Assembly (NCBI GenBank): GCA_025463925.1
Contig: JAODBK010000073.1
Coordinates: 1-64,000, forward strand
DNA: 64,000 nt
Direction of reading: 5' to 3'
Source of the DNA: Acidimicrobiales bacterium
Lineage (GTDB): Bacteria > Actinomycetota > Acidimicrobiia > Acidimicrobiales > AC-14
In this document: piece by piece, positions 1-64,000 of the stretch
How positions within the stretch are numbered: position 1 is the stretch's first letter
Layout of the letters: every line of letters begins with the position of its first letter
Translations under genes and position numbers: made by a program
Notes under the pieces: model-generated
The model's input: the letters and a program-made list of their open reading frames with translations, nothing else
What the model was told of the DNA's origin: nothing
The model's database searches: none

Positions 1-1
1 C

Positions 2-724
2 CAGCGCATGGTGCGCTACTGGCTGGCGGCGGCCCACGACGAGGTCGGCACCGCGCCCGAGTCGGTGACCCGCGAGGGCCGCCACTTCGCCGCGGTGCGG
101 ACCCTCGGGCAGCTCGTTCAGGAGCACGGTGCCGGCCATCCGGTCGAGGCTGCCCTTCAGCTCGACGGTGCCAGCCGCCTCGAACAGGTGCTGTTCGAGG
201 CCGACTGGGCCGAGGCCCGGGCGAAGTTCGGCCCCGACACCACCGCCGAGCGGCTCGGGCGCAGCGCCGGCCAGCGCCGGGCCGACGCCCTGGTCGAGAT
301 GGCGCGCCGGTCGGCCGCCATGGCCCCCGGGGCCCAGCTCCCCCGGCCGCTGATCACGGTGCTGGCCGGCTCCGGGAGGTTCTCGAACGTCTGTGAGCTG
401 GCCGACGGCACCGTCATCTCACCGGCCGAGGTGGTGGCCTACCTGGGTGAGGCCGACGTCGAGCGCATCGTGTTCGACGGGCCCAGCCGGGTGATCGACG
501 TCGGGGTGCGCCGGCGGTTCTTCGGCGGGGCGACGCGGCGGGCCATCGAGGTGCGCGACCGCACCTGCACCCACCCCAGTGGCTGTGAGGTGGCCGCCGA
601 GGACTGTGAGATCGACCACATCGTGCCCTGGAGCCGGGGCGGGCTCACCACCCAGGCCAACGGCCGCTGCCTGTGCGGGGTGCACAACCGGCGGCGCAAC
701 GCCGAAGAGCGAGCGCCGCCCTGA
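2..724 (+). CDS. DUF222/HNH endonuclease-domain protein, 3' part
   Basis: The reading frame is already open at base 2, so the true start lies outside the window and about 240 C-terminal residues are visible. The last third carries an HNH nuclease fold: a Cys-rich turn (CTHPSGC), then EIDHIVPWSRGG, a conserved Asn in the TTQAN segment and the closing VHNRRR. The helical region before it fits the DUF222 domain that precedes HNH in a family abundant in actinobacteria. Many copies per genome are usual and their role is poorly known; some may be remnants of homing or restriction-like elements. Nothing next to it suggests a partner. Confidence 0.85.
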   Translation, partial: QRMVRYWLAAAHDEVGTAPESVTREGRHFAAVRTLGQLVQEHGAGHPVEAALQLDGASRLEQVLFEADWAEARAKFGPDTTAERLGRSAGQRRADALVEMARRSAAMAPGAQLPRPLITVLAGSGRFSNVCELADGTVISPAEVVAYLGEADVERIVFDGPSRVIDVGVRRRFFGGATRRAIEVRDRTCTHPSGCEVAAEDCEIDHIVPWSRGGLTTQANGRCLCGVHNRRRNAEERAPP

Positions 725-866
725 CCGCGGCCGCCCGTGACGCACGGCGAACCCGCACCCGCACCCGCGCTCGCGGGCAGCAGCGTGACGACCATGTCGC
801 CGGCGAGCGACGCATCGACCGCGCGCATCCAGCGCGAGGTCGGGCCGGCGCACGCTTTACCGACTC

Positions 867-892
867 CTCACACGTTTCCCAGACGGCTCACA
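867..892 (+). promoter_or_regulatory. Direct repeat CTCACA, 20-base period
   Basis: CTCACA occurs at 867-872 and again at 887-892, exactly two helical turns apart, just upstream of the small membrane protein that leads the ApbE/ferric-reductase-like operon. A direct repeat with this spacing is the usual footprint of a dimeric response regulator. That is inference: no regulator gene lies next to it. Confidence 0.3.
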
Positions 893-907
893 GATGGCCG
901 GCAGAGG

Positions 908-1240
908 ATGCAGCGCGTGGCCGACATCCCGGGACCCTCCCCACTCCCGCCACGGCGGCTGTCGCCACGAGCGAAGCACCCGGCGAAGCGGTCGCGACTC
1001 GTGGTTGCCGCCACCAGCGCGGCCGCCTTCGTCGGCATCGCCGGCACGCTGGCGGCCCATGCCCACGGATCCTCTGCGGCGATCGCGACCCCGGCCCCCG
1101 ACACCGTCGCAACGCCGCCCCCCGACAGCGGCTACGCCGCCCCCGACAACGGCTACGCCGCCACCCCGGCGGCGCCGAGCTACCAGGGCCCGTCGAACGG
1201 CAGCTACTCAACTCAGCACACCACGACCCATGCCAGCTGA
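908..1240 (+). CDS. Small membrane-anchored protein with Gly/Tyr/Pro-rich tail
   Basis: A 110-residue protein from ATG 908. A basic, Pro-rich N-terminus of about 35 residues precedes one hydrophobic segment (near residues 36-55, RLVVAATSAAAFVGIAGTLA). The exported tail is low complexity, with near-repeats DSGYAAP and DNGYAAT, and ends in a Thr/His-rich stretch. Its stop overlaps the ApbE start by 11 bases, so the two are translationally coupled. ApbE normally flavinylates a Thr in an FMN-binding domain, but no such domain or D-(S/G)-(A/S)-T motif is seen here, so a role as ApbE acceptor or redox accessory is only a guess from context. An upstream in-frame ATG at 737 is less likely because it would bury the hydrophobic segment deep in the protein. 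Confidence 0.6.
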   Translation: MQRVADIPGPSPLPPRRLSPRAKHPAKRSRLVVAATSAAAFVGIAGTLAAHAHGSSAAIATPAPDTVATPPPDSGYAAPDNGYAATPAAPSYQGPSNGSYSTQHTTTHAS

Positions 1241-2159
1241 ACGCTTCCGTGCCATGGGCACTGACGTGCATCTCCTGGTGCACGGCCCGCCGACGCTCCT
1301 GCATGTCGGCCGCCGACGCATCGACGGGCTCGAGCGCCGGTGGAGCCGCTTCATCGAGAGCAGCGAGATCAGCCGGCTCAACGCCGCCGGTGGCGACCCG
1401 TGCCTCGTGTCGCGCGACACCGTCACGCTGATCAGCCGCGCCATCGACGGCTGGCGCATCACCGACGGGCGCTTCGACCCAACAGTGCTCGGCGACGTCA
1501 TCCGAAATGGCTACGACCGATCCTTCGACGACCTCGCGCTGATCGACGACGAGGCAGCACGCGCGTCGAGCGCATTGCACCGGGGCTGCGATCGCATCGA
1601 GGTCGACGCGGTCACGTCCATCGTGCGGTTGCCGAACGGGGTGGGTTTCGACCCCGGCGGCATCGGCAAGGGACTCGCCGCCGATCTCGTCGCCGACGAG
1701 CTGATGGCCGCGGGTGCCCGCGGTGTGCTCGTCAACATCGGCGGCGATCTGCGCGTTGTCGGCGACCCACCCGACGACGACGCGTGGGTCGTCGCCATCG
1801 AACACCCCGACACCGGGTTGCCGGTTGCGGTGCTCGCCATCGGCGAGGGTGCGGTGGCGACCAGCTCGCCGGTGAAGCGCCAATGGACCGTCGCCGGTTC
1901 CCCTCATCACCACCTGGTGGTGCCGGCGACCGGCCGGCCGGCCTCGAGCGACGTGGCGTCCGCCAGCACCGTCGCGTCGCTCGGCTGGCAGGCCGAGGTG
2001 CTGGCCAAGGCGGCCTACTTCGGCGGGGTCACCGCCGGACTGGCCATGCTCGAGCGCAGCGGCGTCGAGGGCCTTCTCATCGACGTCGACGGCGGCCGTC
2101 ACGCCACGCCGGGACTGGTCCGCTTCGAGCACCCGGCAGTCGCCGGGCCTGCCTGGTGA
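1230..2159 (+). CDS. apbE: FAD:protein FMN transferase (ApbE family)
   Basis: A 309-residue enzyme that transfers FMN from FAD onto a Thr of a target flavoprotein, with Mg2+. Family marks are visible: the N-terminal AMGTDVHL, the central GFDPGGIGKGLAADL with its conserved Lys and Asp, VNIGGDLRV, and the C-terminal SASTVA near the metal site. No signal peptide or lipobox is present, unlike many ApbE proteins, so it probably acts in the cytoplasm or on a protein during export. ATG 1230 lies inside the end of the preceding small gene, and the next gene starts 10 bases after the stop. The three genes look like one operon for a membrane electron-transfer device. Confidence 0.9.
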   Translation: MPAERFRAMGTDVHLLVHGPPTLLHVGRRRIDGLERRWSRFIESSEISRLNAAGGDPCLVSRDTVTLISRAIDGWRITDGRFDPTVLGDVIRNGYDRSFDDLALIDDEAARASSALHRGCDRIEVDAVTSIVRLPNGVGFDPGGIGKGLAADLVADELMAAGARGVLVNIGGDLRVVGDPPDDDAWVVAIEHPDTGLPVAVLAIGEGAVATSSPVKRQWTVAGSPHHHLVVPATGRPASSDVASASTVASLGWQAEVLAKAAYFGGVTAGLAMLERSGVEGLLIDVDGGRHATPGLVRFEHPAVAGPAW

Positions 2160-2169
2160 ATGTCGACGG

Positions 2170-2739
2170 GTGAAGGGTCACCTCACCTGGTACGCCGCCC
2201 GCTCGGCCGGCCTCGTGGCGTGGGGCCTGATGGCGGGCTCGGTGCTCTGGGGCCTGTTGCTGTCGTCGCGTGTGCTCGGACGACGGCCGCGTCCAGCGTG
2301 GTTGCTCGACTTGCACCGCTCGCTCGGCGGGCTCGCGGTGGTGTTCACCGGTGTGCACGTCGCGGCGGTCCTGCTCGACAGCTTCGTGCACTTCGGGCTG
2401 CTCGATGTGCTGGTGCCGCTGGCGTCGTCGTGGCACCCGGTCGCGGTGGCGTGGGGTGTCGTCGGGTTCTGGCTGCTCGTGGCGGTCGAGCTGACATCGC
2501 TGTTGCGCGACCGCATGCCGATGGTGTGGTGGCGGCGGGTGCACTACCTGTCGTTCCCGCTCCTCGCCCTGGCCAGCGTGCACGCCTTGAGCGCGGGGAC
2601 CGACGGGACGTCGGTCCCCTTCGAGATCGCGTTGACCGTCGTGGGTGGGCTGACGGCGGCGCTCGTCGTGGCGCGCGGCGAGCGGGCGGAAGCGCAGGAG
2701 CTGCGAGCCCGGCAGCGGGTGGTCGCCGGCCGATCCTGA
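2170..2739 (+). CDS. Ferric reductase-like transmembrane (heme b) protein
   Basis: A 189-residue integral membrane protein with about five hydrophobic helices. Two histidine pairs, H49/H63 and H125/H138, each 13-14 residues apart in facing helices, form the bis-heme-b pattern of the ferric reductase/YedZ/NOX membrane domain. It lacks the cytosolic FAD/NAD(P)H domain of full ferric reductases, so it would have to pass electrons to or from another protein. Coupling to ApbE suggests a covalent-FMN partner, as in MsrQ-like or Rnf/Nqr-type systems; that partner is not in view. Start is GTG 2170. Confidence 0.85.
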   Translation: MKGHLTWYAARSAGLVAWGLMAGSVLWGLLLSSRVLGRRPRPAWLLDLHRSLGGLAVVFTGVHVAAVLLDSFVHFGLLDVLVPLASSWHPVAVAWGVVGFWLLVAVELTSLLRDRMPMVWWRRVHYLSFPLLALASVHALSAGTDGTSVPFEIALTVVGGLTAALVVARGERAEAQELRARQRVVAGRS

Positions 2740-2752
2740 CCATCCGTGAGGC

Positions 2753-2758
2753 TACGTT
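2753..2758 (+). promoter_or_regulatory. -10-like box TACGTT for the O-methyltransferase
   Basis: TACGTT ends 7 bases before ATG 2766 and fits the actinobacterial TAnnnT -10 element. At this distance the transcript would be leaderless or nearly so. This supports ATG 2766 rather than the long in-frame extension back into the ferric-reductase-like gene. Confidence 0.4.
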
Positions 2759-2765
2759 CTCGGGG

Positions 2766-3515
2766 ATGCGGGCCGGCGAGGCATCGGTCACCGCGCAACG
2801 AGTCGCGGCTCACCGGCTGACGTTCGACCGCGTGCCGGCCGACTTCGGCGAGCCGGATGCCGACGACCGGCTGGCGCGCGACGTTGCGGCATCGACCACC
2901 GTCGACCCGAACGGACCGATGAGCGCGTACCTTGCGGCGCGCACCGCGTTCTTCGACCGCGTCGTCGTCGGCGCGCTCCAGCGGGACGTGGTCCAGGTCG
3001 TGATCGCCGCCGCCGGGTACGACGGCCGGGCCCTGCGCTACGCCAAGCCGGGCGTGCGCTGGTTCGAGGTCGACCACCCAGACACCCAGCGCGACAAGCG
3101 CGAGCGGCTCGTACGGCTGGGCATCGACACCGCGCACGTCGCGTTCGTGGCGGCCGACTTCACCGGCGACGACGTCGGCGCCGCGCTGGTCGCGGCCGGC
3201 CACGAGCGTGATGCGACATCGCTGGTGCTCTGCGAAGGCGTGGCCGTCTATCTCGATCACGAGGTGCTGGCGTCGCTGCTCGGCCAGCTGCGCGGCGTCG
3301 CCACTTCCGGGAGCCGGTTGGCGATCAGCCTGTCGACGGCCGGCGGGTCGCGGCGGCGCCAAGAGTTCCAGCAACGCGTCGCCGCGGTGGGCGAGCCGGC
3401 CCGCTCGGTGCTGACCGCGGCCGACGCCACCGCGTTGTTCGCGGCGACCGGCTGGCGGGCCCTCCCGTCGGCGAGCGGCCGCGCCGAGCGGGCCGGGTTC
3501 GTCGTCGTCCGCTGA
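2766..3515 (+). CDS. Class I SAM-dependent O-methyltransferase (LCM/TIGR00027-like)
   Basis: A 249-residue methyltransferase. The block GYDGRALRY followed by WFEVDHPDTQRDKRERL matches the leucine carboxyl methyltransferase-like family, in which the Glu and Asp bind SAM; VLCEGVAVYLD is the next conserved strand. Actinobacteria carry many such enzymes, mostly with unknown small-molecule or polyketide-like substrates. The frame stays open upstream to 2160, but that part overlaps the preceding gene and is not family-like, so ATG 2766 is chosen. It converges on the PLC-like gene. Confidence 0.8.
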   Translation: MRAGEASVTAQRVAAHRLTFDRVPADFGEPDADDRLARDVAASTTVDPNGPMSAYLAARTAFFDRVVVGALQRDVVQVVIAAAGYDGRALRYAKPGVRWFEVDHPDTQRDKRERLVRLGIDTAHVAFVAADFTGDDVGAALVAAGHERDATSLVLCEGVAVYLDHEVLASLLGQLRGVATSGSRLAISLSTAGGSRRRQEFQQRVAAVGEPARSVLTAADATALFAATGWRALPSASGRAERAGFVVVR

Positions 3516-3560
3516 CGCCTGGACGCCCGCCGGCGCTCAGCGCGGGTGCGTGACCAGGCG
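3516..3560. terminator. Possible bidirectional terminator between convergent genes
   Basis: CGCCTGG directly after the methyltransferase stop is matched by CCAGGCG at 3554-3560. A shorter CCCGC/GCGGG pair sits inside, slightly off-centre. The hairpin spans the last codons of the convergent PLC-like gene. It has no T-tract, which is common in high-GC actinobacteria. Confidence 0.35.
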
Positions 3561-5288
3561 CCGGACGGCAGTCGCCCCGCCCAGCATCAGACCGACGAGG
3601 ACGGCGAGCGCGGCCACCATCGGGCCCGAGGCCGATCGACCCGGCCGGGTCGCCGACGCCGGACGGGCCGAGAGACGGGCCGAGAGACGAGCCGGCGTCA
3701 CGACCGGCGCCGCCACGACGGCGGCGTGGCCCGGCTGGCCGGATTGGTCCCGTCGCCGAGGGGGCGGCGGGCCGTTCGCGGTCCACGTCGGCCCGGCGGC
3801 GGTGTCGTTCACCCATACGTCGGTGACGCTGCCCTTGGCGGCGACCAACTGGGTGTTGCGGTAGCCGTTCACCGGTGCCGCGAAGCGGGAGCCGCCGAAC
3901 TCCCGCGGGCACGACCGGAACGCCTGGGCCCACGTCGTCGCCGCGGCAGTCACATGCCATCCGGCGGCGTCGACGCACGCCGCCCGCTTGCGTTGCCGGC
4001 AGCCGGCCGCCCGGAACCGGCCGTCGGCCCCCGACACCGCGCAGTCGCCGGCGCCCGCCTTCGGCTCATCCCTCGCCCAGCTCCACACCAATGCCGCGAG
4101 GCGCGGGTCGGTCGGCGTCAACTGGTCGAACCCGATGATGTTGACTCCGCACGCGACCATCGCCGCGGTCTGCGCGGCGTCGATCGTGCTGGTGCCGCCC
4201 AGCGACGACGTGGCCGCGTTGCTGCCGACCGTCGCCGCGAGCCACGTGCTGTCCTCGAAGTACCGGCGGAACACGCCCTTGTCGTGCGCGCTCCTGTCGT
4301 CGGTGCATTGCTGCGAACTCGCCGAGTAGCCGACCTGGCCGCCGTGCTCGTCCCAGTTCGGGCCTCGCTCGAAGACGGTCGTGCCCCACGCGTTGTGGGC
4401 CCCGGCGTCGCAATTGCCGACGAAGGCGACATGATGGCCGACGGCGAGCATCGACGCCCGGCTGTGGTTCCAGTCCATCGGCGCACACGACGACCCGGCC
4501 GCGGGCTTCTCGATCAGCCCACCGAGGGCGTCGTTGATGAGCTTGGCCGCCAGTGCGTGGGCGCTTGCGTTGCCGCTCAGTTGGTTCTCGAGGTAGATGA
4601 CGACGAACTCGGTCGGGTTGGCCCCCAGCCACTTCTTCACCTCGGCCAGTCCGTCCTGGAACGGCCGGTCGTTGGTGCAGCCGATGTGCAGGTTCAGCGG
4701 GTTGCCGCTGTTGCCGTGGCAGAGCGTCACCCAGTAGCCACCGGTGGCCTGGTTGCCGAAGATGCTCGGCACCCAGTGCAGGTCCATCTCGATCAGCCGG
4801 ATGTCCATGTTCAGCTGGTCGGTGATCGAATAGACCTGGTTCGGGTCCATGTCCGTGAGCGTCGGACCGTACGCGGACGAGTTGAAGGTGTTGTGGGTGT
4901 GCGGCAGCAGCGACTCGAACAGCGGCGCCGACAGGTCCATGCCGCGCTGCAACGTCAGCGCACGGTGCACCCACGACGACTGGTACGCCTTCAGGTCGGC
5001 GGGCGAGATGGCGCGGCCGTCGACCGGCTGGCACTGGTCGGGCGCCGACGCGTCGATCGTGCGACAGGCGCGCGCCGCACCCCAGTCGACCTGCGCGACG
5101 TTGCGGCACGCCGCCGGGCCGGGCGTGACCGCGCCGGGAACGGACGGCATGCCGTCCTGCTGGGCCTTGCACCCGTCGACGATCTGGCCGCCGCTGGGCG
5201 GGGCGTCGGCAGCGTGCGCCGACAGCGGCGCGACCAGCCCACCGGCGACGACGGCGGAGCACACGAGCGCGACGGCGCGGCGGACCAC
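3537..5288 (-). CDS. Secreted PI-PLC X-like phosphodiesterase with C-terminal anchor
   Basis: A 583-residue exported protein starting at GTG 5288. Residues 1-26 form a signal peptide cut after AHA. A PLC-like TIM-barrel domain follows: HTHNTF with H130/H132, the acidic RLIEMDLHW strand (E167, D169) and LCHGNSGN with H191 correspond to the two catalytic histidines and metal- or inositol-side residues of PI-PLC X domains. From about residue 420 a Cys-rich module (C-R-Q-R-K-R-A-A-C, SCP, VWVND) may be lectin-like. The protein ends in a Pro/Arg-rich linker and one hydrophobic segment (MVAALAVLVGLMLGG) followed by Arg/His, which should hold it at the membrane. Substrate unknown. It is divergent from a propeller-like protein with the same C-terminal topology. 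Confidence 0.75.
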   Translation of the reverse strand: MVRRAVALVCSAVVAGGLVAPLSAHAADAPPSGGQIVDGCKAQQDGMPSVPGAVTPGPAACRNVAQVDWGAARACRTIDASAPDQCQPVDGRAISPADLKAYQSSWVHRALTLQRGMDLSAPLFESLLPHTHNTFNSSAYGPTLTDMDPNQVYSITDQLNMDIRLIEMDLHWVPSIFGNQATGGYWVTLCHGNSGNPLNLHIGCTNDRPFQDGLAEVKKWLGANPTEFVVIYLENQLSGNASAHALAAKLINDALGGLIEKPAAGSSCAPMDWNHSRASMLAVGHHVAFVGNCDAGAHNAWGTTVFERGPNWDEHGGQVGYSASSQQCTDDRSAHDKGVFRRYFEDSTWLAATVGSNAATSSLGGTSTIDAAQTAAMVACGVNIIGFDQLTPTDPRLAALVWSWARDEPKAGAGDCAVSGADGRFRAAGCRQRKRAACVDAAGWHVTAAATTWAQAFRSCPREFGGSRFAAPVNGYRNTQLVAAKGSVTDVWVNDTAAGPTWTANGPPPPRRRDQSGQPGHAAVVAAPVVTPARLSARLSARPASATRPGRSASGPMVAALAVLVGLMLGGATAVRRLVTHPR

Positions 5289-5334
5289 GTGCCGAGAGTT
5301 CGACGCCGCCCGCCGCCGCGCCTGCCCTCAGCGG

Positions 5335-5340
5335 TACCGT
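5335..5340 (+). promoter_or_regulatory. -10-like box TACCGT, probable leaderless start
   Basis: TACCGT ends 7 bases before ATG 5348, with no Shine-Dalgarno sequence between. The 59-base divergent gap to the PLC-like gene holds nothing else recognisable. Confidence 0.4.
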
Positions 5341-5347
5341 CGATGGC

Positions 5348-6337
5348 ATGTGGGGGATGCGTTGGGCTGTCGCGCTGGTGCTGGCGACGGCCGCCACAGC
5401 GCCAGCCAACCTGACGCTGCGATCCGAGCAGCCGTTGCCGATCACCTTCAATCAGGGCGTAGCCCGCGTTTCCGACGGATGGATCCTTTCGGGCACGAAC
5501 TCACCGTTTCCGAACACCGACGTCCTCGTCCGCACCGACGAGCAGCTCGTCCCGCGCATCACCAAGACCAGCGCCATCCCGCAAGCGTGGCGGGACAAGG
5601 GATACGTCCACATCGGCGACATCGACGTGGTCGGCGACGTCGTCTACGCGCCGTTCGAGCAGCCCAACTACGACCTCGGCCACCAGGCCACGGCGCGCTA
5701 CGACGCGAAGACGCTGGCGTTCATCGACGCGGTCGAGCTCCCACAGCACGAGAACTCGTTCGTGGCGGTCGATGCCACGACGATGACCGCGTGGTCACAG
5801 GACCACTTCGACGGCGACACCCTCTTCCGCTACGACATCAAGGCCGGATGGAAGCCGTTGCCGCCGCTGCAGATGTCCGAGACGCTCCATCACACGCAGG
5901 GCGCGGCGGTGGTGCCCGGCGGGATCTGGATCTCGACGTCTGACCCGGCCAACGACATCTGGTTCGTCGACACCACGACCGGCCGCGTCGTGCGGGCCGG
6001 CAGCCACGCGCATGCCGGCGAAGGCGAGGGCATCGACGCCGCCCGCGGCACGCTCGACGCGTTGGAGAACGACGCGTCCATGGCGACGACGTGGTTCGAG
6101 CACTTCGACCTGCCGAAGATCTCCGTCCCGGCGCCAGCGGCCGGGCCGGCCGCGACCGCGGCGGGTGCCGCGTCCGTGAAGGCCGGCGGGCGCGGCTCGA
6201 CGGCGGCAACGGGTTGGTACGGCGGGGTCGCGGCCGGCATCGCGCTCGCCGCGCTCGGGCTCGGCTACGCGTTGCTGCTCAGGCGGCGGCGGTCAGACCG
6301 CGCGGCCGCCGAACGCGAGCAACCGGTCGGACGCTGA
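5348..6337 (+). CDS. Secreted propeller-like protein with C-terminal membrane anchor
   Basis: A 329-residue protein with an N-terminal signal sequence (residues 1-20). The next 230 or so residues are repeating beta-strand units of the kind D-x-V-Y-x-P, ATARYDAKTLAFIDAVE and WISTSDPANDIWFVDTTTGR, as in beta-propeller folds. An Ala/Gly-rich linker then leads to one transmembrane helix (GVAAGIALAALGLGYALLL) and an RRRR stop-transfer signal. No enzyme motif is recognised. Its position opposite the PLC-like gene suggests that the two are co-regulated surface proteins. Confidence 0.6.
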   Translation: MWGMRWAVALVLATAATAPANLTLRSEQPLPITFNQGVARVSDGWILSGTNSPFPNTDVLVRTDEQLVPRITKTSAIPQAWRDKGYVHIGDIDVVGDVVYAPFEQPNYDLGHQATARYDAKTLAFIDAVELPQHENSFVAVDATTMTAWSQDHFDGDTLFRYDIKAGWKPLPPLQMSETLHHTQGAAVVPGGIWISTSDPANDIWFVDTTTGRVVRAGSHAHAGEGEGIDAARGTLDALENDASMATTWFEHFDLPKISVPAPAAGPAATAAGAASVKAGGRGSTAATGWYGGVAAGIALAALGLGYALLLRRRRSDRAAAEREQPVGR

Positions 6338-6359
6338 CGGCCCGATCGCTCACGCCCTG

Positions 6360-7211
6360 CTACTGCTGCATGTCCGCCGGGATCATCCGGTTGGGGTCGA
6401 TCTTCCCGGTGAACAGCCCGGCGGCCATCCCCTGGTCGGTCCAGACGATCTGCCCGGTGACGATCGAGGCCAGGTCGCTGTTCAGGTACACGAGCGGCCA
6501 GGCCTGCTCCTCGGCGGTGGCATTGCGGCGGTAGAGCGGCTTCGGGAAGTTCTCGAAGTACTCCTCCCCCATCTGCTTCACCACGTCGGGCATGAACGCC
6601 GTCTCGGTGGGGCCGGGGCCGATGGCGTTGATGCGGATGGTGCGCTGCTCGGCCAGGTCGACGCAGCGCATCATCGACCACACGATGATGCACTCCTTGG
6701 AGAACGAGTAGCCCTCCTTGATGATCTCGGGATGGGCCTCGCACCACGCCTTGGCGTCGGCGTGGTCGGTGATGTTCAGCAGCGTGAAGACGTTCTCCAT
6801 GTTGATCAGGTAACCCATGCCGGCGCCCGACGAGATGCTGGCGATGGCGCCGCCGTCGGCGATGTGGGGCAGCAGGTTCTCGGTGAGATGGCGCAGTCCG
6901 AGGAAGTTGACGAGCATGCACGCCATCGGGCCCGGGATCTGCGACACGCCGGCGCAGTTGAAGAGCTTGTCGATGGTGCGGGTGCCGCCCACGGTCACCT
7001 CGTCGATCGTCTGCTCGATGGCCGACGGGTCGCGCAGATCGGTCTCGTAGAACGCCTCGTGCGCCACCTTCGGCTTCTGGACGTCGACCGCGTGAACCTC
7101 GGCCCCCAGCTCACCGAGGATCCGGGCGGTCGCCTCGCCCATGCCCGACCCCGCCCCCGTCACGAGCACCCGCGCGCCCGGATACCCCAACCCCTTCAGA
7201 TCAAGCGTCAT
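6360..7211 (-). CDS. Short-chain dehydrogenase/reductase
   Basis: A 283-residue NAD(P)-dependent oxidoreductase. The Rossmann Gly motif TGAGSGMGEA lies near residues 18-27, NCAGVS near 88, the catalytic Ser in ASISSGAGMGY and the YSFSK tetrad Tyr/Lys follow, and GPGPTET is present. It resembles actinobacterial hydroxysteroid dehydrogenase-type SDRs, but the substrate cannot be told. It is divergent from an epimerase-type gene 57 bases away. Confidence 0.85.
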   Translation of the reverse strand: MTLDLKGLGYPGARVLVTGAGSGMGEATARILGELGAEVHAVDVQKPKVAHEAFYETDLRDPSAIEQTIDEVTVGGTRTIDKLFNCAGVSQIPGPMACMLVNFLGLRHLTENLLPHIADGGAIASISSGAGMGYLINMENVFTLLNITDHADAKAWCEAHPEIIKEGYSFSKECIIVWSMMRCVDLAEQRTIRINAIGPGPTETAFMPDVVKQMGEEYFENFPKPLYRRNATAEEQAWPLVYLNSDLASIVTGQIVWTDQGMAAGLFTGKIDPNRMIPADMQQ

Positions 7212-7217
7212 GCAGCG

Positions 7218-7223
7218 ACGCTA
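7218..7223 (-). promoter_or_regulatory. -10-like box TAGCGT for the SDR gene
   Basis: On the minus strand TAGCGT ends 6 bases before ATG 7211. No ribosome binding site is visible, so this fits a leaderless transcript. Confidence 0.4.
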
Positions 7224-7268
7224 CGACTTCGCGCGCCACAGCCGCTCGGCAGCTGATTCACTACCCGC

Positions 7269-8243
7269 ATGGCGACGTACCTGGTCACCGGGGGCACCGG
7301 ACTCATCGGGTCGAACATCTGCCGGCAGCTGATCGAGGCCGGCGATCGGGTGCGAGCGCTGGTGCGGCCCGGCAGCGACTCCGGCCCACTCGTCGCCGTC
7401 GGCGTCGAGTCGGTCGAGGGCGACATCCAGTCGTTCGACGACGTCGTCCGCGCGTCCGTCGGGTGCGACGCCATCATCAACTCGGCGGCGGTGCTGGGCG
7501 GCGCCGCCCAGCAGATGGAAGAGCAGAAGGCGACCAACGTCGGTGGCGCGTTCCACGTCTTCGACGCCGCGGCCGAGCACGGCACCCGCGTCGTCACCCT
7601 CAGCACCACGACGTTCCTGCGGCACGACACGCCACTCACGGAGTCGTCACCGATGGCCGAGCGCTGGAGCGACGACCCCTACACCGTCACCAAGGGCCAG
7701 GCCTACCGGGAGGCCATGCGCCGCGTCGACGAGGAGGGGGCCGACATCGTCGTCGTCATCCCCGGAGGCACGTACGGGCCTGGCCTCTCGGTGTCGCGCG
7801 CCATGCACGCCACGAGCTACAACCGACTGTTGCGCGGCGGCATCAACGGCAAGATCGTCGAGTACGCCAAGTACCCGGTTCCCTGGGTGTACGCCGACGA
7901 CGTCGCCGCCTGCTCGGTCGCCGCCACCAAGCACGGCGCGACCGGCGCGAAGTACCTGGCCTTCGGCGCCGAGGACGCGCAGTCGACGGCGGCGTTCCTG
8001 AACGCGGCATGCGAGGTCGCCGGCGTGCCGCATCGCGTCGCCGACGTGGTGATCGACCCGTCGGATCCCGGCGCCGTCGGCCGCTACGGCGCCACCCTTG
8101 TCGACCTGGCCCAACGAACCTTCCCGGTGCCGTGGTTCGACAACACCGTCACCCGCGAGACGCTGGGATACTCGCCGTGCCCGCGGCCCGACGCCATGGC
8201 GGTGACGGTCGACTGGCTCCGCGCCAACGGCCAGATCGGCTGA
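7269..8243 (+). CDS. NAD-dependent epimerase/dehydratase family protein
   Basis: A 324-residue extended SDR. The N-terminal motif VTGGTGLIGSNI binds NAD(P), and the catalytic pair is in DPYTVTKGQ (Tyr and Lys), with a Thr/Ser-rich strand (TLSTTTFLR) before it. The C-terminal substrate region is of the atypical, dihydroflavonol reductase-like sort rather than of sugar-nucleotide epimerases, so the substrate may be a hydrophobic ketone or lactone. It is divergent from another dehydrogenase. Confidence 0.8.
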   Translation: MATYLVTGGTGLIGSNICRQLIEAGDRVRALVRPGSDSGPLVAVGVESVEGDIQSFDDVVRASVGCDAIINSAAVLGGAAQQMEEQKATNVGGAFHVFDAAAEHGTRVVTLSTTTFLRHDTPLTESSPMAERWSDDPYTVTKGQAYREAMRRVDEEGADIVVVIPGGTYGPGLSVSRAMHATSYNRLLRGGINGKIVEYAKYPVPWVYADDVAACSVAATKHGATGAKYLAFGAEDAQSTAAFLNAACEVAGVPHRVADVVIDPSDPGAVGRYGATLVDLAQRTFPVPWFDNTVTRETLGYSPCPRPDAMAVTVDWLRANGQIG

Positions 8244-8305
8244 CGTCACTCCGCGCCGGAGCCGCGCTCGAGCCGCGCCGGTGCTGCGGGGAGATCGGAC
8301 ACCGA

Positions 8306-9013
8306 TCAGGAAACGGTGAGCGTGCCCTTCATGTCGGTGTGGTAGTCGCAGCGGTACTTGTAGGTGCCGGCCGCGACGGACGCCGTGAATCGGGTCCGGT
8401 GATTGGCCGGCATCTCCTTGGTGCCGCCCTTCACGCCGACGATGTGGAAGTTGTGCAGCGTGTTGTCGGCGTTGTCCAGGAAGAACGACGCCTGCCCCCT
8501 CGGCACCGCCAACACTGCCTTGTCGAACTTCGAGTCCTTCGCCCGTACCGCGACGTCGCCGTTCACCGCCTTGGCGTTGTGGTATCCGAGCGACGCCGCC
8601 AGGCCGATCACCACGGCGACGACAGTGAGCGCGACGGCGGCGGCCCCGACGCCGGCGACGGCGGGGCTGGGCTCGCGCCCGCGCCACGCGTTGACGCCGG
8701 CGATGGTGCCGGCCACCCCCGTGAGCACGGCGGCCCACGTCACCGCGAATGATCCGAACGAGGCCGGGACGGTGAGGTTCTTGCCGGCGAACACCAGGTT
8801 GGACAGCAGGAACAGCACGAAGGCGACGGTCGTGAGCCGCACGCCGGCCGGTCCGGACCGCCCGAGCAGGATGGCGCCGATGAACAGCAGGACGCCGATG
8901 ACGAGCACCGGCGGGATCACCGACCGCTCGACCAACGTCATCACGATGACGTATTCGACGATGCCCGCGATCGCGGCCCACCGCAGCAACGTGCGCCAAC
9001 TCGTACCCGACAT
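8306..9013 (-). CDS. Membrane protein with C-terminal type-1 copper (cupredoxin) domain
   Basis: A 235-residue protein with four or five transmembrane helices (within residues 10-142) and an exported cupredoxin domain. Copper ligands are visible: H187 (in LHNFH), C222, H225 and M228 (RCDYHTDM), a complete mononuclear blue-copper set. The start at 9013 is set by a good GAAGGAG five bases upstream; an in-frame ATG at 9037 has no such support. The gene follows the FtsX-type permease 29 bases downstream of it on the same strand. The likely role is electron transfer or copper handling on the outer face of the membrane; the partner is unknown. Confidence 0.75.
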   Translation of the reverse strand: MSGTSWRTLLRWAAIAGIVEYVIVMTLVERSVIPPVLVIGVLLFIGAILLGRSGPAGVRLTTVAFVLFLLSNLVFAGKNLTVPASFGSFAVTWAAVLTGVAGTIAGVNAWRGREPSPAVAGVGAAAVALTVVAVVIGLAASLGYHNAKAVNGDVAVRAKDSKFDKAVLAVPRGQASFFLDNADNTLHNFHIVGVKGGTKEMPANHRTRFTASVAAGTYKYRCDYHTDMKGTLTVS

Positions 9014-9042
9014 GCGTGCTCCTTCAGTTGTTGTCATGATCG

Positions 9043-11553
9043 CTATTCGGCCCTCAGCAGCAGCGCGGTCGGCGTACGGGCGGCGATGCGCCCCGGCACC
9101 GCCGACACGATGGTGGCGAGCACGAGCGCCCCGGCGGCAATCAGGGCGATCGATGAAGCGGGGACACTCGGCGCGGGGACGACATGGACCTGATGAGCGA
9201 AGAGCGTCCACGACCAGCGGCCGACGACGATGCCGAGCGGGACGCCGACGATGATCCCGGTCGCAGCCGCGATCGTCGATTGTGAGGCGACGACGGCCAC
9301 CAGCTGGCGACGGGTCATGCCGAGGGTCTTGAGCAGGGCCAGGTCACGCCGTCGGCGACGGACCGACGCCAGCAGGGTGAGCGCCAGTGCGACGACCGCG
9401 CCCGCGGCGAGACCGGCGCCGAGCACCGTCGGGGTGGTCCCCATGGTTCGGTAGTTGACGATCTCGGCCGGGCGTTGCACCGACACCACCGTTGGTGGCC
9501 CGTGACCCAAGACGTCGAGGGAAGCGGCGATCTGCAGCAAGGAGTGGCGGGACGCCACGGCGTTCGTCCCATGGCGCAGGCGGAGGAGGATGGCCTGGGG
9601 GCTGTCGACGAGGTCGCCGAAGCCCTTGTCGCCCGGCGGTATCAGCGCGTCCGACAGCACTGCTCCTGTCCCGATCTCCAGGTGCAGCGTCGACCCGGAT
9701 CCGATGGCGGGCAGGGTGGCTGTCCCGACGATGACGAGCCGGGTCGGCGGGGCCACGCCGTTGCTCACGTCGACGGTGTCGCCGACGCGCTTGTGCAGCG
9801 CGGCCAAGGTGGTGGCACCCAACACCACCTGGTCGCGCGCGATGAGCGCGTGGCCAGTCAGGACCGGCGGACCGACTCGGGCGCTCGGGCCGACGCCCAT
9901 GACCGGCACCGTCTGGCCATCGATGCGGAAGGTGTCGAAGGAGACGCCCGCCCACGCGGCCACGTCGACGTCCTGGTCGAGGAGCCTCGTCGCCTCTGGG
10001 AGCGGGATGTCCGCAAAGCCGGAATAGGGGCTGAGCAGTTCGTAGTCCCAGTTCCAACCGTAGAGCGCCGGACGCGAGACGAGTGTGTGGAGGCTGTCGC
10101 CGAACGTGATCGTCGCGACCATCACGACCACGGCCAGCACCGCTCCCAGGATGGCGGAGCGCACCGGCGCGGCATTCGTGCCAGCCCCCGGTTCGACTGC
10201 GAAGCGGACCCCGGCAACCACCGGCGCCGGCAACCCCGAAGCACCAGCCGCTCGCGCCACACGCGACGTGTTTGGTGCGGTGCGCCGGCGTCGCCGCGCG
10301 ACACGGTGTGGTGCCCCCCAGTACGCCAACGCCGCGGCGAGGGAGCTCATGACGACGACCAACACCAGCATCCCGATGCCCAGCACTGCCCAGTCGAACG
10401 CGATCCCGGGTGCGGGGTCGACCGGGCGCACCCGACCGAGTGGTGCCAACGGTGAGAGGCCGACGGCCACCGCGCCGGCGAGCAGCGACCCCACCACGAC
10501 GGCGCCCACGATGCCGATGAGTCCGTCGCTGGACGTCATCGCCGGGCTGGCGCCGAGCGCCCGCACCGTCTCGAGCTCGCCGGCCTCGAGGCGGAGCTGT
10601 CGGCCGATCACCTGGGCGGCGATGAGGAGTGCGGCGAGGGCCGCGATCGCGCCGAAGGCTCCCAGCGCGATCGTCAATGGCTCGATGGATCGTTGCGCGG
10701 TGGCGACCGCAACCGATGAGAGGGCGACCACGGTCGAGTTCGGCAGCGCCTGCTTGATCTCCGACTCGACGGCGGCGACGTCGCGGCTGCCGTGGTCGAG
10801 TCGGAGCCCGCTCGTCACATTGTTGGCGCAGCACTGGTTCAGGGGCCCGGTGAGTGCCGGGCTCAACAGTGCGCCGTCGCCGGTGGAACGATCGACGTCG
10901 TCCTGCACGATCGCGTCGTTGGCGACAACGATGCCGACGAGGGTGACGGCGACGCGGCGAACCGGCGGCACGCTCGCGGTGCCATAGCCGTCCTTGAGCG
11001 TGTCGGAATTGTTGTAGAAGCCGAAATGCACCACGTCGCCAAGGTGCATGCCGAGTATGCGGGCCGCGCCGGCGGTCATCACCATCTCGTCGGGCCGCCT
11101 GGGATCGGCCCGCCGGCCGTGGATCACGGTCATGCGGTCCTGGTCGAAGAACAACCCGTCGATCGTCGCCGGCGTGCGCACTGCCGAGTCGAAGCGCTTG
11201 CTGGCCGCGTCTTGGGCCGGTCCACCATCCGGTCCCAGCACGAGGAGGCTGGGAGATGTCGCGCTCTCGACCTGCTTCACGTGGGGCAAATGGGCGATGG
11301 TGCGGAGGAACGCCGGGTCACTGCTGTTGTCGTCGTTGGCGCTGTCGTTGTGGAACACGATGAGATCGGATGGGTTCGTGCTCCGCAGGAACGACGGGAA
11401 CGACGACTGCGTGCGCCGAGCGCCCGCGAGGCTGCCCATGGCCAGACCGCCGACCAGGCCGACGAGGCCGATCACGGCGAGATGGCCGCCCCATTGGCGG
11501 CCGAACGTGGCCCGGAACCGGTACCGGGCGAACCGGAGCACACGCGCGTTCAC
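9043..11553 (-). CDS. ABC transporter permease, FtsX/MacB type
   Basis: An 836-residue membrane protein starting at GTG 11553. One helix near residues 27-45 and a large extracellular domain are followed by a three-helix FtsX core (about 290-400), a second extracellular domain, and a C-terminal FtsX core (about 715-835) with the typical DLALLKTLGMTRRQL cytoplasmic loop. Such proteins export lipoproteins, peptides or drugs, or transmit force to cell-wall enzymes, and need an ATPase partner. No ATPase gene lies on either side, so the partner must be elsewhere or the gene is detached from its operon. Confidence 0.85.
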   Translation of the reverse strand: MNARVLRFARYRFRATFGRQWGGHLAVIGLVGLVGGLAMGSLAGARRTQSSFPSFLRSTNPSDLIVFHNDSANDDNSSDPAFLRTIAHLPHVKQVESATSPSLLVLGPDGGPAQDAASKRFDSAVRTPATIDGLFFDQDRMTVIHGRRADPRRPDEMVMTAGAARILGMHLGDVVHFGFYNNSDTLKDGYGTASVPPVRRVAVTLVGIVVANDAIVQDDVDRSTGDGALLSPALTGPLNQCCANNVTSGLRLDHGSRDVAAVESEIKQALPNSTVVALSSVAVATAQRSIEPLTIALGAFGAIAALAALLIAAQVIGRQLRLEAGELETVRALGASPAMTSSDGLIGIVGAVVVGSLLAGAVAVGLSPLAPLGRVRPVDPAPGIAFDWAVLGIGMLVLVVVMSSLAAALAYWGAPHRVARRRRRTAPNTSRVARAAGASGLPAPVVAGVRFAVEPGAGTNAAPVRSAILGAVLAVVVMVATITFGDSLHTLVSRPALYGWNWDYELLSPYSGFADIPLPEATRLLDQDVDVAAWAGVSFDTFRIDGQTVPVMGVGPSARVGPPVLTGHALIARDQVVLGATTLAALHKRVGDTVDVSNGVAPPTRLVIVGTATLPAIGSGSTLHLEIGTGAVLSDALIPPGDKGFGDLVDSPQAILLRLRHGTNAVASRHSLLQIAASLDVLGHGPPTVVSVQRPAEIVNYRTMGTTPTVLGAGLAAGAVVALALTLLASVRRRRRDLALLKTLGMTRRQLVAVVASQSTIAAATGIIVGVPLGIVVGRWSWTLFAHQVHVVPAPSVPASSIALIAAGALVLATIVSAVPGRIAARTPTALLLRAE

Positions 11554-11665
11554 GCCGATCGCAGTGTGGGCCGATCCGTCACGACCACCAATGGGGTCAG
11601 CCGGTGGCGACCCCGTCGTGCTACCACCCCGGATCGAGTCGGGAACGACGGGCCGACGGCACGAA

Positions 11666-11803
11666 TCAGGCGGCGCGGGCGGCGACCTCCAGCTCGTCGA
11701 GCACGTCCCGCAAGCGGTCGACCTTCTGGCGGATGACGAGGTCGAGGAGCAGCTGTTCCCGGACCGGCGCCATCACCGCCGCCGCCGGGTGGTCGGGTTC
11801 CAT
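11666..11803 (-). CDS. Possible 45-residue helical protein
   Basis: A short frame from ATG 11803 to TGA 11666 encodes an acidic, leucine-heptad-like helix (VREQLLLDLVIRQKVDRL and LRDVLDELEV). Its composition is more protein-like than other frames in this 346-base interval. The frame stays open further upstream, so the start is uncertain, and no good ribosome site is seen. It reads toward the permease gene 112 bases away. It may be a real small protein or chance. Confidence 0.35.
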   Translation of the reverse strand: MEPDHPAAAVMAPVREQLLLDLVIRQKVDRLRDVLDELEVAARAA

Positions 11804-11887
11804 CAGACCGGTGTACCCACCATGCCGGCCGGCAAGACGTCGCCGCCTCGGACGCGGCCCGACGAGCGGCTGGACATCGGTCCACCC

Positions 11888-11893
11888 TACGCT
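11888..11893 (+). promoter_or_regulatory. -10-like box TACGCT, probable leaderless start
   Basis: TACGCT ends 6 bases before ATG 11900. It supports that start over longer in-frame extensions, which run into low-complexity sequence. Confidence 0.4.
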
Positions 11894-11899
11894 TCGACA

Positions 11900-13021
11900 A
11901 TGCTCTCGCCGGCCGACGACTATCCGATCCATCAGGTCGCCGAGGTGATCCGTCATCCCGGCACCAGCGACCGCAACTTCTACGATCGCTACTACTTCAA
12001 TCTGTACACGACCGCGGGCGACACCTTCGCGGTGTTCGGGCTCGGCCAGTACCCGAACCTCGGCACCACCGACGCGTTCCTCGCGGTCAGCCACGGCGGC
12101 ACCCACCGCGTCGTGCGAGCGTCGCGCGAGCTGGGCGCCAACCGCATGGACATCGGCGTCGGGCCGTTGCGGGTCGAGGTGCTCGAAGGGCTGCAGAAGT
12201 TGCGGGTCGTGCTCGAGCCCAACGAGTGGGGCCTCGAGATCGACGCGGTGTTCGACGGCACGCACCCGGCGACGTTGGAGCCGCGCCAGTACATCCGGGA
12301 CTTCGAGCGGGTCACGTTCGACACGCAACGACTCGCGCAGACCGGGCGGTGGACCGGGACGCTCACGGCGGGCGGGACCACGTTCGACGTCGACCCGAAG
12401 GATTGGTGGGGCTACCGCGACCGGTCGTGGGGCGTGCGGCCGGTCGGTGATCCCGAGCCGCCCGGCATCCGGGCGTCGAACCAGAGCCACAGCTTCTTCT
12501 GGTGTTACACCCCGCTGCAGTTCGAGGACCACTCGGTGCTCGTCATCATGCAGGAGCGGGCCGACGGCGAGCGGCTGCTGGAGGAGGCCATCCGGATCTG
12601 GAACGACCCGGCGCGCGGCGTCGACCATCTGGGCCGGCCCGACCACGAGGTCGAGTTCGTGCCCGGCACCCGCGCGCCCCGTCGCACCACGCTGCACCTC
12701 CAGGAGCCCGACGGGTCGAAGCTCGACATCGAGCTCGAGGTGCTGATGCCCTTCTACATCACCCAGGGCACCGGGTACTCCCCCGCCGAGGACTGGGCCC
12801 ACGGCAAGTGGCAGGGACCGCTCGAGGTGCAGGGCCGCGAATACGACCTGGCCGACCCGGCCGTGCAGGGCCAGATCTTCGGGTTCCTCGAGAACACCGC
12901 CCGGGCCACGCAGTCCAACGGCGCCACGGGCTTCGGCATGCTCGAGTTCGCGTGCATCGGCCCGCATCACAAGTACTTCGACGGCTTCGAGGACTTCACG
13001 CTCTTCCCACCCGCCGGCTGA
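11900..13021 (+). CDS. Uncharacterised protein, lipocalin/AttH-like
   Basis: A 373-residue soluble protein, rich in Trp and aromatic beta-strands, with a WWGYRDRSWGVRPV core and a late FFWCYTPLQFED strand. This pattern is seen in the hydroxyneurosporene synthase/AttH-like double-lipocalin family, whose members bind or modify lipids and isoprenoids. No catalytic residues can be assigned. It is followed by a palindrome and then an amidohydrolase on the same strand. Homologues are common in actinobacteria that degrade steroids or aromatics; a role there is inference only. Confidence 0.6.
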   Translation: MLSPADDYPIHQVAEVIRHPGTSDRNFYDRYYFNLYTTAGDTFAVFGLGQYPNLGTTDAFLAVSHGGTHRVVRASRELGANRMDIGVGPLRVEVLEGLQKLRVVLEPNEWGLEIDAVFDGTHPATLEPRQYIRDFERVTFDTQRLAQTGRWTGTLTAGGTTFDVDPKDWWGYRDRSWGVRPVGDPEPPGIRASNQSHSFFWCYTPLQFEDHSVLVIMQERADGERLLEEAIRIWNDPARGVDHLGRPDHEVEFVPGTRAPRRTTLHLQEPDGSKLDIELEVLMPFYITQGTGYSPAEDWAHGKWQGPLEVQGREYDLADPAVQGQIFGFLENTARATQSNGATGFGMLEFACIGPHHKYFDGFEDFTLFPPAG

Positions 13022-13030
13022 CCCCCCCCT

Positions 13031-13088
13031 CCCCGTTCTCCCCGCAGTTGGTGTCGCCATGCGACACCAACGATGTCCAGAATCGGGG
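13031..13088. repeat. Nested palindromic element, possible REP-like repeat or terminator
   Basis: An 11-base arm GTTGGTGTCGC (13047-13057) is repeated in perfect inverted form at 13061-13071 around a CAT loop. Outside it CCCCGTTCT (13031-13039) pairs with AGAATCGGGG (13079-13088) with one bulged base, on the same centre. It sits 10 bases after a stop codon, so it could terminate that gene. The nested arms also look like a dispersed extragenic palindrome. Confidence 0.5.
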
Positions 13089-13117
13089 GCGGGGGCGCGC
13101 GGGGGCGGGGGCATACG

Positions 13118-14278
13118 ATGACGGGCATGTCAGCCCTGATCGACGCCGACCAGCACCTGTTCGAGCGGCGGGACACCTGGCGGGAGTTCATCGATCCGGC
13201 GCAGCGCGAAGACGCCCTGGCCATCGAGGACGACGAGCTCGGCTGGTCGTGGCTGACGTGGCGGGGCCGGCGGCTGTACCTCGCCGAGAGCCAGACACCG
13301 GCCGACGCCCGCCGGATCGGCGCCACGCGCGTGCGCGTCGACGCCGGGCTGCCGCCCGAGGACGGCGAGCGGTTCGACGAGGCCGTCCCGCCGGAGTACC
13401 ACGACCCGGCGGCGCGCGTCGCCGCGCTCGACCGGTGGGGGCTCGACGAGGCGGTGCTGTTCCCGAACTTCGGGCTGCTGTGGGAGACGATGCTCGGCGT
13501 CGACCTGCCGGCGCTCACCGCCAACATGCGCGCCGCCAACCGGTGGCAGGCGGCGGCGCGCCACGACGGCGGAGGCCGGCTCAACCCGGTCGGGCACCTG
13601 ACGTTGCGCGACGCCGAGTGGGCCGAGGAGGAGATCGCCAACCTGGCCGGCGCCGGCATCCGGCTGGCGATGATCGGGCCGGCGCCGGTCAACGGCAAGC
13701 CGCTCAGCGACCCGAGCCTCGACCGCATCTGGTCGGCGTTCGTGCACCACGGGGTGTCGCCGGTGTTCCACGTGTCGGGCTTCGAGCCGCCGTTGCACCC
13801 GGCGTGGTACTCCACCGACAAGGAGCCCGTCGACAGCGTGATGGGCTCGGTGTTCCTGTGGGTCGCGCCCGCGGTGGCGGTCGCAGACATGACGATCAAC
13901 GGAGTGTTCGAGCGCCATCCAGAATTGCGGCTGGGCATCGTCGAGCTGTCGGCCAACTGGGTGCCGATGTTCCTGCTCAACCTCGACGGCGCGTCGGACT
14001 TCTACGCGCTGCGCCACGGCGGGCCGCTGATGGACCTGCCGCTGCGGCCGAGCGAGTACGTGAAGCGCAACGTGCGGGTCAGCGTGCTGGCCTACGAGCG
14101 GCCGGCCCATCTGGTCGAACGCGTCAGCGACGAGATGTTCATGTACGGAAGCGACTGGCCTCACGCCGAGGGCATCGCCGACCCACTGGGCGACTACACC
14201 CGGCAGGTCGAGCGGCTCGACGACGAGCGCCGCGGCCGGCTGCTCGGCGACAACGTGGCCTGGCTCCTGCACCGGTGA
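13118..14278 (+). CDS. Amidohydrolase (amidohydrolase_2 family)
   Basis: A 386-residue metal-dependent TIM-barrel hydrolase or decarboxylase. DADQHLFER near the N-terminus gives the D-x-H metal pair, and MYGSDWPHAEG near the C-terminus is the conserved Asp strand of the family. Relatives act as decarboxylases or ring-opening hydrolases on aromatic and heterocyclic acids; the substrate here is unknown. ATG 13118 follows a G-rich tract; ATG 13127 is an alternative. The stop overlaps the murD GTG as GTGA. Confidence 0.85.
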   Translation: MTGMSALIDADQHLFERRDTWREFIDPAQREDALAIEDDELGWSWLTWRGRRLYLAESQTPADARRIGATRVRVDAGLPPEDGERFDEAVPPEYHDPAARVAALDRWGLDEAVLFPNFGLLWETMLGVDLPALTANMRAANRWQAAARHDGGGRLNPVGHLTLRDAEWAEEEIANLAGAGIRLAMIGPAPVNGKPLSDPSLDRIWSAFVHHGVSPVFHVSGFEPPLHPAWYSTDKEPVDSVMGSVFLWVAPAVAVADMTINGVFERHPELRLGIVELSANWVPMFLLNLDGASDFYALRHGGPLMDLPLRPSEYVKRNVRVSVLAYERPAHLVERVSDEMFMYGSDWPHAEGIADPLGDYTRQVERLDDERRGRLLGDNVAWLLHR

Positions 14279-15630
14279 CGGTCGCGGACGGGGCCAAGGT
14301 CCTCGTCCTCGGGCTCGGGTCCCGCCAGGGCGGCGTCGGCGTCGTGCGCTATCTGCACGGGCTGGGCGCGTCCGTCCGGGTGAGCGACCGGTCCGACAAG
14401 GCGGCGCTGGCCGACGCGCTGGCGACGCTGGCCGATCTCGACGACGTCACCTATCACCTCGGCGGCGAGGACCTGGCCGACGTCAACTGGGCCGACGTCG
14501 TCGTGCGCAACCCCGGCGTCCCGGCCGAGTCGCCGATGCTGCAGCACGCCCGCGCCCACGGCACGCCCGTCGAGATGGAGATGACGCTGTTCCTCCGCGC
14601 CTGCCCGGCGCCGGTCGTCGGCGTCACCGGCACCAAGGGCAAGACGACGACCACCGCGCTGCTGCACGCGATGGTGCAGCGACGCTGGCCGGCGGCGGTG
14701 AGCGCCGGGAACATGGGCCGATCGGCGCTGGCCGAGCTCGACGCCATCGCCGCCGACCCCACCGCACCGGTGAGCCTCGAGCTGTCGTCGTTCCAACTGG
14801 AGTCGATGGGCGAGCACCGGATGTCCCCGCACGTCGCGGTGGTGACCAACATCGCGCCCGATCACCTCGATCGGTACCCGAGCTTCGAGGCGTACGCCGA
14901 GACGAAGGCCGCCATCTGGCGGTACCAACGGCCCGACGACTGGGTGGTGCTGCCGGCGGACGACGAGGTCGTGCAACGGCTGGCGGTCGGCGCGCCCGGC
15001 CGGCGGGTCGACTTCGCGGCGCCGTCCGATCCGCAGCGTTTGACGACCGCCGGCATCGACCTCGGCCGACGAGACGCCCTCCGCATCCCCGGGCGCCACG
15101 CCGCACTCGACGCCATCGCCGCGGCGTCGGCGGCACTGGTGGTCGGCGTCGAGCCCGTCGACATCGAGCACGCCATCGCCGGGTTCGCCGGCGTCCCCCA
15201 CCGCATGGAGCTGGTCGCCACGGTGGACGGCGTCGACTACGTCAACGACACCGCCGCCACCACGCCGATCGCCGCCATCGCGGCGCTGCTCGCCCACGCC
15301 GGCACCCACGTGACGTTGATCACCGGCGGGTTCGACAAGCAGTTGCCGCTCGACGAGCTGGCCGACGCCATCACCGAGCACGCCGACGAGATCGTGCTGC
15401 TCGACGGCACCGCGACGCCACACCTGCTCGCGCTCTTGCACGAGCGAGGCCGCGAGCCGGCCGGTCCGACGGCAACGTCGATGGCCGACGCGGTCGCGCT
15501 CGCTCGATCGCGCGCGCGTGATGGCGGGGTCGTGCTGCTCTCACCCGGCTGTGCGAGCTTCGGCCTGTTCCGCGACGAGTTCGATCGCGGCGACACGTTT
15601 CGCGCCGCGGTCGACGCGCTCGATCCTTAG
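14275..15630 (+). CDS. murD: MurD-type Mur ligase (UDP-MurNAc-L-Ala:glutamate ligase)
   Basis: A 451-residue ATP-dependent ligase adding glutamate to UDP-MurNAc-L-Ala in peptidoglycan synthesis. The three Mur domains are visible: an N-terminal Rossmann-like UDP-binding domain (VLGLGSRQGG), the central P-loop GVTGTKGKTTTT (about 116-127) with the LELSSFQL, TNIAPDHLDR and YVNDTAAT strands, and a C-terminal Rossmann domain (LITGGFDKQLP, LLSPGCASFGLF). GTG 14275 overlaps the amidohydrolase stop, so it is translationally coupled to a catabolic-type gene rather than lying in a dcw cluster. Whether it is the only MurD or a second copy cannot be seen. It overlaps the convergent next gene by four bases. 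Confidence 0.85.
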   Translation: MTVADGAKVLVLGLGSRQGGVGVVRYLHGLGASVRVSDRSDKAALADALATLADLDDVTYHLGGEDLADVNWADVVVRNPGVPAESPMLQHARAHGTPVEMEMTLFLRACPAPVVGVTGTKGKTTTTALLHAMVQRRWPAAVSAGNMGRSALAELDAIAADPTAPVSLELSSFQLESMGEHRMSPHVAVVTNIAPDHLDRYPSFEAYAETKAAIWRYQRPDDWVVLPADDEVVQRLAVGAPGRRVDFAAPSDPQRLTTAGIDLGRRDALRIPGRHAALDAIAAASAALVVGVEPVDIEHAIAGFAGVPHRMELVATVDGVDYVNDTAATTPIAAIAALLAHAGTHVTLITGGFDKQLPLDELADAITEHADEIVLLDGTATPHLLALLHERGREPAGPTATSMADAVALARSRARDGGVVLLSPGCASFGLFRDEFDRGDTFRAAVDALDP

Positions 15631-17042
15631 CAGGTGGTCGTCAGCTTCCGGCCGTTCCAGACGTTCAGGCCGGCGCACTGGATCGTCACGTAGATCTGCC
15701 CGACGCCCGCGGCTTGCGAGTCGTCGGCCCACGCAATGACGGCCCGGCCGTCCGGCGTGATGTCCTCCTGGAAGAAGTCCAGCAACGTGCGGTCGCCGTT
15801 GACGCTGCAGTTGATCCCCGTGGTGCAGATGGCGCCGTGGTGGATCGGATGGTCGCTCACCACCATCTGGTCGGCGGTGATGCGCATGCCGGTCCGGCTC
15901 CAGTTCATCTGCGAAAGCCGCACGTTCCAGGCGTTGGTGAGGTCGTCCTTGTCGACGCCGGTGCCGCCATACCAGACGAGGTCGGCCCGATCGGGCCCGC
16001 CGCCGATGAGCCAGGGGTAGAGGTTGGCGCCCGAGCCGGTGTCGTCCATCTGCTGGGGTACCGACCAGCCGTACAGCCCGAGGCTGCCGGACGGCGCGTG
16101 GGTGACGAGGATGTGGTGGTCGGTCGCGAACGCCGCCCACAGGCCACCGCCGCTGTCGACGGCGAGCGCCGGGAAGATGTGGTCGTAGGTCTCGGTGTCG
16201 GGCCCGACCCAGATCGGCGAGTCGGTCCACGTGGTACCGCCGTCGAACGACGAGGCCAGGTACACCGCGTGGTTCATGGTGCGCGTCGTGCCCGCGCCGC
16301 TGCCGACGTTCTCGGCCGCCGTCGCGGGTGCGGTGAAGATCGTGTACACCGGCTTGGGCGACGCCGAGGAGCTCATGTCGACGACGATCGGCCCGAGCTC
16401 GTTGTTGTACAGCGCTTGCGCGATGTGGTTGACGTCGATGGCGAGACCCTTGAACGCGTAGGTGGCGCCACCGTCGTCGGATCGGGCCACCGCGATGTTG
16501 TTGGTTTCGGTGATGTGGTAGCTCATGTACACCGTCTGACCCTCACCCGCGGCGTTCCACTGGCGGTCGACCAGCGGGATGTACGAGCCGGTGAAGTTGG
16601 CCGGCGCGAACGTCGCGCCGCCGTCGGTCGAGCGGGTGACGGTGAGGTTGGCGAGGCTCAGGCTCGAGTAGGCGACCGTCGGGATCGCCGAGCCGGGCGC
16701 GGGGTTCTTGGTGACGGCGAGGTCGCAGTCGCCGCCGCCCACGCCGAGGTCGGGCGGCGTGTGGAAGGTGAACGAGCCGGCGTCGGGCGGCAGCGTCCAG
16801 AGCTCGCAGCCGATCGGAGTCGACCCCGGCGCGGCCACGTAGATGCGGCCGTCCTTGTCGACCCGGACGCTCGGCTCGGCCTGCACCAAGCCGTACGGGA
16901 AGGTGGCGGTGAGGTGGAGCCCGGGCTTGAAGCGGGCGGCGGGGACGCTGGCCAGTGCCATGGGGGGCCCGGCCACGGCGGCGACAGTCGCAGCCATGGT
17001 GAACACAATCCCCAGCGTCAACGTTGCACTGCGTCGACGCAA
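15627..17042 (-). CDS. Secreted sialidase-like (Asp-box/BNR) protein
   Basis: A 471-residue exported protein. The start is best set at TTG 17042, because AAGGGGG lies about 6 bases upstream and the product then begins with a clean signal peptide (RRRSATLTLGIVF to about residue 35). Three Asp-box units (RSTDGGATF, RSDDGGATY, SSFDGGTTW) mark a six-bladed sialidase-type propeller. The Arg triad and Tyr/Glu nucleophile of true sialidases are not evident, so it may be a binding protein or a distant glycosidase. The frame extends 40 codons further upstream, but that part overlaps the divergent promoter region. Confidence 0.7.
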   Translation of the reverse strand: MRRRSATLTLGIVFTMAATVAAVAGPPMALASVPAARFKPGLHLTATFPYGLVQAEPSVRVDKDGRIYVAAPGSTPIGCELWTLPPDAGSFTFHTPPDLGVGGGDCDLAVTKNPAPGSAIPTVAYSSLSLANLTVTRSTDGGATFAPANFTGSYIPLVDRQWNAAGEGQTVYMSYHITETNNIAVARSDDGGATYAFKGLAIDVNHIAQALYNNELGPIVVDMSSSASPKPVYTIFTAPATAAENVGSGAGTTRTMNHAVYLASSFDGGTTWTDSPIWVGPDTETYDHIFPALAVDSGGGLWAAFATDHHILVTHAPSGSLGLYGWSVPQQMDDTGSGANLYPWLIGGGPDRADLVWYGGTGVDKDDLTNAWNVRLSQMNWSRTGMRITADQMVVSDHPIHHGAICTTGINCSVNGDRTLLDFFQEDITPDGRAVIAWADDSQAAGVGQIYVTIQCAGLNVWNGRKLTTTC

Positions 17043-17100
17043 CCGAGCCCCCTTGGTGGTTGGAACCCTCCGTTGAGCAGTATTCGCGCAAGTGATGTTG

Positions 17101-17157
17101 CCCTGCCATGGCCCGTTCGGATGGTTGTCGTATGGCTCGTTCGGGCCATTGCCAGGG
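17101..17157. promoter_or_regulatory. Long imperfect inverted repeat in a divergent gap
   Basis: CCCTGCCATGGCCCG (17101-17115) is mirrored by CGGGCCATTGCCAGGG (17142-17157) with one bulge, around a 26-base loop. A direct repeat, ATGGCCCGTTCGG (17108-17120) and ATGGCTCGTTCGG (17132-17144), is laid over it with a 24-base period. It lies between the divergent Asp-box and histidine kinase genes and may be an operator for one or both. Confidence 0.45.
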
Positions 17158-17185
17158 ACCACGTCGGTCGTTTGAACTGAAGGGG

Positions 17186-18442
17186 ATGGAAGATGCGGTG
17201 GCCCAGCCCGCGGACGTCGACTTGGCGCGACTGCTGCTCGAGCTCAGCCGCGAGGTCACGAGCAACCTGAACTTGCAGGACGTGCTCGATGCCAGCGTGG
17301 TCGCGCTCCGCAAACTGCTCGACTTCGGCGGCGGCGCCATCCAGCTCGTCGAGCACGACTGCCTCGTCGCCGCCGCCACCGACCCGCCGGCCACCGCCGA
17401 GGCCCGCACAGTGCGCATCCCCGTCGGGCAAGGTGTCTCGGGCACGATCGCGGCCGACGGCAACCCGATCTACATCGCCGACATCGACGTCGACCAGCGG
17501 GTCTTCCCGGACGGGCGCAAGAACGGCGTCAGCTCGGGGGTGCACTCCTACTTCGGCGTGCCGCTGATCACCGGCGGCCGGGTGATCGGCGTGGTGTCGT
17601 TCGACGCGCTGACCGTCGACGCGTTCAGCTCGGCCGACCGTTCGTTGGTGCTGGCGTTCGTGCCGACGATCGCGGCCGCGGTCCAGAACGCGCAGCTCTT
17701 CGAGCGCGAGGTCGCGACGCTCAACAACCTGCGCGAGGCCCAGCGCATGCGCGACGACTTCCTCGCCGTCATCTCGCACGAGCTGCGGACGCCGCTCACG
17801 TCGATCGCCGGGTTCGCGTCGACACTGTCGTCGCACATCGACCGGCTGCCGCCCGCGACGGTCGTCGACGTCGCCGGCCGCATCCTGATGAACAGCCACC
17901 GACTCGAGCTGCTGATCGACGATCTGCTCGACCTCACACAGCTCGAGCAGGGGCGGCTCACGGTGAAGACGTCACCGACCAATGTCGCGGCCCTCCTCGC
18001 GGCGACGGCACGCGAGACCGACTCGCCGGATCACGTGCTGACGTTCGCGGTCGACGACGACCTGCCGTTCGCGGTGGCCGACGAGCGGCGGTTGCGCCAG
18101 ATCCTGGCCAACCTCATCGGCAACGCCCGCAAGTTCTCCGCGCCGGGCGGCACCATCGAGGTGTCGGCGCGCGCCATCGACGTTGGCGGCGCGGTCGAGC
18201 TGCGGGTCACCGACGACGGCAAGGGCATCCCGGCGCACCTGCACGAGCGGATCTTCGAGCCGTTCTTCCAGGTCGAGCCGGCGACGACGCGCGGCGTGGG
18301 CGGGCTCGGCGTCGGGCTCTACCTGGTGCGACAGCTGTGCGACATGATGGGCGCCACCCTCGGTGTCAGGAGCGAGCTCGGGCGGGGCAGCACGTTCACG
18401 GTGCGGTTGGCCGAGGTCACGGGGATCAACCTGTCCGTGTAG
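17186..18442 (+). CDS. Soluble GAF-domain sensor histidine kinase
   Basis: A 418-residue kinase without transmembrane segments. A GAF domain occupies roughly residues 20-170 (GQGVSGTIA, YFGVPLI, VIGVVSFD). The dimerisation/phosphoacceptor helix carries H198 in SHELRTPL. The ATPase domain has the N box NLIGNARKFS, G1 DDGKGI and G2 GVGGLGVGLY. It probably senses a small ligand or redox state in the cytoplasm. No response regulator is adjacent, so the partner is unknown. The start at ATG 17186 directly follows GAAGGGG, which is too close for a normal ribosome site; GTG 17198 would have better spacing. Confidence 0.85.
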   Translation: MEDAVAQPADVDLARLLLELSREVTSNLNLQDVLDASVVALRKLLDFGGGAIQLVEHDCLVAAATDPPATAEARTVRIPVGQGVSGTIAADGNPIYIADIDVDQRVFPDGRKNGVSSGVHSYFGVPLITGGRVIGVVSFDALTVDAFSSADRSLVLAFVPTIAAAVQNAQLFEREVATLNNLREAQRMRDDFLAVISHELRTPLTSIAGFASTLSSHIDRLPPATVVDVAGRILMNSHRLELLIDDLLDLTQLEQGRLTVKTSPTNVAALLAATARETDSPDHVLTFAVDDDLPFAVADERRLRQILANLIGNARKFSAPGGTIEVSARAIDVGGAVELRVTDDGKGIPAHLHERIFEPFFQVEPATTRGVGGLGVGLYLVRQLCDMMGATLGVRSELGRGSTFTVRLAEVTGINLSV

Positions 18443-18459
18443 TGGGGTAAGGCAGGGGG

Positions 18460-19053
18460 GTGGACGATCTCGAGCGGCTGCGGGCGCAAGCCGCCGACTG
18501 CCGCAACTGCGACCTGTGGGAGCACGCCACCCAGACGGTGTTCGGCGAGGGGCGGCCGGGCGCGCCGTTGATGTTCGTCGGCGAGCAGCCGGGCGACCAC
18601 GAGGACCTCGAGGGCAGCCCGTTCGTCGGCCCGGCCGGCGCGCTGCTCGACAAGGCGATGGCCGAGGTCGGGATCGCCCGCGACGACGTCTACGTGACCA
18701 ACGCGGTGAAGCACTTCAAGTTCGAGCAACGCGGCAAACGGCGCATCCACAAGAGGCCGGGCGCGACGGAGCTCAAGGCCTGTCACCCGTGGCTGGACGC
18801 CGAGCTCGAGGTCGTGCACCCGCGCATGGTGTGCGCGCTCGGCGCAATCGCGGCGCAGTCGCTCTACGGGTCGAAGTTCAAGGTGACCGTGATGCGCGGA
18901 CAGCTCGTGTCGTGGGACCGCGAACCGGCGGCGATGGCCACCGTGCACCCGTCGTCGATCCTCCGCGCGCCCGACGACGCCGCCCGCCGCAGCGCCTACG
19001 CCGAGTTCGTGAACGACCTCCAGGTCGCGGCCAGCGTGCTCGACGCCGCGTAG
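18460..19053 (+). CDS. udgX: UdgX-family uracil-DNA glycosylase
   Basis: A 197-residue iron-sulfur uracil-DNA glycosylase. Cysteines C14, C17, C108 and C125 fit the 4Fe-4S set of family 4/5-like UDGs. The active-site motif is GEQPGDHEDLEG (E42) and the second is HPSSILRA. The decisive feature is the insert GKRRIHKRP with H97: in Mycobacterium smegmatis UdgX the equivalent His in the KRRIH loop bonds covalently to the deoxyribose after uracil removal, giving a suicide complex. Function is repair or marking of uracil in DNA. GTG 18460 follows a G-rich run 17 bases after the kinase stop. Confidence 0.9.
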   Translation: MDDLERLRAQAADCRNCDLWEHATQTVFGEGRPGAPLMFVGEQPGDHEDLEGSPFVGPAGALLDKAMAEVGIARDDVYVTNAVKHFKFEQRGKRRIHKRPGATELKACHPWLDAELEVVHPRMVCALGAIAAQSLYGSKFKVTVMRGQLVSWDREPAAMATVHPSSILRAPDDAARRSAYAEFVNDLQVAASVLDAA

Positions 19054-19090
19054 GACGCCCTGCTCGACCTCCGGTCATTCGAACCCCGGC

Positions 19091-20341
19091 CTACGGCTGC
19101 ATGGCCGCCATGATCGTGGAGTCGGGCGGCGGGCGGCGGGGTGGGGCGCGGCGGGCCAGCGCCGCCTCGATGGCCGGGCCGAGGCGTTCGAGCTTCTGCG
19201 TCTCCCGCTCGGTCTCGCCCTCGTGGAACTCCGGCATGACCTCGCGAGCGAACAGCTCGAGACTCTCGCAGATGTGCTCGTGACGGTTGTTGCCGGCCTG
19301 GCTGACGAAGATGACCTGGTCGACGCCGGCGTCGGCGTAGTTCCGCATCAGCTCCCGCAGCTGGGCGGGCGTGCCGATGGCGCCCCGCAACGACCCCAGG
19401 CCCTGCTCGAAGAGCTGGGCACCCAGCGCCTGACCGGTCTGGGCGGCGACCTCGCGCCGGAAGCCGAAGAGGTCGCGGTTGCGCTCGAACTCCTCCCACA
19501 CGTTCGTCTCGCCCGGCGTGTGATTGCCGAAGACGTAGTAGTGGCCGAGCGAGTACCCGAAGAAGTGGCCGCCGTCGAGCCCGCGCTCGATCGCCGTCTC
19601 CTCGTCGGCGTGGCACATCATCGGCATGACGCACGCGATGTTCGGGTTGACCGCGAAGCCGCCCGGGACGCACTCCTCGCTCTGGATCGTGGCGTAGTAG
19701 TCGCCGACCCACTGCTCGGCCTCACCGGGCTCGATGAAGCTGAACGACAACGCGCCGATGCCCTTCTGCGCGGCCAGGTGGATCGTCTCGCGCCGGCTGC
19801 ACGCCACCCACAGCGGCGGGTGCGGTTTCTGCAACGGCTTGGGCACGACGTTGCGCGGCGGCATCTCGAAGTGCGCGCCCTGATAGCCGGCGAACGGGGT
19901 CTCCACGAACATGCGGGTGACGGCATCGAGCGCCTCGGCCCACTGCGCGCGCTTGTCGGCCCGGTTGACCAGGAAGCCGCCGAGCTCGGCGGCCGACGAG
20001 GCCTCGCCGGTGCCGAAGTCCACCCGGCCGTCGCTGACGAGGTCGAGGGTCGCGATCCGCTCGGCGACGCGCGCGGTGTGGTTGAAGTTGAACGGCAGCT
20101 GCACGATCCCGTGGCCGAGGCGGATGCGACTGGTCCGCTGGCTGGCGGCCGCCAGGAAGACCTCGGGCGCCGATGAATGGCTGTACTCCTCGAGGAAGTG
20201 GTGCTCGACCTCCCACACGTAGTCGAAGCCGACGCGATCGGCCAGCTCGACCTGTTCGAGCGCATCCTTGAGGAGGCGGTGCTCGTCGTCGTCGGCCCAG
20301 GGCCTCGGCAGTTGGTGCTCATAGAAGATGCCGAATTTCAT
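19091..20341 (-). CDS. LLM-class F420/flavin-dependent oxidoreductase
   Basis: A 416-residue TIM-barrel luciferase-like monooxygenase. It begins MKFGIFYEHQ, followed by DYVWEVEHHF, RIRLGHGIVQLPF and VDFGTGEASS, the usual strand motifs of the family. Actinobacterial members use FMNH2 or F420H2 to oxidise or reduce many substrates, so the substrate cannot be named. The C-terminal 25 residues (Arg/Pro-rich) are an extension outside the barrel. The ATG at 20341 gives the expected N-terminus; the longer frame beyond it is antisense to the lipoprotein gene. Confidence 0.85.
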   Translation of the reverse strand: MKFGIFYEHQLPRPWADDDEHRLLKDALEQVELADRVGFDYVWEVEHHFLEEYSHSSAPEVFLAAASQRTSRIRLGHGIVQLPFNFNHTARVAERIATLDLVSDGRVDFGTGEASSAAELGGFLVNRADKRAQWAEALDAVTRMFVETPFAGYQGAHFEMPPRNVVPKPLQKPHPPLWVACSRRETIHLAAQKGIGALSFSFIEPGEAEQWVGDYYATIQSEECVPGGFAVNPNIACVMPMMCHADEETAIERGLDGGHFFGYSLGHYYVFGNHTPGETNVWEEFERNRDLFGFRREVAAQTGQALGAQLFEQGLGSLRGAIGTPAQLRELMRNYADAGVDQVIFVSQAGNNRHEHICESLELFAREVMPEFHEGETERETQKLERLGPAIEAALARRAPPRRPPPDSTIMAAMQP

Positions 20342-20387
20342 GGCCCAGGTGTCTACACCGCGTGCTCCGACGAAGCAGACTGAGCGG

Positions 20388-20840
20388 ATGCGCCGCGCCA
20401 TCGTGCTCCTGCTCGTGGCCCTCGCGGCGTGTGGTGGCTCGTCGAAGCCGGGCACCGCGACGCTCACCACCAGCGGCGCGACGGTGGCGACCTTCTCGGG
20501 GAAGGACAGTGGCGCGTTCTGCCCGATCGCCGGTCCGTTCGTGCACGCCACCGACCTCCAGGCGGTGTTCACCGACCCCGAAGCGGCCAAGGCCCGCGTC
20601 GCCGAGCTGCGGCCGGTCATCGCCGAGGCCCGTCGCAAGGCGCCCGCGGAGATCAAGGCCGACGTCGAGCGGGTCGCCGACCGCGTCACCCAGGGGTTCG
20701 ACGCGCTGGCCGCAGCCAACTACCAGGCGTTGAAGATCGACCGGGCGACGATCGATGCGCTGCTCGGTGACGAGCAGTTCAAGACGTCGGCGGCGCGCAT
20801 CGGCGAGTACGCGCAACAGGTCTGCCACGTGAGCCCGTGA
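20388..20840 (+). CDS. Small lipoprotein of unknown function
   Basis: A 150-residue protein with a lipoprotein signal peptide: two Arg, a hydrophobic core and the lipobox LAAC, with lipidation at C15. The mature part is helical and carries two further cysteines (in AFCPIAG and QVCHVSP) that could pair. No family is recognised. Its stop overlaps the next GTG (GTGA), so it is probably co-translated with the metallo-beta-lactamase-fold gene. Confidence 0.65.
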   Translation: MRRAIVLLLVALAACGGSSKPGTATLTTSGATVATFSGKDSGAFCPIAGPFVHATDLQAVFTDPEAAKARVAELRPVIAEARRKAPAEIKADVERVADRVTQGFDALAAANYQALKIDRATIDALLGDEQFKTSAARIGEYAQQVCHVSP

Positions 20841-22123
20841 GTGTGCTCGACGTCGCCGACCGGTTGTGGCGGGGCGAGCCCGTCGACTTCCATCCGATGG
20901 TGCCGGCTGGCGACATCGTCGAGGTCGCCGACCGGGTGGCGTTCCTGCCCGGGTTCGCCAACGTGAGCGCGATGCGCACCGACGACGGGCTCCTGCTCGT
21001 CGACACCGGCTCGTCGTTCACCGCCGACCGGGTGCACGAGCAGGTGCGGTCGTGGACCGGCGCCGGCGGGCCGCACCTGCACACCGCGGTGTACAGCCAC
21101 GGCCACATCGACCACGTCTTCGGCGTGGCCCGGTTCGAAGCGGAGGCCGCCGACCGCGGTTGGCCGGCGCCCCGGGTGCTGGCCCACGAGGCGCTGCCGG
21201 CCCGGTTCGACCGCTACGTCCTGACGGCTGGGTACAACGGCGTGATCAACCAGCGGCAGTTCCAGGTGCCCGGACTGCGGTGGCCGACGGAGTACCGCTA
21301 CCCCGACGAGACCTACCGGTCGGACCTGTCGTTTGCCCTCGGCGGCCGGCCCGTCGAGCTCCACCATGCACGGGGCGAGACCGACGACCACACCTGGACG
21401 TGGCTGCCCGACAGCCGCGTGCTCTGCTGCGGTGACTTCTTCATCTGGGCGTCGCCCAACGCCGGCAACCCGCAGAAGGTGCAGCGGTACCCGCGTGAGT
21501 GGGCGGTGGCGCTGCGGGCGATGGTCGCCCTGGCGCCGGAGATCCTGCTGCCGGGCCACGGCGTGCCGGTGATCGGCGCCGACCGCGTCGCGCAGGCGCT
21601 CACGGACACGGCCGAGCTGCTCGAGCACTTGCACGACGACACGGTGGCGATGATGAACGAGGGGGCGCGGCTCGACGACATCCTGCACACGGTGCGGGCG
21701 CCGGCCCACCTGATGGAGCGGCCGTACCTGCGGCCGGTGTACGACGAGCCCGAGTTCATCGTCCGCAACGTGTGGCGGCTGTACGGCGGGTGGTACGACG
21801 GCAACCCGGCAACCCTCAAGCCGGCGCCGGACGCGGCGTTGGCGCGCGAAGTCGCTGACCTCGTGGGCGGCGCCGGCCGGCTGGCGTCGCGAGCCCTCGA
21901 CCTCGCCGCCACCGGCGCGGAAGACGACCTCCGGCTGGCCGGCCACCTCGTCGAGCTGGCGTCGCTCGCGGCACCCGACGATCGGTCGGTGCACCTCGCC
22001 CGGGCCGAGGTGTTCGAGCGCCGGGTGGCCGCCGCGACATCGACGATGGCCAAGGGCGTCTTCGCGTGGGCCGCGTCGGAGTCGCGCGCCCGAGCCGATC
22101 CGCCGCCGGAACGCGAGAACTAG
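20837..22123 (+). CDS. Alkylsulfatase-like metallo-beta-lactamase hydrolase
   Basis: A 428-residue cytosolic enzyme. The metallo-beta-lactamase domain has SHGHIDHVFG (H88, H90, D92, H93), the later metal strands ARGETDDHTW and GDFF, and LLPGHG. The C-terminal segment (WRLYGGWYDGNP and a following helical region) is the dimerisation domain of SdsA1/BDS1-like alkyl sulfatases, shortened at the end and without their SCP2-like part. It probably hydrolyses a sulfate ester or a related substrate. It overlaps the upstream lipoprotein gene by four bases and the downstream convergent gene by four bases. Confidence 0.8.
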   Translation: MSVLDVADRLWRGEPVDFHPMVPAGDIVEVADRVAFLPGFANVSAMRTDDGLLLVDTGSSFTADRVHEQVRSWTGAGGPHLHTAVYSHGHIDHVFGVARFEAEAADRGWPAPRVLAHEALPARFDRYVLTAGYNGVINQRQFQVPGLRWPTEYRYPDETYRSDLSFALGGRPVELHHARGETDDHTWTWLPDSRVLCCGDFFIWASPNAGNPQKVQRYPREWAVALRAMVALAPEILLPGHGVPVIGADRVAQALTDTAELLEHLHDDTVAMMNEGARLDDILHTVRAPAHLMERPYLRPVYDEPEFIVRNVWRLYGGWYDGNPATLKPAPDAALAREVADLVGGAGRLASRALDLAATGAEDDLRLAGHLVELASLAAPDDRSVHLARAEVFERRVAAATSTMAKGVFAWAASESRARADPPPEREN

Positions 22124-23916
22124 ACCGCGGCGGCGAGGGTCTCGGCCTCGGTGACCATCTCCTCGACGACGTCGAGGCCGGCCGACCAGAAGCCGGGATC
22201 GGAGAGGTCGACGCCGACCAGTTTCGCCAACTGCTCGGGCGAGTCGGACCCACCGGCGGAGAGCAGCGCGAGGTACTGCGGCACGAACGACGCGCCCTCG
22301 GCCTCGTAGCGCGCGTAGATCGCGAGCGTCAGCAGGTTGCCGAAGGCGTACGCGTACACGTAGCCCGGCGTGTGGATGAAATGCGGGATGTAGCTCCACC
22401 AGACGCCGTAATCGTCCGTGAGCGTCACCGAGTCCTGGAACATGGCCCGTTGCGTGCGCAGCCACTCGGTCTTGAAGCGGTCGGGCGACAGCTCCCCCTC
22501 GTTGCGACGGATGGTGTGCACCGCGTCCTCGAAGCGGTTCATCGCGATCTGCCGGAAGACCGACGCGGTCACGTCCTCGATGCGGCCGGCGAGCAGCCCG
22601 AGCCGTTGCTTCGGGTCGCGCACGTCGGCGAGCAGGCGATGGAACGTCACCGTCTCGCCGAAGATCGACGCTGTCTCGGCCAACGTCAGCGGCGTGTCGG
22701 CGTTGAACAGGCCCAGCTTCGACGCGAGGACCTGGTGCACACCGTGGCCGAGCTCGTGGGCCATTGTCATCACGTCGCGGCGGCGCGCCGTGTAGTTGAG
22801 GAGGACGTACGGGTGGGCCGACGGAACCGCCGGGTGGGCGAACGCGCCACCCTGCTTGCCGGGCATCACCGGCGCGTCGATGTAACCGTGGAAGAACGCT
22901 TCGGCGATGTCCGCCATCTCCGGCGCGAACGAGCGGTACGCGTCCAGCACGATCCGCTTGGCCTCCTCGAAACCGACCTCGCCCTCGTCGAGCTCGAGCG
23001 GCGCGTAGCGATCGTACTCGTTGAGCTCGTCGAGCCCCAGCAGCTTGGCCTTCAGCCGGTACCAGCGGGCGACGATGTCGTAGCGCGACGTCACCGACCC
23101 GACGAGGGCCTCGACCGTGGCGTCGTCGATCTCGTTGCCGAGGTTCCGCGACTCGATCCAGCTCCGGTAGTTGCGAAGCCGGTCGTCGATCGACTGGTCG
23201 GACGCGACGGTGTTGAAGATGAAGGTGCGGGTGGCCAACCCCGTTCCTCGCAACGCCGCGGTGACCGCCTGCCCGGCGCGTTGGCGCTTGGCCCGGTCAC
23301 CGTCGTGCAGGACCGACAGCGCGGTCTCGAGGCTGACCGTGTCGCCGTCGAGCTCGACGTCGATCGTGTCGGTGACCTCGGTGAACAACCGGGCCCACGC
23401 CGACCGGCCGGTCACCGACTTCTCGGCCATCACCTTCTCTTCGGGCTCGCTGAGCAGATGCGGCCGGAAGCGGCGCGCCGATTCGAGCCAGTGCCGCCGG
23501 TCGGCCAGCGCCGGGTCGGCCAGCACCTCGGCGACATGATCGTCGGGCGCGTTGGCCCACTCGAGGCCGAAGAAGAGGAGATCGGTGCCGATCGCCGTGC
23601 CCCGCTCCTCGACCTTCTGCAGGAGCGCGCCTCGCGCCGGGTCGCGGGTGTCGGTGCAGTAGTGGAGGAACGCGAACGTGGCGACCTTGCCGATCTGCTC
23701 CTCGATGCCCTCGAGCTCGGCGATCGCCGCCGCCAGGTCGTCGGCCGCCAGTTCGGCGACCCGGCCGCGGTAGCGCTCGGCGAAGGCCTTGGCCCGTTCG
23801 CCGGCGGTGGTGAGATCGGCCTCGAGCGCCGGATCGTCCGGCCCCACGTAGAGCGGGGTGAGGTCCCAGCGGACGCCTTCGGCGCCGGAGGCGGGCGCCG
23901 CGTCGGTGACGGTCAT
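22120..23916 (-). CDS. pepF: Oligoendopeptidase F (M3B peptidase)
   Basis: A 598-residue zinc metallopeptidase that cleaves short peptides in the cytoplasm. The zinc motif HELGH lies at residues 387-391 (MAHELGHGVH), and the downstream LAETASIFGE supplies the third ligand Glu. The length and the helical N-terminal half match the M3B subfamily. It stands alone on the minus strand, with its stop overlapping the stop of the convergent hydrolase gene. Confidence 0.92.
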   Translation of the reverse strand: MTVTDAAPASGAEGVRWDLTPLYVGPDDPALEADLTTAGERAKAFAERYRGRVAELAADDLAAAIAELEGIEEQIGKVATFAFLHYCTDTRDPARGALLQKVEERGTAIGTDLLFFGLEWANAPDDHVAEVLADPALADRRHWLESARRFRPHLLSEPEEKVMAEKSVTGRSAWARLFTEVTDTIDVELDGDTVSLETALSVLHDGDRAKRQRAGQAVTAALRGTGLATRTFIFNTVASDQSIDDRLRNYRSWIESRNLGNEIDDATVEALVGSVTSRYDIVARWYRLKAKLLGLDELNEYDRYAPLELDEGEVGFEEAKRIVLDAYRSFAPEMADIAEAFFHGYIDAPVMPGKQGGAFAHPAVPSAHPYVLLNYTARRRDVMTMAHELGHGVHQVLASKLGLFNADTPLTLAETASIFGETVTFHRLLADVRDPKQRLGLLAGRIEDVTASVFRQIAMNRFEDAVHTIRRNEGELSPDRFKTEWLRTQRAMFQDSVTLTDDYGVWWSYIPHFIHTPGYVYAYAFGNLLTLAIYARYEAEGASFVPQYLALLSAGGSDSPEQLAKLVGVDLSDPGFWSAGLDVVEEMVTEAETLAAAV

Positions 23917-23923
23917 GCCACCG

Positions 23924-23929
23924 ACGCTA
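23924..23929 (-). promoter_or_regulatory. -10-like box TAGCGT for oligoendopeptidase F
   Basis: On the minus strand TAGCGT ends 7 bases before ATG 23916, with no Shine-Dalgarno sequence. Confidence 0.4.
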
Positions 23930-23944
23930 TCGCCCGATCAGGAC

Positions 23945-24406
23945 TTAGTCGCCGGGGGTGTTGGCCTTGCCCTTGCCCTTGGAATTGCCGTGGGCCGGCG
24001 CGGTGGGTGCGGTCGGCGCGGCCGTGGCACCGGTCGTCGTCGTCGGGCAACTGGTCTCGCCGTGGGCGATGGCCGAGACGTACTTGCCGTGGTTGCCGCA
24101 CTCGGCGTCGTGGCTGTGGTCGTGCGCGGCCGCCGACACCGTCGCACCGTGGTTGGCCCCGGTCGTGCCGCTCGTGCCGTTGGACGGTGTGGCGGCAGTC
24201 GTCGCGTCGGTCGTCGTCGTGTCCGCCACGGTCGTCGTGGTGTCACCGGCGGTCGTCGTGGTGTCGCCGCCGATGGTCGTGGTCGTGGCATCGGTGGTCG
24301 TCGGGCCGGACGGAGCGGTCTGGGCGAGCGCCGCGGTGGCGCCGAGGAGGACGGTGCCGGCGATGACGATCGAGGCGAGCTGACGCGTGTGCATGTGACT
24401 AGTCAT
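23945..24406 (-). CDS. Secreted Thr-rich protein with His/Cys module
   Basis: About 153 residues from ATG 24406; GTG 24418 and ATG 24394 are alternatives. A signal peptide (QLASIVIAGTVLLGATAALA) is followed by a low-complexity stretch of DTTTT and TTTTD units. A compact His/Cys segment (HDHSHDAECGNHGKYVS, then AIAHGETSC) comes next, followed by a Thr/Ala/Pro tail ending in Lys/Gly. The His/Cys part could bind metal. The repeats look like an O-glycosylatable stalk. No enzyme motif is seen. Confidence 0.55.
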   Translation of the reverse strand: MTSHMHTRQLASIVIAGTVLLGATAALAQTAPSGPTTTDATTTTIGGDTTTTAGDTTTTVADTTTTDATTAATPSNGTSGTTGANHGATVSAAAHDHSHDAECGNHGKYVSAIAHGETSCPTTTTGATAAPTAPTAPAHGNSKGKGKANTPGD

Positions 24407-24439
24407 CGGCTCGATCACGAGCCGGCTTGAGGGCGGTGC

Positions 24440-26218
<1,779 letters not shown>

Positions 26219-26259
26219 TACGCCGGAGCTTACGCCCCCGCCCCGGAACCGGGGGCCGG

Positions 26260-26265
26260 TACCGT
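26260..26265 (+). promoter_or_regulatory. -10-like box TACCGT, divergent from the riboswitch
   Basis: TACCGT ends 8 bases before ATG 26274 and has no Shine-Dalgarno sequence after it. It should drive the MauE-like gene away from thiC. Confidence 0.4.
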
Positions 26266-26273
26266 GGCCGGCC

Positions 26274-26651
26274 ATGCTCGGCACCGTTGCCGCCGTCGCG
26301 CTCGCGGCGGTGTTCGTGTGGGCCGCGGTCGCCAAACTGCGGGCGCCGGTCGCGACGGCGCAGGCCTTCCGAGCCATGCGGATCCGCCATTCGGGGCTGG
26401 CGGCCCGGGCCGTACCGGTCAGCGAGCTGGCGGTCGCGGCCGCGCTGGTGGCGTCACCCCGCGGCGGCGGCATCGTCGCCCTCGTCGCGTTGGCCGCGAT
26501 GAGCACGGTGCTCGTCGTCGTCATCCGCGGTGGGCGGCCGGTCCCGTGCGCGTGCTTCGGCGCCACTCGCATCCGGCCCACAGGAACCGGCGACCTCGTT
26601 CGCAATGTCGCGCTGATGGCGCTCGCGGTGGTCGCGATCGTCGTTTCCTGA
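26274..26651 (+). CDS. MauE/DoxX-like redox membrane protein
   Basis: A 125-residue protein with four transmembrane helices. The CACFGA motif in the third loop (near residue 90) is the hallmark of the MauE/vitamin K epoxide reductase-like group, which moves electrons or disulfides across the membrane. In methylamine utilisation MauE helps form disulfides; here no mau genes are present, so a general thiol-redox role is more likely. It is single-domain and sits alone between thiC and a hydrolase gene. Confidence 0.7.
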
Positions 26652-26702
26652 CACCCACGTCATCCGCGAGATGGCGCGGGCAACTGGGTACCTTCGCTGG
26701 TG

Positions 26703-27617
26703 ATGGCACAACGCCGCGGGGGACGCGACGTGCGTATGGTCGACGGCTCGGTCGTCATCGACGGTCGGCGATGGCGCTATTCCGTCTCCGACAATCTCGA
26801 AGCCACGACGTGGGCGCTGAACGTGCACGGCTTCTTCGCGGGCGGCGGCGTGTACTGGCGGGAGAGCACGCGGTTGGCCGGCCGCCTCGGGCTCCGCGTC
26901 ATCAACCCCAGCCTGCCCGGCTTCGGCGGCAGCGACCCGCTGCCGTGGGAGGAGGTGCGCATGGGCGTGATGGCCGACGGCCTTGCTCAGCTGCTCGACC
27001 ACCTCGGCGCGCCCGCGGCGATCGTCCTCGGCCACTCGATGGGCGGCGCCACCGCGATGCAGTTCGCCCACGACTTCCCCGACCGGACGCTCGGCGTGAT
27101 CTATCGCGACGGCGTCGCCACCGACTCGTGGAAGGAGCGCACCGGGTTGGCGTCGGTGCTGTTCAAGCCGTTCATCCCCGATCTCGGCCAGGCCATCGAC
27201 ATGCTGACCGCCTTCGCCACCGACCTGCCCGACCTGGCGTGGTCACGGCTGACGAGCATGGCCGCGACCGCGGCGCCCGACATCCGGCTGAATGCCCGCT
27301 CGATCAGGAACACCATGCCGGTCGGGGCGATGCTGTACGCCTGCGACTTCACGCCGATCGTCGAGGCGGTCGCCCGCCGCGGCGACATTCCCATCCTGCC
27401 GATGTGGGGCCGGTACGACCGCATCGTGCCGGCGCGCACGGGGCGGGAGTTCGGCCAGCTCGTGGGCGAAGACGTCTGCTGGGTGCTCGGCCAGCACAGT
27501 TGGATGATCCCGAGGCCGGCGACCCAGCTGAACGTGTTGCGCCACACCGACGCCGGTCAGCGCTTCATGGACCGCGTCGGCGAGCGGGCCCGGATGCTGG
27601 ACGGACTGGCCGCGTAG
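26703..27617 (+). CDS. Alpha/beta hydrolase
   Basis: A 304-residue serine hydrolase. The oxyanion strand NVHGFFAGG, the nucleophile elbow GHSMGG, an acid in WGRYDRIVP and a late His (GQHSW) make up the usual triad. It resembles lipase/haloperoxidase-like hydrolases of unknown substrate. A TACCTT box ends 8 bases upstream of ATG 26703; GTG 26700 is an alternative start. It precedes the heme genes by 20 bases but has no known role in that pathway. Confidence 0.8.
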
Positions 27618-27624
27618 CTGCCAG

Positions 27625-27630
27625 TACCGT
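27625..27630 (+). promoter_or_regulatory. -10-like box TACCGT for the heme operon
   Basis: TACCGT ends 7 bases before the hemE GTG 27638. The heme genes may thus have their own leaderless promoter although a hydrolase gene ends just upstream. Confidence 0.4.
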
Positions 27631-27637
27631 TTCGGGC

Positions 27638-28681
27638 GTGCCTCCCGCCGTCCGCGACCGCTTCGCCGACGCGCCGTTCCTGCGCGCCTGCCGCGGCGAA
27701 GCGGCGGCCCACAAGCCGGTGTGGTTCATGCGGCAGGCCGGGCGGGCGCTGCCCGAGTACCGGGCCCTGCGCGAGAAGGCCGGCATGTTCGAGATGATCC
27801 GCACGCCCGAGCTGGCGGTCGAGGCAACGCTGCAGCCGGTCCGGCGCTACGGCGTCGACGCCGCCATCCTCTTCTCCGACATCGTCGTGCCGGTCGAGGC
27901 CATCGGCATCCGGATCGAGTTGAAGCCCGGCGTGGGCCCGGTGATCGATCAGCCATTCCGCACCGCGGCCGACGTCGAGCGACTGCGACCGATCGAACCC
28001 GAGGCCGACATCCCGTATGTGATCGAGACGGTCCGCGCGTTGGTCGGCGAGCTCGACGTGCCGCTCATCGGGTTCGCCGGCGCTCCCTTCACCGTCGCGA
28101 GCTACCTCGTCGAAGGCGGCCCGTCGCGCGACCACGCCCGCACCAAGGCGCTGATGCACGAGGATCCGGCGACGTGGCACGCGCTGGTCGACGCGCTGGC
28201 CGACATGGCGCTGGCGACGTTGCGGGCCCAGGTCGAGGCTGGTGCATCGGCGATCCAGCTGTTCGACTCGTGGGCCGGCGCGCTCAACCCCGACGACTAC
28301 CGCCAGCACGTGCTGCCGGCGTCGTCGCGCATCTTCGCCGGGCTGGCCGACCTCGGCGTGCCGCGCATCCACTTCGGCGTCGCGACCGGCGAGCTCCTGC
28401 CGTTGCTGGCGGAGGCGGGGGCCGACGTCGTCGGCGTCGACTGGCGCGTGCCGTTGCGGGCGGCGCGCTCGCGGGTGCCGGCCGGCGTGGCGTTGCAGGG
28501 CAACCTCGACCCGGCGATCTGTCTTGCCGACTGGCCGGTGGTCGAGGCCGAGGCCCGCAAGGTGCTGGCGTCGAACGGCGAGCACCCGGGGCACGTCTTC
28601 AACCTCGGCCACGGCGTGCTGCCCGACACCGATCCCGACACGCTGGCCCGCCTGGTCGAGCTGGTGCACTCGTCGCCGTGA
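27638..28681 (+). CDS. hemE: Uroporphyrinogen decarboxylase HemE
   Basis: A 347-residue cytosolic enzyme that decarboxylates uroporphyrinogen III to coproporphyrinogen III. The N-terminal signature [16 protein letters not shown] supplies substrate-binding Arg residues; ILFSDIVVP carries the key Asp, and [16 protein letters not shown] and [13 protein letters not shown] complete the family pattern. GTG 27638 gives the expected length. The stop overlaps the ferrochelatase GTG, the first of two overlaps in a tight three-gene heme operon. Confidence 0.95.
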
Positions 28682-29565
28682 AGGGCGTGCTGCTGATGGC
28701 GTACGGCACGCCGGCCGGGCCCGGCGAGGTCGAGGCGTACTACACCGACATCCGACGTGGCCGGCCACCGACGCCGGAGCAGCTGGCCGACCTGCGACGC
28801 CGCTACGACGCCATCGGTGGCGTCTCGCCGCTCCGGCAGCGGACCGAGGCGCAGGCGGCGGCCCTGTCGAGCGCGCTCGGCCCGGGCTGGCGCGTCGCCC
28901 TCGGCATGAAGCACGCCGCCCCGTCCATCGCCGACGGGGTCGCGGCGCTCGGCGCCGCCGGGGTGACGTCGGCGGTCGGGCTCGTGCTGGCGCCGCACTA
29001 CTCGGCGCTGTCCATCGGCGAGTACGTCGAGCGGGCGGCAAAGGCGGCCGGCGAGCTCGGGCTGGCGGTCACGTTCGTCGAGTCGTGGCACCTCGCGCCG
29101 GGCTACGTCGAGCTGCTGGCCTCGCGGGTGCGCGACGGGCTGGCCTCGCTCCCCCGGGGCAGTCACGTCGTCGTGACCGCCCACTCGCTGCCGGCGCGGA
29201 TCCTCGACACCGGCGACCCGTACCCGGTCCAACTGCGAGAGACGGCGACCGCGATCGCCGAGCTGGCCGGTGTCGGCGCCGGCCAATGGTCGGTGGCGTG
29301 GCAGAGCGCCGGCCGCACGCCGGAGCCGTGGCTCGGGCCCGACATCCTCGACGTCGTCGATCACCTCGCGGCCGAGGGCGCGCCCGGTGTGCTCATCTGC
29401 CCGGCTGGGTTCGTCAGCGACCACCTCGAGGTGCAGTACGACCTCGACGTCGACGCCGCGCGCGTCGCCCGCGACCGCGGCATCGCGTTCGCCCGCACCG
29501 CGATGCCGAACGACGACCCGGCCTTCATCGAGACGCTCGCGGCGGAGATCAGGCGTGCCGGCTGA
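28678..29565 (+). CDS. hemH: Coproporphyrin/protoporphyrin ferrochelatase
   Basis: A 295-residue class-I chelatase inserting Fe2+ into the porphyrin. VLLMAYGTP opens the fold, [10 protein letters not shown] holds the metal-ligand His, and [17 protein letters not shown] holds the conserved Glu. Actinobacteria and Firmicutes use this enzyme (CpfC) on coproporphyrin III, after HemY/CgoX and before ChdC (HemQ). No C-terminal membrane or 2Fe-2S extension is present. GTG 28678 overlaps the hemE stop by four bases, and the end overlaps hemY by 11. Confidence 0.93.
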
Positions 29566-30970
29566 CGACGACCGGCCGCTCGTCATCGTCGTCGGCGCCG
29601 GCATCACCGGCCTGGCCACCGCGTGGCACCTCCAACGGTCGGGCGCGGTGCGAGTGGTCGTGGTCGAAGGGTCCGATCGGGTCGGCGGCAAGTTGTCGAC
29701 GGCATCGATCGCGGGGGTCGAGGTCGACAGCGGGGCCGATTGCTTCCTGGCGCGCGTCCCGTGGATGACCGCGCTCTGCCTCGACGTCGGCATCAACGAC
29801 CTCACGTCGCCCGCCACCGGCACCGCGTACGTCTGGTCGGGCCACCGCCTGCGCCGCCTCCCGGAGGGGCTGGTGCTCGGCGTGCCCACGAGCGCGACGG
29901 CGCTGGCCCGGTCGCGGCTCCTCTCGCCGGGCGCCTCGCTGCGGGCCGCCATGGATCTGGTGACAAGGGCGGCGGCGGTCGACGGGCCCGACCCGTCGGT
30001 CGGCGCCGTGGTTGCCGACCGGCTCGGACGGCGCGCCCTCCAGCAGGTCGTCGAACCGCTGCTCGGCGGCATCCACGCCGGCATGGCCGACCGCCTGAGC
30101 CTGCGCGAAGTCGCGCCGCTGGTCGCCGACGCCGCCGCCGGGCATCGCAGCCTGATCCGTGGGCTGCGCGCCCAGCGGAAGGCGACGACGCCGGCCGGGG
30201 GACCGGTGTTCCTCGCGCCGGTCGGCGGGATGGGCCGCCTCGTCGACCGGCTGCACGAGCACCTCCTCGCCGACGGTGCCGAGATCCGCACCGGCACCGT
30301 CGTCGAGAAGCTGACGCCGGCGGCGGGCGGGCGGACCAGTGTCTTCCCGACGGGACTCTTCGCCGATCACGTCGTGCTGACGACGCCGGCGTTCGCGGCG
30401 GCCCAGCTGGTGCGGCCGCACACCACCGGCAGCGCCGACGCCCTCGACGGCATCGCCTACGCGTCGCTCGCGATGGTGTTGCTGGCGTACCCGACGGGCG
30501 ACGCGCCACTGCCCGCCGGAAGCGGCTTCCTCGTCCCCCGCACCGCCGGTCGACTGCTGACCGCGGCGTCGTTCCTCACCAACAAGTGGCCGGGTACCGG
30601 GCCACCCGGTCATGTCGTGGTGCGCTGCTCGATCGGCCACATCGCCGACGACCGCGGCGTGACGATGGCGGACGCCGCCCTGGTCGACGGCGCGCACGCA
30701 GAGCTCGTGGAGGCGTTGCACCTGCGCAGTGGTGTGCGCCCGGCGGATGCCGTGGTCGTGCGCTGGCCCCGCGCGTTCCCGCAGTACGAGCCAGGCCACC
30801 GGACGCGAGTCGAGCGGGCCCGGAACTTCCTCCACGCCGAGCTGCCCGACGTGTCACTCGCGGGCGCCGCCTACGACGGACTCGGCCTGGCCGCCTGCGC
30901 CCGGCAGGGCGAAGAGGCGGCCACCCAGACGCTGCAGAAGCTGGGCCTCGAGGAGGGAAACCGGGAGTAG
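29555..30970 (+). CDS. hemY: Coproporphyrinogen/protoporphyrinogen III oxidase (HemY/CgoX)
   Basis: A 471-residue FAD enzyme that oxidises the porphyrinogen by six electrons using O2. The FAD motif VVGAGITGLATAWHLQ is at the N-terminus with VVVEGSDRVGGK after it; the C-terminal FAD strand reads AGAAYDGLGLAACARQG. In this phylum the product is coproporphyrin III, used by the chelatase just upstream. The expected last enzyme, ChdC, is not in the window. The gene ends inside a strong terminator hairpin. Confidence 0.93.
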   Translation: MPADDDRPLVIVVGAGITGLATAWHLQRSGAVRVVVVEGSDRVGGKLSTASIAGVEVDSGADCFLARVPWMTALCLDVGINDLTSPATGTAYVWSGHRLRRLPEGLVLGVPTSATALARSRLLSPGASLRAAMDLVTRAAAVDGPDPSVGAVVADRLGRRALQQVVEPLLGGIHAGMADRLSLREVAPLVADAAAGHRSLIRGLRAQRKATTPAGGPVFLAPVGGMGRLVDRLHEHLLADGAEIRTGTVVEKLTPAAGGRTSVFPTGLFADHVVLTTPAFAAAQLVRPHTTGSADALDGIAYASLAMVLLAYPTGDAPLPAGSGFLVPRTAGRLLTAASFLTNKWPGTGPPGHVVVRCSIGHIADDRGVTMADAALVDGAHAELVEALHLRSGVRPADAVVVRWPRAFPQYEPGHRTRVERARNFLHAELPDVSLAGAAYDGLGLAACARQGEEAATQTLQKLGLEEGNRE

Positions 30971-30988
30971 TTCCCGGTCTCCCTCCTC
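30950..30988. terminator. Strong bidirectional terminator hairpin
   Basis: GAGGAGGGAAACCGGGA (30950-30966) is followed, after the loop GTAGT, by its inverted copy at 30972-30988 with one mismatch. The stem is 17 base pairs and can be extended by one more pair. It covers the hemY stop codon and lies between hemY and the convergent membrane-protein gene, so it can serve both. Confidence 0.8.
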
Positions 30989-30998
30989 GGCGTAGTCG

Positions 30999-31490
30999 TC
31001 AGTGCGTGTACACCTCGCGGTGGCGACGTTCGGCGACACGGTCACTGCCGAACACCACTGGTGCTGCCATCGCGGCCAGCACGGAAACCGCGCCGGTGAC
31101 GACATACAGCCAGCCGTTGCCGGCGGTCACGCCGAGGGTCCGGTGGAACGACGACGGCTGGATCACGACGATGATGCCGAAGCCGAGGGCGGCGACGCCC
31201 AGGAAGGACATCAGGCCGCGCAGACCGCCGGGCACCGCGCCCGCGGCCAGCATCAGGAGGCCGTAGGCGAGCTCGCCGAGGCCGAGCCACGTCGTGTGCT
31301 GCCACCCGCCGACCTGGGTCATGCGAGTCATGTTGTCGGTGTGGATGCCGGTCCTCGCGAGAGCCACGCCACCCAGCACGATGAAGAAGATGCCGATGGC
31401 CAGGGCAACGAACTGCGCCGGGCTCCACGGGGCGCGGGCGACACGCCGGCTGACGACCTCGCCCTCCGCCAGTCGATCACGCTCGATCAT
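30999..31490 (-). CDS. Four-helix membrane protein (DUF4383-like)
   Basis: A 163-residue integral membrane protein. A basic N-terminus of about 25 residues is followed by four hydrophobic helices, with a Trp/His-rich loop (GGWQHTTWLGLGE) after the first. The pattern is like small DUF4383/DoxX-type actinobacterial proteins; no function is known. AAGGAG at 31499-31504 lies 8 bases before ATG 31490, a good ribosome site in a region where many genes lack one. It is divergent from the aldehyde dehydrogenase. Confidence 0.65.
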   Translation of the reverse strand: MIERDRLAEGEVVSRRVARAPWSPAQFVALAIGIFFIVLGGVALARTGIHTDNMTRMTQVGGWQHTTWLGLGELAYGLLMLAAGAVPGGLRGLMSFLGVAALGFGIIVVIQPSSFHRTLGVTAGNGWLYVVTGAVSVLAAMAAPVVFGSDRVAERRHREVYTH

Positions 31491-31550
31491 GGATTTCGCT
31501 CCTTGTTCAGGAGACCGGCAGACAATGAACGTGCCAGTCCCGTTGCGCGA

Positions 31551-31582
31551 AGGTTTGCCACCCGACTCAGTTCGGCAAACCT
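31551..31582. promoter_or_regulatory. Perfect 9-base inverted repeat, probable operator
   Basis: AGGTTTGCC (31551-31559) and GGCAAACCT (31574-31582) form a perfect inverted repeat with a 14-base spacer, 22 bases upstream of the aldehyde dehydrogenase ATG. It lies in the 113-base divergent gap and could bind a dimeric regulator, or form a hairpin in the leader. No regulator gene is adjacent. Confidence 0.5.
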
Positions 31583-31603
31583 CCTACGGGGAAAGGTCCC
31601 GGC

Positions 31604-33058
31604 ATGTCCGATTCGCTTTCTCTCTCGCTGAATCGACCGGTCCGCATCGACGGGAAACCGGTCGACCAGAACGAATGGCGCGATGTGCATTCGCCCTACG
31701 ACGGAAGGGTCGTCGGGCGGGTGCCGGTCTGCACCGCGGCCGACGTCGACCGCGCCGTCGCGGCGGCGTCGCGCGCGCTCGACGAACCGTTGCCGGCGTG
31801 GCGGCGGGCCGAGATCCTCGACACCTGCGCCCGCCGACTGCGCGACCGCGTCGACGATTTCGCGCGCACGATCGCGACCGAGGCGGCGAAGCCGTTGAAG
31901 ACGGCACGCATCGAAGCCGAGCGCGCCGTGAGCACCTTCACGTTCGCCGCGGTGGAGGCGCGCCGGCTGGCCGGCGAGATGGTGCCGATGGACGCGGCCG
32001 ACGTCGGCGAGGGCAAGGTGGCCTTCACGTTGCGTGTGCCGGTCGGTGTCGTGGGCGCCATCAGCCCGTTCAACTTCCCGCTGAACCTCGTCGCCCACAA
32101 AGTCGCGCCGGCGATCGCCGCCGGCTGCCCGGTGGTGCTCAAGCCGGCGGGTCAGACGCCGCTGTCGGCAATCGCGCTGGCCGACGTGCTGCTCGATGAG
32201 TGCGGCCTCCCGCCGGAGTGGCTGCACGTCGTCACCGGCAGCGGTGGCGAGGTCGGCGAGGCGCTCGTCACCCACCCCGGCGTCGCGTACATCAGCTTCA
32301 CCGGCTCGGCCGAGGTCGGTTGGGGCATCGCCGCCAAGGCGCCGAAGAAGAAGGTGCGGCTCGAGCTCGGCAACTCCACCCCGGTGATCATCGAGGCCGA
32401 CGGCGACTGGCAGACCGCCGCCAGCAAGATCGCGGTCGCCGGGTTCAGCCACGCCGGCCAGTCGTGCATCTCGACGCAACGGGTGTACGTGCACGCCGAC
32501 ATCGCCGAGGACTTCATCGTCGCGCTGGTCGAGCAGGTCGAGGACTTGAAGGTCGGCGATCCGATGAATCCCGACACCGACGTCTCGGCACTCATCACCG
32601 AGGGCGACCGCGATCGCGTGAAGGCGTGGATCGACGAGGCGTGGCACGCCGGCGCGCGCGTCCTCACCGGCGGCAACATCGTCAACGGGATGCTCCAACC
32701 GACCGTGCTCGTCGACGTCCGGCCCGACATGCGGGTGGCGCGCGACGAGGTGTTCGGCCCGGTCGTCGCCGTCCAGACGCATTCGTCGCTCGACGAGGCG
32801 CTGCGACTGGCGGACGACACCCGGTACGGCCTGCAGGCCGGCATCTTCACGACCCGCATCGACAGCGCGATGGAGGCGGCCCGGCGGCTGCACTTCGGCG
32901 GCGTCATCGTGAACGAGGTGCCGACGTGGCGGGCCGATCACATGCCGTACGGCGGTGTACGCGAGAGCGGCAACACCAAGGAAGGGCCGGCGTGGGCGGT
33001 GCGGGAGATGACCGAGGAGCGGCTCGTCGTCATCCACGTCGGCAACCGCCAGCGGTAA
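31604..33058 (+). CDS. Aldehyde dehydrogenase (NAD(P)+)
   Basis: A 484-residue ALDH-superfamily enzyme oxidising an aldehyde to the acid. The oxyanion motif SPFNFPLN, the cofactor loop FTGSAEVG, the general base Glu in LELGNS and the catalytic Cys in GQSCISTQR are all present, as is DEVFGPVVA. The substrate is not evident. AAAGG lies about 8 bases before ATG 31604, behind the inverted repeat. The stop TAA is directly followed by the GTG of the DNA ligase, so this gene heads the long same-strand run to 40359. Confidence 0.9.
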   Translation: MSDSLSLSLNRPVRIDGKPVDQNEWRDVHSPYDGRVVGRVPVCTAADVDRAVAAASRALDEPLPAWRRAEILDTCARRLRDRVDDFARTIATEAAKPLKTARIEAERAVSTFTFAAVEARRLAGEMVPMDAADVGEGKVAFTLRVPVGVVGAISPFNFPLNLVAHKVAPAIAAGCPVVLKPAGQTPLSAIALADVLLDECGLPPEWLHVVTGSGGEVGEALVTHPGVAYISFTGSAEVGWGIAAKAPKKKVRLELGNSTPVIIEADGDWQTAASKIAVAGFSHAGQSCISTQRVYVHADIAEDFIVALVEQVEDLKVGDPMNPDTDVSALITEGDRDRVKAWIDEAWHAGARVLTGGNIVNGMLQPTVLVDVRPDMRVARDEVFGPVVAVQTHSSLDEALRLADDTRYGLQAGIFTTRIDSAMEAARRLHFGGVIVNEVPTWRADHMPYGGVRESGNTKEGPAWAVREMTEERLVVIHVGNRQR

Positions 33059-34033
33059 GTGGCCGCCAAGGTCGCCAAGGCGATCCCCCCGATGCTCGCC
33101 ACACCGGCCAAGGCGATGCCGAGGGGTGACGACTGGGCGACCGAGGTGAAGTGGGACGGCGTGCGGGTGATGGCTCGCATCGACGGCGACGACCTGATGC
33201 TGACGAGCCGCAACCTGCTGGACATCACCGGTCGCTACCCCGAGCTGGGCGGGCTCACCGAGGCGCTGAAGGGACGCGGCGTCGTGGTGCTCGACGGCGA
33301 GGTCGTCGCGTTCGGCGAGGATGGCCGGCCCAGCTTCCAGCGGCTGCAGGAGCGCATGCACGTGGCGTCGGCCGCGGGTGTCCGGGCCCGGATGGCGGAC
33401 GTCCCGATTCTCTATGCCATCTTCGACGTGGTGGTCCTCGGCGGGAACACGTTGTTCGACCAGCCCTGGACGGCTCGCCGCGAGCTGCTGGAGTCGCTCG
33501 AGCTCAACGGCGCGTCGTGGCAGGTGCCGGCCGCGCACCTCGGGGCGGAAGCCGGCGCATCGGTGTTCGACGCCACCAAGGAGGCCGGGCTCGAGGGCGT
33601 GGTGACCAAGCGGACGAACAGCCGCTACGAGCCGGGCAAACGGTCGCGCAATTGGCTGAAGGTGAAGCACACGAGGAGCCAGGAGCTGGTGATCGGTGGC
33701 TGGGCCAGCGGCGAGGGTCGGCGAGCGGGCCGGATCGGCGCGCTCTTGATGGGCTACTACGACGAGCACGGCGCGCTGCACTACGCCGGCAACGTCGGCA
33801 CCGGTTTCACCGAGCGCATGCTCGAGGAGCTCGAAGCAACGTTCGCCCCACTGGTGCGCCCGGACCCGCCGTTCGCCGAGCCGCCGCGCCTCCCGAACGT
33901 CACGTGGCTCGACCCCAAGCTGATCGCCGAGGTCGCCTTCACGGAGTGGACCCGGGAGGGCACCATGCGCCACCCGTCGTTCAAGGGCCTGCGGGACGAC
34001 AAACCCGCGGCCGAGGTAGTGCGAGAATCGTAG
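33059..34033 (+). CDS. ATP-dependent DNA ligase (LigD ligase domain/LigC type)
   Basis: A 324-residue ligase for double-strand-break or gap repair. Motif I is EVKWDGVR with the nucleophilic Lys; LDGEVVAF, LEGVVTKR and NWLKVKH are motifs III, IV and V. The C-terminal OB fold (VIGGWASGEG to EVAFTEWTREG) is complete. The polymerase and phosphoesterase parts of a full LigD are absent; the polymerase part is a separate gene two places downstream. GTG 33059 directly abuts the preceding stop. Confidence 0.92.
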   Translation: MAAKVAKAIPPMLATPAKAMPRGDDWATEVKWDGVRVMARIDGDDLMLTSRNLLDITGRYPELGGLTEALKGRGVVVLDGEVVAFGEDGRPSFQRLQERMHVASAAGVRARMADVPILYAIFDVVVLGGNTLFDQPWTARRELLESLELNGASWQVPAAHLGAEAGASVFDATKEAGLEGVVTKRTNSRYEPGKRSRNWLKVKHTRSQELVIGGWASGEGRRAGRIGALLMGYYDEHGALHYAGNVGTGFTERMLEELEATFAPLVRPDPPFAEPPRLPNVTWLDPKLIAEVAFTEWTREGTMRHPSFKGLRDDKPAAEVVRES

Positions 34034-34035
34034 GC

Positions 34036-34848
34036 ATGCCCCGATCGATCTGGAGCGGCGCGATCAGCTTCGGCCTGGTCAACGTTCCGATAAAGCTCTA
34101 CAGCGCGGTGTCACCGAAGGACGTCCGGTTCAACCAGCTCGAGTCGTCCACCGGCCAGCGGATCAAGCAGAAGCGGGTCAGCTCCGTCTCCGGCGAGGAG
34201 GTGCCCTACGAGGAGATCGTCAAGGGCTACGAGGTGGGCCCAGACACGTACGTGCTGATCGAGCCGAGCGAGCTCGACGCCCTCGACCCCAAGGCCACGA
34301 AGTCCATCGACATCGAGGACTTCGTCGACCTCGATCAGATCGACCCCATCTACTTCGAGCGGCCGTACTACCTCGTACCCGACAAGGGCGGCAGCAAGGC
34401 GTACACCCTGTTGCTCGAGGCGCTGAAGGAGACCAACAAGGTCGGCATCGCGAGACTGGTCCTGCGCACCAAGCAGTACCTCGCCGCCATCCGGCCGCTC
34501 GGTGACGCGCTGGTGCTCGAGACGCTGCTCTACGGCGACGAGGTGGTGCCGACCGAGGAGCTCGACGAGCTGCCCGACGTGGAGGACGTCGAGCTGTCGG
34601 AGCGCGAGCTGAAGATCGCGAAGCAGCTGATCGACGCGCAGACCACCGACTTCGACCCGTCGCAGTACCGCGACACGTATCGAGAGCGCGTGCTCGAGCT
34701 CATCGAGCAGAAGGCCGCCGGCCAGACGATCGCGGCGGCGCCGGCGTCGGAAGAGCCCACGCGCGTCGTCGACCTCATGGAGGCCCTGGAGGCGAGCGTC
34801 GCCGCGGCCCGCAAGTCGAAGGCGTCGGCCGAGAAGAAGGGCGCGTAA
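34036..34848 (+). CDS. ku: Ku protein (bacterial NHEJ)
   Basis: A 270-residue DNA end-binding protein that forms a homodimeric ring and recruits the ligase and polymerase. RSIWSGAISFGLVNVPIKLY is the standard N-terminus, followed by the beta-barrel core (YEEIVKGYEVG, IYFERPYYLVPDKGG). The C-terminus has a short Lys/Ala-rich tail (ARKSKASAEKKGA), shorter than the basic tails of some actinobacterial Ku proteins. It lies between the ligase and polymerase genes with gaps of two or three bases. Confidence 0.95.
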   Translation: MPRSIWSGAISFGLVNVPIKLYSAVSPKDVRFNQLESSTGQRIKQKRVSSVSGEEVPYEEIVKGYEVGPDTYVLIEPSELDALDPKATKSIDIEDFVDLDQIDPIYFERPYYLVPDKGGSKAYTLLLEALKETNKVGIARLVLRTKQYLAAIRPLGDALVLETLLYGDEVVPTEELDELPDVEDVELSERELKIAKQLIDAQTTDFDPSQYRDTYRERVLELIEQKAAGQTIAAAPASEEPTRVVDLMEALEASVAAARKSKASAEKKGA

Positions 34849-34851
34849 CGA

Positions 34852-35814
34852 GTGGCCCAAGCGTCGGCCTCGGTCGAGGTCGAAGTCGAGGGCCGCACGC
34901 TGAAGGTGAGCAACCTCGACAAGGTGCTGTGGCCGGCGACCGGCTTCACCAAGGGCCAAGTCATCGACTACTACACGCGCATCGCGCCGGCGCTGCTGCC
35001 GCACATGCGTGAGCGACCGCTGACCTTGAAGCGCTATCCGAACGGCGTCGACGCGCCCTTCTTCTACGAGAAGCAGTGCCCGAAGCACCGGCCGGACTGG
35101 GTCGCGGTCGCGCCGCTCTGGGCGAGCGGCCGCGGCCGTTGGGGCACCGCGCCCAAGGAGGGCAAGGGCGAGAAGATCATCGAGTACTGCCTGTGCAACG
35201 ACCTGCCGACGCTCGTGTGGATCGCCAACCTGGCGTCGTTGGAGCTGCACACCTCGCTCTCCCTGGCGTCGAAGATCGAGCAGCCGACGATGGTGGTGTT
35301 CGATCTCGACCCCGGCCCGCCCGCGGGTGTCGTCGAGTGCGCGCGAGTGGCGCTGTGGCTGCGCGGCGTGCTGGACGACCTCGGCCTGCAGTCGGTGATC
35401 AAGACATCGGGCTCGAAGGGCCTACAGCTCTATGTCCCGCTCAACACCGACGGCGTGACGTACGAGCAGACCAAGCCGTTCTCGCAGGCTCTGGCGCAGC
35501 TGCTCGAGCGCGAGCACCCGGACAGCGTCGTGTCGACCCAGGACAAGAGCAAGCGGCCGGGCAAGGTGCTCATCGACTGGTTGCAGAACGACGGCGCCAA
35601 GACGACGGTGTGCGTCTACTCGTTGCGCGCCCGCGAGCGGCCGACGGTGTCGACGCCGGTCACCTGGGACGAGGTGGCGGCCGCGGCGGACGCCGCTGAC
35701 GCCGGCCTCCTGGTGTTCGAGGCCGGCGACGTGCTGAAGCGGTTCGAGGCCAAGGGAGACCTCTTCACGCCGGCGGTCGAGCTGGTGCAACCGCTGCCGA
35801 GCCTGTCTGCTTGA
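34852..35814 (+). CDS. LigD-type polymerase/primase domain protein
   Basis: A 320-residue archaeo-eukaryotic primase-fold polymerase that fills gaps during end joining. The metal motif is FDLDPGP (two Asp). The following KTSGSKGLQLYVPL has Gln where M. tuberculosis LigD has His in SGGKGLH; this variant resembles stand-alone Prim-Pol proteins, as far as I can recall. KVLIDWLQND holds the third acidic residue. No 3'-phosphoesterase domain is attached. The stop overlaps the next ATG (ATGA). Confidence 0.9.
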   Translation: MAQASASVEVEVEGRTLKVSNLDKVLWPATGFTKGQVIDYYTRIAPALLPHMRERPLTLKRYPNGVDAPFFYEKQCPKHRPDWVAVAPLWASGRGRWGTAPKEGKGEKIIEYCLCNDLPTLVWIANLASLELHTSLSLASKIEQPTMVVFDLDPGPPAGVVECARVALWLRGVLDDLGLQSVIKTSGSKGLQLYVPLNTDGVTYEQTKPFSQALAQLLEREHPDSVVSTQDKSKRPGKVLIDWLQNDGAKTTVCVYSLRARERPTVSTPVTWDEVAAAADAADAGLLVFEAGDVLKRFEAKGDLFTPAVELVQPLPSLSA

Positions 35815-37253
35815 TGGGCCGGTGGGCCGACGCCGGCTGGCCCGCTCTGGCCGGGCTGCTGCTGGCGGCGTCGTTGCCGCCGTGGGGCTGGTGGCCGCTG
35901 GCGTTCGCCGGCGCCGCGATCCTGTACGACCGGCTGGAGGGTGAGCCGTGGCGCCGACGCCTGCTCATCGGGTGGATCGCCGGGCTCGGCCTGTACCTGC
36001 CGGGCCTCTGGTGGATGCAGGAGTTCAGCCTCCCCGGCTTCGTGATCGCGGTGGTGCTGGAGGCACTGTTCGTCGGCGCGGTCGCGGTCGTCACGCCGTC
36101 GAGAGCCGGGTGGTCGCGCGCCCTCGCGTTCCCGGCGGCGATGGTGGTGGTCGAGGCGTTCCGCGGCCGCTGGCCGTTCGGCGGCCTGCCGTTGGCCGGC
36201 GTCGACCTCGGGCAGGTGGGCGGTCCTCTGGCGCCGGCGGCGCGGTTGGCCGGACATCTGGTGCTCGTCGGGCTGCTGGCCGGTGCCGGCGTGGTGCTCG
36301 CGGCCGTGGCTCGCCGCCGGATCGCGGTCGCTGCGGTCGGGCTGGCCGCGGTGGTGGTGATCGCGCTGGCCGGGGCCGCCACCCGTCCCGGCCGGGTCGT
36401 CGGGCACCTGCGGGTCGCCGCGGTGCAGGGCGGCGGGGTGCGCGGGTTGCGGGCGGTCCACAACGACCAGGGGGTGGTGTACGAGAAGCAGCTCGCGGCG
36501 ACGCAGCGGGTCGCGCCACCGGTCGACCTGGTGGTCTGGCCCGAGGACGTCATCCACGTCCCGAGCCTCGACGGGTCGCAGGAGGATGCCGACCTGACCG
36601 CGCTGGCCGACCGGCTCGGCGCGCCGATCGTCGCCGGCGTCGTCGAGGACGCGGGCCCCGGGCACTTCCGCAACGCCGCGGTCGTGTGGGCGCCGGGGCG
36701 CGGCCGGGTGGCGCGCTACGACAAGGTCCACCGGGTGCCGTTCGGCGAGTACATCCCCTTGCGTTCGATCATCGAGCACCTGGCCGACCTCTCGCTCGTG
36801 CCCGACGACGCCGTGGCCGGTCACGGCAGCGGCGTCCTCGCCGCGCCTCCGCCGGTCGGCCGGATCGGCGCGGTGATCTCCTACGAGGTGTTCTTCGCCG
36901 ACCGGGCGCGATCGGCGATCGCCGCGGGTGGCGCGCTGCTGCTGGTGCCGACCAACGCCGGCTCGTTCGCGACGGGGCAGGTACCGGCCCAGGAGCTCGG
37001 CGCGGCCCGGCTGCGCGCCATCGAGACCGGCCGCGACGTCGTGCAGGCGGCGCCAACCGGCTACACCGCGGCCATCGACGCCCGCGGCCGGGTGCGGGCC
37101 CGCACCGGCCTCGGCGCCGGCGCGGTCCTCCGGGCCACCGTCGCCCGCCGGACCGGGAAGACGCCGTACGTGCGCACCGGCGACGGGCCGCTGGTCCTCG
37201 TCGGCGTCGGGTTCGTCGGACTGGGGTGGTTCCGGGCGAGAGGCGCAGCTTGA
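35814..37253 (+). CDS. lnt: Apolipoprotein N-acyltransferase homologue with Ser in place of catalytic Cys
   Basis: A 479-residue membrane protein. About six N-terminal helices (residues 1-190) precede a nitrilase-fold domain. Lnt uses a Glu-Lys-Cys triad: here the Glu is in VVWPED, the Lys in RYDKVHRVPFGEYIPL, but the expected Cys in the (I/L)CYE motif is Ser356 (VISYEVFF; codon TCC at 36879-36881). The rest of the fold (LLLVPTNAGSFATGQ, ARLRAIETGRDVVQAAPTG) is intact. It may be inactive, slower, or use Ser on another acyl donor. It overlaps the polymerase gene by one base and precedes the glycosyltransferase by 34. Confidence 0.85.
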   Translation: MGRWADAGWPALAGLLLAASLPPWGWWPLAFAGAAILYDRLEGEPWRRRLLIGWIAGLGLYLPGLWWMQEFSLPGFVIAVVLEALFVGAVAVVTPSRAGWSRALAFPAAMVVVEAFRGRWPFGGLPLAGVDLGQVGGPLAPAARLAGHLVLVGLLAGAGVVLAAVARRRIAVAAVGLAAVVVIALAGAATRPGRVVGHLRVAAVQGGGVRGLRAVHNDQGVVYEKQLAATQRVAPPVDLVVWPEDVIHVPSLDGSQEDADLTALADRLGAPIVAGVVEDAGPGHFRNAAVVWAPGRGRVARYDKVHRVPFGEYIPLRSIIEHLADLSLVPDDAVAGHGSGVLAAPPPVGRIGAVISYEVFFADRARSAIAAGGALLLVPTNAGSFATGQVPAQELGAARLRAIETGRDVVQAAPTGYTAAIDARGRVRARTGLGAGAVLRATVARRTGKTPYVRTGDGPLVLVGVGFVGLGWFRARGAA

Positions 37254-37287
37254 CCGCACGGTCAACGGGCGACAGGCTTTCGCCTCC

Positions 37288-38565
37288 ATGCCCAGTCACG
37301 ACCCCGGATCGCTTCGCGTCGCCCTTCTCTCGTATCGGGGCAATCCGCACTCCGGTGGCCAGGGCGTCTACACCCGCTGGCTGGCGCGGGAGCTGACCGA
37401 CCTCGGCCATCGCGTCGAGGTGTTCAGCGGCCAGCCGTACCCGAACCTCGACGCCGACATCCCGTTCACGCCGGTGCCGAGCCTCGACCTCTACCGGCCC
37501 GAGAACCCCTTCCGGATCCCGTGGCCGAACGAGTTCCGGTCGATGATCGACCTCGCCGAGTTCGGGATCATGTGCACCGCCGGGTTCCCCGAACCGCTGA
37601 CCTACAGCTGGCGGGTACGGCGCCTCCTGCGCGATCGGCGATCCGACTTCGACCTGATCCACGACAACCAGTGCTTGGGGCGGGGCGTGCTCGCGCTGCA
37701 CCAGGAGGGATGGCCGGTCGTCGCCACGCTCCACCATCCGATCACCGTCGACCGCGCCCTCGAGCTGAGCCACACCCGCAACCCGCTCCGCAAGATCACG
37801 CTGCGGCGTTGGTACGCGTTCCTGCGGATGCAGATGCGCGTCATCCCGCAACTGCCGCGGATCATCACCGTCTCGTCGTCGTCGGCGCGCGACATCGTCG
37901 ACCAGATGCACGGCGTCGCCGACAAGCTGCACATCGTCCCGGTCGGCGTCGACCACACCCACTTCCGGCCCCATCCCGAAGTGGCGCGCGTGCCCGGCCG
38001 CGTGATGGTGACGACCAGCTCGGACATGCCGCTGAAGGGGCTCGTGCCGCTGCTCGAGGCGCTGGCCAAGTTGCGCACCGAACGGGACTGCGAGCTGGTG
38101 GTGATCGGCAAGCCCAAGGAGGGCAGCCGGCTCCCGGGCGTGATCGAGCGGCTGGGTCTCGAGGGCGCGGTGCACTTCCAGTCCGGGGTCGACGACGACC
38201 GGCTGGTCGAGCTCTACGCCGAGGCCGAGGTCGCGGTGGTGCCGTCGCTGTACGAGGGCTTCTCGCTCCCGGCGATCGAGGCCATGGCCTGCGGTGTCCC
38301 GCTCGTCGCGACCACCGGCGGCGCGTTGCCGGAGGTGGCGGGCACCAGCGAGGAGACCGCGCTGCTCGTCGAGCCCAACGACCCCGGCCAGCTGGCGATC
38401 GCCATCGGTCGCCTGCTCGACGACCCGGCGCGGCGCGACCGCATCGGCCGGGCCGGGCGCGAGCGGGTGCTGGGGCGTTTCACCTGGCGGGCCACCGCGC
38501 TCGGCACCCTGGAGCACTACTGGGCCGAGCTCGAGGCGCACGCCGCGCGCCGGGCAACCGCCTGA
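37288..38565 (+). CDS. Glycosyltransferase family 4
   Basis: A 425-residue retaining GT-B enzyme. The N-terminal domain begins VALLSYRGNPHSGGQGVYT with the usual Gly-rich acceptor loop; VVATLHHPI and VSSSSARDIV are mid-domain strands. The C-terminal nucleotide-sugar site has the E-x7-E motif in EGFSLPAIEAMACGVP. No membrane helices are present, so it works on the cytoplasmic face. The stop overlaps the next ATG. It opens a trio with a methyltransferase and a prenyltransferase-like protein; donor and acceptor are unknown. Confidence 0.9.
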   Translation: MPSHDPGSLRVALLSYRGNPHSGGQGVYTRWLARELTDLGHRVEVFSGQPYPNLDADIPFTPVPSLDLYRPENPFRIPWPNEFRSMIDLAEFGIMCTAGFPEPLTYSWRVRRLLRDRRSDFDLIHDNQCLGRGVLALHQEGWPVVATLHHPITVDRALELSHTRNPLRKITLRRWYAFLRMQMRVIPQLPRIITVSSSSARDIVDQMHGVADKLHIVPVGVDHTHFRPHPEVARVPGRVMVTTSSDMPLKGLVPLLEALAKLRTERDCELVVIGKPKEGSRLPGVIERLGLEGAVHFQSGVDDDRLVELYAEAEVAVVPSLYEGFSLPAIEAMACGVPLVATTGGALPEVAGTSEETALLVEPNDPGQLAIAIGRLLDDPARRDRIGRAGRERVLGRFTWRATALGTLEHYWAELEAHAARRATA

Positions 38566-39314
38566 TGCTCACCGTCGACTACGACCGGCTCGGCGTACGC
38601 GCCGGCGAGCGGGTGCTCGACCTCGGCTGCGGCGCCGGCCGCCACGCCTTCGCGGCCCACCGTCGCGGCGCGCTGGTGGTCGCGGTCGACCTGGACGCCG
38701 GCGAGCTGTCGGGCGCCAAGGAGATCCTCGACGCCATGACCGCGCAGGGCGAGGCGCCCGCGGACGCGTTGGGTGCCGCGACGCGGGCCAACGCCCTGCG
38801 GCTGCCCTTCCCCGACGGCACCTTCGACCGGGTGATCGTGAGCGAGGTGCTCGAGCACATCCCCGACGATGCCGGCGCGGTGGCCGAGCTCACCCGGGTG
38901 CTGCGGCCCGGCGGCACCATGGCCGTCACGGTGCCGGCCTGGCTGCCCGAGCGGCTGTGCTGGGCGCTGTCCGCCGAGTACCACGCCGTCGACGGCGGCC
39001 ACATCCGCATCTACACCGCGGCCGCGCTGGCCGACCGGCTGAAGCAGGCCGGCCTCGTCGTGCAGGGCACCGGCCACGCCCACGCCTTCCACTCGCCGTA
39101 CTGGTGGCTGCGCTGCGCCATCGGTGTGCGCAACGACGCCAACGCGCTGGCCCGCCTGTACCACCGGTTCCTGGTGTGGGACATGACGACGACCTCGCGC
39201 CCGGTGCGCTGGCTGGAGAAGACGCTCGACCCGATCATCGGCAAGAGTCTCGTGCTGTACACGTGGAAGCCCTCGGCGGCTCGGAAGGAGACCCGTGCCT
39301 TCGCGGCGGCCTGA
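38565..39314 (+). CDS. Class I SAM-dependent methyltransferase
   Basis: A 249-residue methyltransferase. Motif I is VLDLGCGAGRHAF, then VAVDLDAGEL, FDRVIVSEVLEHIP and LRPGGTMAVTVP; this is the Methyltransf_11 pattern. The C-terminal part contains Trp-rich and aromatic helices (YWWLRCAIG, RFLVWDMTTT) that could contact a lipid substrate. It overlaps the glycosyltransferase by one base and the next gene by 20, so the three are co-translated. Confidence 0.88.
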   Translation: MLTVDYDRLGVRAGERVLDLGCGAGRHAFAAHRRGALVVAVDLDAGELSGAKEILDAMTAQGEAPADALGAATRANALRLPFPDGTFDRVIVSEVLEHIPDDAGAVAELTRVLRPGGTMAVTVPAWLPERLCWALSAEYHAVDGGHIRIYTAAALADRLKQAGLVVQGTGHAHAFHSPYWWLRCAIGVRNDANALARLYHRFLVWDMTTTSRPVRWLEKTLDPIIGKSLVLYTWKPSAARKETRAFAAA

Positions 39315-40359
39315 TCTCGGAGTGGACGGCATCATCGGCTCGGCCGACGTGGCCGCGACGGTGGACTCGATCGCGGCCTTGCAGCTGCCGAGTGGAATGG
39401 TCGAGTGGTTCCCCGGCGGGCATTGCGATCCGTGGAACCACGTCGAGTGCGCGATGGCGCTCATCGTCGGCGGCCGGCGGGCCGAGGCCGATCGGGCGTA
39501 CGAGTGGCTGGCCGGCGTGCAGCGGGCCGACGGCTCGTGGCACCAGTACTACGTCGCCGACGGCATCGAGGACGCCAAGTTCGACGCCAACACGATCGCC
39601 TACGTCGCCACCGGCGTGTGGCATCACTGGCTGACCCACCGCGATCGCGGCTTCGTCGAGTCGATGTGGCGGGTGGTCGAGAAGGCCATCGACTTCGTGC
39701 TCGACCTGCAGACACCGCGCGGCGAGGTCATCTGGGCCCGCCATGCCGACGGTACCCCGTGGTCCTTCGCACTGCTGACCGGATCGTCGAGCACCTACCA
39801 CTCGCTGCGCTGCGCCATCGCGCTGGCCGAGGAGCTCGGTCACGAGCGGCCCGACTGGGAGCTGTCGGCGGCATCGCTCGGCCACACCATCGCCCACGTG
39901 CCCGACGCGTTCGCGCCGAAGGACCGCTGGGCGATGGACTGGTACTACCCGGTGCTGGCCGGCGTGCTCATCGGCGACGCCGGGCGGTCGCGACTCGAGC
40001 AGCGGTGGGACGAGTTCGTGATGCCCGAGAAGGGTGTGCGCTGTGTCGCCGATCGACCCTGGGTGACCGCGGCCGAGACCTGCGAGTGCGTGATGGCGCT
40101 CGACGCGGTCGGCGAAACCGACAAGGCGCGCGACCTGTTCTCGTGGGCCCAGTCGTTGCGGCACGACGACGGCTCCTACTGGACCGGCATCGTGTACCCG
40201 CAGGAGGTCAACTTCCCCGGCGGCGAGCGGTCGAGCTACACCGCGGCGGCCGTCGTGCTGGCCGCCGATGCGCTGGCCGGCACGTCACCGACGTCGGGCA
40301 TCTTCCGCGGCGAAGGCCTGCCCGCCGCCTTCGAGGTCTCCGAGCTCGACCGCGACTGA
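39295..40359 (+). CDS. Prenyltransferase/squalene-cyclase-like alpha-toroid protein
   Basis: A 354-residue all-helical protein beginning at GTG 39295. Repeats of the squalene-cyclase/prenyltransferase type are visible (AGVQRADGSWHQYY, SLRHDDGSYWTG). They form an (alpha/alpha) barrel that in known families binds isoprenoid or glycan chains. The cyclase DxDD acid motif is not seen, so a binding or glycosidase-like role is as likely as catalysis. It is the last gene of the same-strand run and converges on a second methyltransferase. Confidence 0.75.
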   Translation: MPSRRPDLGVDGIIGSADVAATVDSIAALQLPSGMVEWFPGGHCDPWNHVECAMALIVGGRRAEADRAYEWLAGVQRADGSWHQYYVADGIEDAKFDANTIAYVATGVWHHWLTHRDRGFVESMWRVVEKAIDFVLDLQTPRGEVIWARHADGTPWSFALLTGSSSTYHSLRCAIALAEELGHERPDWELSAASLGHTIAHVPDAFAPKDRWAMDWYYPVLAGVLIGDAGRSRLEQRWDEFVMPEKGVRCVADRPWVTAAETCECVMALDAVGETDKARDLFSWAQSLRHDDGSYWTGIVYPQEVNFPGGERSSYTAAAVVLAADALAGTSPTSGIFRGEGLPAAFEVSELDRD

Positions 40360-40387
40360 CGCTCCCGCGCGGAGCAGCGGCGCGCCG

Positions 40388-41008
40388 TCAGGCGCGGCGG
40401 AGGACGCGCAACGAGCCGGTCACACTGACCTCGTCGAAGGCGTCGTCGTCCACGGCACGGCGGTAGAGCTCGTAGGGCGGGCGGCCGCCGTCGGCCGGGT
40501 CGGGAAAGACGTCGTGGATGGCGAGGGTGCCGCCGGGCGCGAGGTGCCGGACCCAACCGTCGTAGTCGGCGTGGGCGACGTCGGCGCCGTGGCCGCCGTC
40601 GATGAAGAGGAAGCCGAGCGGCGTCGCCCAGTTGGCCGCGATCGCGGTCGACGGGCCGATCACCCCGACGACGACGTCTTCGAGACCGGCGTCCTCGATG
40701 GTGCGGCGGAAGCACGGAAGCGTGTCCATCCGCCCGGTGCGCGGGTCGACGAGCCGGCGGTCGTGGTGCTCCCATCCGGCCTGGTTCTCCTCGGACCCGC
40801 GGTGGTGATCCACGGTGTAAAGCACCGTGCCGGCGGCCCGGGCGGCCGCGCCGAGGTACACCGCCGACTTGCCGCAGTAGGTGCCGATCTCGAGCAACGG
40901 GCCGAGCCTGGCGTTCGACGAGGCGGCGGCGGTGTGCAGCGCCAGGCCTTCGTCGTCGGGCATGAAGCCGATGGCCTCGCGGGCAACCGCCAGCAGGGCC
41001 TCCTCCAT
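40388..41008 (-). CDS. Class I SAM-dependent methyltransferase (Methyltransf_24 type)
   Basis: A 206-residue protein. LLEIGTYCGKSAVYLGAAA is the SAM motif, VDHHRGSEENQAGWEHH a substrate loop, and FLFIDGGHGADVAHADYDGW with LAPGGTLAIHDVF the metal- and SAM-side strands, as in O-methyltransferases acting on sugars. It starts inside the cobT stop (one-base overlap) and converges on the prenyltransferase-like gene 28 bases away, so it is a plausible fourth member of that cluster. Confidence 0.85.
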   Translation of the reverse strand: MEEALLAVAREAIGFMPDDEGLALHTAAASSNARLGPLLEIGTYCGKSAVYLGAAARAAGTVLYTVDHHRGSEENQAGWEHHDRRLVDPRTGRMDTLPCFRRTIEDAGLEDVVVGVIGPSTAIAANWATPLGFLFIDGGHGADVAHADYDGWVRHLAPGGTLAIHDVFPDPADGGRPPYELYRRAVDDDAFDEVSVTGSLRVLRRA

Positions 41009-42075
41009 CAGCCCTTCTCGGTGACTCCGGCCGAGTCGAACGTCGCCATGTCGGCGAGCACGCGCGCCGCCGCCTGCACCAGCGGCACCGCCAGCAGCGC
41101 GCCGGTGCCCTCGCCCAGCCGCAGGCCGAGGTCGAGCAAGGGCACCAGGCCGAGGTGGGCGAGCGCGGCCGCGGCGCCGGGCTCGGTGGAACGGTGGCCG
41201 GCGACGAGGTACGCCGTGACGTCGGGGTTGACGGCGTGGGCGACGACCGCGGCGGCCAGCGCGATCACGCCGTCGACCACCACCGGCACGCGGGCCGCGG
41301 CCCCGCCGGCGATGAAACCGGCCAGCGCGGCGATCTCCAAGCCGCCGAGCGAGGCCAGCGCCCGCACGGGGTCGTCGAGGTCGCCGGCGCGCGAGGCCCG
41401 GGCGATGGCCCGCTCGACCGCGGACACTTTGCGACCAAGGGTCTCGTCGTCGATACCGGTGCCGCGCCCGGTGACGTCGGCCGGCACGTGGCCGCACAGC
41501 GCGGCGATGAGCGCGGCCGACGGCGTGGTGTTGCCGATCCCCATGTCGCCGGTGACCAGGCAGCGCGCGCCGGCGGCGACGAGCGACGCCGCCACCTCGG
41601 CGCCGACGTCGAGCGCGGCGCGCGCCTCGTCGGCCGTCATGGCCGGCTCGACCGCGATGTCGCCGGTGCCGCGGCGAACCTTGCGGCGCAGCAGCGCCGG
41701 ATGGTCGTCGAGGTCGGACGCCACCCCGACGTCGACCACCGTCACCGGCGCCGAGACCGGGGCGGCCAGCACGTTGACCGCGGCGCCGCCGGCGCAGAAG
41801 TTGGCGACCATCTGCGCGGTGACCTCGGCCGGCCACGGCGTCACGCCCTGCGCCAGCACGCCGTGGTCGCCGGCGAAGACGGCCACTGCGACCGGCGACG
41901 GCAGCGGCGGAGGCGACACCCCCGCGATGGCAGCCAGCTGTCCGCCCAGCGGCTCGAGCCGGCCCAGCGCGCCGCGCGGCTTGGTCAGGCGGTCGTGGTG
42001 GGCTGCCGCCTCGGCGGCGGCACGGGCGTCGGTCGGCACGACGGCCGCGATCGCATCATCGAAGGCTCCGGACAC
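41008..42075 (-). CDS. cobT: Nicotinate-nucleotide:dimethylbenzimidazole phosphoribosyltransferase CobT
   Basis: A 355-residue enzyme making alpha-ribazole phosphate for the lower ligand of cobalamin. AGDHGVLAQGVTPWP, VTGDMGIGNTTPSAAL, and the C-terminal LRLGEGTGALLAVPL with the catalytic Glu are characteristic. GTG 42075 is preceded by a TACGTT box. No other cobalamin gene is in the window. The stop overlaps the following methyltransferase start. Confidence 0.93.
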   Translation of the reverse strand: MSGAFDDAIAAVVPTDARAAAEAAAHHDRLTKPRGALGRLEPLGGQLAAIAGVSPPPLPSPVAVAVFAGDHGVLAQGVTPWPAEVTAQMVANFCAGGAAVNVLAAPVSAPVTVVDVGVASDLDDHPALLRRKVRRGTGDIAVEPAMTADEARAALDVGAEVAASLVAAGARCLVTGDMGIGNTTPSAALIAALCGHVPADVTGRGTGIDDETLGRKVSAVERAIARASRAGDLDDPVRALASLGGLEIAALAGFIAGGAAARVPVVVDGVIALAAAVVAHAVNPDVTAYLVAGHRSTEPGAAAALAHLGLVPLLDLGLRLGEGTGALLAVPLVQAAARVLADMATFDSAGVTEKG

Positions 42076-42082
42076 AGTGGGG

Positions 42083-42088
42083 AACGTA
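42083..42088 (-). promoter_or_regulatory. -10-like box TACGTT for cobT
   Basis: On the minus strand TACGTT ends 7 bases before the cobT GTG at 42075, in the 18-base gap after the GtrA gene. It could give cobT its own leaderless transcript. Confidence 0.4.
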
Positions 42089-42093
42089 GTCGC

Positions 42094-42588
42094 TCAGGTC
42101 GGCAGCCCGGCGCGGCCGTCGAGCGCCTCGGGCAGGTCGTCCAGGTGATGAGCGAAGAGGACCTTGTTGAAGATGACGAACTTGCCCAGCCACAGCACCC
42201 CGAAGGCGGCGAGATAGGCAAAGGCGTCGACGATGGCGCGGTGGCGGGCATGGCTGCTGTGGCGGACCCAGTGGTCGGCGATGGCGACCGTGACGGCCGA
42301 GAACGCCAGGCCGATGAAGGCCAGCACCCAGAAGGGCACGACCTCGCGCCAGAAGTGGGACTTGCCGGACGCACCCCACGCCCACTTGCGGTTGAGCTCG
42401 TACGACGGGATGGTGCCGATGCACGTGGCGACGACCGGCGGGCCGGCGCCGTTCCAGTGGAACAGCGCGACCAGCGCGATGAGCGTCGTCTCGCTGACGA
42501 CCACCGAGACCACCGAGACCATCGAGTACTTGAACAGCCGTACGCCGGTGGGCGACTTGGCGTAGCTGACGAGGCCTCGGGCGGACAT
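42094..42588 (-). CDS. GtrA-family membrane protein
   Basis: A 164-residue protein with four transmembrane helices in the GtrA pattern (RLFKYSMVSVVSVVVSE first, then a conserved NRKWAWG loop). GtrA proteins help flip undecaprenyl- or polyprenyl-linked sugars or take part in cell-wall glycosylation. Closeness to a glycosyltransferase cluster fits that role, but the gene is separated from it by cobT and a methyltransferase on the opposite strand. Confidence 0.85.
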   Translation of the reverse strand: MSARGLVSYAKSPTGVRLFKYSMVSVVSVVVSETTLIALVALFHWNGAGPPVVATCIGTIPSYELNRKWAWGASGKSHFWREVVPFWVLAFIGLAFSAVTVAIADHWVRHSSHARHRAIVDAFAYLAAFGVLWLGKFVIFNKVLFAHHLDDLPEALDGRAGLPT

Positions 42589-42627
42589 ATCCAGGGATGA
42601 TGGTATCGGTGGGCCGCGGCCGTCTAT

Positions 42628-43797
42628 TCACAAGGCGTTGGCCCGGGCGATGCCGCCGAGCCAGGACGCCGAGGGCTTCGGTGTCCGGACCTGGGTGGCC
42701 CGGTCGACGGCGACGAGGCCGAAGGTCGGCTCGTACCCGTAGACCCACTCGAAGTTGTCGAGCAGGCTCCAATACAGGTAGCCCCGGACGTCGAGGCCGT
42801 CGGCCAGGCATCCCTGCACGCCTCGCAGCGCCCGCTCGACGTACTCGACCCGCTCGGCGTCGTTCTGGGTGCCGATGCCGTTCTCGGTGACGAGCTGCGG
42901 CACCCCGCCGGTCACGTCCCACGCGCGCCGCATGCATGCCGCCAGCGCCTCGGGCCAGAACTCGTAGCCCATCAGCGTGGTCCGCACGCCGTCCTCGGCC
43001 GGCATCGGGCCGTCGGGCCCGAACCGGATGCGCGTGTACACCTGGATGCCGATGAAGTCGTCGCCCCTCGCGGCTTCGAGGTACGGGTCTTCGAGGTTGG
43101 CCGTGAAGCGGTCGCGCATCGACTCACCGCCGTCGACCGCCTGCGCTTCGGTCATCGACAAGGTCAAGCCGACTGGCACGCCGGGCGCGGCGGCGCGGAT
43201 CGCCGCGGCCGACTTGTGATGGGCGTCGATGAAGGTGTCGGTGGCCCGGCGACCGCCGTCGCGGTCCGTCGAGTGGCCCGGCGGCCAGATGCCGATGAAC
43301 CACCCGTTGGTGACGACCCAATTCGGCTCGTTGAACGTGCAGGCCCAACCCATCCGGTCCCCGAGGTGGCCCGCGGTCTTCTCGGCGAAACGAGCGAAGC
43401 GGTCGGCCGTCGCCGGGTCGGCCCACCCGCCGGCGGCCGCGACCCAGCGCGGGGTCGTGAAGTGGTGGAACGTGACGATCGGTGCGATGCCGTGATCGCG
43501 GCAGGTGTCACACATCGCCTTGTAGTGGTCGAGCGCGACGTTGGAGAATTCGCCGTCCTCCGGCTCGATGCGGCTCCATTCGACCGAGAAGCGGTACGCC
43601 TCGAAGCCGAGGTCCGCGAGCATGCGGATGTCGTCGGGATAGCGGTGCCAGTGGTCGCATGCGTCCCCGCTGGGTTCGGCGCACGGCGTGCCCGGCCGGT
43701 GCTCCCACTCCCACCAGTCGTTGTTCCAGTTGCCGCCTTCCACCTGGTGCGCGGCGGTCGCGGTGCCCCAGACGAACCCTTCGGGAAACTGCTGCAT
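42628..43797 (-). CDS. Beta-glucosidase, glycoside hydrolase family 1
   Basis: A 389-residue cytosolic (beta/alpha)8 retaining glycosidase. The acid/base is E157 in TFNEPN, the nucleophile E305 in VTENGIG, and the N-terminal FVWGTATAAHQVEG and YWSLLDNFEW complete the substrate pocket. It hydrolyses beta-glucosides or related glycosides. No signal peptide is present. It is transcribed divergently from a thioesterase gene from a shared palindromic promoter. Confidence 0.93.
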   Translation of the reverse strand: MQQFPEGFVWGTATAAHQVEGGNWNNDWWEWEHRPGTPCAEPSGDACDHWHRYPDDIRMLADLGFEAYRFSVEWSRIEPEDGEFSNVALDHYKAMCDTCRDHGIAPIVTFHHFTTPRWVAAAGGWADPATADRFARFAEKTAGHLGDRMGWACTFNEPNWVVTNGWFIGIWPPGHSTDRDGGRRATDTFIDAHHKSAAAIRAAAPGVPVGLTLSMTEAQAVDGGESMRDRFTANLEDPYLEAARGDDFIGIQVYTRIRFGPDGPMPAEDGVRTTLMGYEFWPEALAACMRRAWDVTGGVPQLVTENGIGTQNDAERVEYVERALRGVQGCLADGLDVRGYLYWSLLDNFEWVYGYEPTFGLVAVDRATQVRTPKPSASWLGGIARANAL

Positions 43798-43805
43798 GGG
43801 GCGGG

Positions 43806-43815
43806 ATCGTACGAT
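43806..43815. promoter_or_regulatory. Palindromic bidirectional -10 element ATCGTACGAT
   Basis: The perfect palindrome ATCGTACGAT gives TACGAT on both strands. On the plus strand it ends 6 bases before GTG 43822 (thioesterase); on the minus strand it ends 8 bases before ATG 43797 (GH1). Only 24 bases separate the two start codons, so both -10 boxes overlap and both transcripts would be leaderless. Confidence 0.5.
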
Positions 43816-43821
43816 GCCGCC

Positions 43822-44670
43822 GTGGGATCCGCCCTGGACGCGTTGATCGAGCTGCTCGACCTCGAGACGATCGAGGTCAACATCTTCCGCGGTGTGAGCC
43901 CGGACGAGGAGCGGCAGCGGGTGTTCGGCGGCCAGGTCGCCGGCCAGGCGCTCATCGCCGCCGGCCGCACCGTCGAGCACGGCTGGCCGGTGCACTCGCT
44001 GCACGCGTACTTCTTGCGACCGGGCGACCCCACCCGCCCGATCCTGTACGACGTCGACCGCATCCGCGACGGCCGGTCGTTCACGACGCGGCGCGTCGTC
44101 GCCATCCAGAAGGGCCGGGCGATCTTCAATCTGTCGGCCTCGTTCCACCGCGAGGAGCCCGGGCCCGACCATCAGTTGGCGATGCCGCACGTGCCGCCGC
44201 CGGATTCGCTGCCGACCTACAAGCAACGGCTCGCGCCGTGGAAGGACCAGCTCGGCGACTGGTACGACCGACCCCGCCCGATCGACGTGCGCTATGTCAC
44301 CGACCCGCCGTTCGACCGCAAGTCGGCGCTGGCCGACGCCCACCAGCAGGTGTGGATCCGCGCCGACGGCCGGCTCCCGGACGATCCACTGCTGCACGCG
44401 TGCGTGGTGGCGTACGCGTCCGACCTCACGCTGCTCGACACCACGACGCTCCCGCACAGCCGCAGCGGTTGGGACGAGGGCTACATGATGGCCAGCCTCG
44501 ATCACGCGATGTGGTTCCACCGCCCCTTCCGGGCCGACGAGTGGCTGCTCTACGACATGGAGAGCCCGACGTCGCACGCCGCCCGCGGGTTCGCGATGGG
44601 CAACATCTTCGGCTCGAACGGCGACCTGGTGGTGTCGGTCGTGCAGGAGGGGTTGATCCGTCCGGTCTGA
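43822..44670 (+). CDS. tesB: Acyl-CoA thioesterase II (TesB family)
   Basis: A 282-residue double-hotdog thioesterase releasing fatty acids from acyl-CoA. VFGGQVAGQALIAA and VHSLHAYFLRPGDP form the first hotdog with the acyl tunnel; the second contains SLDHAMWFHRPFRADEW with the conserved catalytic Asp, and ends with QEGLIRP, holding the Gln. The length is normal for the family. GTG 43822 is set by the upstream TACGAT box. Confidence 0.92.
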   Translation: MGSALDALIELLDLETIEVNIFRGVSPDEERQRVFGGQVAGQALIAAGRTVEHGWPVHSLHAYFLRPGDPTRPILYDVDRIRDGRSFTTRRVVAIQKGRAIFNLSASFHREEPGPDHQLAMPHVPPPDSLPTYKQRLAPWKDQLGDWYDRPRPIDVRYVTDPPFDRKSALADAHQQVWIRADGRLPDDPLLHACVVAYASDLTLLDTTTLPHSRSGWDEGYMMASLDHAMWFHRPFRADEWLLYDMESPTSHAARGFAMGNIFGSNGDLVVSVVQEGLIRPV

Positions 44671-44763
44671 GGATCATTGCTCGGCGCGCGGCATTGGCGC
44701 GCGATGCGTGACGTGCGACGGATGGCACAGCAATGTTCGTTGCTTCATGGAACTGACAAGGCG

Positions 44764-44769
44764 TACGGT
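44764..44769 (+). promoter_or_regulatory. -10-like box TACGGT
   Basis: TACGGT ends 6 bases before ATG 44776 and favours that start for the acetyltransferase over the in-frame codon at 44677. TTGCTT at about 44740 is a possible -35 element, 18 bases away. Confidence 0.4.
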
Positions 44770-44775
44770 CGATCC

Positions 44776-45243
44776 ATGGAGCCCATCGTGCGCACGCTGA
44801 GGGCCGCCGACCTCGAGGCCGTGGCCGGCATGTTCGACCGGCTCTCCGACACCAGCCGGTACCGGCGCTTCTTCTCGGCGGGCGCGGCCGGACCTCGACG
44901 CGAGCTCGCCTACCTGCCGACGGTGGACGGACACGAGCGCGTCGCGCTGGTCGCGGTCGTCGACGAGCGGGTGGTCGGCCTGGCCCGGTACCACACCGGC
45001 GACGGCGGTTCGGCCGACGTCGCGGTCGTCGTCGAGGACGCGTACCAGCACGCCGGGCTCGGCCGCCGGTTGATGATCGAGCTGGCGCGCGCGGCGCGGC
45101 GCGAGCGGATCGACGTGTTCGCCATCTCCGTCCTGAGTGAGAACGCACCCGCGATCCGGTTGCTTCGCGGCCTGGCGCCCGACGTCGGTCTCGGCTTGGA
45201 CCACGGTGTCTACGAAGCGATGGTTCCGCTGCTCGCGAGCTGA
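44776..45243 (+). CDS. GNAT-family N-acetyltransferase
   Basis: A 155-residue acyltransferase. VRTLRAADLEAVAGMFDRLS is the first strand and helix, and DVAVVVEDAYQHAGLGRRLM carries the acetyl-CoA pyrophosphate loop (Q/R-x-x-G-x-G/A). RYRRFFSAG resembles the N-terminus of GNAT domains that acetylate enzymes in actinobacteria. Substrate unknown; it stands alone. Confidence 0.85.
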   Translation: MEPIVRTLRAADLEAVAGMFDRLSDTSRYRRFFSAGAAGPRRELAYLPTVDGHERVALVAVVDERVVGLARYHTGDGGSADVAVVVEDAYQHAGLGRRLMIELARAARRERIDVFAISVLSENAPAIRLLRGLAPDVGLGLDHGVYEAMVPLLAS

Positions 45244-45291
45244 TGGGCACGGAGGCCGAGCGGCCTCAGGCCCGGAACAACTCGCTCCTCG

Positions 45292-45570
45292 TCAGGTGAG
45301 GCGGGCGGCCGCGAACGCGATCCCGGCCAAGGTCGCGTTGGCGGCCAGCACGGCAAAGGTCTGCGTCAGCAGCTCGTGCCGCCACTCCGCCCGCAGCTTG
45401 TCGGCGAGGTGGTCGATGCTTGCTCGAACGGCATCGAGGTCGCGCTTGGTCGCGACGTCGGCCCAGCCGACCGGGGGAAGGTGCTCCATCAAGGTTGCTG
45501 CCTGCTCTGCACCCAGGACCTCCTCGAGGCGCTGGTACAACCGACGCCTGTTGTCCTCGGTGATCGCCAC
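45292..45570 (-). CDS. Small conserved coiled-coil/membrane protein
   Basis: A 92-residue protein from GTG 45570, which has GAGGGG five bases upstream. Residues 1-40 are helical with a conserved look (LYQRLEEVLGAEQAATL, LPPVGWADVATK). A short coiled coil (DLDAVRASIDHLADKLRAEW) follows, then one C-terminal hydrophobic helix (TFAVLAANATLAGIAFAA). The layout is like the DUF1640/CCDC90 proteins. Function unknown. Confidence 0.65.
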   Translation of the reverse strand: MAITEDNRRRLYQRLEEVLGAEQAATLMEHLPPVGWADVATKRDLDAVRASIDHLADKLRAEWRHELLTQTFAVLAANATLAGIAFAAARLT

Positions 45571-45679
45571 CTGTTCCCCTCGGGCGAGTCCGTCCGATCG
45601 GGGAGCGCGAGGTTCCCGAGCCGGCCAGGGACCGGTGCCGGAAGTGTAGGGCCCGGCGTCGACCTGCGGTGCGAGTCGC

Positions 45680-45685
45680 TAGCGT
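45680..45685 (+). promoter_or_regulatory. -10-like box TAGCGT
   Basis: TAGCGT ends 8 bases before GTG 45694, giving the deacetylase gene a near-leaderless start. The 100 bases before it hold nothing else recognisable. Confidence 0.4.
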
Positions 45686-45693
45686 CGGCATCC

Positions 45694-46395
45694 GTGGAGC
45701 AGATGCCCGAGGACTGGGCGCGGGCGACGGCCGTGGTCGCGCACCCGGACGACCTGGAGTACGGCGCCGCCAGCGCGGTGGCGCGATGGACGCAGCAGGG
45801 CAAGACGGTCTCGTACGTCTTGGCGACCAGCGGCGAGGCCGGCATCGACGGGATGGACCCGGCGACGTGCGGTCCGCTGCGCACCGGCGAGGAGCGGCGG
45901 AGCGCCGCAGTGGTCGGCGTGCGCCACGTCGAGTTCCTCGGCCACCGCGACGGGCTGGTGGAGGCCGGCGTCGGTCTCCGGCGCGACATCGCCGGCGCGC
46001 TGCGGCGGTTGAAGCCCGAGGTGGTCATCACCATGAACTTCGAGCTGACGTGGGGCGACAACGGCAGCGTCAACCACGCCGACCACCGCGCCGTCGGCCT
46101 GGCCGTGCTCGACGCCTGCCGCGACGCCGCCAACCGCTGGGTGTTCCCCGAGCTCGGTGAACCCTGGTCGGGCATCCGCAACGTGTACGTCGCCGGCGCC
46201 GCGCATCCCACGCACTACGTCGACATCTCGGACAGCATCGACGCCGGCGTGGCGTCGCTGCGCGAGCACGGCGCCTACATCGAGGGACTCGGCGGCGACT
46301 TCGATCCCGACGAGTTCATCCGCAACATCTCCGGCTACGGGGGCATGGCCGCCGGCTGCGAGTTCGCCGTCACCTTCCAGCGGTTCAGCGTCTGA
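45694..46395 (+). CDS. PIG-L family deacetylase
   Basis: A 233-residue zinc hydrolase of the LmbE/MshB family, which removes acyl groups from N-acyl-glucosaminyl compounds such as mycothiol precursors. AHPDDLEYG gives the His and Asp ligands and general base; NHADHRAVG holds the remaining zinc His. It is too far from the rest of mycothiol synthesis to call MshB. GTG 45694 is chosen from the promoter box; ATG 45703 is an alternative. It overlaps the next gene as ATGA. Confidence 0.88.
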   Translation: MEQMPEDWARATAVVAHPDDLEYGAASAVARWTQQGKTVSYVLATSGEAGIDGMDPATCGPLRTGEERRSAAVVGVRHVEFLGHRDGLVEAGVGLRRDIAGALRRLKPEVVITMNFELTWGDNGSVNHADHRAVGLAVLDACRDAANRWVFPELGEPWSGIRNVYVAGAAHPTHYVDISDSIDAGVASLREHGAYIEGLGGDFDPDEFIRNISGYGGMAAGCEFAVTFQRFSV

Positions 46396-47495
46396 TGCCG
46401 CCGCTTCGCGTGATCCAGTGGACCACCGGCAACGTCGGGCGGCGCGCCCTCCGGGCCATCATCCGCCACCCCGGGCTCGAGCTCGTCGGCGTGTTCGCCC
46501 ACTCGAAGGACAAGGTCGGGCGCGACGCCGCCGCGCTGTGCGGGCACGACGAGCCGACCGGCGTGCTCGCCACCGACGACGTCGACGCCCTCCTGGCACT
46601 GCACCCCGACGCCTGCTCGTACAACCCGATGTGGCCCGACGTCGACGACCTCGCCCGGATCCTGGAAGCCGGCATCAACGTCAGCTCGACCGCGGCATGG
46701 ATCACCGGGCGGGCGCTGGGCGCGGTCGACCGGCTCGGCGCTGCCGGACGCCGCGGCAACGCGACCATGTTCGGTACCGGCATCAATCCCGGGTTCGCCA
46801 ACCTCTTCGCGTTGGTGAGCACCCAGATCTGCGACCGCGTCGACCAGATCCGGGTGATCGAGTCCGTCGATTCCGCCGACTACGACTCGGGCGAGACGGA
46901 GCTCAGCGTGGGCTACACACTCCCGCTCGACACGCCGGGGCTCCTCGACAAGACGCGCGCCGCGACGTCGGTGTTCGCCGACGCGGTGGCGATGATGGCC
47001 GACGCCCTCGGTGTCGAGCTCGACGACATCACGTTCGACGCCGACTACACCGCGGCCGACGAGGACGACGACCTCGGCTACCTGTTCATCCCGAAGGGCA
47101 CGGTCGCCGCGATCGATGGGCGTTGGCGCGGCGCGTACCAGGGCCGAGACCTCATCATTCTCAACATGCAGTGGAAGAAGGGCCGTCGCGTCGAGCCGCC
47201 GTTCAAGGTGCGCCACGGGTACTACGTCGAGATCGATGGTGAACCGTCGGTGCGCTCCCAGCTGCAGATCTTGCCGAGCCCCGACTGGTCCGAGCCCGGC
47301 TTCATGGGCCTCGGCATGATCATGACGGCGATGCCCGCGGTCAACGCCATCCCGGCGGTCGTGGCGGCGCCGCCGGGCATCGCGACGCACGCCACGCTGC
47401 CGCTGGTCACCGGCGGCAGCTACGTCGCCGAGTCGTCGCCCATGCCCTCGGGCGGACCGATCGCCGATGCCTCTCGGCCGAACCGCTCCTGGTAG
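46395..47495 (+). CDS. DapB-like NAD(P)-dependent amine/diamine dehydrogenase-type protein
   Basis: A 366-residue oxidoreductase. The Rossmann motif is VIQWTTGNVGRRALR at the N-terminus, with GTGINPGF later. This is the family related to dihydrodipicolinate reductase and 2,4-diaminopentanoate dehydrogenase, frequent in actinobacteria that degrade steroids or aromatic compounds. The substrate is unknown. It is coupled to the upstream deacetylase and its last 76 bases overlap the convergent SRPBCC gene. Confidence 0.8.
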   Translation: MPPLRVIQWTTGNVGRRALRAIIRHPGLELVGVFAHSKDKVGRDAAALCGHDEPTGVLATDDVDALLALHPDACSYNPMWPDVDDLARILEAGINVSSTAAWITGRALGAVDRLGAAGRRGNATMFGTGINPGFANLFALVSTQICDRVDQIRVIESVDSADYDSGETELSVGYTLPLDTPGLLDKTRAATSVFADAVAMMADALGVELDDITFDADYTAADEDDDLGYLFIPKGTVAAIDGRWRGAYQGRDLIILNMQWKKGRRVEPPFKVRHGYYVEIDGEPSVRSQLQILPSPDWSEPGFMGLGMIMTAMPAVNAIPAVVAAPPGIATHATLPLVTGGSYVAESSPMPSGGPIADASRPNRSW

Positions 47496-47959
47496 CGCTC
47501 GAACAGGGACTTCCACGTGCTCGCCGCATCCGCAGCGACGGCCTCGCCGTCCAGGTGCGATCGCAGCTCGTCCAGCTTCTGGTGCCAGCCGGCGCCGTCA
47601 CGCGCGAGCTTGCCGCGCTCGGCCGTCGTCACCAGCAGGACCAGCTCGGTGGCGTCGCCTGCCGGGTGCAGCTCGAAGCGGAGCCGGTCCTCGCCCCACA
47701 TCAGCTCGAGCACCTTGGGCGGCTCGTAGGTGAGCATCCGGCCGTCGAAGTCGTCGGCCTCATGCTCGCGGAAGTGGAACGACAGCGGCGCGCCGGCCTT
47801 CCGCTCTCCGTCGATCGTCGTCGGGAACCAGGCGTCGAGATGTTCGGGCTCGGTCAACGCGTGCCACACCTTCTCGGGCGGATGGCCGAGCGTGCGGGTG
47901 TAACGCACCTGCCACCGGTCATCGGCGAGCTTTTCGAGTTCTCCGAGGTCTTGATTCAT
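47420..47959 (-). CDS. SRPBCC (AHSA1-like) domain protein
   Basis: A 179-residue START/Bet v1-like protein of the activator of Hsp90 ATPase type. RYTRTLGHPPEKVWHALTEPEHLDAWFP opens the domain (quoted in parts: ekvwhaltepe, ldawfp) and TELVLLVTTAERGKLARDG precedes the long C-terminal helix. Such genes usually follow an ArsR-family regulator; here only a broken regulator remains upstream. The C-terminal 25 residues overlap the convergent dehydrogenase gene. Confidence 0.85.
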   Translation of the reverse strand: MNQDLGELEKLADDRWQVRYTRTLGHPPEKVWHALTEPEHLDAWFPTTIDGERKAGAPLSFHFREHEADDFDGRMLTYEPPKVLELMWGEDRLRFELHPAGDATELVLLVTTAERGKLARDGAGWHQKLDELRSHLDGEAVAADAASTWKSLFERYQERFGREASAIGPPEGMGDDSAT

Positions 47960-48101
47960 CGGTCACACCTCCCAGGTGTCGTTCGAGGTCATCGAGCCGC
48001 GAGGCCCACATGGCCCGGTACGGCGCGAGCCACTGGTCGATCTCTTGGAGCGGCTCGCCGCGAACGCGGTACACGCGGCGCTGAGCGTCGGTGCGGGCTG
48101 T
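47919..48101 (-). pseudogene. C-terminal remnant of an ArsR-family regulator
   Basis: In the frame just upstream of and overlapping the SRPBCC gene, the minus strand encodes RRVYRVRGEPLQEIDQWL followed by a RAMWASRLDDLERHL helix. This is the C-terminal end of the winged-helix regulators that normally pair with SRPBCC genes. An in-frame TGA at 48102-48104 precedes it, and the DNA-binding N-terminal half is missing. In its place, on the other strand, begins a toxin-antitoxin module. The fragment ends at TGA 47919. Confidence 0.6.
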
Positions 48102-48114
48102 TCACCAGAGGCTT

Positions 48115-48136
48115 ACCATATGCCGTACCATATGGT
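48115..48136 (+). promoter_or_regulatory. Antitoxin operator: ACCATATG repeats with palindrome
   Basis: ACCATATG (48115-48122) recurs 12 bases later inside the perfect palindrome ACCATATGGT (48127-48136), ending one base before the antitoxin ATG. Ribbon-helix-helix proteins bind such paired short sites, so autoregulation is likely. Confidence 0.6.
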
Positions 48137-48137
48137 C

Positions 48138-48383
48138 ATGAGCCGCAGGGAGGTGCTGGTGCAGCTCGACGACGAGCTCGTCGAGCGGCTGGATCGACTC
48201 GCCGCGACCGAGGGAACGAATCGCTCCGAGCTCCTTCGCCGCGGCGCGTCAGCGGTGCTCGAAGCGGCGGAGCTGCGCAAGGCCGATCGTTCCCTGCGTG
48301 AGGCGTACCGCCGCGTGCCGCAGGATCCGGCGCTCGTCTCGAGCGCCCAGCGCCTGGCCTCGCTCACAGCTCCGGAGTGGTAG
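48138..48383 (+). CDS. Ribbon-helix-helix antitoxin
   Basis: An 81-residue protein. REVLVQLDDELVERLDRLA then EGTNRSELLRRGASAVLEA is a CopG/MetJ ribbon-helix-helix DNA-binding domain. The C-terminal half (ADRSLREAYRRVPQDP to LTAPEW) is the likely toxin-binding tail. ATG 48138 fits the RHH start; ATG 48132 is possible. The gene overlaps the toxin by seven bases and its operator abuts the start, so the mRNA is probably leaderless. Confidence 0.85.
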   Translation: MSRREVLVQLDDELVERLDRLAATEGTNRSELLRRGASAVLEAAELRKADRSLREAYRRVPQDPALVSSAQRLASLTAPEW

Positions 48384-48700
48384 CCCGCGGCGACGTCATC
48401 TGGGCCGATCTCGGCGCGCCCGCCGGCCGTCGACCCGTCTGCGTGCTCACCCGCGACGCCGCGATCGAGGTGCTCACCGCGCTGACCTGCGCGCCGATAA
48501 CCCGCACGATCCGGGGCATCCAGTCCGAGGTCGAGGTCGGCCCCGCCGAAGGGCTGCCTGAACCGGGCGTGATCAGCTGCGACAACCTCATCACCGTGCC
48601 CGCGGCGGTCTTCGACGCGGCGCCGGTCGGCCGCCTGGACCTCGACGCGCGCGTTCGGCTGGACCGAGCTCTTCGCTACGCGCTCGACATCCAGTACTGA
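48377..48700 (+). CDS. MazF/PemK-family toxin endoribonuclease
   Basis: A 107-residue RNase toxin. ARGDVIWADLGAPAGRRPVC is the N-terminal strand and loop with the conserved Arg, VLTRDAAIEVL and ISCDNLITVP follow, and the last helix (RLDRALRYALDI) matches the family. GTG 48377 overlaps the antitoxin stop. It should cleave mRNA at a short sequence when free of the antitoxin. Confidence 0.9.
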   Translation: MVARGDVIWADLGAPAGRRPVCVLTRDAAIEVLTALTCAPITRTIRGIQSEVEVGPAEGLPEPGVISCDNLITVPAAVFDAAPVGRLDLDARVRLDRALRYALDIQY

Positions 48701-48702
48701 CG

Positions 48703-49143
48703 TCACGACCCGAGCGCGTATCTCCAGACGTTCGTCTCGCGGAGCTGGAAGCCCAGCCGCTGGTAGAGGCGGTTGGCGGCGTCGCGCGACGGGCGCGAGG
48801 TGAGGTCGACGGTCTTGGCGCCGGCCGCGCCGGCGATGCGGCACGCCTCGACGGTGAGCGCCTCCCCCACGCCGTGGCCGCGCGCCGATTCGTCGACGAC
48901 GACGTCCTCGATCCAGGCGCGGAGCGCGGTCGGGATGCGGAAGACGACGAGCGTCAGGGTGCCGACGATGGTGCCGTCGCCGTCGCGGGCGACGAGCACC
49001 GACGTGCCGGGCGCGCTGATCATGTCGGCGATCGCGGCCGCGTCGGGGGGCGACGACGAGCGGGAGAGCTGCGGGACGAGCCGGGCGAACGCGTCGACCA
49101 GCTCCGGGGTCGCCTCGCCGGCGACGTCGACGGTGAGGCTCAA
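48703..49143 (-). CDS. GNAT-family N-acetyltransferase
   Basis: A 146-residue acetyltransferase starting at TTG 49143, which overlaps the citrate synthase stop (TTGA) and so is translationally coupled. IEDVVVDESARGHGVGEAL carries the acetyl-CoA loop, and RDAANRLYQRLGFQLRETN is the usual C-terminal strand and helix. Longer in-frame starts lie inside the citrate synthase gene. A regulatory role toward the upstream enzyme is possible but not shown. Confidence 0.82.
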   Translation of the reverse strand: MSLTVDVAGEATPELVDAFARLVPQLSRSSSPPDAAAIADMISAPGTSVLVARDGDGTIVGTLTLVVFRIPTALRAWIEDVVVDESARGHGVGEALTVEACRIAGAAGAKTVDLTSRPSRDAANRLYQRLGFQLRETNVWRYALGS

Positions 49144-50690
49144 TCCAGCTCGGGGACCGGCTGCGGCGGCGGCGGCCCGACGTAGCGCGCGCTCGGCCGG
49201 ATGATGCGATTGTCGGCGGCCTGCTCGAGGATGTTGGCGCACCACCCGATGACCCGGCTCGACGCGAATGTCGGCGTGAAGAGGTCGCGGGGCAGGGCCT
49301 GGTCCATCACGACGCCGGCATAGAACTCCACGTTGGCGTAGAGGTTGCGACCCGGCTTCAGCTCGGCCAGCACGTCGACGACCGTCTTCTCGACCTTCTT
49401 GGCGAACTCGATCTTCTCGGCGCCGATGCGCTCGGCGACACCCCGCAGGAGCAACGAGCGCGGGTCGTCGGTCTTGTAGACGCGATGACCGAATCCCATG
49501 ATCTTCTCGCCGTGCTGGACGGCGTTGATGAGGTACGGGCGGGCGTTCTCCTCGGTGCCGATGGCGTCGAGCAGATCCAGCGCGCGCGACGGGGCACCAC
49601 CATGCAGCGGGCCCGAAAGCGCGCCGATGCCGCCGACGACGGCGGCGCCGAGGTCGGCGCCGGTGGACGTGATCACGCGAGCGGTGAAGGTCGACGCGTT
49701 GAACCCGTGGTCGATGGTCGAGATCTGGTACTGCTCGACGGCGCGCGCGACCGCCGGATCGGGCTCTTCGCCGCTGAGCATGTAGAGATAGTTGGCGCCG
49801 TACCCGAGCGTCGGGTGGGGCTCGATCGGCTCCTTGCCCTGGCGCAGCCGGTACAGCGACATGATCAGCGTCGGGATCACCGCGCAGATCTGCATGGCGT
49901 TGGCCCGCAGCTCGTCGCGGCTGATGTCGAGGCTGGGCTTGAAGTCGGCGGCATAGGCCACCAGCGACACCGCGGTCCGCAACGCGTCGAGCGGGACGAA
50001 GTGCTCGCCGGCGTTGGCGATGGCCGGGAGGATGTCCTTCACCGACTCGGGCACCGTGCGGAGCGGCCGGATCTCTTCGAGGAAGGCCTCACGCTGCCGC
50101 TGGTCGGGCAGCTCGCCCTCGAACAGGAGGTACCACACGTCTTCGAGCGGTCGCTTCTCGGCCAGCTCCACCGCGTTGTACTGGCGGTAGTGGTAGAAGC
50201 CCTCCATCCCGCGCACGTCGCCCACCGTGGTCTCGGCGACGATGACGCCCTCGAGACCCTTCGGTGCATCGGTGAGACCGGGCCGCTCGACCGGACGGAT
50301 CTGCGCGATCTTCACGAGGTCGCGCATCGAGACGATGCCCTGGAGCTCGTCGCCGGCGACGACGGGGATGTGGCGGTAGCCGTGCTCGGCCAGGCTCTTC
50401 CACGCGTCGATGACGTCCTGATCCGGCGACACGGTGTCGGGTGACGCCGTCATCCATTCCGAGACCTTGGCGATCGCCGGGTCGGCGCCGCCGGCGGCGA
50501 TGTTGACGAGGTCGCGCTCGGTGAGGATGCCGATCGGTCGCCGGCCGTCGACCACCACGACCGAGCCGACCTTGTGGTCGCGCATGTGCTGCGTCGCGGC
50601 AGCGATGGTGTCGGACGCCGACGCAGTGAGGACGTCTCGCGTCATCACGTCGGCCACGGTGCGCTCCTTGGCGCCTCCCGCGTCGGCCAT
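49140..50690 (-). CDS. CBS-domain pair fused to citrate synthase
   Basis: A 516-residue fusion. Residues 12-70 and 75-133 are two CBS domains (VADVMTRDVLTASASDT, GILTERDLV; VSEWMTASPDTVSPDQD, GIVSMRDLVKIAQ). Residues of about 150-505 form citrate synthase: DHGFNASTFTARV and SGPLHGGA hold the two active His, and GFGHRVYKTDDPRS the Asp and Arg. The catalytic set is complete, so condensation of acetyl-CoA or propionyl-CoA with oxaloacetate is expected. CBS pairs bind AMP, ATP or SAM, so the fusion would tie carbon entry to energy charge. GAAGGGTGG upstream is a possible ribosome site. Confidence 0.9.
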   Translation of the reverse strand: MADAGGAKERTVADVMTRDVLTASASDTIAAATQHMRDHKVGSVVVVDGRRPIGILTERDLVNIAAGGADPAIAKVSEWMTASPDTVSPDQDVIDAWKSLAEHGYRHIPVVAGDELQGIVSMRDLVKIAQIRPVERPGLTDAPKGLEGVIVAETTVGDVRGMEGFYHYRQYNAVELAEKRPLEDVWYLLFEGELPDQRQREAFLEEIRPLRTVPESVKDILPAIANAGEHFVPLDALRTAVSLVAYAADFKPSLDISRDELRANAMQICAVIPTLIMSLYRLRQGKEPIEPHPTLGYGANYLYMLSGEEPDPAVARAVEQYQISTIDHGFNASTFTARVITSTGADLGAAVVGGIGALSGPLHGGAPSRALDLLDAIGTEENARPYLINAVQHGEKIMGFGHRVYKTDDPRSLLLRGVAERIGAEKIEFAKKVEKTVVDVLAELKPGRNLYANVEFYAGVVMDQALPRDLFTPTFASSRVIGWCANILEQAADNRIIRPSARYVGPPPPQPVPELD

Positions 50691-50771
50691 GTTGGCCCAC
50701 CCTTCGAGATCGTCGGTTACGGATGAGGGCCGCGCCGGGCCATGTGCGGGGCCGGGCGGCCACGTTCGAGG

Positions 50772-52019
50772 TTAGTCGACGTCGATGACCGTGGCGTCGG
50801 GCGCCTGGTACCCCATGAGCTCGGGGACGGCGCGCAGCAGGACGAGCACCCCGAGGATGCACGCCACCCCGCCGGTGACCACGCTGACCTCGGTGGATGC
50901 CAGCGCCGCCACCGCCCCGGATTCGGCGTCGCCCACCCTCGGCCCGCCCGTCACCACGGCGATGTGGATGGCGGTGAGCCGGCCTCGGAGCGAGTCGGGG
51001 ACGAGGGTCTGGAGGATGGTGTTCCGGAACACCGCGGAAACCACGTCCGCCGCACCGGCGATGGCCAGGAAGATCAGCGCCGCCGGGAGCCACGGCACCA
51101 CGCCGAACGCCACGATGGCGAGACCCCACGCGACCACGGCCAGCACGACCGCCAGACCCTGCCGCCGGATGCGGGTCACCCAACCGGTGAACGTGGCGCC
51201 GATCAGCGCGCCGGCACCCGGCGCGGCCGCCAGCAGGCCGAGGATGCCGGCGCCGCCGTGGAACCGGTCGATCGCGATCGCCGGGAACAGCGCCCGCGGC
51301 ATCCCGAAGATCATGGCGTCGAGATCGATGTAGAAGGTGCTCTGGAGCACGCGGTTGCCACGGAGATACGAGACGCCCTCGCGCACCGCTGGCAAGCCGA
51401 GCCGCGTGGCGCGATCGGACGGCGGCAACGGCCGCATCATCGCGACGCAGACGAACATCATCGAGAACGTCGTCACGTCGATCCAGTAGGCCGCGGAGAG
51501 CCCGACCTCCTTGATGATGAGGCCGGCGATCGCCGGGCCGATCGACCCGGCGAGTTGGTACATGATCTGGCTCAGCGCCGCCGACGCCGCCAGTTGCTCG
51601 CGACGCACCAGCGTGGCGAGGATCGCGCTCGACGTCGGGCCGTCGATGCCCGACACGCCGCCCGAGATCGCCATCAACGCGTACAGCGGCCACACCGGCG
51701 GCGAGTGCTGCGAGGCGTTGAGCGCGAGCCCGGCCGACGTCGCCGCCATCACCACCTGCGTCGTGAGGAGCAGCTTGCGCCGGTCGACCGAGTCGATGAT
51801 CGGGCCGAGGAACAGCGACGTGAGCAGCAGCGGCCCGAGCGCGGCGAGGCTGATCAGTCCGACCTGGAGCGACGAATGGTGCGTGATCTGGAAGACCTGG
51901 AACGGCACCGCGACGATCGTCATCTGCCGGCCGAGGAACGAGACGACCTGCCCCGCGTACAGGAGCCGGTACTCGCGCGACTCCCGCAACGGCGAGAGGT
52001 CGACGAGGTACCGGGGCAT
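50772..52019 (-). CDS. MFS transporter
   Basis: A 415-residue major facilitator with about twelve helices. The loop after helix 2 reads GPIIDSVDRRKLL, the G-x-x-x-D-R-x-x-R/K signature, and AAPGAGALIGATFTGWVTR marks helix 7. It resembles the EntS/MFS_3 group that exports siderophores or drugs; the substrate is unknown. Confidence 0.88.
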   Translation of the reverse strand: MPRYLVDLSPLRESREYRLLYAGQVVSFLGRQMTIVAVPFQVFQITHHSSLQVGLISLAALGPLLLTSLFLGPIIDSVDRRKLLLTTQVVMAATSAGLALNASQHSPPVWPLYALMAISGGVSGIDGPTSSAILATLVRREQLAASAALSQIMYQLAGSIGPAIAGLIIKEVGLSAAYWIDVTTFSMMFVCVAMMRPLPPSDRATRLGLPAVREGVSYLRGNRVLQSTFYIDLDAMIFGMPRALFPAIAIDRFHGGAGILGLLAAAPGAGALIGATFTGWVTRIRRQGLAVVLAVVAWGLAIVAFGVVPWLPAALIFLAIAGAADVVSAVFRNTILQTLVPDSLRGRLTAIHIAVVTGGPRVGDAESGAVAALASTEVSVVTGGVACILGVLVLLRAVPELMGYQAPDATVIDVD

Positions 52020-52025
52020 CGCGCC

Positions 52026-52802
52026 TCAAGCTAGGGGCTGGCAGCCCGGGCACCAGAACGCGGTGCGGGCCTGGTCGCCCTGGCGGCGCGCCTCGATGCG
52101 CGTCCCGCACCGGCGGCACGGGCGGCCGTTGCGCTGGTAAACCTGCGGAACGGGGCGGTGGGCCATCGCGCCGGTCGCGCTCCTCGTCATGAGGCGAGCG
52201 GCGGCCGTCACCAGCGCGTCGAACCGATCGTCGGTGATCGACGAGCGCGCCGTCCACGGGTTGACGCGCTCGGCGAACAGCGCCTCGCAGCGCCAGATGT
52301 TGCCGATGCCCGACACGACCTGCTGGTCGAGCAGCAACTCGCCGAGCGGCACGTCGTCGCCCCGCGCCTTCGCGCGCGTGCGGATCTCGGGCAGATCGAG
52401 CGGCGACACCAGGACGTCGGGGCCGAGTCGCGACAGCGACGGGTGCAGCAGCTCGCCGCGAGCGGCGAGCAGCTCGACCACCGGGGCGTTGAAGCACACC
52501 GCGACACGGTCGCCGCACTCCAGCACCAACCGGGCCTGGCGCTCGGGACGGCGCCACCGTTGGCCAGCCGGGTAGACGTGCCACGAACCGGTCATGCGCA
52601 TGTGGCTGTGCACGACCCGGCCCGACGGGCTCAGCCGGATCAGCACATGCTTGCCGCGCGCCTCGACCGCGTCGATCGTCTGGCCGACCAGCCGCTCGGG
52701 CGCCAAGCCGGCGACCTGAGTGCGCGCGGCAGTGATCTGGCGCCCGGCCAACCAGCGCCGCAGCGCCGTGGCCGTCCGCAGGATGGTGTCGCCCTCAGGA
52801 AT
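52026..52802 (-). CDS. nei: Fpg/Nei-family DNA glycosylase-AP lyase, AUU start
   Basis: A 258-residue base-excision enzyme. The catalytic N-terminus PEGDT (Pro2 nucleophile, Glu3) is directly preceded by ATT at 52800-52802; the only other codons after the in-frame stop of lhr are GGC, AAT and CGC. AAGG lies seven bases before ATT, so initiation at AUU is the best reading. Other marks are ARGKHVLIRL with the hairpin Lys, the H2TH region (VVSGIGNIWRCEALF), and a C-terminal zinc finger (CRRCG and CPGC). It follows lhr by nine bases, as in mycobacteria. The first ordinary start codons would remove the catalytic Pro and Glu. Confidence 0.88.
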   Translation of the reverse strand: MPEGDTILRTATALRRWLAGRQITAARTQVAGLAPERLVGQTIDAVEARGKHVLIRLSPSGRVVHSHMRMTGSWHVYPAGQRWRRPERQARLVLECGDRVAVCFNAPVVELLAARGELLHPSLSRLGPDVLVSPLDLPEIRTRAKARGDDVPLGELLLDQQVVSGIGNIWRCEALFAERVNPWTARSSITDDRFDALVTAAARLMTRSATGAMAHRPVPQVYQRNGRPCRRCGTRIEARRQGDQARTAFWCPGCQPLA

Positions 52803-52811
52803 GCGATTGCC

Positions 52812-55800
52812 TTACCCGTAGTGCACCAGGCCGCGCGGGCTCGGCACGAACCCGGCTTCCCTGAGGTACGGCTCGAGCGCGGGATCGAAGCGCTCCAATG
52901 CCAGCTTGCGGAAGCGGCCGGCGGTGACGAGGCCGACCAGCACCCCCACCGCGGCGTCCTCCCATGTGCCGTCGAGGGCGCGGAGCACGAGGACGCCGCG
53001 CCCGCTCTTCTCGACGTACAGCGAGGGCCGGCCACCGAGCAGCACCACGTACGCGCCGGCGGCCCGTTGCGGCTTGCGCGCCGCGTCGACGTCGGGCCAC
53101 GGCAGCGCGACGCCGAACGGGTTCGCGGGATCGGTCGCGGCCAGCACCGTCGGCCGCAACTCATCGCCGGCGTCGACGTCGCGGAACGTCCGCAGCCGGT
53201 CGACCGCGCCCGGCAGCGCGAACTGGGCGCCACCCAGACCGGCGACGAAGTACCCGCGACGAGACCGGCCGGACTCCTCCATCGCCCGCAGCACCGGGTA
53301 CACGCCGGCGAACCCGCCGACGACACCTTCGCCCCGCGCCGCCTCGCGCGTGAGCACGCCGTGGCGCTCGAGCAGCGATCGCGCGGTCGCGATCGCGCGG
53401 TCGGTCGGCGAGCCCTGCGGATCGGGCACCGGTGACCAGCGACCCTGGGCGCGGGGCGGACCCAGCGCAGAGAGCGATCCGAGGTTGGGCCGCCGCCGGG
53501 TCGCCGACGGCGCGCTCGCCTTCTTCGGCGCGCCGGCGACGAACGCCCGCAGCGGCGCCAGTGAGTCGTTGGTGACCTCGCCGGCCCAGACCAAGTCCCA
53601 CAACGCGTCCAGCGACGCGCCGTCGTCGGCGCCGGCCAGCTCGCGGAAGAAGCACGCGCCGCGCTGGCGCAGCACCTCCCGGATGCGCTCGTGCTCCGCA
53701 CCGGCCGGGCGGTCGGCGACATTGGCCGCGCCCGGCACCAGCAGTCCGGCCTGGCCGCGGAACAGCAGGACGACCTTGCCATCGTCGCGGCCGAGCGGAC
53801 CGGCGCCGACCCATACGAGCTCACCCGACGACGCCAGCTCGTCGAGCAGCCGCGGTGAGTAGTCGGCGACGCGGGCCGGCAGGACGTCGCGCTCGAGCAC
53901 CGACGCCGGGATCGGCACGCCCTGCAGCTGCTCGATCGCCTCGACGAGCCGATCGAGGCCACGGGCCCGAGAGCCGATGCCGTGCCACGCCGGGAGGAAG
54001 CGAGCCAGCGCGGCGGCGTCGGTCGGCTCCACCTCGCGACGCAACGCCGCGAGAGACCGCTGCCGCAGCTGCCGCAGGACGTCGGGGTCGCACCACTCCC
54101 GCTCGGTGCCGTCGGGCCGGAACGCCCCGCGCACCAGCAGACCGGACTCCTCGCGGCGCATCAGGAGGTCGTCCACCAGCGCGACAGGGATGCCGAACCG
54201 CAGGGTCGGCTGATCCGACGTGAAGGGGCCGTGTGTGCGGGCCCACCGCCCGAGCAACGACCCGAGGGCGTCGTCGACCGGCTCCAGGAAGACGTCGGGA
54301 AGGCCGGGCGGCGGGTTGGCGCCGAGTGCGTCGCGGTACCGGCCCGCGTCCTCGGTCGCGATGAGGCGGTCCTCGCCGGCGATCCGCACCAGCGCGGCCC
54401 GCCGCTCGGTGACGAGCACCTCGGCGGCGTCGCGGGCGTCGGTCGAGCAACGGGCCAGGAGCTCGGTCGGCGTGAGGTCGCCCAACCGGCGCAGCAGGTC
54501 GTGGGCGGCGTCGATCGAACGGGCCCAGCGCCGTTCGTCGAGGTGCTGAAGCTCCGATTCGAGCGCGGCCAGCGCCGACGAGTCGATCAGCTCGCGCAGC
54601 TCGTCCGAGCCGAGCAGCTCGGCCAGCAGCTCGCGGTCGAGGGTGAGCGCCTGGGCCCGCCGCTCGGCCAGTGGCGCGTCCCCCTCGTAGATGAACGAGG
54701 CGACGTACTGGAACGCCAGCGACGACGCGAACGGCGACGGGCGCGGCGTGTCGACCGAGATCACCCGCACCTTGCGGGCCCGGATGTCGCGCATCAGCTC
54801 CACCAGTGCCGGCAGCTCGAACACGTCCTGGAGGCACTCGCGGTAGGTCTCGAGGAGGATCGGGAACGACCCGTACTTCGACGCCACCGCGAGGAGGTCG
54901 GCCGCCCGCTGGCGCTGCTGCCACAGTGGCGTGCGCGACCCCGGTCGGCGGCGCGGCAGCAGCAGCGCCCGCGCCGCGTTCTCGCGGAAGCGCGCCGCGA
55001 ACAGCGCGCTGTTGGCCACCTCGCCGACGACGAGGTCCTCGACCTCGTCCGGATCGAGCAACACCGCATCGACGGGTGGCGACTCGTCGGCTTCCGGCAG
55101 CCGCACGACGATCCCCTCGTCGCTCCACATCGTCTGCACCTCGAGACCGAGCCGGTCGCGCACCCGCGCTTCGATCGCCATCGACCACGGCGCGTGCACC
55201 CGGCCGCCGAACGGCGTCAGCACGCAGACGCGCCAGTCGCCCAGCTCGTCGCGGAAGCGCTCGACGACGATCTGGCGGTCCGTCGGCAGCGCGCCGCAGA
55301 CCTCGCGCTCCTCGGCGAGGTAGGCGCGGAGGTTGCGGACCGCGAGGTCGTCGAGCGCGCAATCCTGCTGGAGCCGCTCGTCGGTCCAGTCGTCGACCTC
55401 GCGCAGGAACTGGCCGACGGCCCGGCCGAGCTCGAACGGCCGCCCGAGACCGTCGCCGTGCCAGAATGGCATCTTGCCGGGCTCGCCCGGCGCGGGCGTC
55501 ACGACGACGCGGTCCTTGGTGATCTCCTCGATCCGCCATGTCGACGCGCCGAGCACGAACGTCTCGCCGACGCGCGACTCGTACACCATCTCCTCGTCGA
55601 GCTCGCCGACGCGATTGCCCTCCGGCGTGAAGACGCCGTAGAGGCCGCGGTCGGGGATCGTGCCGCCGCTGGTGACCGCGAGCATGCGAGCCCCCGACCG
55701 CGCCCGCAGCGTCCCCTCGGTGCGGTCCCACACCAGCCGGGGCCGCAGCTCGGCGAACTCGTCCGACGGGTAGCGGCCCGAGAGCATGTCGAGCACCCCC

Positions 55801-57272
55801 TCGAGCATCGCCGGCGGGCACTCGGCGAACGGGTACGCGCCGAGCGCGACCTCGCGCACGTCGTCGACGGTGAGCGTCTCGACCGCACACATGGCGACGA
55901 TCTGCTGCGCCAGCACGTCGAGCGGGTTGCGCGGCACGCGCGTCGACTCGATCAGGCCCTTGTGCATCCGGTCGACGACGACCGCGGCCTCGATCAGGTC
56001 GCCGCGGTACTTCGGGAAGATGCGACCGCGCGACGGCTCGCCGACCTGATGGCCGGCCCGCCCGATGCGTTGCAGGCCACTGGCCACGCTGTCGGGCGCT
56101 TCGACCTGCACGACGAGGTCGATGGCGCCCATGTCGATGCCGAGCTCGAGGCTCGACGTGGCGACCAGCGCCGGCAACTTGCCCGCCTTCAGCAGGTCCT
56201 CGATCTCCAGCCGCTGCTCGCGCGCGATCGACCCGTGATGGGCCCGCACCAGCTCCTCACCGGCGAGGTCGTTGAGCCGGGCGGCCAACCGCTCGGCCAG
56301 CCGCCGGGAGTTCACGAACACCAGGGTCGAGCGGTGCGAGCGGATGAGGTCGAGCAGCACCGGGTGGATGGCCGGCCAGATCGAGTGCCGCCGCTCGGGG
56401 TCGCCGGCCGCCGGCCCCGACAGCAGGTCGGGCTCGAGCGGGCGGCCGAGCTCGGCCATGTCCTCGACCGGCACGATCACCTGCAGCTCGAGCGGCTTGC
56501 GCACGCCGGCGTCGACGATCGTCACCGGCCGCGCCGTGTTGCTCGCCACGTCGCGGCCGCCGAGGAACCGGGCGACCTCGTCGAGCGGGCGTTGCGTCGC
56601 GCTCAAACCGATGCGCTGCGGCGACGGGTTGCCCGCCTCGCGCACCAGCCGCTCGAGCCGCTCGAGCGACAGCGCGAGGTGCGCACCCCGCTTCGTGCCC
56701 GCGACCGCGTGCACCTCGTCGATGATCACGTGCTCGACGCCGGCGAGGATCTCCCGGGCGTTCGACGTCAGCATGAGGTACAGCGACTCGGGCGTCGTGA
56801 TGAGGACGTCGGGCGGGTGCCGCACCAGGTCGCGCCGCTCGGACTGGGGCGTGTCGCCGGTGCGGGTCGCGACCGAGATCGACGGCGCCGGCAGCCCGGC
56901 CCGCTCGGCCTGCAGCGCCATCCCGGCCAACGGCCCGCGCAGGTTGCGCTCGACGTCGTAGGTCAGCGCCTTCAGCGGCGACACGTAGAGGACCCGCACC
57001 CCCCGCGTTCCGTCCCCCCCGTTCTTTGAAGATTTGCCCACCTCGGCGGTGGACGGATGTTCAATGTTCGTCGCGAGGCGGGGTTGGAGGAGGCGGTCGA
57101 GGGCCCACAGGAAGGCGGCCAGCGTCTTGCCCGAGCCGGTGGGGGCGAGGATCAGCGTGTGGTGGCCCTGGCTGATCGCCGACCAGCCCTGTTCCTGGGC
57201 CGGCGTGGGCGCGTCGAAGGTGGCCTCGAACCAGCGGCGGGTGACCTCGGAGAACCGATCGAGCGATGCCAC
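52812..57272 (-). CDS. lhr: Lhr-type ATP-dependent DNA helicase
   Basis: A 1486-residue superfamily 2 helicase of the long Lhr type, starting at GTG 57272. Motifs: Walker A APTGSGKT, Walker B IIDEVHAVAG, LSATQRP, and motif VI QRIGRAGHQ. A winged-helix part and the large C-terminal Lhr-CTD follow to about residue 1486. It unwinds RNA:DNA hybrids 3'-5' and takes part in the mutation or cross-link repair response in mycobacteria. Between motifs I and Ia lies an odd low-complexity insertion (TNIEHPSTAEVGKSSKNGG) encoded by a palindromic DNA segment at 57024-57066. Confidence 0.93.
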   Translation of the reverse strand: MASLDRFSEVTRRWFEATFDAPTPAQEQGWSAISQGHHTLILAPTGSGKTLAAFLWALDRLLQPRLATNIEHPSTAEVGKSSKNGGDGTRGVRVLYVSPLKALTYDVERNLRGPLAGMALQAERAGLPAPSISVATRTGDTPQSERRDLVRHPPDVLITTPESLYLMLTSNAREILAGVEHVIIDEVHAVAGTKRGAHLALSLERLERLVREAGNPSPQRIGLSATQRPLDEVARFLGGRDVASNTARPVTIVDAGVRKPLELQVIVPVEDMAELGRPLEPDLLSGPAAGDPERRHSIWPAIHPVLLDLIRSHRSTLVFVNSRRLAERLAARLNDLAGEELVRAHHGSIAREQRLEIEDLLKAGKLPALVATSSLELGIDMGAIDLVVQVEAPDSVASGLQRIGRAGHQVGEPSRGRIFPKYRGDLIEAAVVVDRMHKGLIESTRVPRNPLDVLAQQIVAMCAVETLTVDDVREVALGAYPFAECPPAMLEGVLDMLSGRYPSDEFAELRPRLVWDRTEGTLRARSGARMLAVTSGGTIPDRGLYGVFTPEGNRVGELDEEMVYESRVGETFVLGASTWRIEEITKDRVVVTPAPGEPGKMPFWHGDGLGRPFELGRAVGQFLREVDDWTDERLQQDCALDDLAVRNLRAYLAEEREVCGALPTDRQIVVERFRDELGDWRVCVLTPFGGRVHAPWSMAIEARVRDRLGLEVQTMWSDEGIVVRLPEADESPPVDAVLLDPDEVEDLVVGEVANSALFAARFRENAARALLLPRRRPGSRTPLWQQRQRAADLLAVASKYGSFPILLETYRECLQDVFELPALVELMRDIRARKVRVISVDTPRPSPFASSLAFQYVASFIYEGDAPLAERRAQALTLDRELLAELLGSDELRELIDSSALAALESELQHLDERRWARSIDAAHDLLRRLGDLTPTELLARCSTDARDAAEVLVTERRAALVRIAGEDRLIATEDAGRYRDALGANPPPGLPDVFLEPVDDALGSLLGRWARTHGPFTSDQPTLRFGIPVALVDDLLMRREESGLLVRGAFRPDGTEREWCDPDVLRQLRQRSLAALRREVEPTDAAALARFLPAWHGIGSRARGLDRLVEAIEQLQGVPIPASVLERDVLPARVADYSPRLLDELASSGELVWVGAGPLGRDDGKVVLLFRGQAGLLVPGAANVADRPAGAEHERIREVLRQRGACFFRELAGADDGASLDALWDLVWAGEVTNDSLAPLRAFVAGAPKKASAPSATRRRPNLGSLSALGPPRAQGRWSPVPDPQGSPTDRAIATARSLLERHGVLTREAARGEGVVGGFAGVYPVLRAMEESGRSRRGYFVAGLGGAQFALPGAVDRLRTFRDVDAGDELRPTVLAATDPANPFGVALPWPDVDAARKPQRAAGAYVVLLGGRPSLYVEKSGRGVLVLRALDGTWEDAAVGVLVGLVTAGRFRKLALERFDPALEPYLREAGFVPSPRGLVHYG
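57024..57066. repeat. In-frame palindromic insertion inside lhr
   Basis: A 43-base near-palindrome: TTGAA (57026-57030) pairs with TTCAA (57060-57064) and CCACC (57038-57042) with GGTGG (57048-57052), on one centre. The bases between allow five more pairs including two wobble pairs. The surrounding 70 bases are visibly richer in A/T than the gene, and the encoded residues interrupt the helicase core between motifs I and Ia without breaking the frame. Confidence 0.5.
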
Positions 57273-57281
57273 GACCGATCC

Positions 57282-57287
57282 AGCGTA
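57282..57287 (-). promoter_or_regulatory. -10-like box TACGCT for lhr
   Basis: On the minus strand TACGCT ends nine bases before GTG 57272. The PAC2 gene diverges from the same 43-base gap. Confidence 0.35.
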
Positions 57288-57302
57288 GGGCCGCGGCGGT
57301 AT

Positions 57303-57308
57303 TACGTT
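57303..57308 (+). promoter_or_regulatory. -10-like box TACGTT for the PAC2 gene
   Basis: TACGTT ends seven bases before ATG 57316 and overlaps the alternative TTG 57307, which supports ATG 57316. Confidence 0.4.
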
Positions 57309-57315
57309 GGCCCGG

Positions 57316-58200
57316 ATGGACCACGTCCGGTGGGGCCACCGCCCCCGGTTGCGCCGCCCGGTGATGGTGGCCGCGTTCGAGGGTTGGAACGACGCCGCCG
57401 ACGCCTCGTCCACCGCGGCCCGCTACCTCCGCGAGCGGTGGGACACCCGGCCGTTCGCGACGATCGATCCGGAGGAGTTCTACGACTTCTCCACCACGCG
57501 GCCGCAGGTGCACCTCAGCGACGGGCTGACGCGCGAGATCGTCTGGCCCGAGACCGAGCTGTCGGCGGGCGGCCTGCCCGGCAGCCAGCGCGACATCGTC
57601 GTGATGGTCGGCACCGAGCCGCAGCTGAAGTGGCGGACGTACTGCTCCGAGGTCACCGACGTCGCCACCGAGCTCGGCGTCGAGCTGGTCGTCACCCTCG
57701 GTGCCTTGCTGGCCGACGTCGCCCACACCCGGCCGGTACGCGTCACCGGCACCGCCGCCGATCCGGATCTCGTCGCCCGACTCGGCCTGCAGCGTTCGGC
57801 GTACGAAGGGCCCACCGGCATCGTCGGCGTGCTCCACGACGCGTGCACCCGGGTGAACATCCCGTCGGCGTCGCTGTGGGCCGCGGTCCCCCACTACGTC
57901 GGCGGCACGCCCTCGCCGAAGGCCGCGCTGGCGCTGGTCCGGCGGGCGGCGGAGCTGCTGGCGACGCCGTTGCTGACGACCGACCTCGAGATCGCCAGCG
58001 CGGCCTACGAGAGCCAGGTCAGCGAGGTCGTCGAGGAGGACGAGGACGTCGCCGGCTACGTCCGCCGGCTCGAGCTGGTCGGTGAGGGCGACGAGGACGA
58101 AGACGACGACGACGTGCCCGACGGCTCGTCCGGCCAGGTCGACGGCGAGCAACTGGTGGCCGACCTGGAGCGCTTCCTCCGCGAGCAGGGCGGCGAGTAG
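57316..58200 (+). CDS. PAC2-family (proteasome assembly chaperone-like) protein
   Basis: A 294-residue protein. MVAAFEGWNDAADASSTAARY is the family's opening block (here quoted partly as FEGWNDAADASS), and VTLGALLADVAHTRPVRVTG with the following AVPHYVGGTPSPKAAL complete it. Actinobacterial PAC2 proteins occur with the proteasome system and are thought to be ATP-grasp-linked assembly factors; no proteasome gene is here. The C-terminus is very acidic (GEGDEDEDDDDVPDG). Confidence 0.88.
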   Translation: MDHVRWGHRPRLRRPVMVAAFEGWNDAADASSTAARYLRERWDTRPFATIDPEEFYDFSTTRPQVHLSDGLTREIVWPETELSAGGLPGSQRDIVVMVGTEPQLKWRTYCSEVTDVATELGVELVVTLGALLADVAHTRPVRVTGTAADPDLVARLGLQRSAYEGPTGIVGVLHDACTRVNIPSASLWAAVPHYVGGTPSPKAALALVRRAAELLATPLLTTDLEIASAAYESQVSEVVEEDEDVAGYVRRLELVGEGDEDEDDDDVPDGSSGQVDGEQLVADLERFLREQGGE

Positions 58201-58212
58201 CTCGCCCGCTCA

Positions 58213-59637
58213 CTACCCCCGCACGCCGAAGCGCGCCATGCGCGCCGCGGCGCCGGGGGCCGCAACCTCGAGGGCGTCGACGAGGTCGCGCGGCCGGGCG
58301 ATCCGGTACGCGTCGACGGCGACGTACCGCGCCAACGCGCAGTCGACGATGTCGGGTGACGCCACCGCGGCCAGCGCCTGGACCCCCTGCACGTACACGC
58401 CGTCGTAGTACGACGAACGATGCGAGTCCCAGAAGGTCATGGGATCGGCGACGTGCCCGCGCGCATCCGCGGGGATGGCCCGGCTCACGAACGACGCGAG
58501 CGTGTTCTCGGCCCGGGCTTCCGCCCATGACGCCAACCCTTCGTCGAGCCATGGATCGCGACCCTGGTCGTTGCCGACCAGCGCGTAGAACCACTGGTGG
58601 CCGAGCTCGTGGCTGGTCGTCCGGCCGAGCGTTCCGGGCCCTTGCATCACGTGGCCCGGGTACTCGATGCCACCATGCAGCGCGGCAGTGACGGCCATCG
58701 TGAACGCGGGCCACGGGTACGCGCCGAAGCGGGCGCTGTGAGCGGCGATCACCCGCACGATCTTGTCGACGTACGGTTGCGGAGACTCGTCGACGTCGGC
58801 GGCCACACCGACGGTGACCGGCACCGGCTGGGGTCCAAGCGCCACGCCGGTGGCGATCCGGAAGTGGCCCACCGAGATCGCGATGTCGCGCATGCCGGTG
58901 GCGACGAAGTGCCCGGGACGCGCCGGGTCGGCGGCACCGCTGGCGAGCACGGTGTACCCGGGCGGCACCGCGACGGCGAAGTCGATGTCGGCGGCCGGTG
59001 CGGTCGACGACTCCGCGTACGCGGTGGTCGGCGGATCCATCGCCCAACCGACACCCGGCTCCCACGGCAGGATCGGGAAGAACGAGCCGAGCCGGATGCC
59101 GTCGCCGGCGTGGGCGACGCGGTCGTCGACCGGGCGGGCCAGGTGGAGGCGCCAGGTCATCGAGACGTGCATCGCGTGCCTGGCGGCGGCCGAGTGGCCG
59201 AGCGGCACGACGATGGTGGTCGGGTTCGCGCGGGTCGGCACCGCGGGAGCACCGTCGACCTTCACGTCGGCCACCTGCAGGTCGGCGCCGAAGGGCGCGG
59301 TGCGCGGCCCGTTGGGCCACAGCCGGAAGACGAGGTGGTCGACCGGGAGGTCCGGCGTGAACACCACCGACTGGTCGCCGGTCACGGTGTCGTCCGGCGG
59401 CGAGATGTTCACGTGCATCGTGTAGCGCGGCCGGTCGGCGGGCGGGGACGCGGGCGGTGGGACCGGGCAGCCCGCCGGCGGGACCACACTCGCCGGCGCG
59501 GTCGTCGGTGCGGACGGCGTCACGACGATCGACGGTGATGTCGACGCCGGGACCGAGGAGCGCTCCAGCGCCTTCGGCGGGCTCGACGACGCGCAGGCCG
59601 CGGCGACGACAAAGAGAAGGATGGGAGAGTGGCGCAC
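58213..59637 (-). CDS. M1-family metallopeptidase lipoprotein
   Basis: A 474-residue zinc peptidase read from GTG 59637. The first 20 residues form a lipoprotein signal peptide with lipobox VAAAC. A Pro/Ser/Thr-rich linker of about 45 residues precedes an aminopeptidase N-like beta domain and the catalytic domain. HELGH at 343-347 and E366 (WLDEG) form HExxH-x18-E. The usual GxMEN motif is changed to GGIEYPG. It should trim peptides outside the membrane. A start at ATG 59661 is also possible, because both strands carry the same ATG-containing inverted repeat here. Confidence 0.82.
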   Translation of the reverse strand: MRHSPILLFVVAAACASSSPPKALERSSVPASTSPSIVVTPSAPTTAPASVVPPAGCPVPPPASPPADRPRYTMHVNISPPDDTVTGDQSVVFTPDLPVDHLVFRLWPNGPRTAPFGADLQVADVKVDGAPAVPTRANPTTIVVPLGHSAAARHAMHVSMTWRLHLARPVDDRVAHAGDGIRLGSFFPILPWEPGVGWAMDPPTTAYAESSTAPAADIDFAVAVPPGYTVLASGAADPARPGHFVATGMRDIAISVGHFRIATGVALGPQPVPVTVGVAADVDESPQPYVDKIVRVIAAHSARFGAYPWPAFTMAVTAALHGGIEYPGHVMQGPGTLGRTTSHELGHQWFYALVGNDQGRDPWLDEGLASWAEARAENTLASFVSRAIPADARGHVADPMTFWDSHRSSYYDGVYVQGVQALAAVASPDIVDCALARYVAVDAYRIARPRDLVDALEVAAPGAAARMARFGVRG

Positions 59638-59664
59638 CGTGAGCGTGCCCAACTCTCCCATCCT
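59618..59664. promoter_or_regulatory. 13-base perfect inverted repeat spanning two divergent starts
   Basis: AGGATGGGAGAGT (59618-59630) and its exact inverted copy at 59652-59664 flank a 21-base spacer containing both divergent GTG start codons (59637 minus, 59639 plus). Each arm also contains an ATG in the frame of its own gene. The pair could be a shared operator, or each arm could supply the real start. Confidence 0.55.
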
Positions 59665-60124
59665 CACCGCGACGTGCGTATGGCGGTGCCGGCCCGACGT
59701 GGTCGTCGCCCTCGACGAGCAGTTCGGCGAGCCGGTCGACGCGTACGTGAACGGCTCGCAGGTCTGGCTGCGCGACGACGGGCCCGGCGGCGTCGCGCTG
59801 GAGTGGCGGCTGCACCCGGTGGCCGGCTTCCACCGCCCGGCCGGCACCGACACGCACGAGCTGTTCGCGACGACGGCCCATGCCATCGCGACCGGCGCCG
59901 AGCCACCGGCGCCGCTGGACGCGCTGTGGGACGGGCTCGAGGCCTTCACCGCGTACGGCGACGAAGTCGAACCGGCAACGCTGGCGGCCGCGGCGGCCGG
60001 GGCCCTCGGCATCCCGCCCGACGCCGCCGGCCTGGTCGACCACCAGCGCATCGGCGACGAGTGGGAACACGCGGGCGGGAAGGTGTCGATCGTCCACCAG
60101 CTCCTCCAGCAGCTGGAGGCCTGA
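59639..60124 (+). CDS. Uncharacterised 161-residue protein
   Basis: From GTG 59639 (ATG 59621 is in frame and may be the real start). The protein is acidic and has a two-part look: a beta-rich N-terminal half (TATCVWRCRPDVVVALDEQF, VDAYVNGSQVWLRDDGPGG) and a helical C-terminal half ending in VSIVHQLLQQLEA. There is no signal peptide, membrane segment or known motif. It is divergent from the M1 peptidase by one base between start codons and converges on the phosphoesterase-MprF fusion with a three-base gap. Confidence 0.55.
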   Translation: MSVPNSPILTATCVWRCRPDVVVALDEQFGEPVDAYVNGSQVWLRDDGPGGVALEWRLHPVAGFHRPAGTDTHELFATTAHAIATGAEPPAPLDALWDGLEAFTAYGDEVEPATLAAAAAGALGIPPDAAGLVDHQRIGDEWEHAGGKVSIVHQLLQQLEA

Positions 60125-60127
60125 CCG

Positions 60128-63118
60128 TTACTTCTCGGAAGAGCTCGGGACGAAGAAGCGGCCGATCAGCGGCAGCTCCCAGAACGATTCGGCGCGGGCG
60201 ACCGCCATCGCGGAGGCGAGGAGGTGCTCGGGCGAGTCGTACACCGCATACCGCGGCCGCCAGTCCGGGTCGTACTTCGCGTTGAAGTACCAGAGCGACT
60301 CGATCTGCATCGACTCGCTCATCTTCTGGAGGAGCCACCGCTCCACCCGCTGCGTCATCGAGTCGCCGGACTCGCCGGCCAGCACGGCGCGCATGGTTGC
60401 GAAGTTGAGGGCCAGGCCCCGGCAGCCGCGCTGGCGCAGGTGGTTGATCGTCTCCACGACGACGAAGTCGGTCACGCCATTGGGGATCGCGTCGGCGTCG
60501 CAGCTGCCGTCGTCGGCATCGCCGTCGTCGGCCCGGCGCATCAGGTCGAGCGAGTAACCCTCGATGTCGGCCGCCGGCACGTATTGGCAGAACGCCGCCG
60601 GCTCTCCGCCCGGACCGAACGCCACCGCCAGGAGGAGGCCCTTGTCGTCGGGATGGAAGACGCGGCCCAGCGTCATCGAAAAGCCGCGCTCCACGTCGCC
60701 CTTCCGGCTCTTGCCCATGAGCGCGGTCAGCTGCGACTCGAGGCCGGCCGGAAGGTTGGCCGGGTCGTGGAAGGCGATGGTGTAGCCGCGCTTGGCGACG
60801 CGGTTCACCGCCTGGCGGAGCCCCTTGGCCCGACCACCCTCCAGCGAGAAACGCGTGATGTCGACGACCGCCTCGTCGCCGACGTAGAGGTCGTGCATGC
60901 CCGCGGCCCGGTAGATCGGGAGCCACGACTCGCTCGCGCCCATGACCGCGATCGGCCACGCGTGCTCGTCAGCGAAGCGCCGGAAGGCGTTCCACACCTC
61001 GGTCCGTTCGGCTTCCGGCCCGATCGGGTCGGGCGAGACCAGTGCGATCCCACCGACGACCGCGTACGCGACCACGCTGGCACCGGAGAAGAAGTAGCTC
61101 TTGTCGTCGCGCAGCGCGAAGTACGCCAGCGTGTCGCCTCCGAAGCGCGCGACGACGTCGCGCGCCCGGGCCCGGTCGTCGTGGCCCTGGTGGCGGTGGA
61201 CGACGACCGGCCGGAACACGATCCAACCGGCGGCCAGGACGAGGCCGACGGACAGCGCCACGAGGACCGGCGCCATCAGGCCGTCGACCCGGCCCGGCAC
61301 GTTGTACACGCTCGACCCGACCATGCGTGAGAGCACGTCGAGCACGGCGCGACCGATTGGCGGCCGCGGCTGGTCACGATGCACCAGCTCGACCGCGGCG
61401 GTCGCGCTGATGACCGCGACCGCGGCGCCCGCGACCAGCGTGACGAGGCCGCGGACCACCGCCGGCGGGTCGGTACGGGCGCGGAAGGCGCGACGGTTCA
61501 ACCAGAGATACCCGACGATGGCCAGCGTGCCCAGCGAGTCCTCGACGTCGACGCCCTTCAGCAGATGCAGCCCCGCCGACCCCACGAGCAGGCCCATGGC
61601 GAGCTGCCACGCGTGGCGCTGGCCACCACGGACCCCGCGGGCCAGCACCAGCAGCGCGAGCCCGGCGAGGGCGACGAGCGCGGCCGCCGTCTGGGCGGTG
61701 GTGAGCGGGACCGCGTCCTTCGCGACCTCGGACCAGCTGCGGAACGGCGGGCTGACGGCGGACGTGATGTTCACGATGCCGGCGAGCGCGATCGCGCCGG
61801 CCGCGATCCGCCGGGCCCGCTTGATCTTCCGCATCGGCGGGACGACCTCGGGCCACGACGGGCCCTGCGGGAACGCGGCCACGACGGCCGGCCGCGGTTC
61901 GGCGCGGAGCGGCTGGGCGGCGAGCCGCTCGACGCGCGTACCGCCCGGCAGATCGCCGGCGGCGTGGATGAGGCGCGCGTGCAAGTCGGCGCCGGCCTCC
62001 ATCTCGACCCATGAGATCTGCCGCTGCGGCAGGTACACCGGCGGCAGACCGAGCCGCGCCGAACGCTCCCGGACGTGGTCGGACGACGAACCGGCGTTGG
62101 CGTAGAACGCGTCGCCCATCACCGTGAGCTCCGGCTGATGGGTGTGGCCGGTGACCAGCGCGGCGTAGCCGCGCGGCACGAGGGCGCGGGCGGCGGCGCG
62201 GGCCGCCTCGTTGCCACGCTGCCGGCGCGAGGCGAACCCCATGTCGGCGGCCGCGGCCCACACCCGCCGGGCCGCGAACACCAGGCCGGCGGCGACGATG
62301 AGGACGTCGGCCACCACCGCCAGGCTGATCAGCGCGGTGCGCCGGGCCAGCCAGGCGGCGTCGCGCTGACCGCCGCGGTCGATGAGCGCATACACCAGCG
62401 GGACCTTCAGGAGGACTGCGAGCGCGAGCGGCACCAGCAGCCACCACACGTGCCGGGCCAACCGCCGGTAGGTCGTGCGAGAGGCGACGAACTCCGGGTA
62501 TGCGACCGGGTCGTCGAGATCGGTGACGCCATCCAGCCAGGCCCGGCCGTCGGCGGCAAGGGCCGGCGCGATCTCGGTGACCACGTGCTGGCCGAACGGC
62601 GTGTCGTTCGGATTGCGCGGGTCGGCGAAGGAGTTGTGCGGGTCGTACTGGTGACCGTGTTCCACGCGCACGCGCCGCTCGCCCCGCCCGGTCTCGATGA
62701 CGATGTCGAGCGCGAACGCCACCTCGGCGCCGAGGCACTTGCGGAGCTTCGTGACCTGCCGCTCGTCCCATCCGAGACGGCTGTCGTGCGTCCCCGGCAG
62801 CACGACCAGGCGGTGGTCGGCCTCCCCGCTGAAGGTGGTGAGCGCCGCCTTCAGCCGCGGGTGCGCCGACAGGATGATCTCGACGTCGAGGTTCGGGCCG
62901 GCGAGCAAGTCGAACACGTCTCCGGCGAGCACGACCAGGCCGGGCCCCACCCAACCCTCGATGGCCCGGGCCACCTCGGACGACGTTGCCGTCGACCCGG
63001 CCGTCGCCGACGGCCCGAGATGCATGTCGCTGGCCACCAGCACCTTGCCCCCGGCGGGGACTGCGACCTCCACCTGGTCCGGCACGAGCACGTCGACCGG
63101 TGCGTCCACCGGCCCCAT
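60128..63118 (-). CDS. Metallophosphoesterase - transmembrane - MprF-like fusion
   Basis: A 996-residue membrane protein from ATG 63118. Residues 25-375 hold a calcineurin-like phosphoesterase with every metal motif: SDMHLG (D31, H33), GDVFD (D67), GTHD (H111), EHGHQYD and GHTH (H325, H327). Two transmembrane helices (about 223-247 and 262-283) are inserted within it. Residues 430-640 carry several more helices. Residues 650-996 match the MprF/LPG synthetase domain (DUF2156: VVARFGGDTLAYFAL, YFFS, VSPDPIG, LWYFNAKYDPDWRPRYAVY), which transfers amino acids from tRNA to phosphatidylglycerol. The pair suggests lipid remodelling at the membrane. Confidence 0.85.
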   Translation of the reverse strand: MGPVDAPVDVLVPDQVEVAVPAGGKVLVASDMHLGPSATAGSTATSSEVARAIEGWVGPGLVVLAGDVFDLLAGPNLDVEIILSAHPRLKAALTTFSGEADHRLVVLPGTHDSRLGWDERQVTKLRKCLGAEVAFALDIVIETGRGERRVRVEHGHQYDPHNSFADPRNPNDTPFGQHVVTEIAPALAADGRAWLDGVTDLDDPVAYPEFVASRTTYRRLARHVWWLLVPLALAVLLKVPLVYALIDRGGQRDAAWLARRTALISLAVVADVLIVAAGLVFAARRVWAAAADMGFASRRQRGNEAARAAARALVPRGYAALVTGHTHQPELTVMGDAFYANAGSSSDHVRERSARLGLPPVYLPQRQISWVEMEAGADLHARLIHAAGDLPGGTRVERLAAQPLRAEPRPAVVAAFPQGPSWPEVVPPMRKIKRARRIAAGAIALAGIVNITSAVSPPFRSWSEVAKDAVPLTTAQTAAALVALAGLALLVLARGVRGGQRHAWQLAMGLLVGSAGLHLLKGVDVEDSLGTLAIVGYLWLNRRAFRARTDPPAVVRGLVTLVAGAAVAVISATAAVELVHRDQPRPPIGRAVLDVLSRMVGSSVYNVPGRVDGLMAPVLVALSVGLVLAAGWIVFRPVVVHRHQGHDDRARARDVVARFGGDTLAYFALRDDKSYFFSGASVVAYAVVGGIALVSPDPIGPEAERTEVWNAFRRFADEHAWPIAVMGASESWLPIYRAAGMHDLYVGDEAVVDITRFSLEGGRAKGLRQAVNRVAKRGYTIAFHDPANLPAGLESQLTALMGKSRKGDVERGFSMTLGRVFHPDDKGLLLAVAFGPGGEPAAFCQYVPAADIEGYSLDLMRRADDGDADDGSCDADAIPNGVTDFVVVETINHLRQRGCRGLALNFATMRAVLAGESGDSMTQRVERWLLQKMSESMQIESLWYFNAKYDPDWRPRYAVYDSPEHLLASAMAVARAESFWELPLIGRFFVPSSSEK

Positions 63119-63126
63119 TGTCGCGG

Positions 63127-63813
63127 CTATTGGCCGGCCTCGTCGCGCCACACCGGCCCGCGGGGCGGGTCGAACACCACGTCCACCGGCTCACCCCGGA
63201 GCGCCTTGAACGCGGCCACGCCCCACCGCTCGATGCCCGCCAGCGGCTCGGGCAGCGCGTCCTCGGCGAACCAGCCGACGTCGGCACACTCGAGCGGGTG
63301 GGCCCGGAGCGAGCCGCCGACGGCGCGGCAGTGGAACACGATCGAGTACAGCGGTGTGCGGGTGAAGCCGAGCCGGAGCCCGTCGAGCACCGCGAGGATG
63401 CGGACCGGCTCGGCCAGGATGCCCGTCTCCTCCTCCACCTCCTTCACCGCGACCTCCGACGGCGAGTAACCGACGTCGGCCCACCCCGTCGGGTAGAGCC
63501 ACACGCCGGAGTCCGCCCGCTGCACCAACAGCACCTCGCCGCGGTCGTTGCCCACGACCGCGCCGACGGCGACCTTGGGCGTGACGTACCCGGCGACGCC
63601 CTCGCCAACCGCAGCGAGCCAGTCGTCGAAGATCGCTTCCGCCTCGGCCTCGTGCCCGGCGGCGACGCGGATGTCGGCCGCGACCTTCAGCACCTCCTCG
63701 AATCGCTCCCGCTCGTACAAGCTCTGCGTGAAACCCAGGCCGGTGCGCGCGATCCCGGCGAGCGACTCGCCCCACCGGAGCAGGTCCCGGGCGGAGACGG
63801 GGTGCGGGTCCAC
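63127..63813 (-). CDS. NUDIX hydrolase with NUDIX-N domain
   Basis: A 228-residue protein starting at GTG 63813. Residues 1-65 are the helical N-terminal domain found in a subgroup of pyrophosphatases (ARDLLRWGESLAGIARTG). The Nudix box reads GWADVGYSPSEVAVKEVEEE then TG: the first Glu of the consensus is Tyr and the Arg is Lys, while the metal-binding EEE is kept. It likely hydrolyses a nucleoside diphosphate-linked compound. It lies eight bases upstream of the phosphoesterase-MprF gene on the same strand. Confidence 0.85.
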   Translation of the reverse strand: MDPHPVSARDLLRWGESLAGIARTGLGFTQSLYERERFEEVLKVAADIRVAAGHEAEAEAIFDDWLAAVGEGVAGYVTPKVAVGAVVGNDRGEVLLVQRADSGVWLYPTGWADVGYSPSEVAVKEVEEETGILAEPVRILAVLDGLRLGFTRTPLYSIVFHCRAVGGSLRAHPLECADVGWFAEDALPEPLAGIERWGVAAFKALRGEPVDVVFDPPRGPVWRDEAGQ

Positions 63814-63823
63814 TCGTCAGGCG

Positions 63824-64000
63824 TTACGCCTGCGCGACCACCAGCCGCGAGTCCTGCGCGAGCTGGTCGACCTGATCGTGGATGGTGAAGATGCCCGCCT
63901 TGTCCGCCTTGAAGCTGACGAGCTCGTGCGCGCTCGGCGCGATCGTCTTCGAGACGCCGTATCCCTCGATGCTGAACCCGCGCGGCTGGGTGGTGTTGTT
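63824..64000 (-). CDS. Cupredoxin-like protein, C-terminal fragment
   Basis: Only the last 58 codons are in view, ending at TAA 63824. The strand pattern GFSIEGYGVSKTIAP, HELVSFKADKAGIFTIHDQ fits the C-terminal half of a cupredoxin/COX2-like domain. The usual copper-binding Cys after the penultimate strand is missing (TIHDQ instead of a C-x-x-x-H motif), so it may not bind copper. The 5' part lies beyond the window. Confidence 0.55.
   Translation of the reverse strand, partial: NNTTQPRGFSIEGYGVSKTIAPSAHELVSFKADKAGIFTIHDQVDQLAQDSRLVVAQA

Follow-up and report, generated by a model that had tools for sequence, protein, structure and literature searches.

The minus strand of the window (the whole 64,000-nucleotide stretch of Acidimicrobiales DNA analysed here) encodes, at 60128..63118 with the stop codon included, a 996-residue protein that joins a metallophosphoesterase (MPE) to a predicted aminoacyl-tRNA:lipid transferase of the DUF2156 family. 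This fusion is genuine and spread over Actinomycetota. As its best explanation, an ancestral bifunctional enzyme is proposed, tentatively and at slightly under even likelihood, in which the MPE would have released diacylglycerol (DAG) from phospholipid for aminoacylation and would later, repeatedly, have become non-catalytic or been deleted. The window copy represents an intermediate stage, with an intact synthase half and an MPE that keeps seven of eight scored active-site positions.

The open reading frame begins with ATG, contains no internal stop and shows end-to-end homology with approximately 100 loci. An alternative GTG start lies 11 codons upstream; the ATG is preferred because the GTG would overlap the adjacent NUDIX gene and because homology begins at about residue 12. 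The fusion recurs over many families in the set of 41 relatives and 247 class genomes examined, which confirms the spread over Acidimicrobiia that the earlier note had proposed to survey, and a scan of GTDB contigs retained 80 loci, nearly all of full length. Isolate genomes, from Dactylosporangium siamense and two Micromonospora, and one Streptosporangiaceae MAG are among the sources of these loci. An assembly error or frameshift that joined two genes, a danger of which the earlier note had warned, is refuted and has practically no probability left, as the same fusion is carried by about 100 separately assembled loci, isolate genomes among them. No description of the MPE-synthase layout was found in the open-licence papers searched, a literature outside which most subscription journals lie, and no plasmid record covered 80% of the full fusion protein used as query.

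An AlphaFold2 model of the window protein was built from 36 family members, with pLDDT values mostly of 94–98 in the MPE core and of approximately 90 over most of the synthase domain. All features described here lie on the minus strand. The first part of the MPE domain (residues 14–204; 62507..63079; pLDDT 84–98) is recognized by Pfam Metallophos at residues 25–170 (23.0 bits, cut-off 21.5), has the LpxH fold and contains the motifs DMH (31–33), GDVFD (66–70), GTHD (109–112) and HGHQYD (154–159). Codon 110 (62789..62791) is ACG and places a threonine where the metal-ligand asparagine of GNHD is expected, the equivalent of LpxH Asn79 by motif (PMC5016852). The domain is then interrupted by a transmembrane hairpin (residues 205–293; 62240..62506), which is indicated by conservation, by its insertion at the point of the LpxH helical insertion domain and by two long model helices (204–248 and 254–293, with pLDDT 54–77 in the weaker blocks), and which opens with a conserved SRxxYR motif (213–218). 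The second part of the MPE (residues 303–423; 61850..62212), with GHTH at 324–327, is supported by the model and by Pfam Metallophos_2 at residues 303–348 (28.0 bits, cut-off 27). It is followed by a LysX/MprF-type membrane region of about six transmembrane helices (residues 429–645; 61184..61834), which matches Pfam tRNA-synt_2_TM, the LysX membrane region, at residues 434–581, is helical in the model and aligns with the MprF cryo-EM chains from residue 428. The C-terminal LPG_synthase_C/DUF2156 domain (residues 655–960; 60239..61156) covers positions 3–298 of the 298-position Pfam model with an E value of 1e-66. Pfam and AlphaFold2 thus agree with the earlier note that a single polypeptide joins a split phosphoesterase, a multi-helix region and a DUF2156/MprF domain; its description of the phosphoesterase as complete holds for seven of the eight active-site positions and fails at GNHD, which reads GTHD.

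In the synthase half, residues 638–978 superpose in VIA-align on A-PGS and L-PGS with a Z score of 29 and an rmsd of 2.8–2.9, and the MprF fold assigned to residues 650–996 in the earlier note is thereby upheld. For the C-terminal 560 residues, LysX is the best curated model (288 bits), and MprF scores 225 bits. The LysX match lies below the NCBIfam equivalog cut-off of 742 bits, ends at model position 575 of 1102 and lacks LysRS, and the MprF match lies below the cut-off of 600 bits, begins at model position 322 of 841 and lacks the N-terminal flippase helices. The DUF2156/LPG synthase domain is present at full length with its double-GNAT fold, and none of the 55 residues that are invariant in fused and unfused relatives is altered in the window. 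The fusion protein belongs to the DUF2156 synthase family and is neither a LysX nor an MprF. It shares with LysX and AlaDAGS (PMC10580965) the six-helix membrane region and the DUF2156/GNAT transferase, whereas LysX ends in a LysRS and has no MPE and the fusion starts with a hairpin-bearing MPE and has no LysRS; apart from the missing LysRS domain, LysX is a closer match than the earlier note had stated. MprF, L-PGS and A-PGS (7duw, 7f47, 4v34, 4v36) share the transferase fold and part of the membrane region, but the fusion has the MPE in place of the flippase helices of MprF. Fungal AspRS-DUF2156 fusions (PMC2922099) likewise join a DUF2156 transferase to a second domain, which is a tRNA synthetase in those proteins and a phosphoesterase in the present one. 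LysX of Corynebacterium and of two Mycobacterium species, and also AlaDAGS, aminoacylate DAG rather than phosphatidylglycerol (PG) (PMC10580965), a point missed in the earlier note, which named PG. Judged solely from this relation to LysX and AlaDAGS, the acceptor of the fusion synthase is most likely DAG.

The MPE half belongs to the MPE superfamily by Pfam scores above cut-off and by fold. With residues 25–390 of the window protein, LpxH (UDP-2,3-diacylglucosamine hydrolase) was the best VIA-align match (Z up to 17.8), followed by YfcE (14.8) and VPS29 (14.3). The metal ligands of LpxH are Asp8, His10, Asp41, Asn79, His114, His195 and His197 (PMC5016852), the same set as in intact members of the fusion family. 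The hairpin sits between the equivalents of His114 and His195, where LpxH carries the insertion that holds lipid X (PMC5016852); this insertion is a four-helix domain in LpxH, whereas it is a transmembrane hairpin in the fusion. The Z score of 17.8 is based on a predicted structure. The sequence relation to LpxH is weak: the best PDB profile match has an E value of 0.009, and two relatives scored 14.6–16.6 bits against an NCBIfam LpxH cut-off of 134. When a stand-alone MPE was used as sequence query against the PDB, nothing meaningful was returned, and Rv0805 and YfcE appear as weak matches of the MPE. Lipid A synthesis is not known from actinomycetes. LpxH, and PlcP as described below, serve as models of possible action and not as families in which the fusion MPE should be filed.

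The MPE active site is eroded in most relatives, a feature that the earlier note had overlooked. Eight positions were scored in the numbering of the window protein (P0001), namely D31, H33, D67, N110, H111, H154, H325 and H327, of which H111 is the additional GNHD histidine and the other seven correspond to the LpxH metal ligands (PMC5016852). Among 102 aligned full-length members, all eight positions are kept in seven (L003 and L110, the latter from Dactylosporangium siamense, are of this type), seven positions in two (the window copy, which is L001, and L098) and at most two positions in 78. In the window, six of the seven metal ligands are present, and the replacement of Asn110 by threonine possibly weakens the MPE, whose catalytic activity should be considered putative on sequence grounds. 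At matched transferase identity (approximately 57%), MPE residues 14–205 are 44% identical in intact members and 29% identical in ligand-poor members. The residues still conserved in the latter (G66, R214, Y217, R218, G343, P359, E397 and P417) look structural. In L083, which keeps none of the eight positions, the AlphaFold2 model has an MPE core mostly of pLDDT 85–95 and a Z score of 17.9 to LpxH, indicating that at least one member without the metal ligands retains the predicted fold. Its fold matches also include the B-subunit of DNA polymerase epsilon, an inactive MPE fold. On a synthase-half tree rooted on unfused synthases, lineages with an intact MPE branch near the base, and loss-only counting gives about seven separate ligand losses, one of which founds an 84-member clade. 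This number is approximate, as the tree was a quick one (LG+G4, SH-aLRT) that drew long-branch warnings and gave the root and several deep nodes little support. Well-supported sister pairs also differ in their active sites, with eight positions kept in L115 and six in L120, and with seven in L098 and three in L050. Two fusion relatives (L010 and L013) lack the hairpin, and three loci (L011, L012 and L039) encode the synthase and show no MPE upstream, where the available sequence extends for only about 0.9 kb in L011.

Loss is also seen in the opposite direction. In L126 and L127, all eight MPE positions are kept, and the synthase is changed at 13 and 16, respectively, of the 55 otherwise invariant residues; this damage perhaps represents a single event in one family. 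L158 comes from a single-contig genome without any synthase match; its MPE is intact and of the fusion type, has no synthase half near it and falls within the fused clade on the MPE tree. L152 similarly has an MPE without a nearby synthase half, but the tree gave it no clear position. Together with the lineages that lost the MPE, these four loci show that either half can outlive the other, and the role of an intact MPE without a synthase half is not tied to aminoacylation alone.

Two other families of the phylum have stand-alone MPEs, approximately 450 residues long, that share the hairpin and keep the motifs intact, and no synthase gene was found alongside them at the loci examined. In one of these families, 39 genomes were searched for the hairpin-MPE and for MGDG_synth, the MGDG-synthase family of DAG glycosyltransferases, and MGDG_synth was found within about 0.4 kb of six MPE copies in five genomes of three genera (G353, G382, G363 twice, G509 and G554). 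The two genes are arranged in tandem or divergently, and both MPE copies of G363 are paired in this way; in G373, both genes lie at contig ends. Because each of these genomes contains only one to three MGDG_synth copies, adjacency by chance is unlikely (roughly estimated at <0.2% per copy), and the adjacency is limited to a minority of the stand-alone MPE copies in this one family. At locus L148, a PAP2 gene and a GDPD gene are located nearby. A precedent for such a linkage is PlcP, an Mn-dependent MPE that converts PG or PE into DAG and whose gene often shares an operon with that of a DAG glycosyltransferase (PMC8231724, PMC4796936). The PlcP-GTcp/Agt pair resembles the fusion, by the published description of PlcP, in linking a DAG-yielding MPE to a DAG-using transferase, but consists of two separate proteins and adds a sugar, whereas the fusion would add an amino acid.

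Based on these comparisons, the fusion protein would be a membrane enzyme with two modules facing the cytoplasm. Both domains are presumably cytoplasmic because the tRNA is located there and because arginines flank the hairpin. The C-terminal half would resemble LysX and AlaDAGS as a tRNA-dependent aminoacyl-lipid synthase, and aminoacyl-tRNA would be drawn from the cytosol, since LysRS is absent. The N-terminal half is related to the stand-alone LpxH-like MPEs, with the transmembrane hairpin replacing the lipid-holding insertion of LpxH. At the cytoplasmic face of the membrane, the ancestral MPE could have released DAG by hydrolysing a phospholipid, acting as a PA phosphatase or as a PlcP-like phospholipase C, and the fusion would place this acceptor beside the transferase, joining acceptor supply to acceptor use. 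The first suggestion of the earlier note, that the lipid acceptor could come from the phosphoesterase, thus gains support by inference from the LpxH fold, the hairpin site, the use of DAG by LysX and AlaDAGS, the MGDG_synth adjacency and the PlcP precedent. The coupling would not be obligatory, as most descendants appear to have lost the metal site with retention of the fold or to have deleted the MPE, and in a few lineages the synthase half would have decayed or disappeared while the MPE remained intact. PAP2 proteins were found in 13 of the 13 genomes tested and are another likely source of DAG, so that the MPE could decay; DAG supply by the MPE is accordingly not obviously needed. Conversely, an intact MPE could persist without the synthase because DAG has other users. 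A more specific version, which we consider rather doubtful, is single-chain lipid remodelling, in which the head-group phosphate would be removed from a phospholipid and an amino acid put on the resulting DAG to give a phosphorus-free aminoacyl lipid, the first activity being dead in most descendants with the fold kept.

An alternative to the DAG-supplying ancestor is that in all fusion proteins, that of the window included, the MPE now serves structure or regulation as a pseudo-phosphatase, like the B-subunits of DNA polymerases, and that the synthase alone works. The retention of at most two active-site positions by 78 of 102 members with continued conservation of structural residues, the persistence of the predicted fold in a member with none of the eight positions and the GTHD of the window itself are all consistent with this reading; however, seven members have a complete site and the window nearly so, loci with a damaged or missing synthase half have an intact MPE, and the absence of the hairpin or of the whole MPE from some relatives argues against an essential scaffold, so that we consider it possible but unlikely. 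A role of the MPE in making PG, as a phosphatase for phosphatidylglycerophosphate (PGP), with the fused synthase producing aminoacyl-PG, would suit the membrane-facing LpxH-like fold and the use of PG by MprF-type enzymes. PgpA is absent from 13 of 13 genomes, an observation that is uninformative by itself because PgpA is also absent in the Corynebacterium control. The nearest characterised actinobacterial relatives use DAG (PMC10580965), every genome tested encodes PAP2 proteins, and most relatives have lost the MPE site even though all of them presumably need PG, which makes this role improbable.

It is similarly improbable, and the least favoured of the roles considered for the MPE, that its substrate is a nucleotide, a cyclic nucleotide or another soluble phosphate, that it regulates the synthase and that the lipid link is incidental. 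Many MPEs, among them the weak matches Rv0805 and YfcE, use such substrates, and the haloarchaeal relatives lack a clear lipid context, but the closest fold is that of LpxH, the hairpin occupies the site of its lipid-binding insertion, and stand-alone homologues are linked to MGDG_synth. These haloarchaeal relatives are stand-alone MPEs on plasmids (L175–L178) that resemble the hairpin MPE along most of its length; their surroundings look related to stress or transport, and no clear lipid gene was found directly beside them in the four contexts read. Haloarchaea use archaeol rather than DAG, and these relatives count also against a DAG-yielding MPE. Reversal of the aminoacylation by the phosphoesterase, also suggested in the earlier note, was rejected on chemical grounds, as the aminoacyl linkage is a carboxylic ester and a phosphoesterase cannot reverse it. 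Lysyl-PG hydrolase activity is reported for AcvB and VirJ (PMC13135905).

If the DAG-supplying reading holds, the fusion suggests a possible source of the DAG acceptor of aminoacyl-DAG synthases and would tie aminoacylated lipids to the pairing of an MPE with a DAG transferase by which lipid remodelling saves phosphate. In addition, the family offers a series for the study of domain inactivation, comprising intact sites, single-ligand loss, full loss with the fold retained, hairpin deletion and domain deletion. Intact versions are present in cultured Micromonosporaceae, and their activity is therefore directly testable.

In the window, a NUDIX hydrolase gene with an N-terminal Nudix_N domain (63127-63813) lies on the minus strand, as does the fusion, and ends 8 bases upstream of the fusion start; this spacing suggests co-transcription. 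The earlier note had suggested that the two could belong to the same system, a view that the other loci do not bear out: a tblastn search with the window NUDIX against fusion loci L003–L122 gave nothing below an E value of 0.8, with a positive control in the window's own loci, and NUDIX is not among the recurrent neighbours of fusion loci. The flanks covered only about 1.5 kb for loci up to L042, some of them at contig ends, where absence carries little weight, and up to 8 kb for L043–L122. In many of the latter loci, haem-synthesis-like genes and an lnt-like gene are located upstream and nuo (NADH-dehydrogenase-like) genes are convergent downstream, names that were mostly read from sequence; the neighbourhood in the window is unlike this recurrent arrangement. 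A gene for a HAD_PNKP-type phosphatase is found divergently just upstream of many fusions (e.g., L121:7295-7798). It is present at 26 of 46 loci that keep zero to two MPE positions, 5 of 13 that keep three to six and 0 of 6 that keep seven or eight, counts that are uncontrolled for phylogeny, and the association may be a marker of one clade only. The same genome as the window contains a second, shorter DUF2156-like reading frame of 346 residues (L002, G000:C96:17536-18165) with 30% identity to the synthase domain. In the window, the reading frame at 58213-60051 contains HELGH and a downstream glutamate motif and looks like an M1-type metallopeptidase.
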